Below, piece after piece: positions 1 to 64,000 of a stretch of DNA of 64,000 bases. The notes under the pieces were generated by a model, which had not been told where the DNA came from, made no database searches, and saw only the letters and a list, made by a program, of their open reading frames with translations. The DNA is from Xanthomonas sacchari. GTDB taxonomy: Bacteria; Pseudomonadota; Gammaproteobacteria; Xanthomonadales; Xanthomonadaceae. Location: NCBI RefSeq assembly GCF_024266585.1, contig NZ_CP100647.1, forward strand, positions 3,329,001-3,393,000. Reading direction: 5' to 3'. Position 1 is the stretch's first letter; every line of letters starts with the position of its first letter. The position numbers and the translations under genes were made by a program.

Positions 1-1352
1 TTGACCACGTAGCCGTGCACCGTGTCGTTGTTCCAGCCCTTGAACGAGAACTGCTCGTAGTCGCCGAACTTCACATCGGGCAGCATCTCGCCGGCGCTGG
101 GGGTGATGGCGCGCGGCTGCTGGCCGTCGGCATCGGCCACGACGATCTGGTCGCCGCTCTTGAGGCTGTTGCGGGTGAAGGCCAGGGTGTTGCCGGCCAG
201 CACCGGCGCGCCGACGCTGCCATCGGCGGCCACGGTGCGGACCTTGCCGGTGGCCACGTCGACCGCGAACAGCGGATGCTGGCCCATGTCGTCGGCGGTG
301 GTGTACACAGTGGCGCCGTCGGCCGACAGCACGATGTCGCCAGCCGAGCGATCCCACTGCGGGGCGATCTCGCGGGTCTTGCCGCTGGCCACGTCCATCG
401 CCATCAGGCCGAAGCGGTCGGCCTCGAAGCCGGGGCGCTTCATCGCGCGGTAGAACAGGGTCTTGCCGTCGGCGGAGAACACCGGGCCGGCGTCCCAGGC
501 CGGATTGGACGCGGTCAGGTTGACCGGCGCGGCCTTGCCGGCGGCGTCCAGGCGGTACAGGTCGAAGTTGGTCGACCACGGTTCCTTGCGGCCGGCCACG
601 CGCACACTGGCAACCAGGGATTGCCCGTCCGGCGCCCAGATGTAGTCCTCGTTGCCGCCGAACGGCTTGGAGGGAATGTCGCCGGCCAGGGTCACGCTGA
701 GCGCCGAGGCGCCGACGACCGGCTTGGCCTTGGCGCCGGTCGGCAGCGGCGCAACGAACAGGCTGTTGCGGCGGCCGTCGTTCCAGGCGTCCCAATGCCG
801 AACGAACAGGTGATCGAAGACCTCGCCGCTGCTCTTGGCGTGCTTTTTCTCCTCCACGCGCTTGCGCGTGCAGTCCAGGTCCGAACCGCACTCCTGGAAC
901 ACGCTGGCACTGAAGGCCACGCGGTCGCCCTGCGGCGCGATGCGGTAGGTGTCCACGTCCAGCGCGAAATCGGTGAGCTGGCGCGGCGCGCCGCCGGCCA
1001 GCGGCAGCGCGTACAGCTGCTGGCGGCCGGACTTGGCGCTCAGGAAATACACGGTCTTGCCGTCGGCCGACAGCTCCGGCGAATTGACGTTCCAGCCGTC
1101 CGGGGTCAGCCGCTTCGGCGGCGCCGCATCGCGGGTGCGCAGGTCGCGCAGCCACAGGCTGGTGCTGGATTTCTCCAGCGCCTTGTCCATCTGCCGCTTG
1201 GCGAAGACCACCGTGCCGCCATCGGGCGTCAGCAGCGGCGAGGACACCCGGTCCAGCGCGACCATGTCGCGGACATCGAAACCGCGGGTGGCGGCCAGCG
1301 CGGGTAGCGCGGTCAGCAGGGCCAGGGGCAGCAAGGCGTAGCGCAGGGTCAT
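1..1352 (-). CDS. S9 family peptidase (dipeptidyl/acylaminoacyl-peptidase type), N-terminal part only
   Basis: The gene runs off the left edge, so only about 450 N-terminal residues are present. The ATG at 1352 is followed by a signal peptide (MTLRYALLPLALLTALPALA), indicating export to the periplasm. The rest is a beta-propeller with repeated PD40/TolB-like strands, for example LTPDGGTVVFAKR, LSADGKTVYFLS and FSADGKTLFYRA. A pair of cysteines (ECGSDLDC) sits near residue 155. The serine catalytic alpha/beta-hydrolase domain expected for the S9 family lies outside the window, so activity cannot be judged. S9 enzymes of this type cleave short peptides; the oligopeptide transporter next door fits peptide scavenging. 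Family call is firm, subfamily is inference. Confidence 0.8.
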   Translation of the reverse strand, partial: MTLRYALLPLALLTALPALAATRGFDVRDMVALDRVSSPLLTPDGGTVVFAKRQMDKALEKSSTSLWLRDLRTRDAAPPKRLTPDGWNVNSPELSADGKTVYFLSAKSGRQQLYALPLAGGAPRQLTDFALDVDTYRIAPQGDRVAFSASVFQECGSDLDCTRKRVEEKKHAKSSGEVFDHLFVRHWDAWNDGRRNSLFVAPLPTGAKAKPVVGASALSVTLAGDIPSKPFGGNEDYIWAPDGQSLVASVRVAGRKEPWSTNFDLYRLDAAGKAAPVNLTASNPAWDAGPVFSADGKTLFYRAMKRPGFEADRFGLMAMDVASGKTREIAPQWDRSAGDIVLSADGATVYTTADDMGQHPLFAVDVATGKVRTVAADGSVGAPVLAGNTLAFTRNSLKSGDQIVVADADGQQPRAITPSAGEMLPDVKFGDYEQFSFKGWNNDTVHGYVV

Positions 1353-1765
1353 CGGGTATCTCCGGAACACGGCAAAACGTCGATGGTAGGGGCCGCGGTG
1401 GGCGTGGTGCAAAGGACTGAAGTCATGGAGGGGCCGGGAATGGGGAATCGGGATTGGGGATTGGTCAGAGCGAGGCGCTGGCTCGGCTGGGGCTACGGAG
1501 ATCCGCACCGGCCAGGTGGTGGAGAGCGGGCGGGCCGCGGCCCTGCGCGCGGCTGGATGAGAGGGGGATCGGCAGTGATAGCGCGATGCGCCGGCTTGGC
1601 CAAGCGCAGGAAGCCGGTGCCGGAGCTGGCATTGGTGGTGAGAGCGACATCGGCAAGCGCACGCGGCTGGGCGCGATTCGCTCTTGGACCAAGCGATGCA
1701 CGCGGTGCGGATCAGCCGGCGAGAAACGGATGCGGCACGCGGCGCGCTGGCGCGGCCGCGAACAC

Positions 1766-1790
1766 GAAGCCCGGCGCGGGGCCGGGCTTC
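1766..1790 (-). terminator. Hairpin downstream of the OPT transporter
   Basis: A perfect 10-bp stem (GAAGCCCGGC / GCCGGGCTTC) with a 5-nt loop lies 33 bp past the stop of the minus-strand OPT gene. The U-tract on the minus strand is weak. The rest of 1353-1822 shows no credible gene; it contains a GGGAATC-type dispersed repeat at 1436-1464. Confidence 0.55.
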
Positions 1791-1822
1791 GGATGTTGCG
1801 TTGCGGCAGGCCGTTGCGCCGA

Positions 1823-3781
1823 TTACGCGCGCGGTGCGGCCGCGGCGTCGCCCTTGCGGCCGGTGCGGTACAGCAGCCAGCCGACGAAGGCCAGCAGGGC
1901 CAGGCCGTACCACTGGTTGAGGTGGAACGCCTCCGGCAATGCCAGCACGTCGGCGCGGCCGGACGCCACGATCGGCACCGCGATGGCGATGCCCATCAGC
2001 GCCTCGCCGGTGATCAGGCCCGCGGCGAACAGCGTGCCCGGACGGTGCACGCGGTCGCGGCCCTCTTCGTCGTCGGCGCGGATCTTGTGGAAGCGCTCGA
2101 CCAGATGGGTCAGCAGGCCGCCGAGGAAGATCGGCACCATCAGCTCCAGCGGCAGGTAGATGCCGATCGCCGCGGCCAGCACCGGCACGCGGAAGCGCTT
2201 GCCGGTCTTCTTCAGCCACTCGTCCAGGGCGATGATCGCCGCGCCGACGCCGGCGCCGATGGCGATCATGCTCCACGGCAGCTCGCCGCCGAACAGGCCC
2301 TTGGCCACCGACGCCATCAGCGTGGCCTGCGGCGCCGCCAGCGCATTGGGATGCTGCGGCGTGGCCGCGCCGATGCCGTAGGCCTGGGCGAGCAGGTTCA
2401 ACACCGGCGCCATGATCAGCGCGCACGAGAACGCACCGATCGCCAGCATCAGCTGCTGCTTCCACGGCGTGGCGCCGACCAGGTAACCGGCCTTCAGGTC
2501 CTGCAGGTTGTCGCCGCCCACCGCGGCGGCGCAGCACACCACCGCGCCGATCATGATCGCGGCGACCGCGCCGATCGGCGAATCGCGCCCGAGCAGCAGC
2601 ACCAGCACCGCCGAGGCGAACAGGATGGTGGAGATGGTGATGCCGGAGACCGGGTTGTTCGACGAGCCGATCAGGCCGGCCAGGTAGCCGGACACCGACA
2701 CGAACAGGAAGCCGGCGACGATCATGATGAGGGTCATCGGCACGCTGACGTGCCACTGGCCGACGATGGCCTGGTACAGGCCCAGCAGCGGCAGCGTGCA
2801 CAGCAGCAGCGCCACCAGCATCCACTTCATCGGCAGGTCGCGATCGGTATCGGCCACCACGCCGCCGCCGGTGCTCTTGCGCGCGGCGGCGAACCCGCTC
2901 TTGACGCCCGACAGCAGCGACTTGCGCAGCGAGAACAGCGTCCACACGCCGCCGATCAGCATCGCGCCCACGCCGAGGTAGCGCACCTTGGCCGCCCAGA
3001 TGCCGAACGCGGCCTCGGCCGCCGGCGCGTTGGCCAGGCTCTGCGCCAGCGCCGGATCCGAGCCCATGAAGAACTGCTGGTACAGCGGGATCGCGAGGTG
3101 CCAGGACAGGATCGAGCCGGACAGCACCACGATGCCGACGTTCAGGCCGACGATGTAGCCCACGCCCAGCAGCGCCGGCGACAGGTTGGTGCCGACGTAG
3201 CCGACCATCTTGCTGCTGCCGATGTACGCGGCCTGCGCCCAGGTATCGGGGATCACCTTCAGGCCGCTGGCCGCACCGAGCTTGACCAGCCCGCCGATCG
3301 CCGCCGACAGGCCGAGGATCTTCAGCCCCGGCCCGGGATTCTCGCCGGCCTTGAGCACTTCCGCGGCGGCCTTGCCCTCCGGGAACGGCAGCGGATCCTC
3401 GACGATCATCGAGCGCCGCAGCGGCACCGAGAACAGCACGCCGAGCAGGCCGCCCATGCCGGCGATGCCGAGCACCCACCAGTACTTGAAGTCCGGCCAG
3501 TAGCCCATGATCACCAGCGCCGGGATGGTGAAGATGACGCCGGCAGCGATCGACGAACCGGCCGAGGCGCCGGTCTGCACGATGTTGTTCTCGAGGATGG
3601 TGCCGCCGCCGAGCAGGCGCAGCACGCCCATCGACACCACCGCCGCCGGAATCGCGGTGGCGATGGTCAGGCCGGCGAACAGACCGAGGTAGGCATTGGC
3701 GGCGGACAGCACCACGGCCAGCACGATCGCCAGCACCACGGCACGGAACGTGAGCTGGCGCGGCGCGGCAGCGTTGTTCAT
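1823..3781 (-). CDS. OPT family oligopeptide transporter
   Basis: A 652-aa, very hydrophobic protein with many membrane helices across its whole length, matching the size and pattern of bacterial OPT transporters, which import oligopeptides by proton symport at the inner membrane. Start chosen at the ATG at 3781 (MNNAAAPRQLTFRAVVLA), preceded by an AGGGGTAACC ribosome-binding site; the reading frame extends 11 codons further but without a better site. The first helix carries SAANAYLGLFAGLTIATAIP, a stretch typical of the family's N-terminal region. A terminator-like hairpin follows. A POT-type peptide permease is divergently placed beyond the repeat array and peptidases lie on both sides, so a peptide-uptake role is likely; the exact substrate cannot be read from sequence. 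Confidence 0.85.
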   Translation of the reverse strand: MNNAAAPRQLTFRAVVLAIVLAVVLSAANAYLGLFAGLTIATAIPAAVVSMGVLRLLGGGTILENNIVQTGASAGSSIAAGVIFTIPALVIMGYWPDFKYWWVLGIAGMGGLLGVLFSVPLRRSMIVEDPLPFPEGKAAAEVLKAGENPGPGLKILGLSAAIGGLVKLGAASGLKVIPDTWAQAAYIGSSKMVGYVGTNLSPALLGVGYIVGLNVGIVVLSGSILSWHLAIPLYQQFFMGSDPALAQSLANAPAAEAAFGIWAAKVRYLGVGAMLIGGVWTLFSLRKSLLSGVKSGFAAARKSTGGGVVADTDRDLPMKWMLVALLLCTLPLLGLYQAIVGQWHVSVPMTLIMIVAGFLFVSVSGYLAGLIGSSNNPVSGITISTILFASAVLVLLLGRDSPIGAVAAIMIGAVVCCAAAVGGDNLQDLKAGYLVGATPWKQQLMLAIGAFSCALIMAPVLNLLAQAYGIGAATPQHPNALAAPQATLMASVAKGLFGGELPWSMIAIGAGVGAAIIALDEWLKKTGKRFRVPVLAAAIGIYLPLELMVPIFLGGLLTHLVERFHKIRADDEEGRDRVHRPGTLFAAGLITGEALMGIAIAVPIVASGRADVLALPEAFHLNQWYGLALLAFVGWLLYRTGRKGDAAAAPRA

Positions 3782-3880
3782 GGTTACCCCTGAAACGACA
3801 AAAACGCTTTGCACGCTAGCGTCTGGGGCGGGGCAAGTCCAGCCTCATGGCGCCCAGCTTGTGGCACATGCCTGGGGAGC

Positions 3881-3910
3881 GGGGATTGGGGATTGGGGAT
3901 TGGGGATTCG
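3881..3910. repeat. GGGATTGGGGATT dispersed spacer repeat
   Basis: Four near-copies of GGGGATT in a row lie just upstream of the hairpin array. The same short motif, as GGGAATCGGGAATC variants, recurs at 1436-1464, 20217-20233, 22767-22795, 36352-36381, 39742-39770 and 54921-54953, often as inverted pairs. Confidence 0.7.
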
Positions 3911-3924
3911 TAGAGGCAGCGAGA

Positions 3925-4541
3925 GATGGTCGCCCCTCTCCCGCCGGGAGAAGGAACGGCGGGCAGCCCCTCTCCGACCGGGAGAGGGGTTGGGGTGAGG
4001 GTCCGGCACGCGCAGCGCACCCAACCGCTACCGGCGCCACCCGACCCTCATCCGCCCCTGCGGGGCACCTTACTCCCGATGGGAGAAGGAACCGCTGTTA
4101 GCCCCTCTCCCACCGGCAGAGGGGTTGGGGTGAGGGTCTGGCACGCACAGTGCACCCAACCACTACCGGCGCTGCCCGACCCTCATCCGCCCCTACGGGG
4201 CACCTTCTCCCGATGGGAGAAGGAACAGCAGCTAGCCCCTCTCCCCCCGGGAGAGGGGTTGGGGTGAGGGTCCGGCACGCGCAGCGCACCCAGCCACTAC
4301 CCGCGCTGCCCGACCCTCATCCGCCCCTGCGGAGCACCTTCTCCCGATGGGAGAAGGAACAGCGAGTAGCCCCTCTCCCACCGGGAGAGGGGTTGGGGTG
4401 AGGGTCCGGCACGCACAGCGCACCCAACCGCTACCGGCGCTGCCCGACCCTCATCCGCCCCTGCGGGGCACCTTCTCCCGGTGGGAGAAGGAATAGCAGC
4501 TAGCCCCTCTCCCACCGGGAGAGGGGTTGGGATGAGGGTCC
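3925..4541. repeat. Tandem array of about 134-bp hairpin-rich units
   Basis: Four full units begin with CCCCTCTCC at 3967, 4102, 4236 and 4370 (periods 135, 134, 134), with a partial unit at 4504 and a degenerate start near 3928. Each unit holds three self-complementary parts: CCCCTCTCCC/GGGAGAGGGG, CCCC-TGC-GGGG and CCTTCTCCC/GGGAGAAGG. Units differ by scattered point changes. Open frames through it (motif LTPTPLPxGEG and its antisense) are repeat artefacts, not genes. The array fills the divergent gap between OPT and POT transporters. It is a palindromic intergenic element of the REP/MITE kind by appearance; family name not assigned. Confidence 0.9.
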
Positions 4542-4599
4542 GACCTCCCGCCGCACCGCCCATGCCGCGCACCGTCATTCGGGCCGGCGCCAGCGCCCC

Positions 4600-4605
4600 T
4601 ATACT
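4600..4605 (+). promoter_or_regulatory. Possible -10 box of the POT permease
   Basis: A TATACT hexamer lies about 32 bp before the GTG at 4637. No convincing -35 was found because the upstream bases belong to the repeat array. Confidence 0.35.
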
Positions 4606-4636
4606 CCGCCGCTGCCTTCCTGCGCCGAGAGTCGCC

Positions 4637-6403
4637 GTGTCCGTGTCCTCCCTGCCGCTGCGCGACGCGCGCGACGATTTCCTCGGCCATCCCAAGGGCG
4701 TCTACGTCTGCTTCTTCACCGAGATGTGGGAGCGCTTCTCCTTCTACGGCATGAAGGCGCTGCTGTTGCTCTACCTGACCAAGTACCACCTGTTCGGCGA
4801 CGACGCCGGGCTCGACCTGCTCGGCGCCTACGGCGGCCTGGTGTACTGCGTGCCGGTGCTCGGCGGGCTGCTCGCCGACCGCTGGCTGGGCATGCGCAAG
4901 GCGGTGGTGTTCGGCGGCCTGCTGCTGGTGCTCGGCCACATCGGCATGGCCTTCGAGGGCCACGCCGCCACCCGGATCAACGGCGAGGTGGTCCGCGACA
5001 CCGCGTCCCTGGGCGTGACCTACCTGTCGCTGGCGCTGATCATCATGGGCGTGGGCTTCCTCAAGCCCAACATCTCCACCATCGTCGGCAAGCTGTACCC
5101 CGCCGACGACCCGCGCCGCGACGCCGGCTTCTCGCTGTTCTACGCCGGCATCAACCTCGGCGCGCTGTTCGCCTCGCTGGTCTGCGGCTTCCTCGGCGAA
5201 GCCTACGGCTGGCGCTACGGCTTCGGCGCCGCCGGCATCGGCATGCTGCTCGGCCTGGGCATGTTCCTGTGGGGCCAGAAATACCTGCACGGCCACGCCG
5301 AGCCTGCGCAACCCGCGCTGCTGCGCGAGCGCGTGCTCGGCGTACCGCGCGAATGGGCGATCTACGGGAGCGCGGTGCTGGGCGTGCTGCCGGTGGCCGC
5401 CTTGATGTGGGCTGCGGCCAACGGCGCCTTCAGCCTGGGCGGGGAAATCTCCCTGGCCCTGCTGCTGATGCTGCTGGTGCTGGGCGCGGTGCTGCTGTGG
5501 TTCGCCTGGTTCACCGGCACCCAGTGCACCCCGATGCAGCGCCAGCAGATGATCGCGCTGATGGTGCTGATCGCGATGGCGCTGGTGTACTTCACCCTGT
5601 ACGAGCAGACCTACGGCTCGTGGGTCACCTTCACCGACCGGCTGATGACCAAGGACATCGTGCCGTCGCTGGTGATCCGGGGCGGCACGCCCCTGCCCTG
5701 GTCGATCGCCTCGCTGCTGCTGGCACCACTGGGCTTCGTGCTGGCGGCCTCGCTGTCCGACCGCCGCCCCGGCTCGTCGGCACCGCGGCGGCTGTTCGTC
5801 GCGGTCAGCGCGCTGATGCTGCTGTTCCTGGTCCGCGACTGCCTGGTGCTGCCGCAGACCGCCGGCTCGCTGACCTACCTGGGCGCGCTGTTCCTGGTCC
5901 TGCTGGCGCCGTTGTTCGCCGCGCTGTGGGCGTGGCTGGCGCGGCGCGGACGCGAGCCGTCCAAGCCCGCCAAGTCGGCGCTGGGGCTGCTGCTGGCCGG
6001 GCTGTCCTTCGTGCCGCTGGCGCTGGCCGCGCAACAGGTCGGCGCCACCGGACAGATGGCCAGCGTGTGGTGGCTGGTGCTGGCCTACTTCGTGCTGGAG
6101 GCCGGCGAGATGTGCCTGTCGCCGGTCGGCCTGTCGGCGGTGACCCAGCTCGCGGTGCCGCGCGTGGTCAGCCTGATGATGGGCACTTGGTTCCTGGCCA
6201 CCGCGTTCTCCGAGGCGCTGGCGGCGCTGTTCGGCAAGCTCGCCGCGATCGAGGTGCCGGACGGCCAGACCCTCGACATCGCCGACGCCGCGGCCAAGTA
6301 CGCGCACCTGTTCTGGCTGCTGCTGTGGATCGGCGTGGGGTGCGGCGTCCTTGCCTTCCTTGCCGCGCCATTGCTGCGGCGGATGATGCACGGGGTGCGC
6401 TGA
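4637..6403 (+). CDS. POT/PTR family proton-coupled di/tripeptide permease
   Basis: About 588 aa with 12-14 membrane helices. The family signature is clear near the N-terminus: FTEMWERFSFYGMKALLLLY contains the E-x-x-E-R-F-x-Y-G proton-coupling motif. FLKPNISTIVGKLY is the second conserved PTR segment (helix 4-5 region), and FTLYEQTYGSWVTF near residue 320 is the usual YEQ region. The protein imports small peptides with protons across the inner membrane. The GTG at 4637 is preferred because upstream in-frame codons run into the repeat array; the ATG at 4562 is an alternative. The C-terminal 150 bases are duplicated in decayed form at 9141-9290. Confidence 0.88.
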   Translation: MSVSSLPLRDARDDFLGHPKGVYVCFFTEMWERFSFYGMKALLLLYLTKYHLFGDDAGLDLLGAYGGLVYCVPVLGGLLADRWLGMRKAVVFGGLLLVLGHIGMAFEGHAATRINGEVVRDTASLGVTYLSLALIIMGVGFLKPNISTIVGKLYPADDPRRDAGFSLFYAGINLGALFASLVCGFLGEAYGWRYGFGAAGIGMLLGLGMFLWGQKYLHGHAEPAQPALLRERVLGVPREWAIYGSAVLGVLPVAALMWAAANGAFSLGGEISLALLLMLLVLGAVLLWFAWFTGTQCTPMQRQQMIALMVLIAMALVYFTLYEQTYGSWVTFTDRLMTKDIVPSLVIRGGTPLPWSIASLLLAPLGFVLAASLSDRRPGSSAPRRLFVAVSALMLLFLVRDCLVLPQTAGSLTYLGALFLVLLAPLFAALWAWLARRGREPSKPAKSALGLLLAGLSFVPLALAAQQVGATGQMASVWWLVLAYFVLEAGEMCLSPVGLSAVTQLAVPRVVSLMMGTWFLATAFSEALAALFGKLAAIEVPDGQTLDIADAAAKYAHLFWLLLWIGVGCGVLAFLAAPLLRRMMHGVR

Positions 6404-6554
6404 GCGGCGGCGTCGCCCGCGCGGCGGCGCAACCGATTCACATGTCGACGCGGACGCATGTTGCGTGGCCGGTGACGACGACGGCGATCCCCGCTGCCAG
6501 CCACACTGAGCCACCGAACCCGACCGGCGCAAGTGCAGTCGCGATAGCGACCGC

Positions 6555-6778
6555 TGGAGCGCCCGCGGCCAGGACACAAGTCGGCCAGAATGAGCGGCGA
6601 CACCGCCAGCAGGTCGCTGCTCTGCCCCAACCATTCACGGCGATCGCTCCGATGGGCGCGCTGCTGGACGTCGCCCTTCACACACATCAGCGGCGGTTCA
6701 TCCACACCGACATGGCCTGCCGCGCAGCGATACAGCGAAGGCTCCTTGGCCACAGCCATCAACTGATGCATAGGCGCA
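6555..6778 (-). pseudogene. Decayed internal fragment of an S9 peptidase
   Basis: On the minus strand this reads VAKEPSLYRCAAGHVGV followed by ...VKGDVQQR... and ...LLAVSPLILADL. It is clearly a copy of residues about 515-590 of the intact S9 peptidase at 9963-11945 (VAKEPSLYRCAAGYVGVYDL, VKGDTQQR, LAVVSPVNLADK). A one-base insertion near 6764 breaks the frame just after the region matching the catalytic serine; no start, propeller or C-terminus remains. It sits about 150 bp past the POT stop codon. Together with the POT remnant at 9141-9290 it brackets the peptide locus. Confidence 0.8.
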
Positions 6779-6863
6779 ACAGTTAACAAGATGGATGCAG
6801 AGCAGCGCTCAACAGGCTTGATTTCAAAAGTTTCAAATGAAACCATGATGAATCCATCTTAAC

Positions 6864-6892
6864 TTGTCATGCCATGAGCACAGTGCTAGGTT
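6864..6892 (+). promoter_or_regulatory. Possible sigma-70 promoter of the precursor peptides
   Basis: TTGTCA at 6864-6869 and TAGGTT at 6887-6892 are separated by 17 bp and lie about 45 bp before the first precursor start. The -10 matches consensus at only three positions, so this is a tentative call. Confidence 0.3.
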
Positions 6893-6935
6893 CCATCCGT
6901 CGCCGCATGACGACATAAGGAAAAGGAGCTTCGTG

Positions 6936-7100
6936 ATGAAGATTCAAGATTCCAAACTCGAGAAACAGGATTCCCATCCCAACCCGTTCGCCATCCAGCT
7001 CGACGAGCCCATGCAAAATATTGCGGCGCCGGGCGTCTGCGAGATGAAGCCCTATCCCGGTGAAGATTCTCGCTGGTATTCCACCAAACCGGGCGGCTAA
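6936..7100 (+). CDS. Putative RiPP precursor peptide, copy 1
   Basis: A 54-aa peptide starting MKIQDSKLEKQDSHPNPFAI and ending GEDSRWYSTKPGG. A strong AAGGAAAAGGAG site precedes the ATG by 8 bases. It has the look of a leader (charged, residues 1-31) plus a C-terminal core with GVCEMKPY, GEDSR and STKPG blocks. A second copy, 215 bp downstream, shares all but six residues, and an asparagine-synthetase-like enzyme follows, a context seen with modified peptides such as lasso peptides. It does not fit a standard lasso core: the leader lacks the usual penultimate Thr, and if Gly33 began the core there is no Asp/Glu at ring position 7-9. The modification and product are unknown; precursor status is inference from tandem copies, size and context. 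Confidence 0.6.
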   Translation: MKIQDSKLEKQDSHPNPFAIQLDEPMQNIAAPGVCEMKPYPGEDSRWYSTKPGG

Positions 7101-7150
7101 AACGACGGCGATTCCATCAAGACGATGCGATTAGGAAAAGGAGCTTCGCG

Positions 7151-7315
7151 ATGAAAATTCAAGATGCCAAACTCGAAAAACAGGATTCTCACTCCAACCC
7201 GTTCGCCATCCAGCTCGACGAGCCCATGCAAAACATCGCGGCGCCGGGCGTCTGCGAGATGAAGCCCTATCTTGGTGAAGATTCTCGCGGGTTCTCCACG
7301 AAACCCGGTAGCTAA
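7151..7315 (+). CDS. Putative RiPP precursor peptide, copy 2
   Basis: A 54-aa tandem paralogue of the peptide at 6936-7100, with the same AGGAAAAGGAG ribosome-binding site. It differs at residues 6 (Ser to Ala), 15 (Pro to Ser), 41 (Pro to Leu), 47-48 (Trp-Tyr to Gly-Phe) and 54 (Gly to Ser). Four of the six changes fall in the last 14 residues, while GVCEMKPY, GEDSR and STKPG are kept. This pattern, conserved leader and varied tail, is usual for families of modified peptides. Synonymous differences (AAG/AAA, TTC/GCC changes) show the copies are not an assembly echo. A terminator hairpin follows 34 bp after its stop. Confidence 0.6.
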   Translation: MKIQDAKLEKQDSHSNPFAIQLDEPMQNIAAPGVCEMKPYLGEDSRGFSTKPGS

Positions 7316-7349
7316 AACGACGGCGATTCCATCAAGACGCCACGATAAA

Positions 7350-7376
7350 GAACGCCGCCATCAGGCGGCGTTCTTC
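7350..7376 (+). terminator. Terminator between precursors and enzyme
   Basis: A perfect 10-bp stem, GAACGCCGCC and GGCGGCGTTC, closes a 4-nt ATCA loop and is followed by TTCTGT. It lies 35 bp past the second precursor stop and 53 bp before the enzyme start. It probably stops most transcripts, so that precursors exceed enzyme, as in many peptide gene clusters; the enzyme would be made by read-through or its own promoter. Confidence 0.7.
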
Positions 7377-7390
7377 TGTCCGAAAGCGCG

Positions 7391-7432
7391 ATGACCACAC
7401 AACGCCGATCGCAGGCAGCCGAGTCGCCATGA
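7391..7432 (+). CDS. Possible 13-aa leader ORF coupled to the enzyme gene
   Basis: ATG at 7391 opens a 13-codon frame whose TGA (7430-7432) overlaps the enzyme ATG (7429) in an ATGA arrangement. The enzyme itself has no clear ribosome-binding site, so coupled translation from this short frame would explain its expression. It could equally be chance. Confidence 0.25.
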   Translation: MTTQRRSQAAESP

Positions 7433-8994
7433 TCAAGGCCAATATCGCTTTTCCCGACCTCGAGCATCCCCCGGTGTGGCAGGACAATACCCTGTGTCTC
7501 GGCAAAAGCCAGATCGCGCCCTACCGTCACTCCGCTGTGGAAACCGTCGTGGTTCGCACGCAGGGACAATGGTTCGCGACGGTACGCGAGCGTTGCAGGG
7601 ATGTCGCATGGGAAAACACCGAGACGGGCGCGTTGGTCGACGCCGATCGATTCAATCAACTTTACAAAGAAGCCCTTCTATGGCCGCTTGATTATCTCAT
7701 GATCGAAGTGGCCCAGGCCGGATGCCGACTGAAGTTGCGCGCCGGCCTTCTCGGATCGGCGCCGGTCTATTGCCGGGTCACCGATGACGCAGTGGAAATC
7801 TCCTACGATCTGGCCGACTTTTTTTCCCGGCCCACCACCATCGACCTGGAGATGACCAGCCGGCGTCTCGCACTCAGCGCAGACTACTCCGCCAGGCAAT
7901 TGTGCTCGGGCGTTGTGATGCTGACAGAACGCGCCGCGCTTTACGCGGAGCCGGGCAAGACGCGTTACGTCTATCCTTCGCCTGCTGAAACCCTATCGCC
8001 TTCCGAAGAAGCACTGATCGACTACGGCGTAGAGCGATTCGAGCAACTGTTGCATCGTGCGATTTCGATTCGACCCGCATCGAAGCAGGTGGCCGCGGAG
8101 TTGAGTGGAGGCATGGACTCGGCGACCGTTGCCTGCGCCCTGACTCGATCGCATGACAACTTCCTGAGCTTGGGAATCTTGCTCGACGAGGGACACAGTC
8201 AAACCCAGGCCGAACGCCGCCGCATGCTTGTTGAAAGGCTGGGCCTTCGCGACACGCGCATCCCTATCGATTCATTTCCGCCAACGCTCGATCTGCAACC
8301 CAGTGCGGATCGACCGAACTATCCCCTTGCCGAGTTCTATCTCGAAGCGTTCGAAAATCTATGGGACAGCGCTCAATCACAGGGCAGCGAATGGCTTTTC
8401 ACCGGGATTGGCGGAGACCAGCTGTTCCCAACATACCGTGACGAGGACCATCCCACTGCCAGTCCTGGCGACAGGGTGGTCGCAGAAGCCAAGCGTCGCG
8501 CGAACCTGTTGTTGACGCCCCGAGCGCTCAATGCATCACGTTCGATCAGCGGATTTGATGCTCCCGCCGGCCTGTTGTCTGCATCCGTATTGGCGTCGAA
8601 CGCGTGCCAGGCTCCCCATCTGCTTCGGCGAGGCCTTTGGCCGGTCAATCCGTTGAGCGATCCACACTTGGTTTCTTTTTGTCGGCTCCTGCCTCTGCAG
8701 AGCCGTAAAGATCGAGAAACGATGTGGCGGTACTTGCGCGCCAACGTAGGCGACGTATTTCCACGAAACTATTGCAAGGAAACGTTCGCCCATGTGCTTC
8801 CTGGACTGATCGCACATCAGGCAAAGACGATCACCCTGCAACTGAGCGAGTGCGCCCTTGCCGACTTGGGCCTGGTCAACCGAGACGCTGCCCTTCAGTT
8901 GCTGGACGAGTTGGTGGCGACGCGCGCACGCCCGCTGACGGCGCCGCTGATCTCGTTCCTTTGGCTGGAGCGCTTCGTTCGACAGTTTGCCTGA
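7429..8994 (+). CDS. Asparagine-synthetase-like ATP-dependent amide-forming enzyme (lasso cyclase / beta-lactam synthetase fold)
   Basis: A 521-aa protein of the AsnB superfamily. The PP-loop SGGMDS is at residues 226-231 and TGIGGDQLF at 325-333, both parts of the ATP-adenylating synthetase domain. The N-terminal half (1-200) resembles the glutaminase domain in layout (GSAPVYCR near 109) but begins MIKANIAFP, so the nucleophile Cys2 of true glutamine-dependent AsnB is missing. AsnB relatives without this cysteine include lasso-peptide macrolactam cyclases and beta-lactam synthetases, which activate an acid side chain and join it to an internal amine. Two precursor-like peptides lie just upstream. 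No B-type protease, leader-binding (PqqD-like) protein or ABC exporter was seen nearby. GC content is visibly lower than in neighbours, suggesting transfer. Enzyme family is solid; peptide cyclisation is inference. Confidence 0.8.
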   Translation: MIKANIAFPDLEHPPVWQDNTLCLGKSQIAPYRHSAVETVVVRTQGQWFATVRERCRDVAWENTETGALVDADRFNQLYKEALLWPLDYLMIEVAQAGCRLKLRAGLLGSAPVYCRVTDDAVEISYDLADFFSRPTTIDLEMTSRRLALSADYSARQLCSGVVMLTERAALYAEPGKTRYVYPSPAETLSPSEEALIDYGVERFEQLLHRAISIRPASKQVAAELSGGMDSATVACALTRSHDNFLSLGILLDEGHSQTQAERRRMLVERLGLRDTRIPIDSFPPTLDLQPSADRPNYPLAEFYLEAFENLWDSAQSQGSEWLFTGIGGDQLFPTYRDEDHPTASPGDRVVAEAKRRANLLLTPRALNASRSISGFDAPAGLLSASVLASNACQAPHLLRRGLWPVNPLSDPHLVSFCRLLPLQSRKDRETMWRYLRANVGDVFPRNYCKETFAHVLPGLIAHQAKTITLQLSECALADLGLVNRDAALQLLDELVATRARPLTAPLISFLWLERFVRQFA

Positions 8995-9140
8995 CAATCG
9001 CAGTCAGCAGGCACCGAGGCCGCTGTCCCAGCGTACGCAGCTCTGGCTGCACGACGACGCCGAAACGGCCGGCGGCATGTGAGGCAACGCCAGTTTTACC
9101 TGCCAGGCAGCCGGCGGCATTCGCCTTGGGAAAGCGCGCG

Positions 9141-9290
9141 CTACGGCCAGTTCCTCGACCTCGCCGAGGCGGCGGCCAGGTCCGTGTACCGGTTCTGGCT
9201 GCTGCCTGGACCGGCGCGGGTCGCGCGCCCCTGGCCTTCCTTGCCGCGCCGCCACTGCTGCGGATGATGCATGAGGCGCGCTTAGCGGGT
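9141..9290 (+). pseudogene. Decayed 3' end of a POT peptide permease
   Basis: Reads GQFLDLAEAAARSVYRFWLL and then, after a frameshift, LAFLAAPPLLRMMHEAR. This matches the end of the intact POT permease at 6261-6410 (GQTLDIADAAAKYAHLFWLL, LAFLAAPLLRRMMHGVR) at both protein and DNA level. About 50 C-terminal codons remain; nothing recognisable of the rest is present in 8997-9140. Confidence 0.8.
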
Positions 9291-9439
9291 TGCCGGCGAG
9301 GATCGCGGCCTGGCCCCCGCAACGCCAGGGCTTCACAACCGATGCCTTCTCCGCGTCATGCAATGGCAGGTGCAACCTGCAGGCGCCCGGTCCGATCAGG
9401 ACCAGGCCCATCACACACAAGCTCACTCAGGGAGATCGC

Positions 9440-9862
9440 ATGAAAACACACTGGAAACGCGTCGCGGCGCGCGGCCTGGCCGGACTTGTATTGCTCTGCT
9501 GCACCTGCGCGTCGGTTCAGGCCGCATGCCCCTACCCGTTCCGGCTGAGCGGCAAGATCGACCAGCCATGGAAACAGGTAACCAATTCGGCGTGGAACAA
9601 GATGTTGCCGCCGCAATGGACCGACAACGGCTTCCATTTCTACAGCCGGGTCCGCGATCGCGGTCCGGCCGATGGCATCAACACGCCGTCGGATCTGGAG
9701 TCGGAAATCCTAAAGAAAGTCAGCGAAGGCCCCGAGGGCACACCCAATCGCTGGCAGATCCTGCTGCCGCTGGTCAATTCGAAGGGCGCGAATCTGCGCG
9801 TCATCTACGACTACGATGGCGGCAAGACCTCCAAATGCCAGTTGGTCACGCTGAGCTACTGA
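9440..9862 (+). CDS. Secreted small protein of unknown function
   Basis: 140 aa, ATG preceded by AGGGAGA. Residues 1-28 are a signal peptide (hydrophobic GLAGLVLLCCTCASVQA, predicted cut before ACPYPF). The mature part of about 112 residues is polar with two cysteines (ACPY and KCQL) near its ends that could form one disulfide, and aromatic patches such as PPQWTDNGFHFYSR. No family was recognised. It lies between the POT remnant and the convergent S9 peptidase, with somewhat lower GC than core genes. Secretion to the periplasm or outside is predicted; role unknown. Confidence 0.7.
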   Translation: MKTHWKRVAARGLAGLVLLCCTCASVQAACPYPFRLSGKIDQPWKQVTNSAWNKMLPPQWTDNGFHFYSRVRDRGPADGINTPSDLESEILKKVSEGPEGTPNRWQILLPLVNSKGANLRVIYDYDGGKTSKCQLVTLSY

Positions 9863-9962
9863 GTCCAACCGGCATCAGTGCGGCCCGGAAAGCACCGGGC
9901 CGCTCTGATGCTGCAGAGCTGTAGCGCATGGCGCCTCGGCGCCCTCTTCAGGCGACAGCCGC

Positions 9963-11945
9963 CTACTGCTTCGCTGCCGCCGGCGCCGCCTGCGCACCAC
10001 CCAACGACTTGCTCAGGAACGCCAGCAGCCGGGTGTAGAACTCGCGGCGATGCTCCTCGGTGTAGAAGCCGTGGCCTTCGGTCGGGACATACAGTGTTTC
10101 CACCGGCACACCGGCCTTCTTCAGTGCGGCTTCCATCTTCTTGGAGTGCTGGATGGGCGCGCGCTCGTCCTCGCCGCCAGCCGCCAGGAACACCGGCACC
10201 TTGATCTTGTCGGCGAGATTCACCGGCGACACCACGGCCAGCTCGCTGGGAGAGCCCACCCATTCGCTCAGGTAGGTCTTGCCTGAATCGCGCTGCTGAG
10301 TATCGCCTTTGACGTACAGCATTGGTAGATCGTAAACACCCACATAACCAGCGGCGCAGCGATACAGCGACGGTTCCTTGGCAACGCCCATCAACGATGC
10401 ATAGGCGCCATAGCTGGCACCGTACATGCAGATGCGCTGCGGGTCGGCGATCCCCTGGTCGATCGCCCAGCGCGTGGCGTCGGTGACGTCGTCCTGCATC
10501 TTGCCGCCCCACTGGCCAGCGCCCGCCTGCTTGAACGCACGCCCGTAATTGCCCGAGCCGCGATAATTGACCTGCAGCACCGCGTAACCGGCACTGGCCA
10601 GGATCTGCGCATCCTCATCGAACATGCCCTTGTCGGACTCGCCGAACGGACCGCCGTGCGGCATCACCACCATCGGCACCTTGCCGGACTTGGCCGCCGC
10701 CGGCAGCGTCACGAAGCCGTGCAGCGCAAGACCATCACGCGCCTGCAACGCAATCGGCCGCACTTCCGCCAGCTTCGGCGGCTGCAGCGCGGCACGGCGT
10801 GCGAACACGAAATCGGCCTTCTTGGCGACGGTGTCGAACAGGTAGAACTCGCCTGGGTTACGACCGGACTGCACGTTGACCAAGTTGAGCCGGCCGTCGC
10901 GGGTGCTGGAGGTGACGTAGACCGCCTGTCCCGGGAATGCCGCTTCCAGCGAACGCTGGGTCTTGGCTTCGGGCGAGGCGCTATCGAAGAACAGGCTGCG
11001 CGGCGTGTCGCCCAGCACCTGGACACCCACCGGGACGCGGGTGCCATGGCGATAGATGATCGCGTAGGGATCGGCCAGGGCATCGCGCGCCACCACCTTG
11101 CGTTCCCCGTTGTCCACATTCCAGGACTCGATCACGTCGCTGCCCTTGGCCTGCTGGACCCGCAGGTAAGCGACATGCCCGTCCTCGGAGAACCCGATCG
11201 GCGCCTCCACGTGGTGACTGACGTTTTCGTCGTTGACCAGCTTCCAGTCGCTGCCCTGCGTATCGCGATAGAACAGCTTCTTGGCGTTGTCCGCATCCGC
11301 CCCCAAGGCGAAGCGCACCTTGCCTTGCTCATCGCTGTAGAAATGGGCACCGCGCACCTTGGGCGAACCGGCCAGCAACCGCCGGCGGCCGCTATAGACG
11401 TCCATGATCTCGGTGCGGCTGTAAGGGTCCTGGCTGGTGCTGAACGGCTCCGCCTGGATGATGACGTTGCGGTCGTCGCCGGGCAGCAGGCCAACGAAAT
11501 ACGCGGCAACTTTTTCCACTTTCTTGGTCTGGATCAGCGTGCCCGGCCCGTTGCCGGTGACGCGCTGGCCCACCAACAGCTCCGCCGCCCCGCCGTCGGC
11601 GTTGATCGCGAACAGTTCTCCGGTCCCCCACGGCTCATCCCGCTGCCCAATCTTCTGGACCATGTTGAACAGCACGCGCGTGTCGTTGACCCACACGAAA
11701 TCGGAGACGTGCGTGTTCTTCTCCATCGAGAAGCTGCCGACGATCTTGTTGTCGGAACGGCGCATGATCGCCAGCGCGGTCCGATCCTCCAGCGGCACCG
11801 TCGCCGCGTAATACTCGCCGGTCGGCGACAGCTTCAATGTTTCGACCTGCTCCTTGACCAGATAAGGCGCCAGATCCACCTGCGCCCATGCATTCCCCGC
11901 TCCCAGCAGACACAACAATGCGACTGCGCGCAGCCCCTTCTTCAT
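9963..11945 (-). CDS. S9 family prolyl-oligopeptidase-like serine peptidase, exported
   Basis: 660 aa with signal peptide (AVALLCLLGAGNAWAQ). Residues about 25-390 form the beta-propeller; 395-660 the alpha/beta-hydrolase domain. The likely catalytic triad is Ser511 in GASYGA, Asp593 in GGEDER and His625 in EGHGFY. The oxyanion segment MPHGGPFGESD is near 428. Start ATG at 11945 follows GGGGAG. Members cleave peptides after proline or other residues in the periplasm. A decayed copy of residues 515-590 lies at 6555-6778 on the other side of the peptide locus. Lasso-peptide isopeptidases also belong to S9, but nothing here shows that activity; the gene resembles general xanthomonad S9 peptidases. 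Confidence 0.88.
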   Translation of the reverse strand: MKKGLRAVALLCLLGAGNAWAQVDLAPYLVKEQVETLKLSPTGEYYAATVPLEDRTALAIMRRSDNKIVGSFSMEKNTHVSDFVWVNDTRVLFNMVQKIGQRDEPWGTGELFAINADGGAAELLVGQRVTGNGPGTLIQTKKVEKVAAYFVGLLPGDDRNVIIQAEPFSTSQDPYSRTEIMDVYSGRRRLLAGSPKVRGAHFYSDEQGKVRFALGADADNAKKLFYRDTQGSDWKLVNDENVSHHVEAPIGFSEDGHVAYLRVQQAKGSDVIESWNVDNGERKVVARDALADPYAIIYRHGTRVPVGVQVLGDTPRSLFFDSASPEAKTQRSLEAAFPGQAVYVTSSTRDGRLNLVNVQSGRNPGEFYLFDTVAKKADFVFARRAALQPPKLAEVRPIALQARDGLALHGFVTLPAAAKSGKVPMVVMPHGGPFGESDKGMFDEDAQILASAGYAVLQVNYRGSGNYGRAFKQAGAGQWGGKMQDDVTDATRWAIDQGIADPQRICMYGASYGAYASLMGVAKEPSLYRCAAGYVGVYDLPMLYVKGDTQQRDSGKTYLSEWVGSPSELAVVSPVNLADKIKVPVFLAAGGEDERAPIQHSKKMEAALKKAGVPVETLYVPTEGHGFYTEEHRREFYTRLLAFLSKSLGGAQAAPAAAKQ

Positions 11946-12102
11946 TCCTTGCTCCCCTGTTTCCTAGTGGCGTGACGTACGCGTGAAGTGTAATCCGTCA
12001 CAGCCGGCGGCGCTGCGACTTCCGGCACCGCGCACGTGGGCCGCGCAGATGGCATTGCGCGCAACAACGGGCCACGATCGCCGCTGCCTGCCGAAAACGA
12101 AA

Positions 12103-12124
12103 AGGGCGACCTTACGGCCGCCCT
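12103..12124 (-). terminator. Terminator of the autotransporter gene
   Basis: An 8-bp stem with one mismatch (GGGCGACC / GGCCGCCC), loop TTAC, sits 25 bp past the autotransporter stop. On the minus strand it is followed by TTTTCGTTTTC, a U-rich tail. Confidence 0.65.
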
Positions 12125-12148
12125 CCCCTTGCCACCGCCTGCGTTGGA

Positions 12149-15100
12149 TCAGAACGCGACGCGCAGGCCACCAGTGATGCCGTACGCCGAGCGGTTCTTT
12201 CCGACTTCCGCGTTCAGGCCGACGTAGACATAGGTGCTCTGGGCCAGCCTTACCGTGCCATTGGCGTTCAACTGCACGAAGCCGCGGCCGATCTCGGGCG
12301 CCGCCGTCTCGAAGCGCTGGCCGGCCAGGGTGTTGTGCACCGTCGGATCCAGCAGGTCGCCGGTGTCGGCGCCCACCGCGACACCAGCACGCCAGGTCTG
12401 CTCGGCGGCGAGCGGATCGGCATCCTTCGAACCCAACGCCACGCCCGCGAGGATCCGTGTGCCGGTCTGCGACAGGGCGTCGAGCGAAAGCGCCGCCAGC
12501 GAACCGCCGCGCTCGCTGGTCGCGTCGCGCTCGACCTTCTGCCAGATCACGCTGGCATAGGGCTCCACGCGGTTACCCGCCGCCGTCTGGATCGGGAAAC
12601 GCATGCCGGTCGAAGCCATCAGGTCCTTGCCCGATGTCCGGCTTTCGATCGATGCGCCGCCCAGCGGATCGGCACGGTGCGTCAGCCAATCCGTGGAGCC
12701 GTAGGCGACGATGCCATCCAGCACGACACGACCCGCCTGCTGCTGCGCGTAGAGCATGCCCGCGTTGCCGCGGACATTGCCACGGCCGCCGTGCGACATC
12801 ACGCTGGTGTCGTGGTGACTGGCGCCCACGCCGACGACAGTCCCGCCATCCGCATACAGATCGATGCCGGCGCTGGTGCGGTCGGTTCCGGTATCGAAGC
12901 CCGAGCCCTGTCCGTCGGCGACGGTGCGGTTGCCGTCGCGGGTCACATTGGCCCAGGCCTGGTGCCCGGCCGCGGCCTGCGCATCGGTGCCGAGATGATC
13001 GGCGACGTCGCGCTGGATGCCGAGGCCCGCCACGCGCGCGGCAGCGGCCTGATCGGCATGCACTTCGCCGCCGAGACTGGCGACCATCGGCGCGACTTGC
13101 GTCGCGCCCAACGACGACACCGCATACAGCAGTCCGCTCTGGGCAGCGGTGGCCGATCCGGCCACTTGCGCGTTCAGGGTGCTGTCGAGCGCACCGGCGA
13201 CGTTGAGGGCGTTGCGGTTCGCGGCGTCGCCCAGCAAGGGCGCATAGGACAACGGCGCGACGCGCAGATCGATGCTATTGCCATTGTTGACACCATAGAA
13301 GGCGACGAAACGCGCATTGGTCGGCAGACCATCGGACGGAGCGATCGAGCTGAAGCGACCGACGACGCCGCCATCGGCGGTGACGATGCGGAAGGTCGTG
13401 CCCAGAACCGGCGTATAGGTATTGCTTGCGCTGCCGGTCATGCCGCGCAACAAGGGCTGCAACACGCCGTTGGCGAAGAAGCGATGCCCGGCGCCGACTA
13501 CCAGGAGACGCGAATAGTTGCCGACACCATGCGCGGTTCCCAGACCGTCGATGTCCATCTGCATGGTACTGGCGGCGCTCATCCTCACATCGCCGCTGAC
13601 GACGAGCGTACCGGGCGAGGCACCCGGCGCCAGCTTGCCATCGACGGTCACCGGGCCGCTGATCGCCCCAATGCCACGCAGCGTCGCGCCTTGGTTGACC
13701 TGCACGAAGCTGCTCGCCAGCACACCGTTCGCCGCGAGCATGCCCTCCGCCACGCAGGTTCCGCTGCCCAGGATCGCGTTACCCGAAAGGTTCAGGCGTC
13801 CGGCACCGGATTTCACGAAACAGCCATTGCCGGACGCCTCGGCGATGGTGCCGGACAGTTCGGTGGAAGTGCCGGTGGCCACATCGACGCCCGCGTTGCC
13901 GCTGAGCAAAACCTGCTGATTCGTGCCCAGCGTCGCCACCGTCTGCAACATGCCGCCTTGCAGCAGGATCTGCCCCGTGCCCAGCGAAGAGCCACTGTCG
14001 ATACGGACCACGCCGCCCTGGATGAGGGTACCGCCGCTGAAGGTGTTTTTGCCGCTCACCACCAGCGTGCCGCCGCCAAGCTTGGTCAGGCCGCCGCTGC
14101 CGCTCATCTCGCCCTGCTGGGACAGCGTGGCGCCGTCGAGCGTGGTGATGCTCGCACCCTGCGGACCGAAGCTGAAACCGCGCGTCGTGCTCATCGTGTT
14201 GGTCACGGTGAGGTTGCCGCCATTGAAGGTCACCCCATTGGAAGCATCGCCGAGATTGGCATCGGAGGAGATCTGCAGGGTCCCGCCGTTGAGCGTGTTG
14301 CCGCCGGTGTAGGTATTGGCACCGCCGAGCACCAGCATGCCGCCGTTGACCGTGGTGCCACCGCTGTGCGCAGCCACACCTTCGATGTCCAGCGTGCCCG
14401 CGCCGTTCTTCACCAAACCGCCGATGCCGGACAAGGGGCCATTGGCGGTCAGCGTCGTGCCCGCATCCGTGGCGATCGCGCCATTGCCGTTGAGCGTCAG
14501 CGCGCGGCCGGTGGCGAAGTTGCCGGTGGTATGCAGCGCACCGCCATTGAAGACGATGCCATTGGAGGCATCGCCGAGATTGGCGTCGGAGGAGATCTGC
14601 AGGATCCCGCCGTTGAGCGTATTGCCGCCGGTGTAGGTGTTGGCACCGCCGAGCACCAGCGTGCCGCCGTTGACCGTGGTGCCGCCGCTGTGCGCGGCCA
14701 CGCCTTCGATGTCCAGCGTGCCCGCGCCGTTCTTCACCAAGCCGCCGCTGCCGGACACGGGACCGTTGGCGGTCAGCGTCGTGCCCGCATCCGTGGCGAT
14801 CGCGCCATTGCCGTTGAGCGTCAGCGCGCGGCCGGTGGCGAAGTTGCCGGTGGTATGCAGCGCACCGCCATTGAAGGCGATGCCATTGGAGGCATCGCCA
14901 AGATTGGCGTCGGAGGAGATCTGCAGGATCCCGCCGTTGAGCGTGTTGCCGCCGGTGTAGGTGTTGGCACCGCCGAGCACCAGCGTGCCGCCGTTGACCG
15001 TGGTGCCGCCGCTGTGCGCGGCCACGCCTTCGATGTCCAGCGTGCCCGCGCCGTTCTTCACCAGGCCGCCGCTGCCGGACACGGGACCGTTGGCGGTCAG

Positions 15101-17005
15101 CGTCGTGCCCGCATCCGTGGCGATCGCGCCATTGCCGTTGAGCGTCAGCGCGCGGCCGGTGGCGAAGTTGCCGGTGGTATGCAGCGCACCGCCATTGAAG
15201 GCGATGCCATTGGAGGCATCGCCAAGATTGGCGTCGGAGGAGATCTGCAGGATCCCGCCGTTGAGCGTGTTGCCGCCGGTGTAGGTGTTGGCACCGCCGA
15301 GCACCAGCGTGCCGCCGTTGACCGTGGTGCCGCCGCTGTGCGCGGCCACGCCTTCGATGTCCAGCGTGCCCGCGCCGTTCTTCACCAGGCCGCCGCTGCC
15401 GGACACCGTACCGGTGCTGGTGGTGGTGGTGCCGGCATCGGTATTGAACGTACCGTTGCCCGTCACCACGACATTGCGCGCGGTAGCCACGCTGCCCATG
15501 GTGTGCAGGGTGCCGTTGTTCAGCGCCAGACCGCCCGACGCGTCACCGAGGTTGTGATCGCTGGAGACCTGCACCGTCGCATTGGTAACGCGGGTGCCGC
15601 CGGTGTAGGTGTTGTTGCCGCCGAGCACTTGGGTGCCGCCATTGACGTCGACGCCTCCGCTGCCGGAGACCGTACCTGCGATGCTGCCGCCATTGGCCTG
15701 CGACACCACCAGATCGTGGCTGCCAAGCGCGACATCGCCCAGACCGCCGATATTGCGAACCGTCACGTTGCCGCCTGCGCCGGAAAGATCGAGCGTGCCG
15801 TTGTTGGTCACGCCACTGGACGAGGCGATGCTGCCCGCGCCGCCGATGGCGAGGGTCGCACCAGTGTTGACCGTGGTCTGGCCGGTATAGGCGTTTTGGC
15901 CGGTCAGTGTTACCGCACCGCCCTGGCCGCTGTTGGCGATGGTGAGCGCACCAGGGGTACCTGCGCTATCGTCCGAAATGGCACCGGTCAGCGTCGTCTG
16001 GTGGCCGGCCTGGTCGATCGTGCCGCCATGGTCGGTGATGGTGAAGGTCTGGTTGAGGGTAGTGTCCTGGGTCGGCAACAACGTACCGCCGTCGAACTTG
16101 CCGTTGTTGCTGCCGAGCGTGGTCGTGGTGGTCGGCTGATTGATGACCGTTAAGGCGGGACCACCCGCATTCTGCGTCTGCGACGGGGAAGCCAGGGACG
16201 TGAAATAAGGATTGTTGGGAGTACAGTCGGCCACAGGACCGGTGAGGCTGACGCATTGGCCGGCGTAGACGCCAAGCTCGATGTCGTTGTTGCCAGCGCC
16301 CGCGGTATTCGCAAATCCGGTGGTGGAAGCCGTGAACCTGATGGTGTAGGTCGTGCCGGCGGCAAGGCTGATGCCCTGGTAGATGCCATCGAAGCTGCCG
16401 ACCGCGCCGTCGTACCAGGAGCCCGCGACGCCCGCTTGGTTCACGTTCGTGGTCGACGGACCGGACGTGCCTGGAGCATGCCAGACACCCGCTGCTTCCG
16501 GCGTCGTACCGGTCTGATAGACGATGCCCCAGCCGGCAGGCGCCTGCAGTCCGCTTTGCGCATTCGCCGCGCCGCCGCGCACGAAAAGCGGATTATCGAA
16601 GAGGTTGGTGGAACTGTTGATCTCGTAGAGGCCGACATTGCCGAAGGTCCAGTAGGACGGATCCTGGCGAAACGCGAACAGCACATAATTGTTGCCGCTG
16701 CTGGTTGCGGTGTAATTGACGGAGTACACCTGGAACTGGTTTGGCGTATTGCTGGCGCTGTTGGACGCCGAGCCGTTATTGATGTCCAGGAGCGCACCGG
16801 TCGGCATGGCGAGATTGGCAGCGTGCGCGGGCAACGTGAATACCAGTGCCAGTGCCAGACTGCTCATACCATTCAGGACAAATGGCGTACCGTCCCGGCC
16901 GCGCACAGCAGATCGGCCGCCACGCGAGGTGGATCTGGCATGTTCGGATGTGACCACCATCTGGCCGAGCGCGCGGTTCCAGACGATGCGGAAAATTTTG
17001 TTCAT
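12149..17005 (-). CDS. Type Va autotransporter with ESPR signal and repetitive beta-helix passenger
   Basis: 1618 aa from ATG 17005 (MNKIFRIVWNRALGQMVVTS), an extended signal-peptide region (ESPR) typical of large autotransporters; upstream in-frame ATGs are rejected because they precede it. The signal ends near LVFTLPAHA. The passenger has GxGGLxKxGxGTLxLxG and NTYTGGT repeats, characteristic of passenger-associated repeats forming a beta-helix. Three near-identical 108-residue blocks plus a diverged one lie in the middle. The last 270 residues form the outer-membrane beta-barrel, beginning near WANVTRDGNR and ending in a terminal Phe (GGLRVAF), as required for barrel insertion. No protease motif was seen in the passenger, so an adhesin or biofilm role is more likely than an enzyme. 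Clp/CRP-like sites lie about 230 bp upstream. Confidence 0.9.
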   Translation of the reverse strand: MNKIFRIVWNRALGQMVVTSEHARSTSRGGRSAVRGRDGTPFVLNGMSSLALALVFTLPAHAANLAMPTGALLDINNGSASNSASNTPNQFQVYSVNYTATSSGNNYVLFAFRQDPSYWTFGNVGLYEINSSTNLFDNPLFVRGGAANAQSGLQAPAGWGIVYQTGTTPEAAGVWHAPGTSGPSTTNVNQAGVAGSWYDGAVGSFDGIYQGISLAAGTTYTIRFTASTTGFANTAGAGNNDIELGVYAGQCVSLTGPVADCTPNNPYFTSLASPSQTQNAGGPALTVINQPTTTTTLGSNNGKFDGGTLLPTQDTTLNQTFTITDHGGTIDQAGHQTTLTGAISDDSAGTPGALTIANSGQGGAVTLTGQNAYTGQTTVNTGATLAIGGAGSIASSSGVTNNGTLDLSGAGGNVTVRNIGGLGDVALGSHDLVVSQANGGSIAGTVSGSGGVDVNGGTQVLGGNNTYTGGTRVTNATVQVSSDHNLGDASGGLALNNGTLHTMGSVATARNVVVTGNGTFNTDAGTTTTSTGTVSGSGGLVKNGAGTLDIEGVAAHSGGTTVNGGTLVLGGANTYTGGNTLNGGILQISSDANLGDASNGIAFNGGALHTTGNFATGRALTLNGNGAIATDAGTTLTANGPVSGSGGLVKNGAGTLDIEGVAAHSGGTTVNGGTLVLGGANTYTGGNTLNGGILQISSDANLGDASNGIAFNGGALHTTGNFATGRALTLNGNGAIATDAGTTLTANGPVSGSGGLVKNGAGTLDIEGVAAHSGGTTVNGGTLVLGGANTYTGGNTLNGGILQISSDANLGDASNGIVFNGGALHTTGNFATGRALTLNGNGAIATDAGTTLTANGPLSGIGGLVKNGAGTLDIEGVAAHSGGTTVNGGMLVLGGANTYTGGNTLNGGTLQISSDANLGDASNGVTFNGGNLTVTNTMSTTRGFSFGPQGASITTLDGATLSQQGEMSGSGGLTKLGGGTLVVSGKNTFSGGTLIQGGVVRIDSGSSLGTGQILLQGGMLQTVATLGTNQQVLLSGNAGVDVATGTSTELSGTIAEASGNGCFVKSGAGRLNLSGNAILGSGTCVAEGMLAANGVLASSFVQVNQGATLRGIGAISGPVTVDGKLAPGASPGTLVVSGDVRMSAASTMQMDIDGLGTAHGVGNYSRLLVVGAGHRFFANGVLQPLLRGMTGSASNTYTPVLGTTFRIVTADGGVVGRFSSIAPSDGLPTNARFVAFYGVNNGNSIDLRVAPLSYAPLLGDAANRNALNVAGALDSTLNAQVAGSATAAQSGLLYAVSSLGATQVAPMVASLGGEVHADQAAAARVAGLGIQRDVADHLGTDAQAAAGHQAWANVTRDGNRTVADGQGSGFDTGTDRTSAGIDLYADGGTVVGVGASHHDTSVMSHGGRGNVRGNAGMLYAQQQAGRVVLDGIVAYGSTDWLTHRADPLGGASIESRTSGKDLMASTGMRFPIQTAAGNRVEPYASVIWQKVERDATSERGGSLAALSLDALSQTGTRILAGVALGSKDADPLAAEQTWRAGVAVGADTGDLLDPTVHNTLAGQRFETAAPEIGRGFVQLNANGTVRLAQSTYVYVGLNAEVGKNRSAYGITGGLRVAF
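14313..15410. repeat. 324-bp direct repeats inside the autotransporter
   Basis: Units beginning near 14313, 14637, 14961 and 15285 (the last partial) repeat with a 324-bp period, i.e. 108 codons, in frame. The units at 14637 and 14961 differ at very few positions; the 14313 unit carries more. Each encodes a KNGAGTLDIEGVAAHSGGTT to ATDAGTTLTANGP block. High identity makes copy-number change by recombination likely. Confidence 0.9.
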
Positions 17006-17201
17006 TGATGACGCCCCCTGTGATCCTGGATTCATATGCAGTTCGCCCTCCTCACCGAGGGCGAAAGCGACTTGACGCAAAACAGAGGGCTTGCCGTAAG
17101 CCAACCTCCTGCTAATCGCATCGATCCGACATTGACATTGGCTTAACGCTATTTCGTGACAAAAACCAAAGAATTTGTCTACAAAACGATCACGTATCGA
17201 C

Positions 17202-17256
17202 ATTGTGTGACACAAATTTAGAGTCAATCACAAAAATTGTGATAAAAGTCACAATT
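17202..17256. promoter_or_regulatory. Cluster of Clp/CRP-like palindromes upstream of the autotransporter
   Basis: 17235-17256 is a perfect 8-bp inverted repeat around 6 bp, containing TTGTGA-N6-TCACAA, which matches the CRP/Clp recognition pattern TGTGA-N6-TCACA exactly. It overlaps a second palindrome at 17227-17243 (ATCACAA-AAA-TTGTGAT), and TTGTGTGACACAA lies near 17202-17214. The stretch is markedly AT-rich against its surroundings. Xanthomonads regulate adhesion and virulence genes with Clp, a CRP homologue controlled by cyclic di-GMP, so control of the autotransporter is plausible. Confidence 0.6.
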
Positions 17257-17259
17257 GAG

Positions 17260-18044
17260 ATGAAGGCATCAATGTGGCCGCTTCCATTGATCCGCCACTG
17301 AACTTGGCGCGGTACCACTGACCCGACGCCACTCCTGCGCCCCCAGGGACACGCGCTACGGAAAGGCGATCCGACGACGGTAGAAGGCGCCGTCTCCATC
17401 GCTATCGCAACTACGTATTCGCACGCACGGCAATCTCCGCAGCTCGCCTAGGGTCAAGGCGAAGAAGCTGCGGGCCGATCCATAGCGAGAAAGTCTGATT
17501 CAGTGCGGGATGGTTGACGCCCCGCCTTTGCGCCAGGTCGGTACCATGGCCGCACAGGTTGCAGCACGCACTGTCGTTGTCGCCCGTTGCGGGCAGCCAG
17601 TTGAGGCGGCGCACACTGGAAGCCAACGATGTCCGCAGGGGAAACGGACATGGTGTGGCGTCAGGCCCAGGGCAATCAGGCGCCCAAGCGGACGCAGTCT
17701 CAGAGGACGATTGCAGACAGGTACCAGGCCCGGCAATGGTTCAGCCACACTGGAGCCAGGCGCACGTTGCCGCCAGATCCCGCGCCTACTCCCCGAACTG
17801 CCTGGCCGAGATACCGGCAAGCGTCGACCCCATGCCATATGCATCGCACACGCGCTGTTAGGTCCGCCCCAAGGCGTGCTCCAGCCCTGCCCCCGACTGG
17901 ACCAACCTCTCGATCGATTTCAACTCTTCCACCCTGCTCACCATCGCCCGGTGCAGGCCGGATCCAAGACCAATGAAGGTATGCCGGCGGGAGCGCGGCC
18001 AGGCCTGCGGTTCCCGCCATTTCGCCAGGGTCGGCGGCGAAAAC
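17260..18044. other. Intergenic stretch without recognised gene
   Basis: 785 bp between the autotransporter control region and ssb. Several short open frames exist on both strands but none has a recognisable domain, a good ribosome-binding site or consistent codon use. May hold decayed sequence; nothing supported. Confidence 0.5.
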
Positions 18045-18566
18045 TCAGAACGGAATATCGTCGTCCGCGAAGTCGTCCATCGGCGCGGACTGCTGCGGCG
18101 CCGGCTGCTGCCGGCGCGGGGCATAGTCCTGCCCGCCACCACCGCCACCGCCCATGCCGGAACGCTCCTGGCGCGGCGGCGCCGAGCGCTGCGGACGGTC
18201 GCCACCGCCCATGCCGCCGCCACCGCCTTCACCGCGGCCGCCGAGCATCTGCATCTCGTCGGCGACGATATCGGTGGAGTACTTCTCCACGCCGTCCTGG
18301 CCGGTGTACTTGTCGTAGCGGATCGAGCCTTCGACGTAGACCGAGCTGCCCTTGCGCAGGTACTCGCCGGCGATTTCGCCCAGCTTTCCGAAGAACACCA
18401 CGCGATGCCATTCGGTGCGTTCCTGCTGGTTGCCGTCGCGGTCCTTGCGCACGCTGGTGGTGGCCAGGCTGATCCGGGTGATGGCCATGCCGGCCTGGGT
18501 GTACTTGGTGTCGGGATCGTTGCCGAGGTTGCCGACGAGGATGACTTTGTTGATGCCGCGGGCCAT
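18045..18566 (-). CDS. ssb: Single-stranded DNA-binding protein
   Basis: 173 aa. The N-terminal OB fold starts [20 protein letters not shown] and continues through [19 protein letters not shown] to about residue 110. A Gly/Arg/Gln-rich flexible linker follows. The C-terminus is [10 protein letters not shown], the acidic tip that recruits DNA repair and replication partners in bacterial SSB. ATG at 18566 is preceded by GGAAG; the 13 upstream codons in frame lack family similarity. Binds and protects single-stranded DNA during replication, recombination and repair. Divergent from ispB. Confidence 0.95.
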
Positions 18567-18815
18567 GAGCTGCTTCCGTCTGGGGTCTCCGCGGCCGGGG
18601 GGCACGCAGAGCGGTAAAGAAGATTTCGGGGAGCAATCCTAACATCGCCGGGCTGGACCGGCCTGCGCCAGGCGCCCGCGGGCACCCCGGAAAACGCCGC
18701 ATTGGCCTGTCGGAATCCTGCCGGCACATGGCCCGCCGGGCGCGGCTAACCCAGGCGCGGCAAGCCCTCCGGCCCCGGCCCGCGCCCACCGCGGGACGGA
18801 TGTGGCCGCGCAGCC

Positions 18816-18821
18816 TATACT
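18816..18821 (+). promoter_or_regulatory. Probable -10 box of ispB
   Basis: TATACT lies 26 bp before the ispB start codon. No clear -35 was identified upstream. Confidence 0.4.
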
Positions 18822-18847
18822 TTGCGCACGTTTCCAGTCCTGTCCGC

Positions 18848-19846
18848 ATGAGCATCGCCGAATCCCTCAGCCCCGCCCTGGGCCTGCCCCAGATCCAGAT
18901 GCTCGCCGCGCCGGACATGGCCGCGGTGGACGCCCTGATCCGCCGCCGCCTGGCGTCGGACGTCGTGCTGATCAACCAGATCGCCGACCACATCGTCTCC
19001 GCCGGCGGCAAGCGCCTGCGGCCGATGCTGGTGGTGCTGGCCGGCCGCGCCTGCGGCGCCGGTGGGCCGATGCAGCACCAGTTGGCGGCGATCATCGAAT
19101 TCATCCATACCTCGACCCTGCTGCACGACGACGTGGTGGACGAATCGGACCTGCGCCGCGGCCGCAGCACCGCCAATGCGCTGTGGGGCAACGCGCCCAG
19201 CGTGCTGGTCGGCGACTTCCTGTACTCGCGCAGTTTCCAGTTGATGGTGGAGCTGGACAGCATGGCGGTGATGCGCCTGCTCGCCGACACCACCAACCGC
19301 ATCGCCGAGGGCGAGGTACTGCAGCTGTTGCACGTGCACAACCCGGACACCGACGAGGCCGCCTACCTGCGCGTGATCGAGCGCAAGACCGCGGTGCTGT
19401 TCGCCGCCGGCACCCGCCTGGGCGCGCTGGCCTCCGGCGCCAGCGAGGCGGTGCAGGAGCGGCTGTACGACTACGGCATGCAGTTGGGCTATGCCTTCCA
19501 GATCGCCGACGACGTGCTCGACTACACCGCCGACGCCGCCGACCTGGGCAAGAACCTGGGCGACGACCTGGCCGAAGGCAAGGCCACGCTGCCGCTGATC
19601 CACGCGATGGCGCATGCCGACGAGGCCACCCGCGCGCGCCTGCGCCAGATCGTCGAACAGGGCGACGCCAGCGCGATGCCGGAGGTGCTGGCGGCGATCC
19701 AGGCCAGTGGCGGCATCGACTACAGCCGCCGCCGCGCGGGCGAATACGCCGCCGCCGCCGAGCGCGCCCTGGATGGCCTGCCGGAGAACGAGGCGGTGGC
19801 CGCGCTGCGTGGCTTGGCGCGCTACGCGGTCGAGCGCAAGCACTGA
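18848..19846 (+). CDS. ispB: Octaprenyl-diphosphate synthase (trans-polyprenyl synthetase)
   Basis: 332 aa. The first aspartate-rich motif is LLHDDVVDESDLRRG and the second is YAFQIADDVLDY, the two magnesium-diphosphate sites of trans-isoprenyl synthases. GGKRLRPMLVVLAG is the conserved substrate-binding segment. The enzyme lengthens farnesyl diphosphate with isopentenyl diphosphate to make the ubiquinone side chain in the cytoplasm. Start ATG 18848 is chosen over longer in-frame options because a TATACT box lies just upstream and family proteins begin near here. Chain length (octaprenyl) is assumed from the family's usual role in ubiquinone-8 organisms. Confidence 0.9.
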   Translation: MSIAESLSPALGLPQIQMLAAPDMAAVDALIRRRLASDVVLINQIADHIVSAGGKRLRPMLVVLAGRACGAGGPMQHQLAAIIEFIHTSTLLHDDVVDESDLRRGRSTANALWGNAPSVLVGDFLYSRSFQLMVELDSMAVMRLLADTTNRIAEGEVLQLLHVHNPDTDEAAYLRVIERKTAVLFAAGTRLGALASGASEAVQERLYDYGMQLGYAFQIADDVLDYTADAADLGKNLGDDLAEGKATLPLIHAMAHADEATRARLRQIVEQGDASAMPEVLAAIQASGGIDYSRRRAGEYAAAAERALDGLPENEAVAALRGLARYAVERKH

Positions 19847-19860
19847 GAGCCGCCCCGGAC

Positions 19861-20124
19861 ATGACCGTCTTTAACGCCGAGGACCGCGCCGTGCTGTTGG
19901 CGGTGAAAGGCGTCGGTCCCACCGTCGTTGCGCGTCTGGAACAATTGGGCGTGCATACGCTGCAGGCGCTAGCCGCCTGCAATGCGGTGCAACTCACCAA
20001 ACAGGCTGCGGCGCTGCTCGGCGCTACCTGCTGGCGCAACAGCCCGCAAGCGCGCGCAGCGATGAATGGTGCTATCGCCGCGGCGCAGACGCACGCGCTC
20101 AAGCGCTGCTCAGAGACGCCGTAA
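19861..20124 (+). CDS. Small helix-hairpin-helix protein
   Basis: 87 aa, starting 14 bp after ispB and probably co-transcribed. LLAVKGVGPTVVARLEQLGV is a helix-hairpin-helix element (the GVG turn), a nucleic-acid binding fold; the rest is helical and Ala-rich. It resembles the small HhH proteins often annotated as pathogenicity-locus (Cdd1-like) proteins, but this link is from memory of pattern only. Function unknown. Confidence 0.6.
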   Translation: MTVFNAEDRAVLLAVKGVGPTVVARLEQLGVHTLQALAACNAVQLTKQAAALLGATCWRNSPQARAAMNGAIAAAQTHALKRCSETP

Positions 20125-20392
20125 GGGTGCATTAGGCCCGCTTGGCCGCTATCCGGCGCGCTGCGCGCGCCGGACGGGGTTGGGAATCCGCGAGGGGATT
20201 CGCAAACCGGATGGAATTGGGGAATCGGGATTCGTAAACGCGACTTGAATGACACCTGACGCGTTGCGGACTCCCCGGCCAGGTCAGCGGCGCGCACGCT
20301 CTACGTCGGGTACGGCAGCGGAATTGGCAAAGAGCGGTCTACCGCTTCTACCAATCCCCAATCCCGCCAAGCGCGCAGCGCGCGGCACCTGC
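20125..20392. other. Spacer with hairpin and GGGAATC repeat
   Basis: Holds a 9-bp stem hairpin at 20153-20173 (CCGGCGCGC, loop TGC) that may end the ispB unit, and a GGGAATCGGGATT motif near 20217-20233. No gene seen. Confidence 0.4.
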
Positions 20393-21196
20393 CTAATCCC
20401 GGCCGAACCGCTCCTCGAAGAAGTTCTCGAGCATCCGGTAGGCGCGCTTGGCCGCACGCGGGTTGTACTGGCAGCCCGGCGGGCTGTTGGCGTCGGCTTC
20501 GGCGAAGCAGTGCACCGCGCCGCTGAAGTTGACGAACTGCCAGTCGGCGCCGGCGCGGTTCATCTCCTGCTCGAAGGCGACGATGTCGCCGCGGCTGACG
20601 CTCTTGTCGTCGGCGCCGTTGAGCACCAACACCGATGCCTTGGCGCTGCCTGCGGCGGCCGGCGCCGCGGTGGCCAGGCCACCGTGCAGGCTGACCACGC
20701 CGGCCAGCGGCGCACCGGCGCGGACCAGTTCCAGCACCGTGGTGCCGCCGAAGCAGAAGCCGACCGCGCCGATCCGGGCCGGATCCAGCGGCGCCTTGCC
20801 GGCCTGCGCCTTCAGCGCCGCCACCGCCGCCAACGCGCGTGCGCGCAGCGTGGCCGGGTCCTTCTTCAGCGCGCCGGCGAACTGCCCGGCCTCTGTATCG
20901 TTCGCCGGGCGCTTGCCCTTGCCGTAGACGTCGGCCACCAGCACCACGTAGTCGTCGCCGGCCAGGCGCTTGGCCTTCTCCACCGCGGAATCGTTGACGC
21001 CGCGCCAGTTCGGCACCATCACCAGACCGGGGCGCGTGTCGTGTTCGGCATCGTCGTAGACCAGCACGCCGCTGAAAGTGTCCTTGCCGACCTGCCACTC
21101 CACCGGCTTGGCCTGCATCGCCGCCCAGGCCTGCAGCGGCAGCGCCAAGGCCAGACCGAGCACGCCGGCCCACCGCATCGTCGAACGTGTGCGCAT
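20393..21196 (-). CDS. Dienelactone hydrolase family protein, exported
   Basis: 267 aa, ATG at 21196 after a GGAGAAGGGCG ribosome-binding site. Signal peptide: WAGVLGLALALPLQAWA. The alpha/beta-hydrolase core shows the family's cysteine nucleophile in GAVGFCFGG, and a histidine in GAVHCFAE near the C-terminus; the Asp in NGADDKSV completes the Cys-Asp-His triad expected for dienelactone hydrolases. These hydrolyse lactones or esters; the true substrate of this periplasmic copy is unknown. It is 249 bp downstream of murD2 and on the same strand, but probably a separate unit. Confidence 0.85.
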   Translation of the reverse strand: MRTRSTMRWAGVLGLALALPLQAWAAMQAKPVEWQVGKDTFSGVLVYDDAEHDTRPGLVMVPNWRGVNDSAVEKAKRLAGDDYVVLVADVYGKGKRPANDTEAGQFAGALKKDPATLRARALAAVAALKAQAGKAPLDPARIGAVGFCFGGTTVLELVRAGAPLAGVVSLHGGLATAAPAAAGSAKASVLVLNGADDKSVSRGDIVAFEQEMNRAGADWQFVNFSGAVHCFAEADANSPPGCQYNPRAAKRAYRMLENFFEERFGRD

Positions 21197-21445
21197 CGCC
21201 CTTCTCCCATGGGAACCAGGCGGCAGTCTAGAGCGTGCCATGCACGTCGAGGTGAGGGCGACTGCGGCCGGCGATGGCTCTGGGACAAGGCGCACAGCGC
21301 CGTCGCGTGGCGGCCCGGCGGTCGCTTCCGGGCAGGCTCTTTCCGCAGCACGCATGCCACGCCAGGGGCCACGCATCGCAACGTGCGGCACGCGCGGCGG
21401 CCAGCGCGACACCAGCGCAGCGCGTGCGCCGACGCCGCGCGCGAC

Positions 21446-22882
21446 TCAGGCGATGCCCAGCCCCGCAATGGCGCTGATCGTGTCCGGGTCGAACCCGGCC
21501 AACGCGGCGAAATGGCGGCCGCGCGCCACGTAGTCGCGGTACGCGCCGAAACTGGGCGCGCCGGGCGACAGCAGCACCACGCCACCCTGCTCGCCCAGTG
21601 CCGCGCGCGCCAGCGCCACCGCATCGGCCAGGTCGGCCGCGGCATGCAGGCCGAAGCCGGCGTCGGCGGCCAGCGGCGCCAGCAGCGCATGGATGCGCGG
21701 GCCGTTGGCGCCCAGGGTGACAATCTCCAGCGGCGCGCCGCCATCGCGCATGTGCCCGGCGAAGTCCTGCCAGTCCAGGCCGCGGTCGTGGCCGCCGACC
21801 AGCAGCGCGATACGCCGTCCGCGGAAGCACTCCAGCGCCGCGAGGCTGGCATGCGGGGTGGTGCTGATCGAGTCGTTCACATAGGTCACGCCGTCGCGCG
21901 TGCCCAGGGTCTGCAGCCGGTTCGGCAGCGGCCGGAAACGATCGGCCGCCGGCGCCAGCGCCGCCGCGTCCAGCCCCAGCGCCTCGATCGCGGCCAGCAC
22001 CGCGCACAGGTTGCCGCGGTTGTGCCGGCCCGGCAGCGGCGCCTGCGCGCTGTCGTACACCGCGGTGTCGCCGCGATAGACCACCTCGCCGCGCATGTGC
22101 CAGCCGTCCTCGCGGTTGAACCAGCGCACGTCGCTGTCGGGCAGCTGCAGGGCCGCCAGCTGCGGATCGGCGGCATTGAGCAGCGCGATGCGCGGCCGCG
22201 CATGGGTGACCAGCTCGAGCTTGTCGGCGATGTAGCGCGCCTGGCTGCCGTGCCAGTCCAGGTGCTCGGGAAACAGGTTCAGCACCAGCGCCAGCTGCGG
22301 CCGCGCGCCGCTGCGGGCGACGTCGCCGGTCTGGTAGCTGGACAGTTCGATCGCCCAATACTGCGGCGCCGGCGTCGGCGTCAGCACTTCCAGCAGCGGC
22401 ACGCCGATGTTGCCGACCAGGCCGGTGCGGTGGCCACCGGCGCGCAGCAGGTGCGCCAGCAGCGCGGTGGTGGTGCTCTTGCCCTTGGTACCGGTGACGC
22501 AGACGCTGCCGGGCACCACCCCGTCGGCCCCGGCGTGTTCGGCGAACCACAGCGCGGTACCGCCGACGAAGCGCGTGCCGCGCGCGGCCGCGGCCTGCGC
22601 CTCGGGCCGGTACGGACTGATCCCGGGCGACTTGATCACGACGTCGAACGCGGCCAGGCGCTCGGCGCTGGCCTCGGTCTCCACGCGCAGGTCGGGATCG
22701 TGCAGCGCGGCGATTTCCGCGGCCTCCTCGGCCGAACAGAACACCGTCAGCGGCAGCGGCGCCGCCGATTCCCGATTCCCGATTCCCGATTCCCGCCCAC
22801 GCACCGCCGCATACGCCGCACGGCCCTCGCGGCCCCACCCCCACAGCGCGACGCGACGCGCCTCAAGCTGCGAAATTCGCAC
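21446..22882 (-). CDS. murD2: MurD2: UDP-MurNAc-L-Ala:L-glutamate ligase
   Basis: 478 aa Mur ligase. The ATP loop is [38 protein letters not shown] is the conserved mid-domain segment where the N-D pair binds nucleotide. Start is a GTG at 22882 ([17 protein letters not shown]), 20 bp inside the end of murL, so the two are co-translated. In Xanthomonas oryzae the MurD2/MurL pair replaces the usual route: MurD2 adds L-Glu to UDP-MurNAc-L-Ala and MurL then inverts the terminal Glu. The adjacent murL makes this assignment strong. Residues about 29-38 ([10 protein letters not shown]) are encoded by a GGGAATC dispersed repeat lying in frame in the N-terminal domain, likely a tolerated loop insertion. 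Confidence 0.88.
22767..22795. repeat. GGGAATC repeat inside murD2
   Basis: Four consecutive GATTCCC units on the plus strand, identical in type to the dispersed intergenic repeats elsewhere in the window, lie in the coding sequence of murD2 without breaking the frame. Confidence 0.85.
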
Positions 22883-24218
22883 GCACGCGTTCCCACAGGT
22901 CGGCCGGGATGCGGTGCTGCGCGTCCAGTTCCAGCAACGGCTCCACGCGCAGGTCGGCCGGGTCGAGCTGCGGCTGGATCTCGCGGATGAAGCGCGCCAC
23001 CAGCGCGTCCTCCTTCCATTCCGCGCGCGCCGCCAGCGCGGCCATCGCCGCGCGCGACTCGCGACCTTCGCCGACGCACTCGAACGGCTTGTGGTCCTGG
23101 AACTCCAGCAGCGCGTCGAAGCCGCCGGCCTGGCCGGCATCGTCAAGCAGGTTGCGGCCGAAAATCCGCACCAGCCGCGTCTTCGGCATGAACGGCGCCA
23201 GCGCCAGGAACACGAAATGGCATTTCGGGCAGACCCCGCACCAGCGGTGCGCCGGACGCTCGCCGAGGATGTGGAAATTGCGGTTGCAGCTGGAGAAATG
23301 CGCGTCGTAGTGGTCGGTCTTGGCGAACTGCCGCGCCACCGCCAGCTCCGACAGCGGGCGCAGCAGCGAGTAATAGTGCAGGTCCGCGGCCACGTAGCGC
23401 TGCACCTGGGCGCCGAACACCTGCTCGAAGGCCCAGCCCTTGGACCACTGGTGGTTGACCTCGCCGGTGCCGGCGATCTGGCTGCCGTAGCTGGCCGAAT
23501 GCTCGTTGGAGAACACCACCTGGCCGGCGTCGTGCAGCACCGAGGCGAACACCAGGATCGCCGAGTTCACCGCGGTCACCGGGATATGTCCGTTCCACGC
23601 GCCCTGCCGGTTCAGTTCGAACAGTTCCGGCGCCAGCGTGCGACCGATGTTCAAGGTCGGCAGGCCGGTGCGTTCGGCGCAGGCGCGGATCAGCTGCGAG
23701 CCGCCGATCCAGGTCACCGTCTGCGCCACGCCGGCCGCGCGCAGCGCTTCGATGCTGACCAGCGAATCCTTGCCGCCACCGATCGCCACCAGCGCCTGCG
23801 CGCGCAGCCCCAGCGCCGCCGCGTCGGCCGCGGCAGCGTCCGCGGCCGGGAAACGGATGCGTCCGCGCAGGTCCAGGCCGTTACGGTAGGCGAATTCGCC
23901 CAGGCCATGCAGGTACACGCTGTCCAGCAGCGCGGCGGTCTCGGCATCGATGGCGTAGTCGTCGATGACGATGCGCGGCGGCACCGCCGCCTTGTAGTAG
24001 CTGACGCCGGCGATCAGGTGCAGCAGGCGCAGGGCGCGCTGCGCCGCCTGCGCGCGCGCCGGGTCGAGTGCGAACGGCGCGCCGGGCACGGTGATGGTCT
24101 CCACCAGCTCCGGGCCGTCGTCGAACGCATAGACCAGGCGCGCCACGCCGCTGTCGGCGTCGAAGCCGCAGCGCACGAAGCGGAAGGTGGCGATCTGCTG
24201 TTTGTCGAAAGCGGTCAT
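22863..24218 (-). CDS. murL: MurL: UDP-MurNAc-L-Ala-L-Glu epimerase
   Basis: 451 aa from [23 protein letters not shown]-loop-like [18 protein letters not shown] near residue 165 binds ATP, consistent with activation of the glutamyl carboxylate. Cysteines cluster in SSCNRNFH and [10 protein letters not shown]. MurL inverts the terminal L-Glu of UDP-MurNAc-L-Ala-L-Glu to D-Glu, supplying the normal peptidoglycan precursor without free D-Glu. Its gene overlaps murD2 by 20 bp at its 3' end and the upstream membrane-protein gene by an ATGA at its 5' end. Identification rests on the overall sequence pattern and the murD2 partner. Confidence 0.88.
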
Positions 24219-24667
24219 GGACGTCCTGCAAGCACACGGGTGTGCCGCAGGTAGCGGCGGCACAGAAGAAATTCGATCATCGAAAACGGCAAGGCGGCCC
24301 ACAGCAGCGGCAGGCAGCCGAACACGAAGGCCATCAGCAGCAGTTGCCAATGCTGTCCGGCTGGCACCGACGCGGCAGAGGCCAGGACGGCCACCAGCAC
24401 ATACAGCGCCAGCGCCGGCAGGTAGGCCAGCGCGGCCAGGAACGAGGTGCGCAGGGCCAGCGCGCCGGTGCTCGCCGCGGGCCCGCGGCGCTGCCAACGC
24501 ACCGCCAGCCAGGCGCCGGCCGCAGCCGCGACCAGCGCCGGCAACGCCCACTTCAGGCTGTCGGTCCACGGCAGCGCCGTGCCGGACTGGTCCAGCGCGG
24601 TGGCCGCGGCCATCGCCACCGCACCGGCGGCGGCGCTGCCCGCGACGAACTCAGCCTGCGCGCCCAT
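24215..24667 (-). CDS. Small four-helix membrane protein
   Basis: 150 aa starting MGAQAEFVAGSAAAGA at 24667. About four hydrophobic segments are visible: around residues 10-25, 40-55, 75-95 and 110-130 (for example LPALALYVLVAVLAS and FVFGCLPLLWAALP). It starts 17 bp inside the end of lysA and its stop overlaps the murL start (ATGA), so it is translationally coupled in the lysA-murL-murD2 group. No family recognised; the context suggests a link to peptidoglycan precursor synthesis or transport, but that is only positional. Confidence 0.7.
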   Translation of the reverse strand: MGAQAEFVAGSAAAGAVAMAAATALDQSGTALPWTDSLKWALPALVAAAAGAWLAVRWQRRGPAASTGALALRTSFLAALAYLPALALYVLVAVLASAASVPAGQHWQLLLMAFVFGCLPLLWAALPFSMIEFLLCRRYLRHTRVLAGRP

Positions 24668-27260
24668 CGATCGCCTCCTCACGGGGCAACTCGCGCTGGT
24701 TGTAGGTGCTGGCCATGCTGTAGCCGTAGGCGCCGGCGTCGGCGATCAGCATCACGTCGTCGGGCGCGGTGCCCGCCGGCAGGCGCCGGCGCTTGCCGAA
24801 CACGTCGCTGGACTCGCAGATCGGCCCGACCACGTCGAACACGGTCTCGGCCGGCTGCTCCAATCGGCTCAGGTTCGCCACATCGTGCCAGGCGTCGTAC
24901 AGCGCCGGGCGGATCAGCGCGTTCATGCCGGCGTCCAGGCCGACCCGGCGGATGCCGTCCTTCTCGATCACCTGGGTGGCGCGCGCCAGCAGCACGCCGC
25001 ATTCGGCGACCAGGTAGCGGCCCGGTTCGATCGCCAGGCGGAACGCCGGATGCACCGCCTTGGCCTCGGCCAGGCCCTGCGCGAAGCTGTCCAGGTCGAA
25101 CGGTTCGTCGTCGGCGCTGTACGGGATCGGCAGGCCGCCACCGATGTCGATGACCTCGACGCTGCCGATGCGCCGCGCGAAGCCGGCCAGTTCGTCGCAC
25201 ATGCGCCGCCAGTGCTGCGCCGTCTCCACACCGCTGCCCAGGTGCGCATGCAGGCCGACGATGCGGATGTCCAGCGCGCGCGCGGCCTCGACGAACTCGT
25301 CGACGCGGGTCGCCGACAGCCCGAACTTGGAGGCCTTGCCGCCGGTGTTGACCTTCTCGTGGTGGCCGTCGCCATGGCCCAGGTCGATGCGCAACCACAG
25401 GCTGCGGCCGCGGAACAGCGCCGGCCAGCGCTGCAGCGCCTCGACGTTGTCCACGGTCACGGTCACGCCCAGCGCGAACGCGGCTTCGTACTCGGCGCGG
25501 GGCGCGAAGCTGGGGGTGAACAGCACGCGCCGCGGCGACAGTTCCGGCACGATCTCGAACACCCGGCGCAGCTCGCCGTGGGAGACGCACTCCAGGCCGA
25601 AGCCCTCCTCGACCAGGGTCTGCAGGATCGCCGGATGCGCGTTGGCCTTGATCGCGTAGTAGCGCTGGTCCACCGCGGCGATCGCCTTGAGCGCGCGCGC
25701 GCGTTCGCGCAGGGTCGGCAGGTGATACACGTAGCGCGGCGTGCCGGCCTCGGCCAGGCGCAGCAGATGCGCGCGCTCGCCCTGCCACCACGGCACCGGC
25801 CGCGGCCGCACGGTGCCGGCGATCTCGCGCCAGCGCGGGCCGAACACCTCGGTTTCCTCCACCGGCATCGCACCGCTGTCGATCAGTTCGGCATGCAGGA
25901 TCGGCAGCAGCCCGTCGGCGTCGGTCTCGTCGATGACGAAGGTCAGGTTCAGGTCGTTGGACGACTGCGAGATCATGTGCACGCGCTCCTTGCCGAACGT
26001 GGCCCACACGTCCGAGAGCTTGTGCAGCAGCGAGCGCATGCCGCGCCCGACCAGGGTGATCGCCGCGCACGGCACGATGATCTTGACCCGGCAGATCTCC
26101 GCCAGGTCGGCCGACAGCGCCGCCAGCACGTCGGTGTTGACCAGGTTCTCGCTCGGGTCCAGCGACACGGTGACGTTGGTCTCGGCCGAGCCGATCAGGT
26201 CGACCGACAGCCCGTGCTTCTTGAACAACGCGAACACGTCGGCGAGGAAGCCGACCTGCTGCCACATGCCGATGCCTTCCATCGACACCAGCACGATGCC
26301 GTTGCGGCGGCTGATCGCCTTGACCCCGGGCACGGTGCGGGCGTTACCGTCGATGCTGGTGCCGGGCAGCTCCGGGCGCTCGGTGTCCAGGATCGCCATC
26401 GGCACGCCGCCGTCGCGGCACGGCTTGATCGAGCGCGGGTGCAGCACCTTGGCGCCGGTGGTGGCGATTTCCTGCGCCTCGTAGTAGTCCAGGCGGGTCA
26501 GCAGGCGCGCATCCGGCACCTCGCGCGGATTGGCGCTGAACATGCCCGGCACGTCGGTCCAGATCTCCACCCGGCTGGCGCCGAGCAGCGCGCCGAAATA
26601 CGCCGCCGAGGTATCCGAGCCGCCGCGGCCGAGGATCGCGGTGCCGCCGTCCTCATGCCGGGCGATGAAGCCCTGGGTGATCAGCATGCGCGTGGGCTGG
26701 GCGACGAAGCGCGCGCGCCACTGCGGATCGGACTGCCACTGGCAGGACACCGACAGGCGCCGCGACCAGGCGCTCTGGTTCGGCTGCGGCGGCAGCGCGT
26801 CCAGCCACTGCCGCGCATCCATCCAGCCCATGTCCAGGCCGTTGGCGCGCAGATAGGCCGCGCCCAGGGTCGAGGACAGCAGTTCGCCCTGCCCCAGCAC
26901 CTCGGCCTGCCAGTCCAGCGTGCGCTCGGCCGCGCGCGGATCGGCGAGCAGGCCGCGCAGCGCCGCTAGGCGTTCGCCCAGCACAGCCTCGGCGTCCAGC
27001 TCCAGTTCGGCCAGGAAGTCGCGGTGGCGCTGCTCCAGCGCGGCCACGCGTTGCGCGCTGTCGGCGCTGCCGTCGGCGATCGCGGTCAGTTCGTTGGTGA
27101 CCCCGGACAGTGCCGAAACCACCACCAGCACCCGCGCGCCGGTTTCCTCCGCGCGTTTTTTCGCCAGCGTCCCAATCGTGTCCCAGCGATGACGACGCGA
27201 CACCGAAGTGCCGCCGAACTTGAGGACGATCCAACGATCGGCAGGAGAGGAAGCTGGCAT
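24651..27260 (-). CDS. lysA: Bifunctional aspartate kinase / diaminopimelate decarboxylase
   Basis: 869 aa fusion. Residues about 8-450 are aspartate kinase: WIVLKFGGTSVSRRHRWDTI opens the domain, FIARHEDGGTAILGRGGSDTS is the central region, and two ACT-like regulatory segments follow (GIVLVSMEGIGMWQQVGFLA, AAITLVGRGMRS). Residues about 480-865 are DAP decarboxylase: RYYAIKANAHPAILQ carries the PLP lysine, GLHAHLGSG and DIGGGLPIPY bind phosphate, and ICESSDVFGKRRRLP carries the active-site cysteine. The protein thus joins the first and last steps of the DAP/lysine route. The start ATG at 27260 follows AGGAAG at proper distance. Similar fusions are known in Xanthomonas and Xylella. It leads the group that includes murL and murD2. 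Confidence 0.92.
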   Translation of the reverse strand: MPASSPADRWIVLKFGGTSVSRRHRWDTIGTLAKKRAEETGARVLVVVSALSGVTNELTAIADGSADSAQRVAALEQRHRDFLAELELDAEAVLGERLAALRGLLADPRAAERTLDWQAEVLGQGELLSSTLGAAYLRANGLDMGWMDARQWLDALPPQPNQSAWSRRLSVSCQWQSDPQWRARFVAQPTRMLITQGFIARHEDGGTAILGRGGSDTSAAYFGALLGASRVEIWTDVPGMFSANPREVPDARLLTRLDYYEAQEIATTGAKVLHPRSIKPCRDGGVPMAILDTERPELPGTSIDGNARTVPGVKAISRRNGIVLVSMEGIGMWQQVGFLADVFALFKKHGLSVDLIGSAETNVTVSLDPSENLVNTDVLAALSADLAEICRVKIIVPCAAITLVGRGMRSLLHKLSDVWATFGKERVHMISQSSNDLNLTFVIDETDADGLLPILHAELIDSGAMPVEETEVFGPRWREIAGTVRPRPVPWWQGERAHLLRLAEAGTPRYVYHLPTLRERARALKAIAAVDQRYYAIKANAHPAILQTLVEEGFGLECVSHGELRRVFEIVPELSPRRVLFTPSFAPRAEYEAAFALGVTVTVDNVEALQRWPALFRGRSLWLRIDLGHGDGHHEKVNTGGKASKFGLSATRVDEFVEAARALDIRIVGLHAHLGSGVETAQHWRRMCDELAGFARRIGSVEVIDIGGGLPIPYSADDEPFDLDSFAQGLAEAKAVHPAFRLAIEPGRYLVAECGVLLARATQVIEKDGIRRVGLDAGMNALIRPALYDAWHDVANLSRLEQPAETVFDVVGPICESSDVFGKRRRLPAGTAPDDVMLIADAGAYGYSMASTYNQRELPREEAIDGRAG

Positions 27261-27341
27261 GGAGTGGGGGTGTCTGGAATGTGGGGAAAAAGGCCGGCAT
27301 GCGCAGGCGCAACCCCCGATTCTACTGCCAACGGAGCGCCG

Positions 27342-27488
27342 ATGAGCGCGCACGACTCCCCGCAGCTGGACGTCTTTCCGCCGGCCCGGGACTGGGCCAT
27401 CGGCTGGGCGTGGTGTCTGACCGACGGGGAGCAGGCGTGGATCGGCGGCATGGTGCAAGTGGTGATCGCTGACAAGATCGCTTGCTAA
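27342..27488 (+). CDS. Possible 48-aa protein
   Basis: MSAHDSPQLDVFPPARDWAI... ends VVIADKIAC. A CGGAGCG ribosome-binding site lies 5 bases before the ATG, and the stop is 37 bp before the phzF-type gene. Codon use is ordinary for this genome. No family recognised; small size keeps confidence low. Confidence 0.35.
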   Translation: MSAHDSPQLDVFPPARDWAIGWAWCLTDGEQAWIGGMVQVVIADKIAC

Positions 27489-27525
27489 GCTCCGGCCTCC
27501 CCCACCGCAGTCCGGAGTTTCCCCC

Positions 27526-28404
27526 ATGGCCGCACGCCGCTTCTTCCAGGTCGATGTCTTCTCCGCCCGCGCCGGCAACGGCAATCCCTTGGCCGTGGTG
27601 CTCGATGCCGATGGCTTGGACGCCGCCACGATGCAGGCCATCGCGCGCTGGACGCGCCTGCCGGAAACCACCTTCGTGTTCGCGCCGACGCGGCCGGACG
27701 CCAGCTACGGCCTGCGCATGTTCAGCCCGCAGAAGGAGGTGCCGTTCGCCGGCCATCCCAGCGTCGGCACCGCGCACGTCGTGCTGGAAGCGGGCATCGC
27801 CACGCCGCGCGACGGCGTGCTGACCCAGGACGGCATCGCCGGCTTGCTGCCGTTGCGGGTCGACGTGGATGCCGGGGTACGCAGCATCGCCATCCGCACC
27901 CCGCGCGCGCAGGTGGCCGAGATCGCCGATGCCGCCGATCCGCGCCTGCAGGCGGCGCTGCGCGGCTGGCCGCTGGGCGCGCTGCCGCCGGTGCGCATGG
28001 ACGGCGGCCGCTGCTGGTGGTTGGTGGAAGTGGCCGACGAAGCGGCATTGCGCGCGCTGGCGCCGGACTGGGACGCGATCGCCACCCTGGCCGAAAGCAC
28101 CGCCAGCATGGGCGTATTCGCCTACGCGCGTGCCAGCGGCCAGGCCTACGCGCTGGCCGTGCGCGCCTTCGTCGGCAACGGCCGGCGCTTCGAGGACGCC
28201 GCCTCCGGCGCGGCCAATGCGGTGCTGGCGGCGTGGCTGGATCACAGCGCCGCCCTGCCCGGCCACGGCGGCCGCTACGTCGCCAGCCAGGGCCGCGAAG
28301 TCGGCCACGATGCGCTGCTGACGCTGTGCGTGGACGAGGCCGGCGAGGTGTGGTCGGGCGGTCAGGTACAGACGGTGATCGAAGGCCGCATCGACTGGCC
28401 GTGA
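27526..28404 (+). CDS. PhzF family isomerase/epimerase
   Basis: 292 aa. The N-terminus FFQVDVFSARAGNGNPLAVV is the PhzF signature; TRLPETTFVFAPT contains the conserved Glu that acts as the catalytic base in the family, and FSPQKEVPFAGHPSVGTAHV is the usual first-domain motif. The second diaminopimelate-epimerase-like half ends with EDAASGAANAV. Known members isomerise DHHA in phenazine synthesis, but most bacterial copies stand alone, as here with no other phenazine genes, and have unknown substrates. Confidence 0.88.
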   Translation: MAARRFFQVDVFSARAGNGNPLAVVLDADGLDAATMQAIARWTRLPETTFVFAPTRPDASYGLRMFSPQKEVPFAGHPSVGTAHVVLEAGIATPRDGVLTQDGIAGLLPLRVDVDAGVRSIAIRTPRAQVAEIADAADPRLQAALRGWPLGALPPVRMDGGRCWWLVEVADEAALRALAPDWDAIATLAESTASMGVFAYARASGQAYALAVRAFVGNGRRFEDAASGAANAVLAAWLDHSAALPGHGGRYVASQGREVGHDALLTLCVDEAGEVWSGGQVQTVIEGRIDWP

Positions 28405-28456
28405 TCGCCAGCGGCCGCCGCCCTGCCCCGCAGGCGCGGCCGGCCGCGCAAAACAA

Positions 28457-28481
28457 AGGGCGCCTCGCGACGAGGCGCCCT
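28457..28481 (-). terminator. Terminator between phzF-type gene and glycine-zipper gene
   Basis: Stem GGGCGCCTCG / CGAGGCGCCC, loop CGA. On the minus strand it is followed by TTTGTTTTGC, so it best serves the gene at 28503-29108; it may act on both. Confidence 0.7.
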
Positions 28482-28502
28482 GCAGGTCAATCGGGCAACA
28501 GG

Positions 28503-29108
28503 TCAGTCGGGCAGCACGTCAACGCGGACGCGGATGCGGTCGCCCGGAGGCGAGGCGGTGCGGGTGTGGTAGTAGCGGCCGCCGTATTCGTAGGTCACGT
28601 CGTAGCCGTCGACGCGGTCGTAGCGCTCGGTCCGGTAGGACACCGGGTCGCATTCGCGGACTACGCCACCGCCGTAGCCACCGCCGTAGGCGCGGGTGTT
28701 GGTGTCGTAGATCGAACGGCCGGCCAGGCTGCCGAGCATGGTGCCGACCGCGGTGCCGACGAAGCGGCCATCGCCGCCGCCCACGCGGCTGCCCAGCACG
28801 GCGCCGGCGATGCCGCCGACCACCGACGAGACGGTGCGGCCGCCGTCGGTGCCACGGTAGCCGTAGTCGCTGGCGTAGCTGCCGGAGGCCGGACGGTCGT
28901 AGCAGCGCTCGGTGGTCTCGCGCGGGCCGTTGACCTGCACCAGGATCGGATCGGCGCGCACCACGCGCGCATAGTCGTAGGTGCCGGCCGCGTAGCCGCG
29001 GTCGCGGTAGTCGTCGTAGCGGGTGTAACCGTAATCCTGCGCGGCGGCGGAGCCGATGACACCGACAGCGAGCGCAGCGGTCAACAGACGGGTCGAGAGC
29101 TTGTTCAT
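28503..29108 (-). CDS. Exported glycine-zipper 2TM protein
   Basis: 201 aa, ATG 29108. Signal peptide: LLTAALAVGVIGSAAAQ. Tyr/Asp/Arg-rich segments flank a glycine-zipper core, VSSVVGGIAGAVLGSRVGGG...GTAVGTMLGSLAG, the pattern of 2TM glycine-zipper (Rick_17kDa-like) envelope proteins. One Cys (ERCYDR) and another (RECDPV) could pair. No lipobox. Probably associates with the outer membrane; function unknown. A strong terminator follows. Confidence 0.8.
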   Translation of the reverse strand: MNKLSTRLLTAALAVGVIGSAAAQDYGYTRYDDYRDRGYAAGTYDYARVVRADPILVQVNGPRETTERCYDRPASGSYASDYGYRGTDGGRTVSSVVGGIAGAVLGSRVGGGDGRFVGTAVGTMLGSLAGRSIYDTNTRAYGGGYGGGVVRECDPVSYRTERYDRVDGYDVTYEYGGRYYHTRTASPPGDRIRVRVDVLPD

Positions 29109-29366
29109 GGCGATGGTTCCAGGCGCGTGGATCGCGCGACTGCATGCTCGATCCGAGGCGGTGAAACCAGACTGAATTGGGACCGCTGCGGCGCACGCGT
29201 TTAGCGTTGCGACAGCTACGCGCCGACCTTGGCGCCGATGCCGGAAGAGCGATGCCGGAAGAGAAACCACACCGCAAAGACGCTGCGTGGCAGGCGGGCG
29301 GTGGGCGGTGCCGCAGGCGCGGCGCAGGCGATCGCGGCCCGGCGTGCTGCCGGGCCGCGCCGGGAC

Positions 29367-29798
29367 TCAGCCCAGTTCCGCTTCCAGGCTGATCGGCACC
29401 GCGCTCAGCGCCTTGGACACCGGGCAGTTCTGCTTGGCGTCGTCGGCCAGTTCGCGGAAGCGCGCGGCATCGATGTTCGGCACCACGGCCTTGACCTTCA
29501 GGCGGATCTGCGACAGCTGCGGACCGCCCTCCATCGACAGATCGACGTCGGCGCGGGTATCCAGCGCGGTCGGCGGGAAGCCGGCTTCCGTCAGCTTGGC
29601 CGACAGCGCCATGGTGAAGCAGCCGGCGTGCGCGGCGGCGATCAGTTCCTCGGGATTGGTGCCCTTCTCGTCGCCGAAGCGGCTGCTGAACGCATAGCGG
29701 GTGTTCTCCAGCAGACCGCTCTGCGGCGTGTTCAAACGGCCCTGGCCGGTCTTGAGATCGCCTTCCCAATGCGCGGTGGCGTGACGCGAAATGCCCAT
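29367..29798 (-). CDS. OsmC family peroxiredoxin
   Basis: 143 aa, ATG 29798 after CAGGAG. The two redox cysteines are in AAAHAGCFTMALS and KQNCPVSKAL, the spacing expected for OsmC/Ohr enzymes, and GTNPEELIAAAHAGCF is the OsmC-type signature. The protein reduces organic hydroperoxides in the cytoplasm, protecting from fatty-acid peroxides. OsmC rather than Ohr is suggested by the GISRHATAHWEG N-terminus. Single-gene unit. Confidence 0.92.
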   Translation of the reverse strand: MGISRHATAHWEGDLKTGQGRLNTPQSGLLENTRYAFSSRFGDEKGTNPEELIAAAHAGCFTMALSAKLTEAGFPPTALDTRADVDLSMEGGPQLSQIRLKVKAVVPNIDAARFRELADDAKQNCPVSKALSAVPISLEAELG

Positions 29799-30088
29799 GC
29801 GAGGCTCCTGTCGGTGAGTGGAGGGCGGACCATAGGCCAGGCCGCGTGACGCAGACGTGCTCCCGCGCGACGATCGCGCTCGCCGCGCACACAGCGGCAA
29901 ATGCCCCGCACCGCCGCGCGGATGTGCCGGTGGCGGTGCCGGCCAACGGCGAAAAAGTCCGCGCTCGCGGCGGTTATTCGCGTTTTTTTACTTCCGGCCT
30001 ATTGGCGCGGCGTAGCACATGCCCTACATTTCGCCATGCCGACGGGGTCGGCGCGACCCAACACCACCAAATACGGAATCAGGACATC

Positions 30089-30487
30089 ATGGCAAAGACC
30101 GCGAAAAAGGCTGCCCCGAAGAAGGCAGTGAAGAAAACAGCGACCAAGGCCGCCGCCAAGCCGGCCGCCCCCAAGCCGATCAAGGACGTGCTGAGCAAGT
30201 CCGCGCTCGTGGCGCACATCGCCGAGACCAGCGGCGTGATCGCCAAGGACGTGCGCGCCGTGATGGCCTCGCTGGAGCACGCCGTGGCCGGTTCGGTCAG
30301 CAAGAAGGGCGCTGGCTCGTTCACCCTGCCGGGCCTGCTGAAGATCACCGCCGTCAGCGTGCCGGCCAAGCCGAAGCGCAAGGGCATCAACCCGTTCACC
30401 AAGGAAGAGCAGTGGTTCGCCGCCAAGCCGGCCACCACCAAGCTCAAGGTGCGCCCGCTGAAGAAGCTCAAGGACGCCGCGCTCTGA
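30089..30487 (+). CDS. HU-family histone-like protein with Lys/Ala-rich tail
   Basis: 132 aa. The first about 35 residues (KTAKKAAPKKAVKK, TKAAAKPAAPKP) form a positively charged disordered tail like that of histone H1. Residues 36-125 are an HU/IHF fold: SKSALVAHIAETSGVIAKDV, the GSFTLPGLLKI beta region and a PKRKGINPFTKEE DNA-binding arm. Binds DNA without strong sequence preference and packs the nucleoid. A rho-independent terminator follows. A SET-domain lysine methyltransferase gene lies 3.3 kb away. Confidence 0.88.
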   Translation: MAKTAKKAAPKKAVKKTATKAAAKPAAPKPIKDVLSKSALVAHIAETSGVIAKDVRAVMASLEHAVAGSVSKKGAGSFTLPGLLKITAVSVPAKPKRKGINPFTKEEQWFAAKPATTKLKVRPLKKLKDAAL

Positions 30488-30519
30488 GCAGCGTCGCCTG
30501 ATCCAGGCAAGCACACCGA

Positions 30520-30550
30520 CGAGACGGCCCCGGCCGTCTCGTTTTTTTTT
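30520..30550 (+). terminator. Rho-independent terminator of the HU-like gene
   Basis: Stem CGAGACGGCC / GGCCGTCTCG followed by nine T residues; textbook form, 33 bp after the stop codon. Confidence 0.92.
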
Positions 30551-30631
30551 GCGCGGCCCGCGCGGGCGGATTGACGGGCCGCTAAGGCCGCGGCGGCTAT
30601 ACCGGTGGTTCACTTCGACAGGACCGCGTGC

Positions 30632-31336
30632 ATGAAACTCCAGGGCTTCCTCGACCAACTGCTGCAATCGGCGCAAGGCGCCGCCGGCCAGGCCATGGGC
30701 AAGACCGGCGGCACCGCTCCCGCCGCACCGGCGCAACCGGGCGCCGGCGGCCTGGGCGGCCTGCTCAACGCCGACTTCGGCAAGGGAGCCCTCAGCGGCG
30801 GCGCGCTGGGCCTGCTGCTCGGCAAGCACCGCACCACGCGCAAGCTGGCCACCTACGGCGGCCTGGCCGCGCTGGGGCTGATGGCCTATCGCGCCTACGG
30901 CGACTACCGGCGCCAGCAGATCGGCCCCGCCGCACCCGAGCCGCAGACGCTGGACCGGCTGCCGCCGCTGGAAGTGGAACAGCACAGCCAGGCGGTGCTG
31001 CGCGCGCTGGTCGCCGCGGCCAAGGCGGACGGCCACCTGGACGAACGCGAACGCAGCCTGATCGAAGGCGAGTTCGCCCGCCTCCACGGCAACGACGCCG
31101 ACGTGCAGCAGTGGCTGCATGCGGAACTGGAGAAGCCGCTGGATCCGGCCGAAGTGGCGCGCGCGTCGACCACCCCGGAGATGGCCGCGGAAATGTATCT
31201 GGCCAGTCTGCTCGCCGCCGACGAGCAGGGCTTCATGGAGCGCAGCTACCTGGACGAACTGGCACGGCAGCTCGGCATCGACGACGCCCTGAAGCAGCGC
31301 CTGCAGGAACAGGCGGCCGCCCTGCACGCGGACTGA
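30632..31336 (+). CDS. TerB-like (DUF533) membrane-associated protein
   Basis: 234 aa. Residues 1-45 are amphipathic with Gly/Ala/Gln runs; 50-90 include a hydrophobic Gly-rich segment (SGGALGLLLGKHRTTRKLAT, GGLAALGLMAY). Residues 115-234 form an acidic helical TerB-like domain (LVAAAKADGHLDERERSLIE...MYLASLLAADEQGFMERSYL), where the D-G-x-L-D-x-x-E pattern is typical of DUF533/YebE proteins. Function in the family is not settled; tellurite or envelope stress has been suggested for related domains. Followed after 4 bp by an M23 peptidase gene, so likely one operon. Confidence 0.8.
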   Translation: MKLQGFLDQLLQSAQGAAGQAMGKTGGTAPAAPAQPGAGGLGGLLNADFGKGALSGGALGLLLGKHRTTRKLATYGGLAALGLMAYRAYGDYRRQQIGPAAPEPQTLDRLPPLEVEQHSQAVLRALVAAAKADGHLDERERSLIEGEFARLHGNDADVQQWLHAELEKPLDPAEVARASTTPEMAAEMYLASLLAADEQGFMERSYLDELARQLGIDDALKQRLQEQAAALHAD

Positions 31337-31340
31337 GCGC

Positions 31341-31907
31341 ATGGCCGCGGCGCCCGCGCCTTCGCCAGCGCAGCGTCTGCGCCGCGGGCTGCTGCGCGTG
31401 GCGCTGCTGGCGGGGCTGGCGGTGGCCGCCGCCTGGGCGTGGCGGCATCCGTGGGCGCACCGCCTGCGGATCGGCTGGGAGCTGGCGCGGCAACCGGCGC
31501 CGACCGCGCTGCACATGCCGGTCGAGGGCGTGGATCCGCGGCGCGTCGCCGCCACCTTCGGCGCGCCGCGAGGGCGCGACCGCCAGCACGCCGGCGTGGA
31601 CATCTTCGCCAACCGCGGCACGCCCGTGGTGTCGGCGACGCGCGGCATCGTCGTCGCCATCGCCGAGCGCGGCCTGGGTGGCCGCCAGGTCTGGGTGCTC
31701 GGCCCGGCCCGGCAGCGGCACTACTACGCGCACCTGGAGACATGGGCGCCGGGGCTGCAGGTCGGCGACCTGGTGGAGCCCGGCGACCCGCTCGGCGCGG
31801 TAGGCGACAGCGGCAACGCGCGTGGCACGCCGCCGCACCTGCATTACGGCGTCTATGCCGAAGGCGGCGCCTACGACCCGTTGCCGCTGCTGCGCGCGGC
31901 ACGCTGA
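31341..31907 (+). CDS. M23 family (LytM-type) peptidase
   Basis: 188 aa. One N-terminal membrane anchor (VALLAGLAVAAAWAW). The catalytic domain has the zinc motifs H-x-x-x-D in RQHAGVDIFA and H-x-H in TPPHLHYGVY, both complete, so it may be an active peptidoglycan endopeptidase in the periplasm. The usual GTPV-VSA-RGIV-AI core strand is clear. Short for the family, with no LysM domain. Probably co-transcribed with the TerB-like gene. Confidence 0.85.
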   Translation: MAAAPAPSPAQRLRRGLLRVALLAGLAVAAAWAWRHPWAHRLRIGWELARQPAPTALHMPVEGVDPRRVAATFGAPRGRDRQHAGVDIFANRGTPVVSATRGIVVAIAERGLGGRQVWVLGPARQRHYYAHLETWAPGLQVGDLVEPGDPLGAVGDSGNARGTPPHLHYGVYAEGGAYDPLPLLRAAR

Positions 31908-32001
31908 ACGGAAGCACTGGAACAGAGCGTCGCGGGCAGCAGGCTCGTGGTGGCGGCCGGCCGCGCCTATCTTGGAGGCACACTTCGCGTGCGCCACTGC
32001 C

Positions 32002-32304
32002 ATGACCGCCTCCCAACGTTACCGCGTCACCGTCACCCCGATCCAGGACGACGGCCTGCCCTGCCAGGGCCGCTGCACCATCGAGCTGGAGGCACGCTGC
32101 CGGCAGGACTGGATGCGCCTGCTCGAGGCGGCGCAGCGCCAGCCGGGCCTGCGCGGCGACGAGCGTGCCGCGCTGATCGTCGGCACGCAGTTGCTGCGCA
32201 GCCTGGGCGAGCGCAGCGACAGCGAGGCGCGCGCGCTGCTGGCGCCGCTGCAGCCGGCGCTGGACGCGCTGCTGGCGCGGCTGGCGCCTGCGCCTGCCGC
32301 GTAA
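32002..32304 (+). CDS. DUF3861 family protein
   Basis: 100 aa beginning MTASQRYRVTVTPIQDDGLP. The pattern R-Y-R-V-T-V-x-P followed by a helical half (LIVGTQLLRSLGERSDSEAR) fits DUF3861. Small cytoplasmic protein of unknown function. The ATG at 32002 is preferred to upstream in-frame starts, which fall in the previous gene. Confidence 0.7.
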   Translation: MTASQRYRVTVTPIQDDGLPCQGRCTIELEARCRQDWMRLLEAAQRQPGLRGDERAALIVGTQLLRSLGERSDSEARALLAPLQPALDALLARLAPAPAA

Positions 32305-32395
32305 GCAGCGCGGCGCCAGCGCAGCGATTCCGCTAATCGCGCATTCACCGCGCGCGGTTATGGTGAAATCCTCATCCGTTGCCAAGGCCCGCTCG

Positions 32396-32992
32396 ATGAC
32401 CCTCCGCCAGTTCACCCTGCGCGCCGCGGCGCTGCTGCTGCTCGCCACCGCCGCCCAGGCGCAGGCCGAGCCGACCATCCAGGGCCGCCAGGTCAGCGTC
32501 GGCGCCGCCGACGTGCAGCATTATCTGGACGGCAGCTTCCCGCAGACGCACAAGGCGCTGGGCGGGCTGATCAAGATGACCGTCCGCGACCCGAAGCTGA
32601 GCCTGCCGCCGGGCGACCGGCTGAAGATGCAGTTCGACCTCAGCATGGCCACCGGCGGCGGCACGCCGACGCCGTTGGGCCAGGTGCTGCTGACCAGCGG
32701 CCTGCGCTACGACCAGCAGAGCCAGAGCTTCCACCTGCAGTCCCCGACCATCGACGACTTCCACCCGGCCGCCAACGGCGGCAAGCTCGACGCCAATACC
32801 CGCGAGTTGCTCAATGCCTGGCTGGAGGACTACGCGCGCAAGGAACCGATCTACAAACTCGATCCGCGCCTGACGTCCATGCTCGGCGACGTGCAGATCC
32901 AGTCGGCCGGCGTGGAGAACGGCACGCTGGTGGTGCGCTTCAACCAGGACATCGGCAAGCTGGTGCCGGCCGGCGCGCTTCCCGCGCAGTAG
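32396..32992 (+). CDS. DUF1439 exported protein (YceB-like)
   Basis: 198 aa. Signal peptide LRAAALLLLATAAQAQA; no lipobox cysteine, unlike E. coli YceB. The mature part alternates amphipathic strands (VSVGAADVQHYLDGSFPQTH, MTVRDPKLSLPPGDRLKMQF) and ends with a DUF1439-like VVRFNQDIGKL. Possibly a periplasmic lipid- or hydrophobe-binding protein. Start at 32396 chosen; 32360 is an in-frame alternative. Confidence 0.75.
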   Translation: MTLRQFTLRAAALLLLATAAQAQAEPTIQGRQVSVGAADVQHYLDGSFPQTHKALGGLIKMTVRDPKLSLPPGDRLKMQFDLSMATGGGTPTPLGQVLLTSGLRYDQQSQSFHLQSPTIDDFHPAANGGKLDANTRELLNAWLEDYARKEPIYKLDPRLTSMLGDVQIQSAGVENGTLVVRFNQDIGKLVPAGALPAQ

Positions 32993-33038
32993 ACCCACGC
33001 TCCGGCACGCCCTGAGCCTGCCCTGGACGGACATGCAG

Positions 33039-33065
33039 GAACGGCGGCCTCGGCCGCCGTTCTGC
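33039..33065. terminator. Bidirectional terminator between convergent genes
   Basis: Stem GAACGGCGGCC / GGCCGCCGTTC with a 2-nt loop, followed by TCTGCTGTCTGTTT, between the DUF1439 gene and the DJ-1/PfpI gene. Confidence 0.65.
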
Positions 33066-33113
33066 TGTCTGTTTCACTCGCCGCGCCGCGGCGGCGCCAT
33101 GCCGCCGCCGGAC

Positions 33114-33659
33114 TCAGCCCAGCGCCTTGGCCACCGCCTGCGCGAAGGCCGGGATGTCGTCGGGCTTGCGGCTGGTGATCAGGTTGCCGTCCACCACCAC
33201 CTCCTGGTCCTTCCAGCGCCCGCCGGCATTGGACAGGTCGGTCTTCAGCGACGGCCACGAGGTGACCTGGCGGTCGCGCACCAGCCCGCTCTCGGCCAGC
33301 AGCCACGGACCATGGCAGATCGCCGCCACCGGCTTGCCGGCGCTGGCGAAGGACTGGATGAAGGCGATCGCGGTCGGCTCGGTGCGCAGGTTGTCGGGAT
33401 TGATCACCCCGCCCGGCAGCACCAGCGCGTCGTAGTCGCCGGCCTGGGCCTGCTGCAGGCGCTTGTCCACCGGCACGCTGTCGCCCCAGTCCTTCTTGTC
33501 CCAGCCGCGGATGCTGCTCGCCTCGCCCGGCGCGATCACGTCGACCTGGGCGCCCCAGGACTCGAGCAGGCGCTTGGGCTCCTGCAGTTCCGACTGTTCG
33601 AAACCGTCGGTGGCCAGGACAGCCACTTGCTTGCCGGCAAGGGAAGGCATTGCGCTCAT
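33114..33659 (-). CDS. DJ-1/PfpI family class I glutamine amidotransferase-like protein
   Basis: 181 aa, ATG 33659 after GAGGAG. The nucleophile elbow is AAICHGPWLL with Cys followed by His, as in PfpI/YhbO; the Glu of the family triad is in TDGFEQSEL. PGGVINPDNLR is another PfpI motif. Members are chaperone- or protease-like enzymes and deglycases acting on glyoxal-damaged molecules. Cytoplasmic stress protein by inference. Confidence 0.88.
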   Translation of the reverse strand: MSAMPSLAGKQVAVLATDGFEQSELQEPKRLLESWGAQVDVIAPGEASSIRGWDKKDWGDSVPVDKRLQQAQAGDYDALVLPGGVINPDNLRTEPTAIAFIQSFASAGKPVAAICHGPWLLAESGLVRDRQVTSWPSLKTDLSNAGGRWKDQEVVVDGNLITSRKPDDIPAFAQAVAKALG

Positions 33660-33757
33660 GGGACACTCCTCGACTAGGGGAGTGCCACCGTAGAAGCGCG
33701 TCGGTGGCAGTGCCGTGAACCGCGCGTCGGCGCGGCGTGCATGGGGCGGCGCGTGCG

Positions 33758-34225
33758 CTAGCGCTTGGGCTGCAGCATGGTGCCGGTGCAATTCCTGGCG
33801 CCGCAGCGGCACTCCCAGATCTTCTTCAGCCGCGGCGTGTGCCGCTCGGCCAGGGTGATGCCGTAGTTGTAGGTGAGTTCCTCGCCGGGCTTGATGTCGC
33901 GCAGCGCCTCGATCACCACCTTGTCCTTGCGCCGGTCATCGCCCTCGGCCTCGACGATCACCGCCTCGCAGTTCGGCGCGCAGCTGTGGTTGATCCAGCG
34001 CGCGTCGTTGCCATCGTAGTTGGCGTCGATCACGTAGTCGTCGCTGAGGGTGAACAGGAAGGTGTGCCCGGTCTCCACGTCGCCGGCCTCGTCGCGGTCG
34101 ACCTCGGCATGGGTACGGCGGCGGCCCTTGTATTCGATGATCCGCTCGCCTTTCTTGAGCGGCAGCACGGCGAACACGCCATTGCCATGGATGCGGGACT
34201 TGCGGGCGGCGATCTTGCGGGGCAT
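33758..34225 (-). CDS. SET-domain protein lysine methyltransferase
   Basis: 155 aa, nearly all SET domain. RIHGNGVFAVLPLKKGERII opens the fold; ARWINHSCAPNCEAVI is the N-H-S-C cofactor-binding motif; EELTYNYGI holds the catalytic Tyr region; and ECRCGARNC is a post-SET-like cysteine cluster (C-x-C-x4-C) that, with the NHSC cysteine, could bind zinc. It transfers methyl groups from SAM to protein lysines. The target is unknown; the histone-like HU protein at 30089-30487 is a candidate only by chemistry and proximity. Divergent from the SUF regulator. Confidence 0.88.
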   Translation of the reverse strand: MPRKIAARKSRIHGNGVFAVLPLKKGERIIEYKGRRRTHAEVDRDEAGDVETGHTFLFTLSDDYVIDANYDGNDARWINHSCAPNCEAVIVEAEGDDRRKDKVVIEALRDIKPGEELTYNYGITLAERHTPRLKKIWECRCGARNCTGTMLQPKR

Positions 34226-34360
34226 GCGGCGATCCGGACAGGAAAGCGCAGATTCTGGCGCACATCGCCCGCGATCCCAAGCCCGCGGGCGACGGTCGGC
34301 CATTCCTTGCCCGGCCCGGGTCCGAATCGCAGCGATCGAAAGAAAAGATGAACGGCCCGG

Positions 34361-34389
34361 TTGGACGCTGCGGCGCAAAAGAGTACAAT
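34361..34389 (+). promoter_or_regulatory. Sigma-70 promoter of the SUF operon
   Basis: TTGGAC (34361-34366) and TACAAT (34384-34389) are separated by exactly 17 bp, 33 bp before the regulator start. The Rrf2 regulator probably binds here to control its own operon. Confidence 0.7.
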
Positions 34390-34421
34390 TTCGGTCCGCA
34401 TTGAACTCCCACCGTGTCGCC

Positions 34422-34880
34422 ATGCTCCGCGTCACCAAGCTCACCGATTACGCCACCGTCGTGCTGACCGTGCTCGCCGCGCGTCCGAACGAGGTGTTGA
34501 GCGCGACCGAACTGGCCGAACAGGCCGGGCTGGAGCCGCCCACGGTCAGCAAGCTGCTCAAGCCGCTGGCCCAGGCCGGCCTGGTCGAGGGCCTGCGCGG
34601 CGTGCGCGGCGGCTACCGGCTGGCGCGCCCGGCCGACGCCATCACCCTGATCCAGATCGTCGAGGCGATGGAAGGCCCGCTGGCGATCACCGAATGCAGC
34701 CACCACGGCAGCCAGTGCAGCATCGCCCAGACCTGCGGCGTGCGCTCCAACTGGCGGCTGATCAACGACGTGGTCGCCGACGCGCTGCGCGGCGTGACCC
34801 TGGCGCAGATGCTCCACCCCCTCCCCCCTTCCGGCGATCCCAAGCGGCGCTCCATTGCCGTGCGGTTCGCGACCACCTGA
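34422..34880 (+). CDS. Rrf2 family SUF operon regulator
   Basis: 152 aa. Winged helix at residues 1-85 (KLTDYATVVLTVLAA, LEPPTVSKLLKPLAQAGLVE, GVRGGYRLARP). Three cysteines in ITECSHHGSQCSIAQTCGV form the likely Fe-S ligand set of Rrf2 sensors such as IscR. First gene of the SUF operon, 15 bp before sufB, so it most likely senses Fe-S status and represses or activates the operon. Confidence 0.9.
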   Translation: MLRVTKLTDYATVVLTVLAARPNEVLSATELAEQAGLEPPTVSKLLKPLAQAGLVEGLRGVRGGYRLARPADAITLIQIVEAMEGPLAITECSHHGSQCSIAQTCGVRSNWRLINDVVADALRGVTLAQMLHPLPPSGDPKRRSIAVRFATT

Positions 34881-34895
34881 CCTGTAGGCAGCCCC

Positions 34896-36338
<1,443 letters not shown>

Positions 36339-36351
36339 CGCCTGCGAAGCC

Positions 36352-36456
36352 GGGAATCGGGAATGGAGAATCGGGAATCGGTTCTCTTCCCGCATCTTTC
36401 CGCTGCACCGCTACCTGCTCGTCCCCATTCCCCATTCTCGATTCCCAATTCCCAAT
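36352..36456. repeat. Inverted pair of GGGAATC repeats between sufB and sufC
   Basis: Left arm 36352-36381 (GGGAATC units) and right arm 36423-36456 (GATTCCC units) are complementary and can fold into a long stem with a loop of about 41 nt inside the SUF transcript. Confidence 0.8.
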
Positions 36457-36459
36457 ATC

Positions 36460-37223
<764 letters not shown>

Positions 37224-37227
<4 letters not shown>

Positions 37228-38486
37228 GCGCCCTGCTCGACTCGCTGGCCGCCGCGTTCCATGGCGATGGCGCGCGCCGCGCGCCGCTGGAGCAGGCGCT
37301 GCGCGACGGCCTGCCCGGCCCGCGCAGCGAAGCCTGGAAATACACCTCGCTGCGCGCGCTGGAACGGCGCAGCTTCGCGCCCGCGCCGCAGGCCGCCGCG
37401 CCGGTGGACGCGGCGCTGCTCGACGGCATCCCGGCGCCGCGCCTGGTGTTCGTCAACGGCCGCGCCAGCGACGCGCTGTCGGACCTGTCCGGCCTGCCGG
37501 CCGGGGTGGAGCTGCAGCGCCTGTCGACCATCCTGCGCAGCGGCGACGATGCCATGCGCTTCCTCGGCCGCCGCTTCGAACGCAGCGACGAGGTGTTCGC
37601 CCGGCTCAACGCCGCCCTCGCCGACGAAGGCAGCGTGCTGCGGGTGGACGCCGGCGTGCGCGTGGAGGCGCCATTGCACCTGGTGTTCGTCTCCACCGCC
37701 GCCGCGGCCGACCTGGCCTGGCACCACCGGCACCTGATCGAACTGCGCCAGGACGCGGCGCTGGCGCTGGTCGAGCATCACCTGCATGCCGGCGACGCCG
37801 CGCACCTGAGCAACAGCCTGGCGCACGTGCACCTGGCCGCCGGCGCGCAGCTGACCCACGCCCGCGTGCAGGACGACGCGGCCGGCGTCACCGCGCTGCT
37901 GCGCACCGACGCGGTGCTGGCGCGCGACGCGCAGTACCGGCGCGTGGACCTGGAACTGGGCGGCGCGCTGGCCCGGCACGAACTGAACGTGCGTCTGGAG
38001 GGCGACAACGCCCGGCTGGTCGCCAACGGCGTGCTGCTCGGCAACGGCCGGCGCCAGCTCGACACCCGCCTGGGCATCGAACACATCGCCCGCGACACCG
38101 CCTGCGAACTGCTGTGGCGCGGCGTCGCCACCGGGCGCAGCCGCGTGGCCTTCCATGGCGGCATCCACATCCGCCACGGTGCCGACGGCACCGACGCGGC
38201 GCTGTCGAACAAGAACCTGCTGCTGTCCGCCGACGCCGAGATCGATACCCAGCCGGTGCTGGTGATCGACGCCGACGAGGTCAAGGCCGCGCACGGCGCC
38301 ACCGTCGGCCAGCTCGACGCCAATGCGCTGTTCTACCTGCGCTCGCGCGGCCTGCCGCAGGAGCGCGCGCAGCAGTTGCTGACCGCCGCGTTCTGCCGCG
38401 AGCCGCTGCGCGCGCTGGCGCCGGCGCAAGCCGAGTTCCTGCTGGCGCGGCTGGAGCGGGCGCTGAGCGCCGCAGGCGTGGCATGA
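37224..38486 (+). CDS. sufD: SufD subunit of the SufBCD complex
   Basis: 420 aa. N-terminal PGPRSEAWKYTSLRALERRS is typical of SufD; the C-terminal beta-helix has SNKNLLLSADAEIDTQPVL and DADEVKAAHGATVGQLDANA, with the conserved His near KAAHGAT used in iron uptake, and LRSRGLPQERAQQLL at the end. Pairs with SufB. Overlaps sufC and sufS by 4 bp each. Confidence 0.95.
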
Positions 38487-39733
38487 ACGGGCCCGCCACG
38501 CACGCCGCCACGCCGCTGGCGCCGGACTGGGACGCGGTCCGGCGCGACTTCCCGCTGCTGCTGCGCGAGGTGCACGGCAAGCCGCTGGTGTATTTCGACA
38601 ACGCCAACACCGGGCAGAAGCCGCTGCAGGTCATCGCCGCGACCGATGCCTTCTACCGCCGCCACAACGCCAACGTCAGCCGCGCGGTGCACGCGCTCGG
38701 CAGCGAGGCCACCGAGGCCTATGAAGGCGCGCGGACCCGGCTGGCGCAGTTCCTCAACGTGCGCGCCGACGAACTGGTGCTGTGCAGCGGCGCCACCTTC
38801 GCGCTGAACCTGGTGGCGTACTCGTGGGCACTGCCGCGGCTGCGCGCCGGCGACACCATCCTGGTGTCGCGCATGGAGCATCACGCCAACATCGTGCCGT
38901 GGCAACTGGTCGCCCAGCGCACCGGCGCCACCATCAAGGTGGCCGAGATCACCGCCGACGGCGCGCTGGACCTGGACGCGCTGCGCGCGGCGATGACCGC
39001 CGACGTCAAGCTGCTGGCCCTGGCGCATGTCTCCAACGTGCTGGGCACGGTCAACCCGGTCCGCGAGATCTGCCGCGAGGCGCGCAAGCGCGGCATCGTC
39101 AGCGTCATCGACGGCTCGCAGGCCGCGCCGCACCGGCCGCTGGACGTGGCCGCGATCGGCTGCGACTTCTACGCCATCACCGGCCACAAGATGTGCGGCC
39201 CGACCGGCACCGGCGCGCTGTGGGCGCGGCGCGAGCACCTGCAGGCGATGCCGCCGTTCCTGGGCGGCGGCGAGATGATCAAGGAAGTCAGCTTCGACGG
39301 CACCGTGTTCAACGACCCGCCGCACAAGTTCGAGGCCGGCACCCCGAACATCGCCGGCTTCGTCGGCCTCGGCGCGGCGGTGGACTACCTGCAGACGCTC
39401 GGCCTGCAGCACGTGGAAGCGCGCGAGGCCGAACTGCTGGCCCACCTCACCGAGGAGCTGCAGCGGATCGACGGCCTGCGCCTGTTCGGCACCGCACCGG
39501 GCAAGGCCGCGGTGGTCTCGTTCCTGATCGAGGGCGCCCACGCCCACGACCTGGCCACCCTGCTCGACCTGGAAGGCGTGGCGGTGCGTTCCGGCCAGCA
39601 CTGCGCGCATCCGCTGCTGCAGTTCTACGGCGTCGCCGCCACCTGCCGCGCCTCGCTGGCGTTCTACAACACGCACGAGGAAATCGAGCGCTTCGTGGCG
39701 GCCTTGCGCAAGGTGCGGACGCTGTTGGCGTGA
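38483..39733 (+). CDS. sufS: SufS cysteine desulfurase
   Basis: 416 aa PLP enzyme, class II (SufS type). YFDNANTGQKP opens the fold; GHKMCGPTGTGALW holds the PLP lysine; RSGQHCAHPLLQFYG contains the catalytic Cys; RASLAFYNTHEEI is the C-terminal motif. One difference from common SufS: the first motif reads DNANTGQKP rather than DNAATSQKP. It takes sulfur from cysteine for SufB. No sufE or sufU was seen in this operon; the partner may be elsewhere. Confidence 0.95.
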   Translation: MNGPATHAATPLAPDWDAVRRDFPLLLREVHGKPLVYFDNANTGQKPLQVIAATDAFYRRHNANVSRAVHALGSEATEAYEGARTRLAQFLNVRADELVLCSGATFALNLVAYSWALPRLRAGDTILVSRMEHHANIVPWQLVAQRTGATIKVAEITADGALDLDALRAAMTADVKLLALAHVSNVLGTVNPVREICREARKRGIVSVIDGSQAAPHRPLDVAAIGCDFYAITGHKMCGPTGTGALWARREHLQAMPPFLGGGEMIKEVSFDGTVFNDPPHKFEAGTPNIAGFVGLGAAVDYLQTLGLQHVEAREAELLAHLTEELQRIDGLRLFGTAPGKAAVVSFLIEGAHAHDLATLLDLEGVAVRSGQHCAHPLLQFYGVAATCRASLAFYNTHEEIERFVAALRKVRTLLA

Positions 39734-39741
39734 TTGGAGCC

Positions 39742-39878
39742 GGGAATCGGGAGTAGGGAATCGGGAATCGGCAAAGCACTGCACGTGCGGACTTCGCCTG
39801 GCAGAAGTGGTGCTCAAGGCGCCCTTCCCGCCTTGAGCGCGCGCATCTCGATTCCCGAGTCTCCATTCCCCATTCCCT
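39742..39878. repeat. Inverted pair of GGGAATC repeats after sufS
   Basis: GGGAATC units at 39742-39770 and GATTCCC units at 39849-39878 can pair; the loop also contains a smaller GGCGC hairpin near 39810-39840. It may act as a terminator or mRNA stabiliser at the end of the SUF operon. Confidence 0.65.
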
Positions 39879-39901
39879 GCGGCACGCCCTAAAATCGCGC
39901 C

Positions 39902-40438
39902 ATGCACACCCTGACCTTCCGCACCGCCACCGTCGAGGACATCGACGCCATCGCCGCCCTGGTCACCTCGGCCTATCGCGGCGACAGCAGCCGTGCTGGC
40001 TGGACCACCGAAGCCGACCTGCTCGACGGCAACCGCATCGACCGCGAGGTGTTGCGCGCGGACATCCTGCGCCCGCGCAGCCTGGTGCTGCTGGCCGAAC
40101 GCGACGGCGTGCTGATCGCCTGCGCGCACGTCGCCGACGAGGACGGTGCCGGCTACTTCGGCATGTTCTCGGTGCAGCCGCAGGCGCAGGGTGGCGGCCT
40201 GGGCAAGACCGTGCTGGCCGAGGCCGAGCGCATCGCCTGGCAGGAATGGCGGTTGCCGCTGATGCGGATGACGGTGATCGACCTGCGCGACGAACTGATC
40301 GCCTTCTACGAGCGCCGCGGCTATCGCCGCACCGGGATCAAGAAGCCGTTCCCCTACGGCGATGCGCGCTTCGGCCTGCCCCGCCGCGACGACCTGCGCT
40401 TCGAAGTGCTGGAAAAGCCGCTGGGCGGTGCCGCATGA
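39902..40438 (+). CDS. GNAT family N-acetyltransferase
   Basis: 178 aa. The acetyl-CoA loop is VQPQAQGGGLGKTVLAEAE (Q-x-x-G-x-G/A pattern), with the FYERRGYRRTGI segment common near the C-terminus of the fold. Substrate unknown. The ATG is preceded by no strong ribosome-binding site; the stop overlaps the Rieske gene start (ATGA), so the two form a small unit after the SUF operon. Confidence 0.85.
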   Translation: MHTLTFRTATVEDIDAIAALVTSAYRGDSSRAGWTTEADLLDGNRIDREVLRADILRPRSLVLLAERDGVLIACAHVADEDGAGYFGMFSVQPQAQGGGLGKTVLAEAERIAWQEWRLPLMRMTVIDLRDELIAFYERRGYRRTGIKKPFPYGDARFGLPRRDDLRFEVLEKPLGGAA

Positions 40439-40767
40439 GCGAGACCTGGACCTTCGTCTGCGCCGACGGCGAACTGCTGCCCGGCGAAATGAAGACGGTG
40501 TGGGACGAGGTGACCGCCACGCCGATCGTGGTGTTCAACTTCGACGGTCAGTTCTATGCGCTGGAAGACCGCTGCAGCCACGAGGACTACGAGCTGTCGC
40601 CCGGCACCTTCGACGCCGCCGCCGGCAGCATCGAATGCGTGCTGCATGGCGCCCGCTTCGACGTGCGCGACGGCCGCGCACTGTGCGCGCCGGCCTATGG
40701 CCCGGTGCCGAAATTTCCGGTGAAGTCAGAACACGGCGGGCTGTGGACCCGCGACGACCGCGACTGA
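40435..40767 (+). CDS. Rieske [2Fe-2S] ferredoxin-like protein
   Basis: 110 aa. Rieske ligands are visible: C-x-H in EDRCSHEDYEL and C-x-x-H in IECVLHGARFD. Matches small NirD/dioxygenase-ferredoxin type proteins, which carry electrons in the cytoplasm. Its place behind the SUF genes fits an Fe-S protein but its redox partner is unknown. Confidence 0.88.
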   Translation: MSETWTFVCADGELLPGEMKTVWDEVTATPIVVFNFDGQFYALEDRCSHEDYELSPGTFDAAAGSIECVLHGARFDVRDGRALCAPAYGPVPKFPVKSEHGGLWTRDDRD

Positions 40768-40934
40768 GACCGCGCGTTTTCATCGCGCCACCGGCGTCGA
40801 CCGCGCCTCTCGGCGGGTCGCCCGGTGCGCTTCTCTGCCTCTATCGCCCCCTGCGCTGCGCTCGCCGGGGCCCAGCGCCGTGCGCGTCCGCAAGGCCACA
40901 ACTGGGATGGAAAGACCATCTCAATCGATCCAAT

Positions 40935-40961
40935 TAAAGATCTCAATCAACTGGCCGCTAA
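40935..40961 (+). promoter_or_regulatory. Sigma-28 (FliA)-type promoter of the chemoreceptor
   Basis: TAAAGATC, 11 bp, GCCGCTAA compares with the FliA consensus TAAAGTTT-N11-GCCGATAA: 6 of 8 and 7 of 8 matches with exact spacing. It lies 124 bp before the chemoreceptor start, in an otherwise gene-free 318-bp gap. Flagellar-class control of chemotaxis genes is usual. Confidence 0.65.
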
Positions 40962-41085
40962 CGGAGAGACGAGGTAGACGAATATGCACTCCCGTCACGA
41001 TTGCATGAAATATTCGTTGCATTTCGTATCAATCAGTGCCGCGACCGTTCCCTGGTACTCCCACTCCTCTTGCTAGGACCAGAGC

Positions 41086-43266
41086 ATGACCGCTCTTCTG
41101 CATCGCTACAACGTCTCACGACGTCTCTCCTTCGCCTTCGGCCTGCTCATCCTGCTGTCCTGTGGGCTGGTGGTGGGTGGTCTGCTCACCCTCTCGCAAG
41201 CGCGCAGCCAGCTGGATACTGTCGCCCGCCGCACGGTTTCCACCATCGTCTACACCAACGAAATGCTCGACGCCAGTTCGGACATCGGCATCCAGTTGCG
41301 CAACATCGTGCTGCCGACCACGCAGGAAGAGAACATCGCCTTCGCCAAGATCATGGTGAAGGAACTGCGCCGCTATCGCGAGTACTGCGACAAGCTGTTC
41401 GCCATCCCCACTACCAGCCTGCGCGATCGCGCCCTGCGCGAGCAGATCAACCGGACCTACGCGCAGGCGACCGAGCTCAACCAGCAGGTGCTGGACTTGG
41501 GACTGACCTACAAGTCCGACGATGCGATGAAGGTGCTGCTGTACCAGGCGGCGCCGGCCACCCAGCGCTGGCGCGAAGCGATCGGCGGCTATGCGGTCTG
41601 GCAGCGCAACAACGGCGAACAGGCCTATGCCACCGCCACCGCGGCAATGGACCGCGGCCGCATCCTGCTCATCACCGGCGGCGTGGCGGTGGTGCTGGTC
41701 AGCAGCCTGCTGGCGTGGATGATCACCCGCAGCCTCACCGTGCCGCTGGCCCGCGCCACCCGCGCCGCCGAAGCCATCGCCGACGGCCGTCTGGACAACG
41801 ACGTGGCCACCGACGCACGCGACGAACCCGGCCGCCTGCTGCTGGCGATGGGCCGCATGCAGACCCAGTTGCAGCGCTTCTCCCACGAGACCGCGTTGAT
41901 GATCGAACTGCACGCGGACAAGGACATGAGCCACCGCATGCCGCAGGACTTCCCGGGCGTGTACGGCGAGCTGAGCAAGGGCATCAACACCATGATGTTC
42001 GAGCACCTGGACGCCTTTGTCGACGCCATCGGCGTGCTCAACGAATACGCCAACGGCGACCTGCGCCGCGACGCACAGCGCCTGCCCGGCAGCCGCGCCG
42101 TGCTGCACGAATCGATGGATGCGGCCAAGGCCAGCCTGCTGGCGATCAATACCGAGATCAAGCGCCTGGCCGCGGCCGCCGCGGCCGGCGATTTCAGCGC
42201 CCGCGGCGATGCCGGCCGCTTCCAGCACGACTTCCGGCTGATGGTGCAGGACCTCAACGCAATGATGGAGGTCAGCGATCGCAACCTGGGCAAGCTGTCG
42301 TCCCTGCTGCAGTCCATCGCCTCCGGCGACCTGACCGCGCGCATGCACGGCGACTTCCAGGGCGTGTTCGCGCAGATGCGCGACGATGCCAATGCCACCG
42401 CCGACCAGTTGACCGGCATCGTCGGCCGCATCCAGACCGCGGCGGTCAGCATCAATGCCGCCGCCACCGAGATCGCCACCGGCAACGACGACCTGTCGCG
42501 CCGCACCGAACAGCAGGCCGCCAGCCTTGAAGAGACCGCCGCCTCGATGGAGGAACTGACCTCCACCGTGCGCCAGAACGCCGAGCACGCGCGCCAGGCC
42601 AACCAGTTGGCCGTCGGTGCCGCCTCGGTGGCCTCGCAGGGCGGCAGCGTGGTCGGCCAGGTGGTCGAGACCATGAGCGGGATCGAAGCCTCGTCGAAGA
42701 AGATCGCCGACATCATCAGCGTCATCGACGGCATCGCCTTCCAGACCAATATCCTGGCCTTGAACGCGGCGGTGGAAGCCGCGCGCGCGGGCGACCAGGG
42801 CCGTGGTTTTGCGGTCGTCGCCACCGAAGTGCGGACATTGGCGCAGCGCTCGGCCAATGCCGCCAAGGAGATCAAGACGCTGATCGACGACTCGGTCGGC
42901 CGCGTTGCCGAGGGTTCCGCCCTGGTCGACCAGGCCGGCAAGACCATGCAGGAGATCGTGGGTTCGGTGCAGCGCGTCACCGACATCATGGGCGAGATCT
43001 CCGCGGCCTCGCAGGAACAGACGGCCGGCATCGAGCAGGTCAACCAGACCGTGACCCAGATGGACGAAGCCACCCAGCAGAATGCGGCGCTGGTGGAAGA
43101 AGCCACGGCCGCGGCGCGGTCGATGGAAGACCAGGCCGGGCAACTGGCCCAGGCGGTGGCGCTGTTCAAGATCGACACGGGCCACGCGGCACCGGGTGTG
43201 ACCCGCAGCGTCGCCGCGCCGCGCACCCAGGCGCCCGCCGCCGAAGTGCTCGCCCCCGCGGCCTGA
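41086..43266 (+). CDS. Methyl-accepting chemotaxis protein
   Basis: 726 aa. TM1 about residues 14-35 ([17 protein letters not shown]), a periplasmic four-helix-bundle sensor to about 190, TM2 about 191-212 ([20 protein letters not shown]), then HAMP, extra HAMP-like repeats (two RxxDxFQ-type segments up to about residue 450) and the signalling hairpin with [20 protein letters not shown]. Methylation sites are likely in the Glu/Gln-rich helices either side. The C-terminus lacks the CheR-tethering NWETF pentapeptide. Ligand unknown. Confidence 0.93.
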
Positions 43267-43280
43267 GCCCGGCCTCGGCA

Positions 43281-43317
43281 TGGCCTGCGACGCGCACGAT
43301 CGGCGCGTCGCAGGCCA
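43281..43317 (+). terminator. Hairpin after the chemoreceptor gene
   Basis: A perfect 14-bp stem (TGGCCTGCGACGCG and its complement) with a 9-nt loop begins 15 bp after the stop. No T-run follows, so termination is likely but not certain. Confidence 0.55.
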
Positions 43318-43404
43318 TGCGCGCGGCATGCGCCGGCATCGGACACCTGGCGGCGCCGGAGCCGGCTGCGGCACACTGTGCGCCTCCCCCTTGCGAGCGC
43401 GCCC

Positions 43405-44037
43405 ATGAAGATCGTCGAAGTCCGCCACCCGCTGGTGCAACACAAGATCGGCCTGTTGCGCGACGCGGCGCTGAGCACCAAGGGCTTCCGCGAGCTGGTC
43501 ACCGAACTGGGCACCCTGCTCGGCTACGAGGCCACCGCCGACCTGGAGACCGAGACCCACACGATGGACGGCTGGGCCGGCCCGACCCAGGTGCAGCGCA
43601 TCGCCGGCGCCAAGATCACCCTGGTGCCGATCCTGCGCGCCGGGCTAGGCATGCTGCCCGGCGTGCTGGCATTGATTCCCGCGGCGCGGGTCAGCGTGGT
43701 CGGCCTGCAGCGCGACGAGGAAACGCTGCAACCGGTGCCCTACTTCGAACGCCTCACTGGCCGCCTGGAGGAGCGCGACGCGCTGATCCTGGACCCGATG
43801 CTGGCCACCGGCGGCACCCTCATCGCCACCGTGGACATGCTCAAGCGCGCCGGCGCGCGGCGGATCAAGGGCATCTTCCTGGTCGCCGCCCCGGAAGGCC
43901 TGCAGGCGCTGGAAGCGGCGCATCCGGACGTGGAGGTGTACACCGCCGCGATCGACGAACGGCTCAACGACAAGGGCTACATCCTGCCGGGCCTGGGCGA
44001 CGCCGGCGACCGCATCTTCGGCACCCGCCTGGGGTGA
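43405..44037 (+). CDS. upp: Uracil phosphoribosyltransferase
   Basis: 210 aa. [13 protein letters not shown] is the N-terminal signature; [14 protein letters not shown] and [13 protein letters not shown] are the PRPP-binding and uracil-site motifs; [20 protein letters not shown] is the UPRT C-terminus. It makes UMP from uracil and PRPP for pyrimidine salvage. ATG at 43405. Convergent with the GH9 gene, with only 25 bp between. Confidence 0.96.
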
Positions 44038-44062
44038 GCGGCGCCATCGCGCCGGCGGTGGC

Positions 44063-45793
44063 TCATCGCTGCAGGTTCTGCAGCGCCGCGCTCACGTACA
44101 CCAGCGGCGCGTTCCAGTTGATCGCCACTTCGTTGGTGGCGTAGCTGCATTCCTTGTCCAGGTACGACAGCGCTGGCAGCTTCGACACGTAGGCGTGCTT
44201 GCAGGCCTCGGCATCTTGCTGGCCCGGCTGCGGGCCGCCGACCAGCAGGCCGGGGACCGGCGTGGCCACGCCGTCGGCGATGGAGATGCGATGGTGGATG
44301 TGCATCGGCGAGCGCGCGCCGATGCCGGTGACGAAGGACATGCCCAGCGGATTGCGGCCGAGCACGTAGTCCAGCTGCGACTGCGCGGCCTGCAGGTATT
44401 CGGGCTTGCGCTGCAACTGGTAGGCCTGCAGCAGCATCATCGCCTGGTTCATCGCGGTGCCGTTGCTGCCCCAGTGGAAGTCGGCCTCGCGCATCGTCAC
44501 CCGCCAGGCCGACTCCTGCCAGACCTGCACCAGATGATCGGCCAGGCCCTCGATCTCGCTGGCGATGCGCGCCTGGTCGGCGCGCGGGGTCAAGCGCGCG
44601 CGGTGCTGCGCCAGCGACATCCAGGCCAGGCCGCCGACCTGGCGCCAGTCCGGCACGCTGGCCGGCACGTCGCGCGCCATCGCCGCCGCATAGAACGCGT
44701 CGTCGGCGGTGGCCAGGTACAGCTCGGTCGCGGCCCAGGCGAATTCGTCGTCGAACTGGTTGTCCCCGTAGGTGCCGGTGTGCACGTCGTCCGGCTGCCG
44801 GTAGGCCACGTCCGGGTGCGCCTGCGCCCACGCCCAGGCGCGCCGCGAGGCCTTGAGCATGCGCGTGGAGAGGCCGCCGAACTGCGCATCGAACGGCGCG
44901 TAGACACGGCTGGCCTGGGCCATCACCGCGGCGAAGTCGAGCGTGGCCGCGGTGCTCTTCTGCACCACGTAGCGCGGCGCGCGCGCCTGGTCCGGCATCT
45001 GCATGCCGGCGAAGTCCAGGTTGGTCAGCTTGTGGTACACGCCGCCGTCGTGCGGATCCTGCATCGCCAGCAGCCACTGCAGGTTCCAGTCGACCTCGCG
45101 CAGGATGTCCGGCACCCCGCCGCCGCTGTCGGGAATGCCTTCCGGATGCGCGGCGAAATACGCCGGGAACTGCTCGTAGGCGGCCAGCAGGGTGTAGACG
45201 GTGATGCCGGAGTTGACCACGTACTTGTTGTAGTCGCCGGCGTCGTACCAGCCCTTGGGAGCGGCGATCACGGTGCCGGCCGGGCGCTCCGGCGAGGCCG
45301 CCGAGGCATGCACCAGCACCTGGTCGTCGGGATGCCCGGCGGCACGCGCGTGGCGGCCGGCGTAGGCGCCGTCCAGCGCGGTGCTGGCGCGGTTGTAGTA
45401 GTAGGCCTTGAGCGCGGCGCGCGACAGCGCGTTGTAGGCGTCCTCGCCGATGACGAAGCTGTCCGACGGCGGCAGGCCGTCGACCCGCAGGCGGTAGCGG
45501 CCCGGCGTGCGCAGCGCGGAAAAATCGGCGATGCGTACCGTCTGCTGCGCCGGCGGCCAGGTCGCGGCGGCGCCGAGCGTGCCGCGCAGCACCACCTCGT
45601 CGCTGTCGGCGCGCGCGATCGAAAACGCCTCGCCGTGGCCATCCGGCACCACCGCCAGCTTGCTCGCGGCAGGCAGGAAACCGACCTGGTTCAGGCGGAT
45701 CGGCGATGGCACGGAGGTGTCGGCGCGCGAGGTGCAGCCGCCCAGCAGCAGGCAGGCGAGGAACAGGCAGGACAGGGGATGGGGCAGCTTCAT
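44063..45793 (-). CDS. Glycoside hydrolase family 9 lipoprotein (endoglucanase-like)
   Basis: 576 aa. Lipobox in LACLLLGGC gives a lipid-anchored mature protein. Residues about 35-115 form the Ig-like N-terminal domain common in GH9 (PIRLNQVGFLPAASKLAV). The catalytic (alpha/alpha)6 domain has the two acidic residues in GWYDAGDYNKYVVN and the general-acid Glu region near the end in SYATNEVAINWNAP; LGRNPLGMSFVTG is another GH9 signature. Cleaves beta-1,4 glucans such as cellulose or cello-oligosaccharides; on a lipoprotein it probably processes oligosaccharides at the envelope. Single-gene unit. Confidence 0.9.
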   Translation of the reverse strand: MKLPHPLSCLFLACLLLGGCTSRADTSVPSPIRLNQVGFLPAASKLAVVPDGHGEAFSIARADSDEVVLRGTLGAAATWPPAQQTVRIADFSALRTPGRYRLRVDGLPPSDSFVIGEDAYNALSRAALKAYYYNRASTALDGAYAGRHARAAGHPDDQVLVHASAASPERPAGTVIAAPKGWYDAGDYNKYVVNSGITVYTLLAAYEQFPAYFAAHPEGIPDSGGGVPDILREVDWNLQWLLAMQDPHDGGVYHKLTNLDFAGMQMPDQARAPRYVVQKSTAATLDFAAVMAQASRVYAPFDAQFGGLSTRMLKASRRAWAWAQAHPDVAYRQPDDVHTGTYGDNQFDDEFAWAATELYLATADDAFYAAAMARDVPASVPDWRQVGGLAWMSLAQHRARLTPRADQARIASEIEGLADHLVQVWQESAWRVTMREADFHWGSNGTAMNQAMMLLQAYQLQRKPEYLQAAQSQLDYVLGRNPLGMSFVTGIGARSPMHIHHRISIADGVATPVPGLLVGGPQPGQQDAEACKHAYVSKLPALSYLDKECSYATNEVAINWNAPLVYVSAALQNLQR

Positions 45794-45981
45794 GCGCCGA
45801 TACTGGCCGGCCATGATGACGGCTGCAAGCGCCACGTCGCAGGCATGCCGGGCACGGCCTGCGACCCGGCCGGCGACGGCCGCAGGCGGCGTCGCTGACA
45901 GCGCCGTCAGCGCGGCGTCAGCGTGGGGTTGCCCTGCGGCTTCTACGGTGAAGGCCCGTTTCCGCTGCCGGCGCCGCCCCC

Positions 45982-47481
45982 GTGACCGCCCTGCCCCCAC
46001 CACCCGCTTCCCGCCGCCTGGCGCCGCTCGCGCGGCGGCTGAGCGCGCCATTGCTGAGCGTGCTGCTCGGCGGCTGCATGGCCGGCCCCGACTACGTGCG
46101 CCCGGCGGCGCCGGCCGCCGCGCAGCAGCCGTTCGCGGAAGCCGACGGCCACTGGACGCCCGCCGCGCCGGCCGCGGCCGACCCGGCGTTGGCGTGGTGG
46201 ACGCGCTACGGCGATCCGCAACTGGATGCGTTGGTCGACCAGGCCGACCGCGCCAACCAGACCCTGCGCCAGGCCGAGGCGCGCTATCGGCAGGCGCAGG
46301 CGCTGCTCGGCAGCGCGCGCGCGGCCGAGGCGCCGACGCTGGGCGTGCAGGCCTCGGCCGGACGCGCGCGCACCGTCACCCCCAAGCCGGACCTGCGCGA
46401 CACCGATGCGGTGGGGCTGAGCGCCAGCTGGGAGCCGGACTTCTGGGGCCGGGTCCGGCGCAGCGTCGAACAGGCCGGCGACAACGCCCAGGCCAGCGCC
46501 GCCGACCTGGCGCAGGCGCGGCTGTCGCTGCAGGCCGCGGTGGTGGCCGACTACCTGCAGTTGCGCTTCGACGACCAGACCCTGGCGCTGTACCAGCGCA
46601 CCCTGGCCGGGTATCGCGACGCGCTGCGGCTGACCCAGGCGCGGCTGCGCGCCGGGGTCGCCAGCGACGCCGACGTGGCCGCGGCCGAAGCCACCCTGCA
46701 GGGCACCGAAGCCGCGTCGACCGATCTGGCGCTGTCGCGCCGGCAATTGGACCACGCCCTGGCGGTGCTGCTTGGCCGCGCGCCCGCCGACTTCTCGCTG
46801 GCGGCCAGCGACGCACCGCTGCCGGCCTTGCCGCCGACCCCGGCGGCCCTGCCCTCGGTGCTGCTGCAGCGGCGCCCGGACATCGCCGGCGCCGAGCGGC
46901 GCATGGCCGCGGCCAATGCCGGCATCGGCATGGCCGTGGCGGCGTGGTTCCCGACCCTGTCGCTGAGCGCCAGCGGCGGCTACGACGGCGCCGGGCTGGC
47001 CTCGCTGCTGAGCATGCCGAACCGGGTCTGGGCGGTGGGCGCGGCGCTGGCCGGCACGCTGTTCGACGGCGGCGCGCGCCGCGCGCAACGCGCGCAGGCG
47101 CAAGCCACCTTCGATGCGGCCGCCGCCAGCTACCGGCAAACCGTGTTGAGCGCGTTCCAGGGCGTGGAGGACCAACTCGCCGCCACCCGCGAACTGGCCC
47201 GCGAACAGCAGCAACAGCGCCGCGCCGCCGATGCCGCGCAGCAGGCCGAACGCGTGCTGATGGATCAGTACAAGGCCGGTACCGCGCTGTACAGCGCGGT
47301 GATCGCCGCCCAGGCCAATGCGCTGGACGCGCAACGCAGCTTGCTGCAGGTGCAAGCGCGCCAGTTCGGCGCCCAGGTCGCTCTACTGGTCGCGCTGGGC
47401 GGCGACTGGGACAGCACTCGTCTCCCCGCCGTGCGCGGCGCCTCGCCGGGCGCCACGCCGGCTCCAGTCGTCTCGGAGTAA
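45982..47481 (+). CDS. RND efflux outer-membrane factor (NodT/OprM type lipoprotein)
   Basis: About 499 aa from a GTG at 45982. Lipobox LLGGC near residue 32. Two repeated outer-membrane efflux-protein halves: helical repeats with QADRANQTLRQAEARYRQAQ in the first and VLLQRRPDIAGAERRMAAAN in the second, the latter a strong NodT-family motif. Forms the TolC-like channel for the pump encoded next. First gene of a five-gene efflux and regulator operon, followed after 3 bp by the adaptor. Confidence 0.92.
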   Translation: MTALPPPPASRRLAPLARRLSAPLLSVLLGGCMAGPDYVRPAAPAAAQQPFAEADGHWTPAAPAAADPALAWWTRYGDPQLDALVDQADRANQTLRQAEARYRQAQALLGSARAAEAPTLGVQASAGRARTVTPKPDLRDTDAVGLSASWEPDFWGRVRRSVEQAGDNAQASAADLAQARLSLQAAVVADYLQLRFDDQTLALYQRTLAGYRDALRLTQARLRAGVASDADVAAAEATLQGTEAASTDLALSRRQLDHALAVLLGRAPADFSLAASDAPLPALPPTPAALPSVLLQRRPDIAGAERRMAAANAGIGMAVAAWFPTLSLSASGGYDGAGLASLLSMPNRVWAVGAALAGTLFDGGARRAQRAQAQATFDAAAASYRQTVLSAFQGVEDQLAATRELAREQQQQRRAADAAQQAERVLMDQYKAGTALYSAVIAAQANALDAQRSLLQVQARQFGAQVALLVALGGDWDSTRLPAVRGASPGATPAPVVSE

Positions 47482-47484
47482 CCC

Positions 47485-48687
47485 ATGTCGACCGCCGCTC
47501 CCGTCCGCCCCGCCGATCCGCCGCCGCCTCGCGCCACGCCGCGGCGGCGCTGGCCGCTTGTCGTCGCCGCATTGCTGGTCGCGTTGCTGCTGGCGCTGTG
47601 GCTGCGCCCGCGCCAGGCGCCGGCCGCCGCCACGCCACCGGTCCCGGTGACCAGCGCGCCGGTGCTGCGCCAGGATGTGCCGATCCGCCAGACCGGGATC
47701 GGCACCGTGCTGCCGATCGCCTCGGTGACCGTGCACTCGCGCATCGACGGGCAACTGATCGACGTGGGCTTCGCCGAGGGCCAGGACGTCAAGGCCGGGC
47801 AGGTGCTGGCGCGGCTGGATCCGCGCACCTACCAGGCGCAGTTGGCCGCGGCCACCGCGCAGCAGGCCAAGGACCGGGCGCAACTGGGCAATGCGCAGGC
47901 CGACCTGCAGCGCTACACGCAACTGCTGCAGGACAACGCCACCACCCGCCAGACCCTGGACACGCAGAAGGCGCTGGTGACGCAACTGCGCGCCACCCTG
48001 CAGAGCGACCAGGCGGCCATCGACAGCGCGCGGGTGCAACTGGACTTCACCACCATCCGCGCGCCGATCGACGGCCGCGCCGGCGCAAGGCTGGTGGATC
48101 CGGGCAACATCGTCCACGCCAGCGATGCCGGCGGGCTGGTGGTACTGAACCAGATCGACCCGATCGCGGTGCAGTTCACCCTGCCCGAAAGCGCCTTCCA
48201 GCAGATCAACCGCGCGCTGCAGGCCGCGCCGTCTGGCGTGGGCGTGGACGCGGTCGAGCACGGCAGCGGCCTGGTGCTGGCGCACGGCACGCTGGCCCTG
48301 CTCAACAATCAGATCGACACCAGCACCGGCACCATCGCCCTGAAGGCGCACTTCGCCAACCCGGCGCACACGCTGTGGCCGGGACAGACCGTGGATGCGC
48401 GCATTACCCTGGGCATGCGCAGCGCCGCGCTGGTGGTGCCGAGCGCGGCGGTGCAGCGCGGCCAGGACGGCGAGTTCGTGTACGTGGTCGGTGCCGACCG
48501 CAGCGTGCGCGAGCAGCCGGTGCAGGTGCTGGACGAGGCCGATGGCCAGACCGTGATCGGCCAGGGCCTGCAGGCCGGCCAGCGGGTGGTGGTGGACGGG
48601 CAGTACCGGCTGCACCCGGGGGCGAAGGTGGTCGAAGCCAAGCCGGCCAAGCACGCCAAGCCGGCCACGGCGGGAGCGCAGGCGTGA
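47485..48687 (+). CDS. RND efflux periplasmic adaptor (membrane fusion protein)
   Basis: 400 aa with one N-terminal membrane helix (LVVAALLVALLLALWL) instead of a lipobox. Lipoyl/barrel-sandwich halves: VTVHSRIDGQLIDVGFAEGQ and IRAPIDGRAGARLVDPGNIV, flanking a coiled-coil hairpin. Ends in a Lys/Ala tail. Links the inner-membrane pump to the outer-membrane channel. Stop overlaps the pump start. Confidence 0.93.
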   Translation: MSTAAPVRPADPPPPRATPRRRWPLVVAALLVALLLALWLRPRQAPAAATPPVPVTSAPVLRQDVPIRQTGIGTVLPIASVTVHSRIDGQLIDVGFAEGQDVKAGQVLARLDPRTYQAQLAAATAQQAKDRAQLGNAQADLQRYTQLLQDNATTRQTLDTQKALVTQLRATLQSDQAAIDSARVQLDFTTIRAPIDGRAGARLVDPGNIVHASDAGGLVVLNQIDPIAVQFTLPESAFQQINRALQAAPSGVGVDAVEHGSGLVLAHGTLALLNNQIDTSTGTIALKAHFANPAHTLWPGQTVDARITLGMRSAALVVPSAAVQRGQDGEFVYVVGADRSVREQPVQVLDEADGQTVIGQGLQAGQRVVVDGQYRLHPGAKVVEAKPAKHAKPATAGAQA

Positions 48688-51600
48688 GCGTCTCGGCGGC
48701 CTTCATCAAACGCCCGATCGGCACCTCGCTGCTGGCCACGGCACTGCTGTTGCTGGGCCTGGTGGCCTGGCCGCTGCTGCCCGTGGCGCCGCTGCCGCAG
48801 GTCGACTTCCCCACCATCCAGGTCTCGGCCAACCTGCCCGGCGCCAGCCCGCAGACCATGGCCTCGAACGTGGCGCAGCCGCTGGAGCGGCAGCTGTCGC
48901 TGATCCCGGGCCTGAGCCAGATGACCTCGACCAGCGCGCTGGGCTCGACCCAGGTGACGCTGCAGTTCGACCTGGACCGCAGCATCGACGCCGCCGCGCT
49001 CGACGTGCAGACCGCGATCAACGCCGCGTCCGGGCAATTGCCCAGCGCGCTGCCGAGCGCGCCGAGCTTCCGCAAGATCAACCCGGCCGAATCGCCGGCG
49101 CTGATCCTGGCGGTGCAATCGCAGGTGCTGCCGCTGACCAAGGTCGACGACTACGCCGACAACGTGCTGGCGCAGCAGATCTCGCGTATCTCGGGCGTCG
49201 GCCTGGTCAACCTGTACGGCGCGCAGAAGCCGGCGGTGCGGGTGCAGGCCGACCCGGCCAAGCTGGCGGCGCTGGGACTGAGCCTGGAGGACGTCCGCAC
49301 CGTGCTCGCCACCACCACGGTGAACGCGGCCACCGGCTCGATCGACGGCGCGCGCCAGGCCTTCACCGTCTCCACCAACGATCAATTGCTGCAGAGCGCG
49401 GCCTGGAACGATGCGGTGCTGGCCTGGCGCAACGGCGCGCCGATCCGCGTGCGCGACATCGGCACCGCGGTGGACGGGCCGGAGAACGCCAAGATCGCCG
49501 CCTGGGGCTACGCCGGTGCCGCGGCGCCCGCCGACAGCGGCATCGTCGACGGCCGCGCGATCATGATCGCCATCACCAAGCAGCCCGGCGCCAACGTCAT
49601 CGACACGGTGGAACAGGTCAAGGCCGCGCTGCCGAAGCTGATGGCGTCGATCCCGCCCAGCGTCAGCGTCAAGATCCTCGCCGACCGCACACAGAACATC
49701 CGCGCCTCGGTGAAGGACGTGGAGTTCACCCTGCTGCTGTCGATCGCGCTGGTGGTGGCGGTGATCTTCGTGTTCCTGCGCAGCGCGGTGGTCACCCTGA
49801 TCCCGAGCCTGACCGTGCCGCTGGCGATCCTCGGCACCGCCGCGCTGATGTACGTGCTCGGCTACAGCCTGGACAACCTGTCGCTGATGGGCCTGACCAT
49901 CGCAGTCGGCTTCGTGGTCGACGACGCCATCGTGATGCTGGAGAACATCTATCGGCACATCGAGGACGGCATGGCGCCGCTGCAGGCGGCGCTGCAGGGC
50001 GCGGCCGAGATCGGCTTCACCCTGGTCTCGATCTCGGTGTCGCTGGTGGCGGTGTTCATCCCGCTGCTGCTGATGGGCGGCATCGTCGGGCGACTGTTCC
50101 GCGAGTTCGCGGTGACGGTGAGCCTGACCATCCTGATGTCGCTGCTGGTGTCGCTGACCCTGACCCCGATGCTGTGCGCGCGCCTGCTCAAGCCGCACGC
50201 CGAGCAGCCGCAGGGACGCCTGGCGCGCGCGTTCGAGCGCGGCTTCGAGGCGATGCTGGCGGCATACCGGCGCGGCCTGGAGACGGTGCTGCGGCATCCG
50301 CGCCTGACCCTGGCCAGCTTCCTGCTGACCGTGGCCACCAGCGTGGCGCTGTTCGTGGTGATGCCCAAGGGCTTCTTCCCGCAGCAAGACACCGGCTTCA
50401 TCTCCGGCACCGCCGATTCGGCGCAGGACTCGTCCTCGGCGGCGATGCGCACGCGCATGCTGCAGCTGGCCGACATCATCCGCCGCGATCCGGACGTGCT
50501 GTCCTTCGGCATGCAGAGCGGCGCCAGCACCTTCAACTCCGGCACCTTCTCGATCGCGCTGCGGCCCAAGGACGCAGGGCGCACCGCCAGCGCCGACCAG
50601 GTGATCGCGCGGCTGCGCAAGCGCCTGGCGCAGGTGCAGGGCGTCACCCTGTTCATGCAGGCCGGACAGGACATCAACGTCGGCGGCCGCCTGGCCCGCA
50701 CCCAGTACCAGTACACCCTGACCGACGCCGACCTCGGCGAGCTCAATACCTGGGCGCCGCGGCTGCTCAAGGCGTTCCGCGCATTGCCGCAGCTCACCGA
50801 CGTGGCCTCCGACCAGCAGAACGCCGCGCCGATCGCCAGCATCACCATCGACCGCCAGCGCGCGGCCAGCTTCGGCATCACCCCGCAGCAGATCGACGCG
50901 ACCATCAACGACGCCATCGGCCAGCGCCAGGTCGCGCAGTACTTCACCCAGCTCAACAGCTACCACGTGGTGCTGGAAGTGACGCCGGCGCTGCAGGGCG
51001 ATCCGTCGCTGTTCCAGCGGCTGTACCTGACCTCACCGCTGAACGGCCGGCAGGTGCCGCTGTCCACCTTCGCCTTGCTCGACACCAGCAAGACCGGCTA
51101 CCTGTCGGTGAGCCACCAGGGCCAGTTCCCGGCGGTGACCATCTCCTTCAACCTGGCGCCGGGCGCGGCGCTGGGCGATGCGGTGGACGCGATCCAGCAG
51201 GCCCAGGCGCAACTGCGGGTGCCGGCCACGCTCAGCGGCAGCTTCCAGGGCACCGCGCAGGCGTTCAGCGCCTCGCTGCGGACCCAGCCGTACCTGATCC
51301 TGGCGGCGTTGATCGCGGTCTACATCGTGCTCGGGCTGCTCTACGAGAGCTACATCCATCCGCTGACCATCCTCTCCACCCTGCCCTCGGCCGGCGTCGG
51401 CGCCCTGCTGATCCTGATGGCCGGCGGCTACGACTTGAGCGTGATCGCGATGATCGGCATCATCCTGCTGATCGGCATCGTCAAGAAGAACGGGATCATG
51501 ATGGTGGACTTCGCCCTGCATGCCGAACGCGAACGCGGGCTGTCCTCGCGCGATGCGATCTTCGAGGCCTGCCTGATGCGCTTCCGGCCGATCATGATGA

Positions 51601-51836
51601 CCACCCTGTGCGCCCTGCTCGGCGGCCTGCCGCTGATGCTCAGCCACGGCGCCGGTTCGGAACTGCGCCGGCCGCTGGGCTATGCGATGGTCGGCGGGCT
51701 GCTGCTGTCGCAGCTGCTGACCCTGTTCACCACGCCGATCGTGTACCTGTACCTGGACCGCCTGCACGGCTGGTACATGCGGCGCCGCCAGGCACGGCGC
51801 GCGCATCGCGCCACGCCGCAGGCGCTGCAGCCGTGA
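48684..51836 (+). CDS. RND multidrug efflux pump (AcrB/MdtB-C type)
   Basis: 1050 aa, GTG start overlapping the adaptor stop. N-terminus SAAFIKRPIGTSLLATALLL is typical of hydrophobe/amphiphile efflux pumps; VGFVVDDAIVMLENIYRHI is the TM4 region with proton-relay aspartates; IILLIGIVKKNGIMMVDFAL is the matching TM10-11 segment. Twelve membrane helices and two large periplasmic loops are evident. The sequence style is closer to MdtB/MdtC than to AcrB, but only one pump gene is present, so it works as a homotrimer if so. Exports drugs or dyes by proton antiport. Confidence 0.94.
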   Translation: MSVSAAFIKRPIGTSLLATALLLLGLVAWPLLPVAPLPQVDFPTIQVSANLPGASPQTMASNVAQPLERQLSLIPGLSQMTSTSALGSTQVTLQFDLDRSIDAAALDVQTAINAASGQLPSALPSAPSFRKINPAESPALILAVQSQVLPLTKVDDYADNVLAQQISRISGVGLVNLYGAQKPAVRVQADPAKLAALGLSLEDVRTVLATTTVNAATGSIDGARQAFTVSTNDQLLQSAAWNDAVLAWRNGAPIRVRDIGTAVDGPENAKIAAWGYAGAAAPADSGIVDGRAIMIAITKQPGANVIDTVEQVKAALPKLMASIPPSVSVKILADRTQNIRASVKDVEFTLLLSIALVVAVIFVFLRSAVVTLIPSLTVPLAILGTAALMYVLGYSLDNLSLMGLTIAVGFVVDDAIVMLENIYRHIEDGMAPLQAALQGAAEIGFTLVSISVSLVAVFIPLLLMGGIVGRLFREFAVTVSLTILMSLLVSLTLTPMLCARLLKPHAEQPQGRLARAFERGFEAMLAAYRRGLETVLRHPRLTLASFLLTVATSVALFVVMPKGFFPQQDTGFISGTADSAQDSSSAAMRTRMLQLADIIRRDPDVLSFGMQSGASTFNSGTFSIALRPKDAGRTASADQVIARLRKRLAQVQGVTLFMQAGQDINVGGRLARTQYQYTLTDADLGELNTWAPRLLKAFRALPQLTDVASDQQNAAPIASITIDRQRAASFGITPQQIDATINDAIGQRQVAQYFTQLNSYHVVLEVTPALQGDPSLFQRLYLTSPLNGRQVPLSTFALLDTSKTGYLSVSHQGQFPAVTISFNLAPGAALGDAVDAIQQAQAQLRVPATLSGSFQGTAQAFSASLRTQPYLILAALIAVYIVLGLLYESYIHPLTILSTLPSAGVGALLILMAGGYDLSVIAMIGIILLIGIVKKNGIMMVDFALHAERERGLSSRDAIFEACLMRFRPIMMTTLCALLGGLPLMLSHGAGSELRRPLGYAMVGGLLLSQLLTLFTTPIVYLYLDRLHGWYMRRRQARRAHRATPQALQP

Positions 51837-52516
51837 AGGTGCTGATCGTCGAGGACGAGCGCAAGACCGCCGACTACCTGCAGCAGGGGCTGAGCGAACA
51901 GGGCTGCACGGTCGACGTGGCCTACGACGGCATCGACGGCCAGCATTTGGCCCTGCACTACGACTTCGACGTGATCGTGCTCGATGCGATGCTGCCGGGC
52001 CTGGACGGCTTCGCCATCCTGCGCTCGCTGCGGTCGGTCAAGACCACGCCGGTGATCATGCTGACCGCGCGCGACAGCGTGGAGGACCGGGTCAAGGGCC
52101 TGCGCGAGGGCGCCGACGACTACCTGATCAAGCCGTTCTCCTTCATCGAACTGCTGGCGCGGCTGCAGGTGCTGGCGCGGCGCGGCCGCGCCCAGGAAAG
52201 CACGCTGCTGCGCGTGGGCGACCTGCAGATCGACATGATCAGCCGCAAGGCCGTGCGCGGCCGGCAGCGGCTGGACCTGACCGCCAAGGAGTTCGCGCTG
52301 CTGGCGGCGCTGGCCCGGCACCAGGGCGAGATCCTGTCCAAGACCGCGATCGCCGAGATGGTCTGGGACATGAACTTCGACAGCAACACCAACGTGGTGG
52401 AAGTGGCAATCAAGCGCCTGCGCGCCAAGATCGACGTGCCGTTCGGCGCGCCGCTGCTGCACACCGTGCGCGGCATGGGCTACGTGTTGGAACAACGCGA
52501 GGACGCGCCCGGATGA
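51833..52516 (+). CDS. OmpR-family response regulator
   Basis: 227 aa, GTG start overlapping the pump stop. Receiver domain with phospho-acceptor Asp51 (VIVLDAMLPGLDG), switch Thr in IMLTARD and Lys100 in YLIKPF. The C-terminal winged helix has LDLTAKEFALLAALARHQGE and VEVAIKRLRAKID. Closest in style to heavy-metal regulators CopR/CzcR. Located inside the pump operon, so it most likely controls it, forming a feedback loop. Confidence 0.93.
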   Translation: MKVLIVEDERKTADYLQQGLSEQGCTVDVAYDGIDGQHLALHYDFDVIVLDAMLPGLDGFAILRSLRSVKTTPVIMLTARDSVEDRVKGLREGADDYLIKPFSFIELLARLQVLARRGRAQESTLLRVGDLQIDMISRKAVRGRQRLDLTAKEFALLAALARHQGEILSKTAIAEMVWDMNFDSNTNVVEVAIKRLRAKIDVPFGAPLLHTVRGMGYVLEQREDAPG

Positions 52517-53970
52517 GCGCGGCAGGGCGCGCGCAAGCGCCGCCGCGGCCCTCGATCGCGCTGCGCCTGGCCGGCCTGTTCGCGGCCACCGCACTGCTCG
52601 GCTTCGCCCTGATCGGGCTGGTGCTGCACCAGGTGCTGGAACACGAGCTGCGCCGTCACCAGCGCGAAGAGCTGCACTCGCGCATGGACGCGGTGCAGTA
52701 CATGCTGGTCAACAGCCGCTCGCCGGACCTGGCCGCGCATGCGCGCACCCGCCTGGCCAGCGTGTCCAGCGTGCCGGACCTGCGCTTCTGGCTGTGGAGC
52801 GAGGAACCGGCGTTCCGCTACGGACGCGGCGCCGAGGCGATGGCGCAGGCCACCCGCGGGCGCAGCGGCCTGGTGCAGATCCGCGATGCGCAGGCGCTGG
52901 GCATCGCCGATGCGCATCCGCAGGCGTGGCAGGCCATCGGCCAGACGCTGCCGGCCACGCCGGTGCGCCCCCCGGTGCAGTTGATCGCGGCGATGGACAG
53001 CACCCCGTTCGCACTGACCAGGCGCCGCTTCGACATCGCCCTGGCGCTGGTCACACTGGCCGGCACCGCGCTGGTCGGCGCGCTGGGCTACTGGACCGCC
53101 AAGCTCGGCCTGCGCCCGGTGCAACGGCTGTCGGCCGACGCCCAGCGCATCGGCCCGCACGACCGGCGCCGGCTGGACCTGCCGCGGCTGCCGCGCGAGC
53201 TGGAAGACCTGGGCGCCTCGCTGAACGCGGCGTTCGACCGGCTCGACGCTGCCTACGCGCAGCAGGAAAGCTTCAATGCCGACGTCGCCCACGAACTGCG
53301 CACGCCGCTGGCCAGCCTGATCGGCCAGACCCAGGTGGCACTGACCCGCGAGCGCGAGGCGCAGCAGTTGCGCCAGGTGCTGCAGTCGAACCTGGAGGAA
53401 CTGGAGCGGCTGCGCGCGATCGTCGCCGACATGCTGTTCCTGGCCCGCGCCGAGCAGGGCCAGCGCGCGCGGCAGTGCGAGGACGCGTCGCTGGCCGAGG
53501 AAGTCGGCAAGACCGTGGAGTTCTTCGAAGTGCTGCTGGACGAGGCCGGCCTGCGCGTGGAGATGCGCGGCGATACGGTCACCCAGGTCGAGAAGTCGCT
53601 GCTGCGGCGCGCGCTGTCCAACCTGCTGCACAACGCCATCCAGCATTCGGCCAACGCCGCGCCGATCGTGGTGGAGATCGCGCAGCGCGGCGGCGAGGCG
53701 CAGATCGCCTTCTCCAACCCCAGCGTGGCGCTGGCGCCGGAGCATCTGGAGCGCCTGTTCGACCGCTTCTACCGCGGCGACGCCGCCCGCAGCAACAGCC
53801 GCGAAAGCCACGGCCTGGGATTGGCGATCGTCAAGGCGGTGGCGACCATGCACGGCGGGCGCGTGTTCGCGCAGCACCGCGACGGCATCACCACCATCGG
53901 CTTTTCGGTGGCGCTGGACGGCACCGCTACCGATGCGCCGACCAACACCGCCCTGCGCTGGCAGGCTTGA
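52513..53970 (+). CDS. Sensor histidine kinase
   Basis: 485 aa. Two membrane helices (about 18-40 and 175-195) enclose a periplasmic sensor of about 130 residues. HAMP follows, then the H-box DVAHELRTPLASLIG with His260, N-box SNLLHNAIQHSANA and G-box HGLGLAIVKAVATMHGG. Overlaps the response-regulator gene by ATGA. Of the CusS/CopS type; the signal may be a metal or drug. Ends the efflux operon. Confidence 0.93.
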   Translation: MSAAGRAQAPPRPSIALRLAGLFAATALLGFALIGLVLHQVLEHELRRHQREELHSRMDAVQYMLVNSRSPDLAAHARTRLASVSSVPDLRFWLWSEEPAFRYGRGAEAMAQATRGRSGLVQIRDAQALGIADAHPQAWQAIGQTLPATPVRPPVQLIAAMDSTPFALTRRRFDIALALVTLAGTALVGALGYWTAKLGLRPVQRLSADAQRIGPHDRRRLDLPRLPRELEDLGASLNAAFDRLDAAYAQQESFNADVAHELRTPLASLIGQTQVALTREREAQQLRQVLQSNLEELERLRAIVADMLFLARAEQGQRARQCEDASLAEEVGKTVEFFEVLLDEAGLRVEMRGDTVTQVEKSLLRRALSNLLHNAIQHSANAAPIVVEIAQRGGEAQIAFSNPSVALAPEHLERLFDRFYRGDAARSNSRESHGLGLAIVKAVATMHGGRVFAQHRDGITTIGFSVALDGTATDAPTNTALRWQA

Positions 53971-54023
53971 CGCGGCGCCCGCGGCGTCCCGACGTGCATC
54001 AGCCGGAAACGCCGCGATTGCGC

Positions 54024-54917
<894 letters not shown>

Positions 54918-54969
54918 GGGCGGGGATTCGGGAGTCGATATTAGGGATGGGAAATTCGCAAAACGCGCG

Positions 54970-56727
54970 TCAGGGCGCCGGCGCGGTCTGCAGCACTTCG
55001 GCGCTGCCGACGGGGTTGCGCGGGTCGCTGCCGCCGCTGAGCACGTTGCGGCGCTTGTCCCATTCCACCGTCTGCAGGTTGCCCCAGACGTGGCTGGAGC
55101 CGTGGCCGTCCTCGGCGGTGTCGCCGGGCAGCTTGAGCGCATGCCCCATCGCTTCCAGGCCCTTGGCCGTGGCCGCGTCGAAGGTGCCGGTCTCGGCTTC
55201 GATCACGTCCGGCAGCCACTGGTGGTGATAGCGCGGCAACGCCGCGACCTGCTGCGCAGTGAGGCCGTCGTCGTAGCCGAGGATGCCGAGCAGCACCATG
55301 GTGATGATGCGGCTGCCGCCCGGGGTGCCGAGCACGATCGCCTTGTCCGCGTTCTCCATGAAGGTCGGCGACATCGAACTGAGCGGGCGCTTGCCCGGCT
55401 TGGGTGCGTTGGCCGCGTAGCCCATCACGCCGAAGGCGTTGGGCGTGCCCGGACGCAGCGCGAAATCGTCCATCTCGTTGTTGAGCAGCACGCCGGTGCC
55501 CTTGGGAATCAAGCCAGAGCCGTACAGCAGGTTGACCGTCTGGGTGGCGCCGACGCGGTTGCCCTCGCCGTCGATGATCGAGAAATGCGTGGTCTCGTCG
55601 TCTTCCAGCGGGGTCGGCTGGCCGGACAGCAGGTCGCTGGGCGTGGCCTTCTCCGGGTTGATGCCCGAACGCAGACCCACCGCGTAGTCCTTGCTCAGCA
55701 GGATGCGCTGCGGCACGTGGGTGAAATCCGGGTCGCCCAGGAAGAAGGTGCGGTCGCGGTAGGCGCGGCGCATCGCTTCCACGGTCAGGTGCACGCGGTG
55801 CACCGGGTCCATGCTCTTGAGGTCGTAGCCTTCCAGGATCTGCAGCATGCTGGCCAGGGCGATGCCGCCGGAGGACGGCGGCGGCGCGGTGGTGATGGTC
55901 CAGCCCTTGTAGTCGAAGCGGATCGGCGTGCGTTCCTTGACCGTGTAGCCGGCCAGTTCCTCCGCGGTCCAGCGCCCGCCGGCCTGCTTGACCCCGGCCA
56001 GCAGCTTCCTGGCGGTGGTGCCGCGGTAGAAGCCGTCGAAGCCCTTGTCGCCCAGCAACTGCAGCGTGTTCGCCAGTTCCGGCTGCTTGAACAGGTCGCC
56101 CTCGGCGATCGGCCGGCCGTTGCGCAGGTAGACCTCGCGGGTGCCGGGATAGCGCTCCATCACCTTGCGCCGCGACTGGTAGCCCTCGGCCATGCGCGCG
56201 TACACCGGGAAGCCCTCGCGGGCGATGCGGATCGCCGGCGCCAGCGACTGCCGCAGCGGCAGCCGGCCGTGCTTGGTCGCCAGTTCCACCAGCGCCGCCG
56301 GCAGCCCGGGAATGCCGGCCGACCACGGGCCGTTGATCGAGCGGTCGCGGTCCAGTTCGCCCTTGGCATCTAGGAACGCGGCCGGCGTCGCCGATTCCGG
56401 CGCGGTCTCGCGCGCGTCCAGCATCACGTCCTTGCCGGTCTTGGCGTCGTGCAGCAGGAAGAAACCGCCGCCGCCGAGGCCGGAGCTGATCGGTTCGACC
56501 ACCGACAGCGTCGAGGACACCGCCACCGCGGCGTCGAAGGCATTGCCGCCCTCGCGCAGGATCTGCAGGCCCGCCTCGGTGGCCAGCCGGTGGCCGCTGG
56601 CGATGGCGGCGCCGGGCGGATGCGCGGCCGGGGCGGTGGCAGTCGCTTCGGCGACCGGGGCCTCGGCCCACGCCGACGGCGTCAGGACCAGGGCGAGCAG
56701 CAGGACACGGCGGACGAGGCTTCTCAT
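54970..56727 (-). CDS. ggt: Gamma-glutamyltransferase
   Basis: 585 aa with signal peptide ([15 protein letters not shown]). The self-cleaving site is [15 protein letters not shown]: the Thr that becomes the new N-terminus and nucleophile is about residue 379. [14 protein letters not shown] is the large-subunit motif, and [11 protein letters not shown] contains the Ser pair of the oxyanion site. It breaks down glutathione and other gamma-glutamyl compounds in the periplasm. Start ATG 56727 overlaps the ferredoxin stop by 4 bp. Confidence 0.94.
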
Positions 56728-57008
56728 GCGGCGGGGGGCTCCTGTGGGTACAACTCGGGGTGATCGCGCTGCAGGCGCTGCAACTTGGCCAGCAACTGCG
56801 CGTGGGTTTCCGGGATGGCCGGGTCCGGGTCGATGCATTCCACCGGGCACACCACCACGCACTGCGGCTCGTCGAAATGGCCGACGCATTCGGTGCAGCG
56901 GGCCGGGTCGATCACGTAGATCGTCTCGCCCATGGCGATGGCCTGGTTCGGGCAGGCCGGCTCGCAGACGTCGCAGTTGACGCAGAGCTCGTTGATCTTG
57001 AGGGACAT
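56724..57008 (-). CDS. Ferredoxin, YfhL-type 2[4Fe-4S]
   Basis: 94 aa. First cluster set: C-x2-C-x2-C-x3-C-P in LCVNCDVCEPACP. Second: CTECVGHFDEPQCVVVCP, with the 8-residue insertion between the second and third Cys typical of YfhL/Fdx ferredoxins of the Alvin type. Carries electrons at low potential in the cytoplasm. Stop overlaps the ggt start (ATGA). The link to ggt is positional. Confidence 0.93.
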   Translation of the reverse strand: MSLKINELCVNCDVCEPACPNQAIAMGETIYVIDPARCTECVGHFDEPQCVVVCPVECIDPDPAIPETHAQLLAKLQRLQRDHPELYPQEPPAA

Positions 57009-57354
57009 GTGGCGCAATTCGGCACTGACCCGGGCAGTTTACCGGATCGGGGCGGGACGGCCCCGCGAAGGCGCCGCCACAGTACGGAACGCTGTATTGC
57101 CGCCGCGCCGGACCGGCGAAGCGAACGGCCCGTGGCGATTGACGCCGGTGCCGGCCAGGCCTAGAGTCGCCGCGTCGAAAATGGCTGGCCTGGTCTCGGT
57201 AGGCCCAGGCCCTTCTCCGCGCTGGCGGAGAGGCTCTGTTCGCGCCGTGCCGCGCGATTCCCCGACAGTCCCCGTGTCCATCGTCCCGGGGTCTGTCCGT
57301 GGGCCGCCTTCGACCGGGCTTGCTGCGGCGGATCCCTCCAGCAGGAGCCAACGC
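57009..57354. other. Divergent intergenic region without recognised gene
   Basis: 346 bp between the ferredoxin and the NmrA-like gene. Both promoters should be here, but no clear hexamers or operators were seen. Confidence 0.4.
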
Positions 57355-58314
57355 ATGTCCCCGATTCCCCTTTCCGGTCCCCTCCTCGTCTATCTCGGCA
57401 ACGGCGTGCAGGGCGCCGCCGTGGTCCGCGCCGCACGCCGGCACGGCCTGGCCGTCCGCGCCCTGGTTCGCGAAGGCGCGGCCACCGCGGCGCTGCAGGC
57501 ACTGGGCGCGGAGGTGGTCGCAGCCGACCTGGACGATCCCGCCGCCATGCTCGCGGCCAGCCGCGGCGTCGCCCACGCGGTGCTGCAGTTGCCCGCCGGC
57601 CCCGGCGAGACGACGCTGGCGCGGGCCAGACATGCACTGGCCGCCGCGCGCGCGGCGCGGCTGACCTCATTCGTGCTGAAGCTGAGCAGCGCGCCGCTGC
57701 CGGCGCCGTGTCCGGAACCCAGTCTGCGCACCAACGCCGACCTCGCGGCGCTGGCGCGCGGCGCCGGCCTGCCCTGCGCGATCCTGTGGCCGACGCTGTA
57801 CCTGGACAACCTGCTGAAGCCCTCGGCGCGTACTGAGATCGTGGCACACGGTGTTTTCGCACCGCCGATCGCCGCCGCGCAACGCATCGCCTGGACCTCG
57901 GCAGATGCCTGCGCCGAGGCTGCACTGGCACTGCTGCGGTACGGCACGGACGGCGGCTGCTACCGGATCGCCGGCACCGAGAGCCTGACCGGCCCGGAAC
58001 TGGTGCAGCGGCTCACGGCCGGGCTCGGCCGCCCGGTGTGCTATCGCGCGCAGCCGCTGGATGTGTTCGAGCGCGAGGTGGATGCGGCGCTGGGCGCCGG
58101 CCATGGACGCGTGGTGGCATCGAAGTTCCGCTTCTTCGCCGAGTTCCCGCAGCAGGCCGATGCGCTGCTCGCCGCGCCGCTGCAGGCACAGCCTGGACTG
58201 GAGACGTTCCGACCCGGGTCGATCGACGCCTGGATCGCCGCGCATCGGCAGGCCTTGCTGGCGCCATCCTCCGCATGGAGCGGTCCGGCAACCGACTGGT
58301 CAAACAGCGGCTAA
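57355..58314 (+). CDS. NmrA-like NAD(P)-binding protein (atypical SDR)
   Basis: 319 aa, ATG after GGAG. Rossmann N-terminus LLVYLGNGVQGAAVVRAARR gives a G-x-x-x-x-G type dinucleotide loop, with GNGVQG instead of the usual TGATGxxG. LVREGAATAALQALGAEVVA and ADLDDPAAMLAASRGV follow the NmrA/HSCARG pattern. No catalytic Tyr-x-x-x-Lys is obvious, so it may be a redox sensor rather than an enzyme. Its stop overlaps by 3 bp the stop of the convergent kinase gene. Confidence 0.8.
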   Translation: MSPIPLSGPLLVYLGNGVQGAAVVRAARRHGLAVRALVREGAATAALQALGAEVVAADLDDPAAMLAASRGVAHAVLQLPAGPGETTLARARHALAAARAARLTSFVLKLSSAPLPAPCPEPSLRTNADLAALARGAGLPCAILWPTLYLDNLLKPSARTEIVAHGVFAPPIAAAQRIAWTSADACAEAALALLRYGTDGGCYRIAGTESLTGPELVQRLTAGLGRPVCYRAQPLDVFEREVDAALGAGHGRVVASKFRFFAEFPQQADALLAAPLQAQPGLETFRPGSIDAWIAAHRQALLAPSSAWSGPATDWSNSG

Positions 58315-58808
58315 CCCAACGGCGGCGGCAACGGCGCGCGACTGTGGCGGATCAGCAGGGTCTTGCCGCGGAACGGCGCGAGCTTGGCCAGCAGCAGCGC
58401 GCGCTCCTCGCGGTGGTAGTCGCGGCTCCAGGCCAGCATCCGCGGCAGCCGCGCCAGGGTCGGCCGATAGGCGGCGGCCTCCAGGCCCAGCCACTGCCGG
58501 CCGAGGCGCAGCACGATCTGCAGGGTGGTGCGCCAGGGTGCCGCGTCGATCACCACGATGTGGTCGGCGCGCGCGAGCGCCGCGTCGGCCCATTTGAACT
58601 GCACGCCTTCGACGATCCAGCGCTCGCCGTCGACGATGCGCTGCAGCAGCGGCCGCTTGTCCTCGAGGGGCCGACGGACGTCGCCCTCGGCGCTGCGGAC
58701 CCAGTGCAGATCGTCCAGAGCATGGCAGGCAATGCCGTGACGGCGGCCCAGCCGGCGCGCCAGGGTGGTCTTGCCGGCGCCGGTGGGGCCGGTGATGAAG
58801 ATCCGCAT
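58311..58808 (-). CDS. Small P-loop kinase (adenylate-kinase-like)
   Basis: 165 aa. Walker A in FITGPTGAGKTTLARRL; DDLHWVRSA near residue 33 and WIVEGVQFKW near 65 match DNA topology-modulation/FlaR-like AAA kinases, where an Asp and a Trp-rich segment contact the substrate. IVVIDAAPWRTTLQIVLR is the third strand. Cytoplasmic; substrate unknown. Confidence 0.75.
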   Translation of the reverse strand: MRIFITGPTGAGKTTLARRLGRRHGIACHALDDLHWVRSAEGDVRRPLEDKRPLLQRIVDGERWIVEGVQFKWADAALARADHIVVIDAAPWRTTLQIVLRLGRQWLGLEAAAYRPTLARLPRMLAWSRDYHREERALLLAKLAPFRGKTLLIRHSRAPLPPPLG

Positions 58809-58938
58809 CGCCTGTGCCCTGCCCGAAAGTGCGCAACCACGCGACGGCAGGCAGCGCGTCCGCGCGACGTGACCGCCCGTTGCGGGCGGCGCGGAATCGC
58901 CGGACCGGCGCGCATCGGCGCGACGGTCCGCGCGGGGC

Positions 58939-59433
58939 TTACTTGGCTTCGACGAAGATGTAGTCGGCGCCGGTCGGCTTGACCACGGCTTCGACGCGGG
59001 CGTTGTCGGCCGGGGCGCCGATGTAGACCACGCGCACGCCCTTCATGGTGTTCGGCTCGACCTTGGCGAACGCGGCGGCGATCAGGTCGGCCATCTTGGC
59101 CGAGGCCGAGGAGCCGAACGCCAGCATGTTGCCCGGCTGGATGCCGCGGCCGATAGCGGTGGTGGCGCTCTCGACCTGGCGCTCGTACTTGGCCTGGAAA
59201 TCGGCATCCGATTCCGGCGGCAGGTAGTAGAGGAACGGGCTGTTGGTGACGTTGCCCATGTTCTGGATCGCCACCTCCTGCAGGTACTTCTTCCAGCCGG
59301 CGTCGTCGTCCTTGGCCGGGGCGGTCAGCGCGGGCTGCGCATCGGCGACCGGCTTGGCGGCCTCTTCCTTCTTGCAGGCGGTGAAGCCCAGGGCCAGCGA
59401 AGCGATCAGCAACGCGCGTGCGGTGGTGTTCAT
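58939..59433 (-). CDS. Lipoprotein of unknown function
   Basis: 164 aa. Lipobox LGFTAC at residues 15-20 followed by KKEEAAKP. The mature protein has a helical region (DDDAGWKKYLQEVAIQNMGN) and an alpha/beta region (MKGVRVVYIGAPADNARVEA) ending DYIFVEAK. No family recognised. It lies just downstream of coaD on the same strand, probably separately expressed. Confidence 0.75.
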   Translation of the reverse strand: MNTTARALLIASLALGFTACKKEEAAKPVADAQPALTAPAKDDDAGWKKYLQEVAIQNMGNVTNSPFLYYLPPESDADFQAKYERQVESATTAIGRGIQPGNMLAFGSSASAKMADLIAAAFAKVEPNTMKGVRVVYIGAPADNARVEAVVKPTGADYIFVEAK

Positions 59434-59473
59434 GGAACGGCTCCCTCTGTGTCGTCAGTGAATGGTGGGCGGC

Positions 59474-60582
<1,109 letters not shown>

Positions 60583-60795
60583 CGGCGGCCTCGCGGGGGC
60601 CGGGACAGGCGGGACGGGGAACGCAGGGACGGCATGGGCGGCGGGCGGCGGAAACGGGGTCCGGATCATAGACCAGCCCGCTGACCAGCGTATGCGCGGC
60701 GCGGCGCTTGAAGCCGGCCGCGGCCGCCACCATGTCGGCCGGCAGAGCCGCGCCCTCCTCCGCGCGGCCGCCCATCCTTCATGGAGCACCTACCG

Positions 60796-62700
60796 ATGAG
60801 CGTGGAAACCCAAAAAGAAACCCTGGGCTTTCAGACCGAGGTCAAGCAGCTGCTGCAGCTGATGATCCATTCGCTGTATTCCAACAAGGAGATCTTCCTG
60901 CGCGAGCTGATCTCCAACGCCTCCGACGCCGCCGACAAGCTGCGCTTCGAGGCGCTGGTCAAGCCGGAGCTGCTGGACGGCAACGCGCAACTGCGCATCC
61001 GCATCGGCTTCGACAAGGAGGCCGGCACCGTCACCATCGACGACAACGGCATCGGCATGAGCCGCGAAGAGATCGTCGCGCACCTGGGCACCATCGCCAA
61101 GTCCGGCACCTCCGACTTCCTCAAGCACCTGTCCGGCGACCAGAAGAAGGACTCGCACCTGATCGGCCAGTTCGGCGTGGGCTTCTACAGCGCCTTCATC
61201 GTTGCCGACCAGGTCGACGTGTACAGCCGCCGCGCCGGCCTGCCGGCCAGCGAAGGCGTGCACTGGTCCTCGCGCGGCGAAGGCGAGTTCGAGGTCGCCA
61301 CGATCGAGAAGGCCGAGCGCGGCACCCGCATCGTGCTGCACCTGAAGGACGACGAGAAGGACTTCGCCGACGGCTGGAAGCTGCGCGGCATCGTGCGCAA
61401 GTACTCCGACCACATCGCCCTGCCTATCGAACTGCCCAAGGAGCACTACGGCGAGGACAAGGACAAGCCGGAAACCCTCGAGTGGGAAACGGTCAACCGC
61501 GCCAGCGCGCTGTGGACGCGCCCGCGCAACGAGATCAAGGACGAGGAATACCAGGAGCTGTACAAGCACATCGCCCACGACCACGAGAACCCGGTGGCGT
61601 GGAGCCACAACAAGGTCGAGGGCAAGCTGGAGTACACCTCGCTGCTGTACGTGCCCGGCCGCGCGCCGTTCGACCTGTACCAGCGCGACGCCTCGCGCGG
61701 GCTCAAGCTGTACGTGCAGCGCGTCTTCATCATGGACCAGGCCGAGCAGTTCCTGCCGCTGTACCTGCGCTTCATCAAGGGCATCGTCGATTCCAGCGAC
61801 CTGCCGCTGAACGTCTCGCGCGAGATCCTGCAGTCCGGCCCGGTGATCGACTCGATGAAGTCGGCGCTGACCAAGCGCGCCCTGGACATGCTGGAGAAGC
61901 TGGCCAAGGACGATGCCGAGCGCTACCAGGGCGTGTGGAAGAACTTCGGCCAGGTGCTGAAGGAAGGCCCGGCCGAGGACTTCGGCAACCGCGAGAAGAT
62001 CGCCGGCCTGCTGCGTTTCGCCTCCACCCATGGCAGCGACGGCACGCAAAACGTGTCGCTGGCCGACTACGTGGCGCGGATGCAGGACGGCCAGGACAAG
62101 CTGTACTACCTGACCGGCGAGAGCTACGCGCAGATCAAGGACAGCCCGCACCTGGAGGTGTTCCGCAAGAAGGGCATCGAAGTGCTGCTGCTCACCGACC
62201 GCATCGACGAGTGGCTGATGAGCTACCTCACCGAGTTCGACGGCAAGTCCTTCGTCGACGTGGCGCGCGGCGACCTGGACCTGGGCAAGCTCGACAGCGA
62301 AGAAGAGAAGCAAGCCAAGGAAGAAGCCGCCAAGGCCAAGCAGGGCCTGGTCGAGCGCATCCAGAACGTGCTCAAGGACGACGTGGCCGAAGTGCGCGTC
62401 TCGCACCGCCTGACCGACTCGCCGGCGATCCTCGCCATCGGCCAAGGCGACCTGGGCCTGCAGATGCGGCAGATCCTGGAAGCCAGCGGCCAGAAGCTGC
62501 CGGAGAGCAAGCCGGTGTTCGAGTTCAACCCGGCGCACCCGCTGATCGAGAAGCTGGACTCGGAAGCCGATGGGGAGCGCTTCGGTGATCTGGCTCGGGT
62601 GCTGTTCGATCAGGCTGCGTTGGCGGCTGGGGATAGCCTCAAGGACCCGGCAGCGTATGTGCGGCGGCTCAATAAGCTGTTGTTGGAGTTGTCGGTATAG
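60796..62700 (+). CDS. htpG: Hsp90 chaperone HtpG
   Basis: 634 aa. N-terminal ATPase: [40 protein letters not shown] and [18 protein letters not shown] are the nucleotide-site motifs of Hsp90. Middle domain: [16 protein letters not shown] with the catalytic Arg loop. The C-terminal dimerisation region is intact, without the eukaryotic MEEVD. ATG at 60796 follows GGAGCACC; the upstream in-frame ATG at 60781 is less likely. A clear terminator follows. Confidence 0.97.
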
Positions 62701-62729
62701 GCCTGAGACGTGTGATCACGAAAGAACGA

Positions 62730-62756
62730 AGCCGGCATCTGCCGGCTTTGTTTTTT
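62730..62756 (+). terminator. Rho-independent terminator of htpG
   Basis: Stem AGCCGGCA / TGCCGGCT followed by TTGTTTTTT, 30 bp past the stop codon. Confidence 0.9.
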
Positions 62757-63151
62757 ACACAGCCCACTCCGATTGCCCGAAGCCGAACAAACTTTGCGAG
62801 ATTCTGGTGCCGTATTGAGATTATTGGCTCAAGGCAGAATACGGCGTAGGCACCAATTCGAGCCGGTCGGCGTGGTCACGGACGCGCCCCTTGGCACCAC
62901 CAGAAAACACGCGCCCGATGGGACAAGGCGACTCTGGCGTGCGGCGCGACACGTATGCGTCGCCACACTATCTAATGCCTGTCTTACCCGACATCGCCTG
63001 CCACTTCCTCACGCTGACCAGCTTGCTACTTATCGCAAAAAATATGATAGATAGCAGCCACTAATGGAATTTAAGCCAACGACACATTAAATAAACCACC
63101 TTGACTTCAAAAGCCCATCAAAGCATGCACAGAAAACATTCCACCTTAAAT
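62757..63151. other. Gene-free region with shift to low GC
   Basis: No supported gene. From about 62990 the sequence becomes strikingly AT-rich compared with everything upstream, suggesting acquired DNA or its remnants. Confidence 0.5.
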
Positions 63152-63442
63152 TCACTTAAGCTGCATATCAACTCTATTTATTGACTTCAACAAGATGCCG
63201 CAAATCAGCAGGAGACAAACACCACCAACAGCCATAGCATTCATCAAAAAAAGATCAAACCAACTCAAAAACACCAAATGGCCGTGTTGATTATATTCGT
63301 AGATCTTGCCAACCGAATAATCCGCAACCCGAGGACTCTTCGAAATGAGCACGCGAGTAATGTAAGGCTCGCCAAGAAAAATCATGGCCGCCCCAGTAAG
63401 AAAACTCGGCATTACGAAAAGCCTGGCAACTTTAGTCTTCAT
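63152..63442 (-). CDS. Small two-helix membrane protein in AT-rich DNA
   Basis: 96 aa, ATG 63442. Two hydrophobic segments: LFVMPSFLTGAAMIFLG (about 8-24) and LMNAMAVGGVCLLLICGIL (about 66-84), with a polar loop of about 40 residues between them (ISKSPRVADYSVGKIYEYN). Codon use and GC differ from core genes, so it is probably acquired. No family recognised. Its coding status rests on a full-length uninterrupted frame and sensible topology. Confidence 0.5.
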   Translation of the reverse strand: MKTKVARLFVMPSFLTGAAMIFLGEPYITRVLISKSPRVADYSVGKIYEYNQHGHLVFLSWFDLFLMNAMAVGGVCLLLICGILLKSINRVDMQLK

Positions 63443-63809
63443 TGATCACCGAACCATAAATTGCGCGCCAGCATGCATTGAAGCTTCCGCGCTACCCGGT
63501 CAAACGAAAATCCTCTGCAAGACCTATGATGACCTTGTCGAATTATCGAATCAGCTCAGGGATGGCTGTCAAGGAAATTCTAGGCGCCCGATGAACAGCC
63601 TCTCGCTTACTCGAAACCTTGGACGTCGTTAGTCTATCAACTGCACAATCCTTAGCGATCAGTCATTACGTTGACTCCGACGTGGTGCAGAGCATGCAAG
63701 ATATCTGCGCGGCATGCGGGTAAAGCCTCCAGGTGACCTGACGCTCCCAGTCTTCTCCCGAAGCGCCTTGCAGGCGAGAATCCGCCTTATTTCCTGGCCG
63801 CCTTCTTCG
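63443..63809. other. Gene-free region before the dehydrogenase
   Basis: GC rises back to normal from about 63680. No gene, tRNA or clear attachment site recognised. Confidence 0.4.
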
Positions 63810-64000
63810 ATGAACAGCAACCCCACCATCACGCTGTCCCTGGACCAGGCCACCACCCTGGTCGACCGCATCCTGTCCCACGCCGGCTTCAGCCCAGCGC
63901 ATGTGCACGCCCTCACCCACACAATCGTGGCCGGCGAGCGCGACGGCTGTGCCTCGCACGGGCTGTACCGGACGCTCGGCTGCGTGGCGACGCTGCGCAA
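63810..64000 (+). CDS. Ldh_2 family dehydrogenase (malate/L-lactate or delta1-piperideine-2-carboxylate reductase type), 5' end only
   Basis: Only the first 63 codons are in the window: MNSNPTITLSLDQATTLVDR, then HAGFSPAHVHALTHTIVAGE and RDGCASHGLYRTLG. The x-x-G-x-x-SHG-x-x-R pattern near residue 50 is the N-terminal signature of the NAD(P)-dependent malate/lactate dehydrogenase family that includes ketimine reductases such as DpkA. No promoter is assigned. Substrate cannot be told from this fragment. Confidence 0.7.
   Translation, partial: MNSNPTITLSLDQATTLVDRILSHAGFSPAHVHALTHTIVAGERDGCASHGLYRTLGCVATLR

Follow-up and report, generated by a model that had tools for sequence, protein, structure and literature searches.

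An asparagine-synthetase-like gene standing beside two small tandem open reading frames in Xanthomonas sacchari raises the question of whether a single enzyme of the AsnB superfamily and its peptides form a RiPP system of their own and, if so, which bond the enzyme closes. The window analyzed here, a stretch of 64,000 nucleotides, had been described in a sequence-only reading as holding a two-gene RiPP-like system with an internal amide on a leader-bearing peptide. The comparisons reported below partly support that description, with the internal amide as the likeliest chemistry and the bond itself predicted from conserved residues.

Layout and surroundings of the cassette

Two near-identical small peptides with strong ribosome-binding sites had been noticed in the window, and both were confirmed (Table 1): the 54-aa ORFs lie inside a tandem duplication of 215-nt units (6915-7129 and 7130-7344, 90% identical), and AAAAGGAG is placed 7 nt upstream of the ATG in each of them. 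The terminator assigned to the interval before the enzyme gene held in part. The stretch 7330-7395 has a folding energy of -30.3 kcal/mol (z = -5.6) and the 12-bp hairpin is strong, but its U-tract is weak and a simple consensus terminator scan of the + strand did not list it. Pfam scans covered ten window ORFs (the two peptides, the enzyme and seven others situated between 1.8 and 19.8 kb of the window) and detected neither a B protease nor an RRE or ABC exporter, in line with the earlier statement that a B protease, a leader-binding protein and an ABC exporter are lacking near the cassette.

Table 1. Features of the cassette and of its borders, in positions of the window
Feature	Position	Strand	Description
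S9 peptidase gene remnant (insertion scar)	6580..6762	-	transporter side of cassette; 60% identity to residues 518-579 of window S9 peptidase; repeat D2
Ribosome-binding site, precursor 1	6921..6928	+	AAAAGGAG; read in sequence; scored Shine-Dalgarno-like
Precursor peptide 1 (P0002, 54 aa)	6936..7100	+	leader with NPFAIQLDEPM; K38-P-Y-P-G-E-D44; tail SRWYSTKPGG
Lys38 codon, precursor 1	7047..7049	+	proposed nucleophile; Lys of common K-x5/6-D
Asp44 codon, precursor 1	7065..7067	+	proposed activated carboxylate; Asp of common K-x5/6-D
Ribosome-binding site, precursor 2	7136..7143	+	AAAAGGAG; read in sequence; Shine-Dalgarno-like
Precursor peptide 2 (P0003, 54 aa)	7151..7315	+	tandem duplicate with varied core: KPYLGEDSRGFSTKPGS
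12-bp hairpin	about 7348..7375	+	separates the precursors from the enzyme gene; could be a terminator or attenuator; fold z = -5.6
AsnB-superfamily enzyme (P0001, 521 aa)	7429..8994	+	proposed Lys-Asp macrolactam synthetase
Decayed copy of POT transporter gene 3' end (insertion scar)	9143..9288	+	peptidase side of cassette; repeats D3, D4

The Xanthomonas cassette is accessory and bears insertion scars on both sides. A role of the S9 peptidase or the POT transporter in the cassette was rejected because, of five same-genus genomes with the transporter but without the cassette, three have the two genes side by side; both look like neighbours of the insertion site. Comparison of Xanthomonadales neighbourhoods revealed no recurrent exporter or immunity gene, and no gene outside the cassette recurs in more than three of 19 neighbourhoods. 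On Rhizobium leguminosarum plasmids, the pair is found close to quorum-sensing genes.

Precursors paired with the enzyme share a Lys...Asp spacing

Regarding the co-occurrence of peptides and enzyme, a candidate precursor adjoins the enzyme at every one of the 53 loci read (window included, some near-duplicates). The carriers belong to Xanthomonas, Rhodanobacter and kin, Mesorhizobium/Aminobacter, Bradyrhizobium, Rhizobium and Streptomyces, with enzyme identity down to about 24%. The pairing goes beyond chance: a homologous precursor with the leader motif was present at 35/35 distinct loci obtained in the first searches, among them the window; the regular expression for this motif required a Lys after the leader, and a separate precursor scan was made without that requirement. 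A small ORF with K-x5-D adjoins the enzyme at all 18 plasmid loci read, which make up a part of the plasmid records listed: nine of these ORFs had been annotated independently as genes, and the other nine are unannotated ORFs picked with the motif already known. Two loci (L144 and L151) have an additional small annotated ORF upstream. Genome samples of the class and the phylum, searched with a Xanthomonadales profile at E <= 1e-10 with at most four candidates scored per genome, yielded the window genome alone (1/321 and 1/349), and the spread beyond Xanthomonadales therefore rests on the plasmid collection; a phage search gave no match.

The precursor core reads K-x5-D in 44 and K-x6-D in six of 50 precursors, and in precursor 1 of the window the pair is Lys38-Asp44. 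After dereplication at 60%, Lys...Asp at +6/+7 was common to 23/23 precursors and was located inside the last 32 aa in 22 of them. The runner-up residue pair reached 19/23 when the overlapping Lys...Asp at +5/+6 (20/23) is set aside, and the maximum for the best pair in shuffled sequences was 20 (last 32 aa shuffled 500 times, full length 300 times). A fixed motif rule, written with the motif already known, recovered 45 of 53 family loci as compared to one of 38 distinct AsnB/lasso-type controls. The eight loci that it missed are accounted for by precursors in frames of more than 100 aa (L014, L015, L020, L026, L033), by a 26-residue tail (L137, L153) or by a downstream precursor (L029), the last of which offers two possible Asp partners, for a ring of 8 or 13. 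The tail after the proposed ring otherwise spans 6-15 residues, with 26 in one relative.

Of the amides originally considered, between Lys38 or Lys51 and Glu36, Glu43 or Asp44, the comparison retains Lys38-Asp44, whereas the remaining residues are not conserved: Lys51 is replaced by Gln in the eight other Xanthomonas precursors read, Glu36 is absent from other lineages and position 43 is variable. A Lys and an Asp held at near-fixed distance in very distant relatives suggest a new family of natural peptides that would bear a ring.

A separate enzyme clade without the glutaminase cysteine, and rival readings

The synthetase domain of the window enzyme carries SGGMDS (residues 226-231) and GIGGDQ (326-331), and Pfam matches it to Asn_synthase (1.8e-8) as well as to NAD_synthase and, weakly, QueC, with no ATP-grasp family match in that scan. 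In an alignment of diverse family members, PP-loop and GxGGD were present in 22/22 and the glutaminase Cys2 in 0/22 (with some doubt about where L141 starts), so that sequence, Pfam match and alignment bear out the assignment to an AsnB-superfamily enzyme without Cys2. All 22 family members group in a single clade (100/100), to which none of the sampled lasso cyclases or asparagine synthetases belongs, in an unrooted tree with eight lasso rows that covers both lasso cyclase groups and leaves out albusnodin-type cyclases; clustering with asparagine synthetases, which the sequence-only reading had named as a point against itself, was not observed. By profile, the closest solved structure was beta-lactam synthetase (9.6e-11), followed by a hydroxyamidotransferase (1.1e-5), carbapenam synthetase (CarA, 1.4e-5) and asparagine synthetases (6e-4). 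An earlier, narrower profile placed NAD synthetase first and beta-lactam synthetase at E 0.19, and phmmer with the single window enzyme found no match among solved structures at E 0.01. In profile comparison, the AsnB set (E 3.9e-24) is nearer to the family than the lasso cyclases are (1.3e-16). Among NCBIfam families, the window enzyme matches best to NF033561 (albusnodin/ikarugamycin macrolactam cyclase; 37.4 bits, 1.2e-9, cut-off 300), while NF033535 scored 19.8 bits against a cut-off of 525; among three Streptomyces family members, NF033561 matched one at 14.5 bits and left two unmatched up to E 0.01. This cut-off test is weak by itself because the benenodin-type cyclases L130 and L145 likewise remain below both cut-offs.

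The Asn_synthase match and the profile similarity to AsnB proteins would suit a divergent metabolic asparagine synthetase that happens to stand beside an unrelated small gene, but this was rejected and has next to no probability in our judgement: the clade is separate, Cys2 is absent, precursors with the same Lys...Asp spacing are found across two phyla, and other AsnB-type genes are present in 12/12 carrier genomes searched. Amidation with ammonia, either of the conserved Asp to Asn or of the C-terminus, with the Lys aiding recognition, is very improbable. It has precedent in PMC13060819, where TsrC and ScdTA amidate and PesC (nitrilobacillin) nitrilates the C-terminus of ribosomal peptides, PesC taking its nitrogen from glutamine or free ammonia. 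Against it stand the missing Cys2, a strict Lys...Asp spacing for which such a reaction has no need, and C-termini that are Gly in 35/50 precursors and otherwise vary over nine residues.

Lasso maturation has to be weighed at greater length. An ordinary lasso cluster can be set aside, as the earlier reading had done, given the lack of a linked B2 protease, of a penultimate leader Thr before the Lys (0/50 precursors), and of NCBIfam scores above cut-off, together with the separate enzyme clade. PF13471, the lasso B2 family, gave some match in 25 of 33 carriers (19 above cut-off) and none in eight; values of E < 1e-17 were confined to G252, G000, G399 and G130. In none of the 33 did a match on the contig of the cassette come closer to it than 80 kb (nearest about 85 kb, G194), and 18 plasmid neighbourhoods, with incomplete gene tables, had no B2 and no RRE/PqqD-like B1 annotated. 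The window genome has one B-protease-like gene, at 4.584 Mb and thus 1.25 Mb from the cassette, and a split lasso cluster using it was rejected since six of eight same-genus carriers gave no match to that family. The main rival is instead a minimal lasso, in which an unlinked host protease would cut so that the conserved Lys becomes residue 1, and the enzyme would join its alpha-amine to Asp7/Asp8, threading a short tail to give a lasso of 13-22 residues; we regard it as unlikely. Rings of 7-8 and cores of 13-22 residues (33 in L137) are compatible with lasso peptides, W, Y or R in the tail could serve as plugs, the enzyme is similar to lasso cyclases over 429 columns (98.7%, E 3.8e-16), and the lasso peptide pseudomycoidin is made without leader and leader peptidase, according to a cited title. 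Moreover, a side-chain and an alpha-amine bond look alike by sequence, and Asp occupies ring position 7 (44/50) or 8 (6/50) only if the Lys is counted as residue 1. However, Lys is constant in 50/50 precursors yet is residue 1 in 0/62 lasso cores in Table 1 of PMC12427821, which favours its side chain as the bonding group; Pro precedes the Lys in 23/50 precursors, the B2 and penultimate Thr results and the position of the clade also speak against a minimal lasso, and G130 and G252 hold complete lasso loci (benenodin-family precursor, B2, C and isopeptidase) elsewhere in their genomes.

Proposed ring closure and comparison with known systems

We propose that the enzyme probably closes, in an ATP-dependent reaction, a seven- or eight-residue macrolactam between the Lys side chain and Asp on the leader-bearing peptide. 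The leader (NPFAIQLDEPM in the window) would be recognized by the enzyme, ATP would bind in its PP-loop, the Asp44 beta-carboxyl would be adenylated, and the Lys38 side-chain amine would attack the activated Asp44, closing a seven-residue ring (eight in some relatives) and releasing one water (-18.011 Da). Calculated monoisotopic masses of the window peptides would accordingly fall from 6057.88 to 6039.87 for peptide 1 and from 5932.85 to 5914.84 for peptide 2. The order of these steps is likewise conjectural; prior leader removal would be unnecessary, and so a lasso B protease would not be required. Leader removal, if any, export and bioactivity may depend on the host or on lineage-specific genes. 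Should the Lys-Asp ring prove real, a single enzyme from a superfamily familiar for its part in asparagine, beta-lactam and lasso formation would suffice to make a compact macrocycle from an encoded peptide without a leader protease. The pair would then be a simple two-gene tool for constrained peptides and would provide a genome-mining rule (an AsnB-like enzyme that lacks Cys2, together with a small K-x5/6-D ORF), would bear on the origin of lasso cyclases, and would point to cryptic peptides in plant-associated bacteria, including those on R. leguminosarum plasmids.

Among the matches listed from open-licence PMC, which is without subscription papers and most preprints, titles and abstract beginnings described no such system. 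Lasso C proteins are alike in belonging to the AsnB superfamily, in the small precursor beside the enzyme, in the proposed Asp adenylation and in the macrolactam of seven or eight residues, whereas the cassette has no linked B2 protease or isopeptidase, no penultimate Thr, an enzyme of a separate clade, and Lys where the first ring residue of lasso peptides is mostly Gly, Ser or Cys. Beta-lactam synthetase and CarA, the first and third solved structures by profile, are AsnB-like enzymes that close an intramolecular amide, but they act on small molecules, and the cassette enzyme would act on a ribosomal peptide. Graspetide formation is leader-dependent and uses ATP-grasp ligases, unlike the AsnB-superfamily enzyme of the cassette. 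The graspetide product type, a side-chain-to-side-chain lactam (PMC13097080), is the one proposed here. We are inclined to see in the cassette a RiPP class of its own, found in Gammaproteobacteria, Alphaproteobacteria and Actinomycetota, whose one AsnB-superfamily enzyme would form a K-x5-D/K-x6-D side-chain macrolactam with the leader on and without a protease or separate recognition protein. Such rings would then have a further enzymatic route, in addition to those of the ATP-grasp graspetide ligases and of lasso maturation by B and C proteins, and this route may be an ancestral, protease-free form of lasso-like cyclization. PesC, TsrC and ScdTA are likewise asparagine-synthetase-like (AS-like) enzymes acting on ribosomal precursors, which amidate or nitrilate the C-terminus in contrast to the Lys-Asp ring proposed for the cassette enzyme, and the family could be among the about 300 uncharacterized AS-like RiPP candidates counted in PMC13060819.

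The precursor–enzyme pair and its distribution

The sequence-only reading had described tandem 54-aa peptides followed by an AsnB-like enzyme, and both peptide ORFs and the enzyme were located in the window as listed in the table. The two precursor ORFs, each with AAAAGGAG ahead of its ATG, are contained in a 215-nt tandem duplication of 90% identity. The enzyme matched Pfam Asn_synthase over residues 204–352 (1.8e-8), and its scores were far under the cut-offs of the NCBIfam models for the albusnodin/ikarugamycin macrolactam cyclase (NF033561; 37.4 bits, cut-off 300), the asparagine synthase equivalog (26.2 bits, cut-off 267.1) and the lasso cyclase (NF033535; 19.8 bits, cut-off 525). Elsewhere in the window, near-identical overlapping ORFs within the 1692-aa ORF suggest internal repeats of about 324 nt.

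Features of the window (window coordinates)
Feature	Position	Strand	Remark
Precursor ORF 1, 54 aa	6936-7100		read in sequence
Precursor ORF 2, 54 aa	7151-7315		read in sequence
12-bp hairpin between precursors and enzyme	about 7348-7375		z -5.6
AsnB-superfamily enzyme, 521 aa	7429-8994
1692-aa ORF	12149-17227	-	PATR repeats, ESPR signal (type V secretion)
Near-identical overlapping ORFs	14316-15557		within the 1692-aa ORF region

When one genome per species was scanned, five relatives of the enzyme came up. Profile A1, built from six enzymes and with three candidates scored per genome in the order-wide search, matched 29 of the order's 397 genomes, spread over 12 of 98 genera and each with E 6.4e-212 or better, as well as 8 of 60 close relatives, window genome included, all of them within the window genus. 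Once four duplicates were dropped, these searches gave 35 distinct enzyme loci, window included. More distant relatives came from a plasmid collection, where the window enzyme as query returned 55 records; among the 20 of these that were listed, identity to the query was 82% for Xanthomonas sacchari, 48% for Mesorhizobium and Aminobacter, 39% for Bradyrhizobium, 30–31% for Streptomyces and 27% for Rhizobium. Streptomyces and Rhizobium enzymes as queries yielded more, and 18 loci drawn from this larger set of plasmid matches were examined.

The association of peptide and enzyme held across these genomes. Scanning with position weights for the leader motif, in which Lys and Asp played no part, detected a precursor in every locus from L001 to L039; a later regex step additionally required a Lys at some point past the leader. 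A small ORF with K-x5-D adjoins the enzyme at 18/18 plasmid loci, X. sacchari counted. In L029 the precursor follows the enzyme; two precursors each are present in L001 and L018, those of L018 forming a tandem pair with differing cores, like the window. Judged by eye, the leaders of plasmid loci outside Xanthomonas appear unrelated. Half of the 18 plasmid precursors are annotated genes (L136, L137, L141, L147–L150, L152, L153), and the other nine were chosen among several small ORFs with the motif already known; likeness by eye groups L142, L143 and L151, groups L139, L140, L154 and L155, and places L138 with L137.

A Lys–Asp pair at fixed spacing

In a set of 50 precursors, which leaves out near-duplicates of five plasmid loci, the core motif is K-x5-D in 44 (Lys38–Asp44 in window precursor 1) and K-x6-D in six (L004, L017, L020, L021, L024, L029), L029 being ambiguous, as a second Asp would give a ring of 13. 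Examples are KPYLGED in Xanthomonas, KASEPGD in Dyella, KPIPLEGD in Rudaea, KVRLPGD in Mesorhizobium, KAPFPND in Bradyrhizobium, KFLVRGD and KGGKPGD in Rhizobium, and KPAGTED, KAAETSD and KMPGGGD in Streptomyces. Residue pairs of every kind, at gaps of no more than 13 and with two neighbouring gaps pooled, were compared in 23 precursors dereplicated at 60% across the last 32 residues. Lys...Asp at +6/+7 was the only pair present in all 23 at full length (22 within the last 32 residues); 20 had the overlapping Lys...Asp +5/+6, and every other pair was found in 19 or fewer. In shuffled precursors no pair was present in more than 20 (500 shuffles restricted to the last 32 residues, 300 at full length).

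Among 3618 small ORFs from 39 loci, family precursors counted in, 98 contain the motif followed by 5–19 residues. Under a fixed rule, a same-strand ORF of 25–100 aa containing the motif and ending between 450 nt upstream of and 40 nt inside the enzyme was present at 45 of 53 family loci and at one of the 38 distinct loci that served as PF00733 or NF033535 controls. The missed loci have the precursor within a frame over 100 aa (L014, L015, L020, L026, L033), a 26-residue tail (L137, L153) or the downstream precursor of L029. A second Lys stands four residues ahead of the conserved one (K-x-x-P-K) in L005, L006, L013–L016, L018, L019, L022, L023, L025–L028, L030–L033 and L035; some of these precursors have an acid 6 or 7 residues after the second Lys, and a second, not universal, ring is conceivable.

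Proposed chemistry and the lasso alternative

In an unrooted maximum-likelihood tree of 48 proteins (22 family enzymes, 8 lasso cyclases and 18 other AsnB-type proteins, albusnodin-type cyclases absent), all family enzymes were split off together by a branch supported at 100/100, and the lasso cyclases fell at two other spots. Invariant in the 22 diverse members are S226, G227, G228, D230, S231, Q260, R263, R264, D275, G326, G328, G329, D330, G402, W404, P408 and E451, and none of the 22 has Cys at position 2. The family profile resembles lasso cyclases across 429 columns (98.7%, 3.8e-16) and somewhat closer to the AsnB set (99.6%, 3.9e-24). Its top solved structures were beta-lactam synthetase 1jgt (9.6e-11), hydroxyamidotransferase 7ylz (1.1e-5) and CarA 1q15 (1.4e-5), with asparagine synthetase structures at 6e-4; an earlier six-sequence profile had placed NAD synthetase first (0.0029) and 1jgt at 0.19. 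The reactions of beta-lactam synthetase and CarA join an adenylated carboxylate to an amine of the same molecule.

Since the ATP site of the superfamily is kept and the glutaminase nucleophile is missing, the peptide or free ammonia would be the source of the amine. Lys and Asp supply the only peptide amine and side-chain carboxylate common to the precursors at fixed spacing, which, with the constancy of Lys, leads us to favour a Lys–Asp side-chain lactam that would be closed on the intact precursor. A lasso route, with the alpha-amine of Lys as residue 1, is possible, but the 62 lasso cores taken from PMC12427821 begin with Gly (39), Ser (9), Cys (7), Ala (3), Leu (3) or Trp (1) and never with Lys, so that this route would not explain an invariant Lys; moreover, no linked protease would free a Lys N-terminus, and the residue directly before the conserved Lys is Pro in 23 of 50 precursors, both of which likewise favour the side-chain lactam.

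Regarding lasso machinery, 19 Xanthomonadales neighbourhoods of 17–20 kb were compared (ORFs of at least 120 aa with GC-rich third positions): the enzymes of 17 grouped together, and no further gene recurred in more than three. Of the gene groups with three members, two are common to the three Xanthomonas loci; the four others include two that combine Xanthomonas loci with L065. PF13471, the lasso leader peptidase (B2) family, gave some match in 25 of 33 carrier genomes, above cut-off in 19, mostly over 40–80 positions within frames of about 500–650 aa; E < 1e-17 was reached only in G252, G000 (the window genome), G399 and G130. Eight carriers, namely six of the eight own-genus carriers, G269 and G224, had zero matches, and in none of the 33 did a match lie within 80 kb of the cassette on the same contig (nearest about 85 kb, in G194). 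Two carriers, G130 and G252, have ordinary lasso loci elsewhere (L130, L131), made up of a benenodin-family precursor, B2, cyclase and isopeptidase; annotation shows this set, with a TonB receptor added, at two plasmid control loci. True lasso loci thus look different from the cassette, even in the same genomes. Outside the window, the window genome has a separate locus (L050, G000:C1:4574600-4594500, and L132, 4603000-4612000) in which a PF13471 gene of B-protease type (73.9 bits) accompanies two more AsnB-like genes, at 4575570 and 4607036, the latter with 217 bits to NF033535.

Genomic context and relation to known systems

In Xanthomonas carriers the cassette sits between POT transporter and S9 peptidase genes, as it does on a 508-kb X. 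sacchari plasmid. Among five own-genus genomes with the transporter gene and without the cassette, the peptidase gene is convergent to it in three (G400, G401, G403; match ends about 165–285 bp apart), and no peptidase match was found in the flank examined of G398 and G296. The window, G101 and G404 have a peptidase-gene remnant on the transporter side; on the peptidase side stands a copy of the transporter 3' end, decayed in the window and of about 90% identity in G404. From this pattern the cassette looks as if it was gained by recombination with partial target-site duplication.

The Xanthomonadales form looks like a bare pair. Elsewhere, a phosphotransferase gene follows the enzyme at six loci (L137, L138, L142, L143, L151, L153; two Mesorhizobium, Aminobacter, Rhizobium NLR16a and Vaf-108, Bradyrhizobium japonicum), and then a GNAT acetyltransferase gene in L137, L142, L143 and L153, possibly for tailoring or self-protection. 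ABC transporter genes are near the pair in Streptomyces (L141, L147) and Rhizobium (L142, L143), and an acyl-homoserine-lactone synthase gene and rhiC adjoin it in three R. leguminosarum-group plasmid loci (L149, L150, L152; about 4.6–7.3 kb), a hint of control by quorum sensing. The annotation of strain 248 (L152) gives the enzyme only as a shortened gene. To judge from these adjoining genes, some lineages may add tailoring, export and density control.

No description of the precursor–enzyme pair was found among the titles and abstract openings that searches of open-licence PMC papers brought up. PMC13060819 counts about 3,800 AS-like proteins in the vicinity of RiPP elements, some 3,500 of them lasso-related and some 300 uncharacterised, and the cassette family may be among the latter. 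RiPP macrocyclisation by an AsnB-type enzyme is a general kind already known, to which the cassette would belong; if the bond is indeed a Lys–Asp side-chain lactam, the cassette would merit a class of its own.
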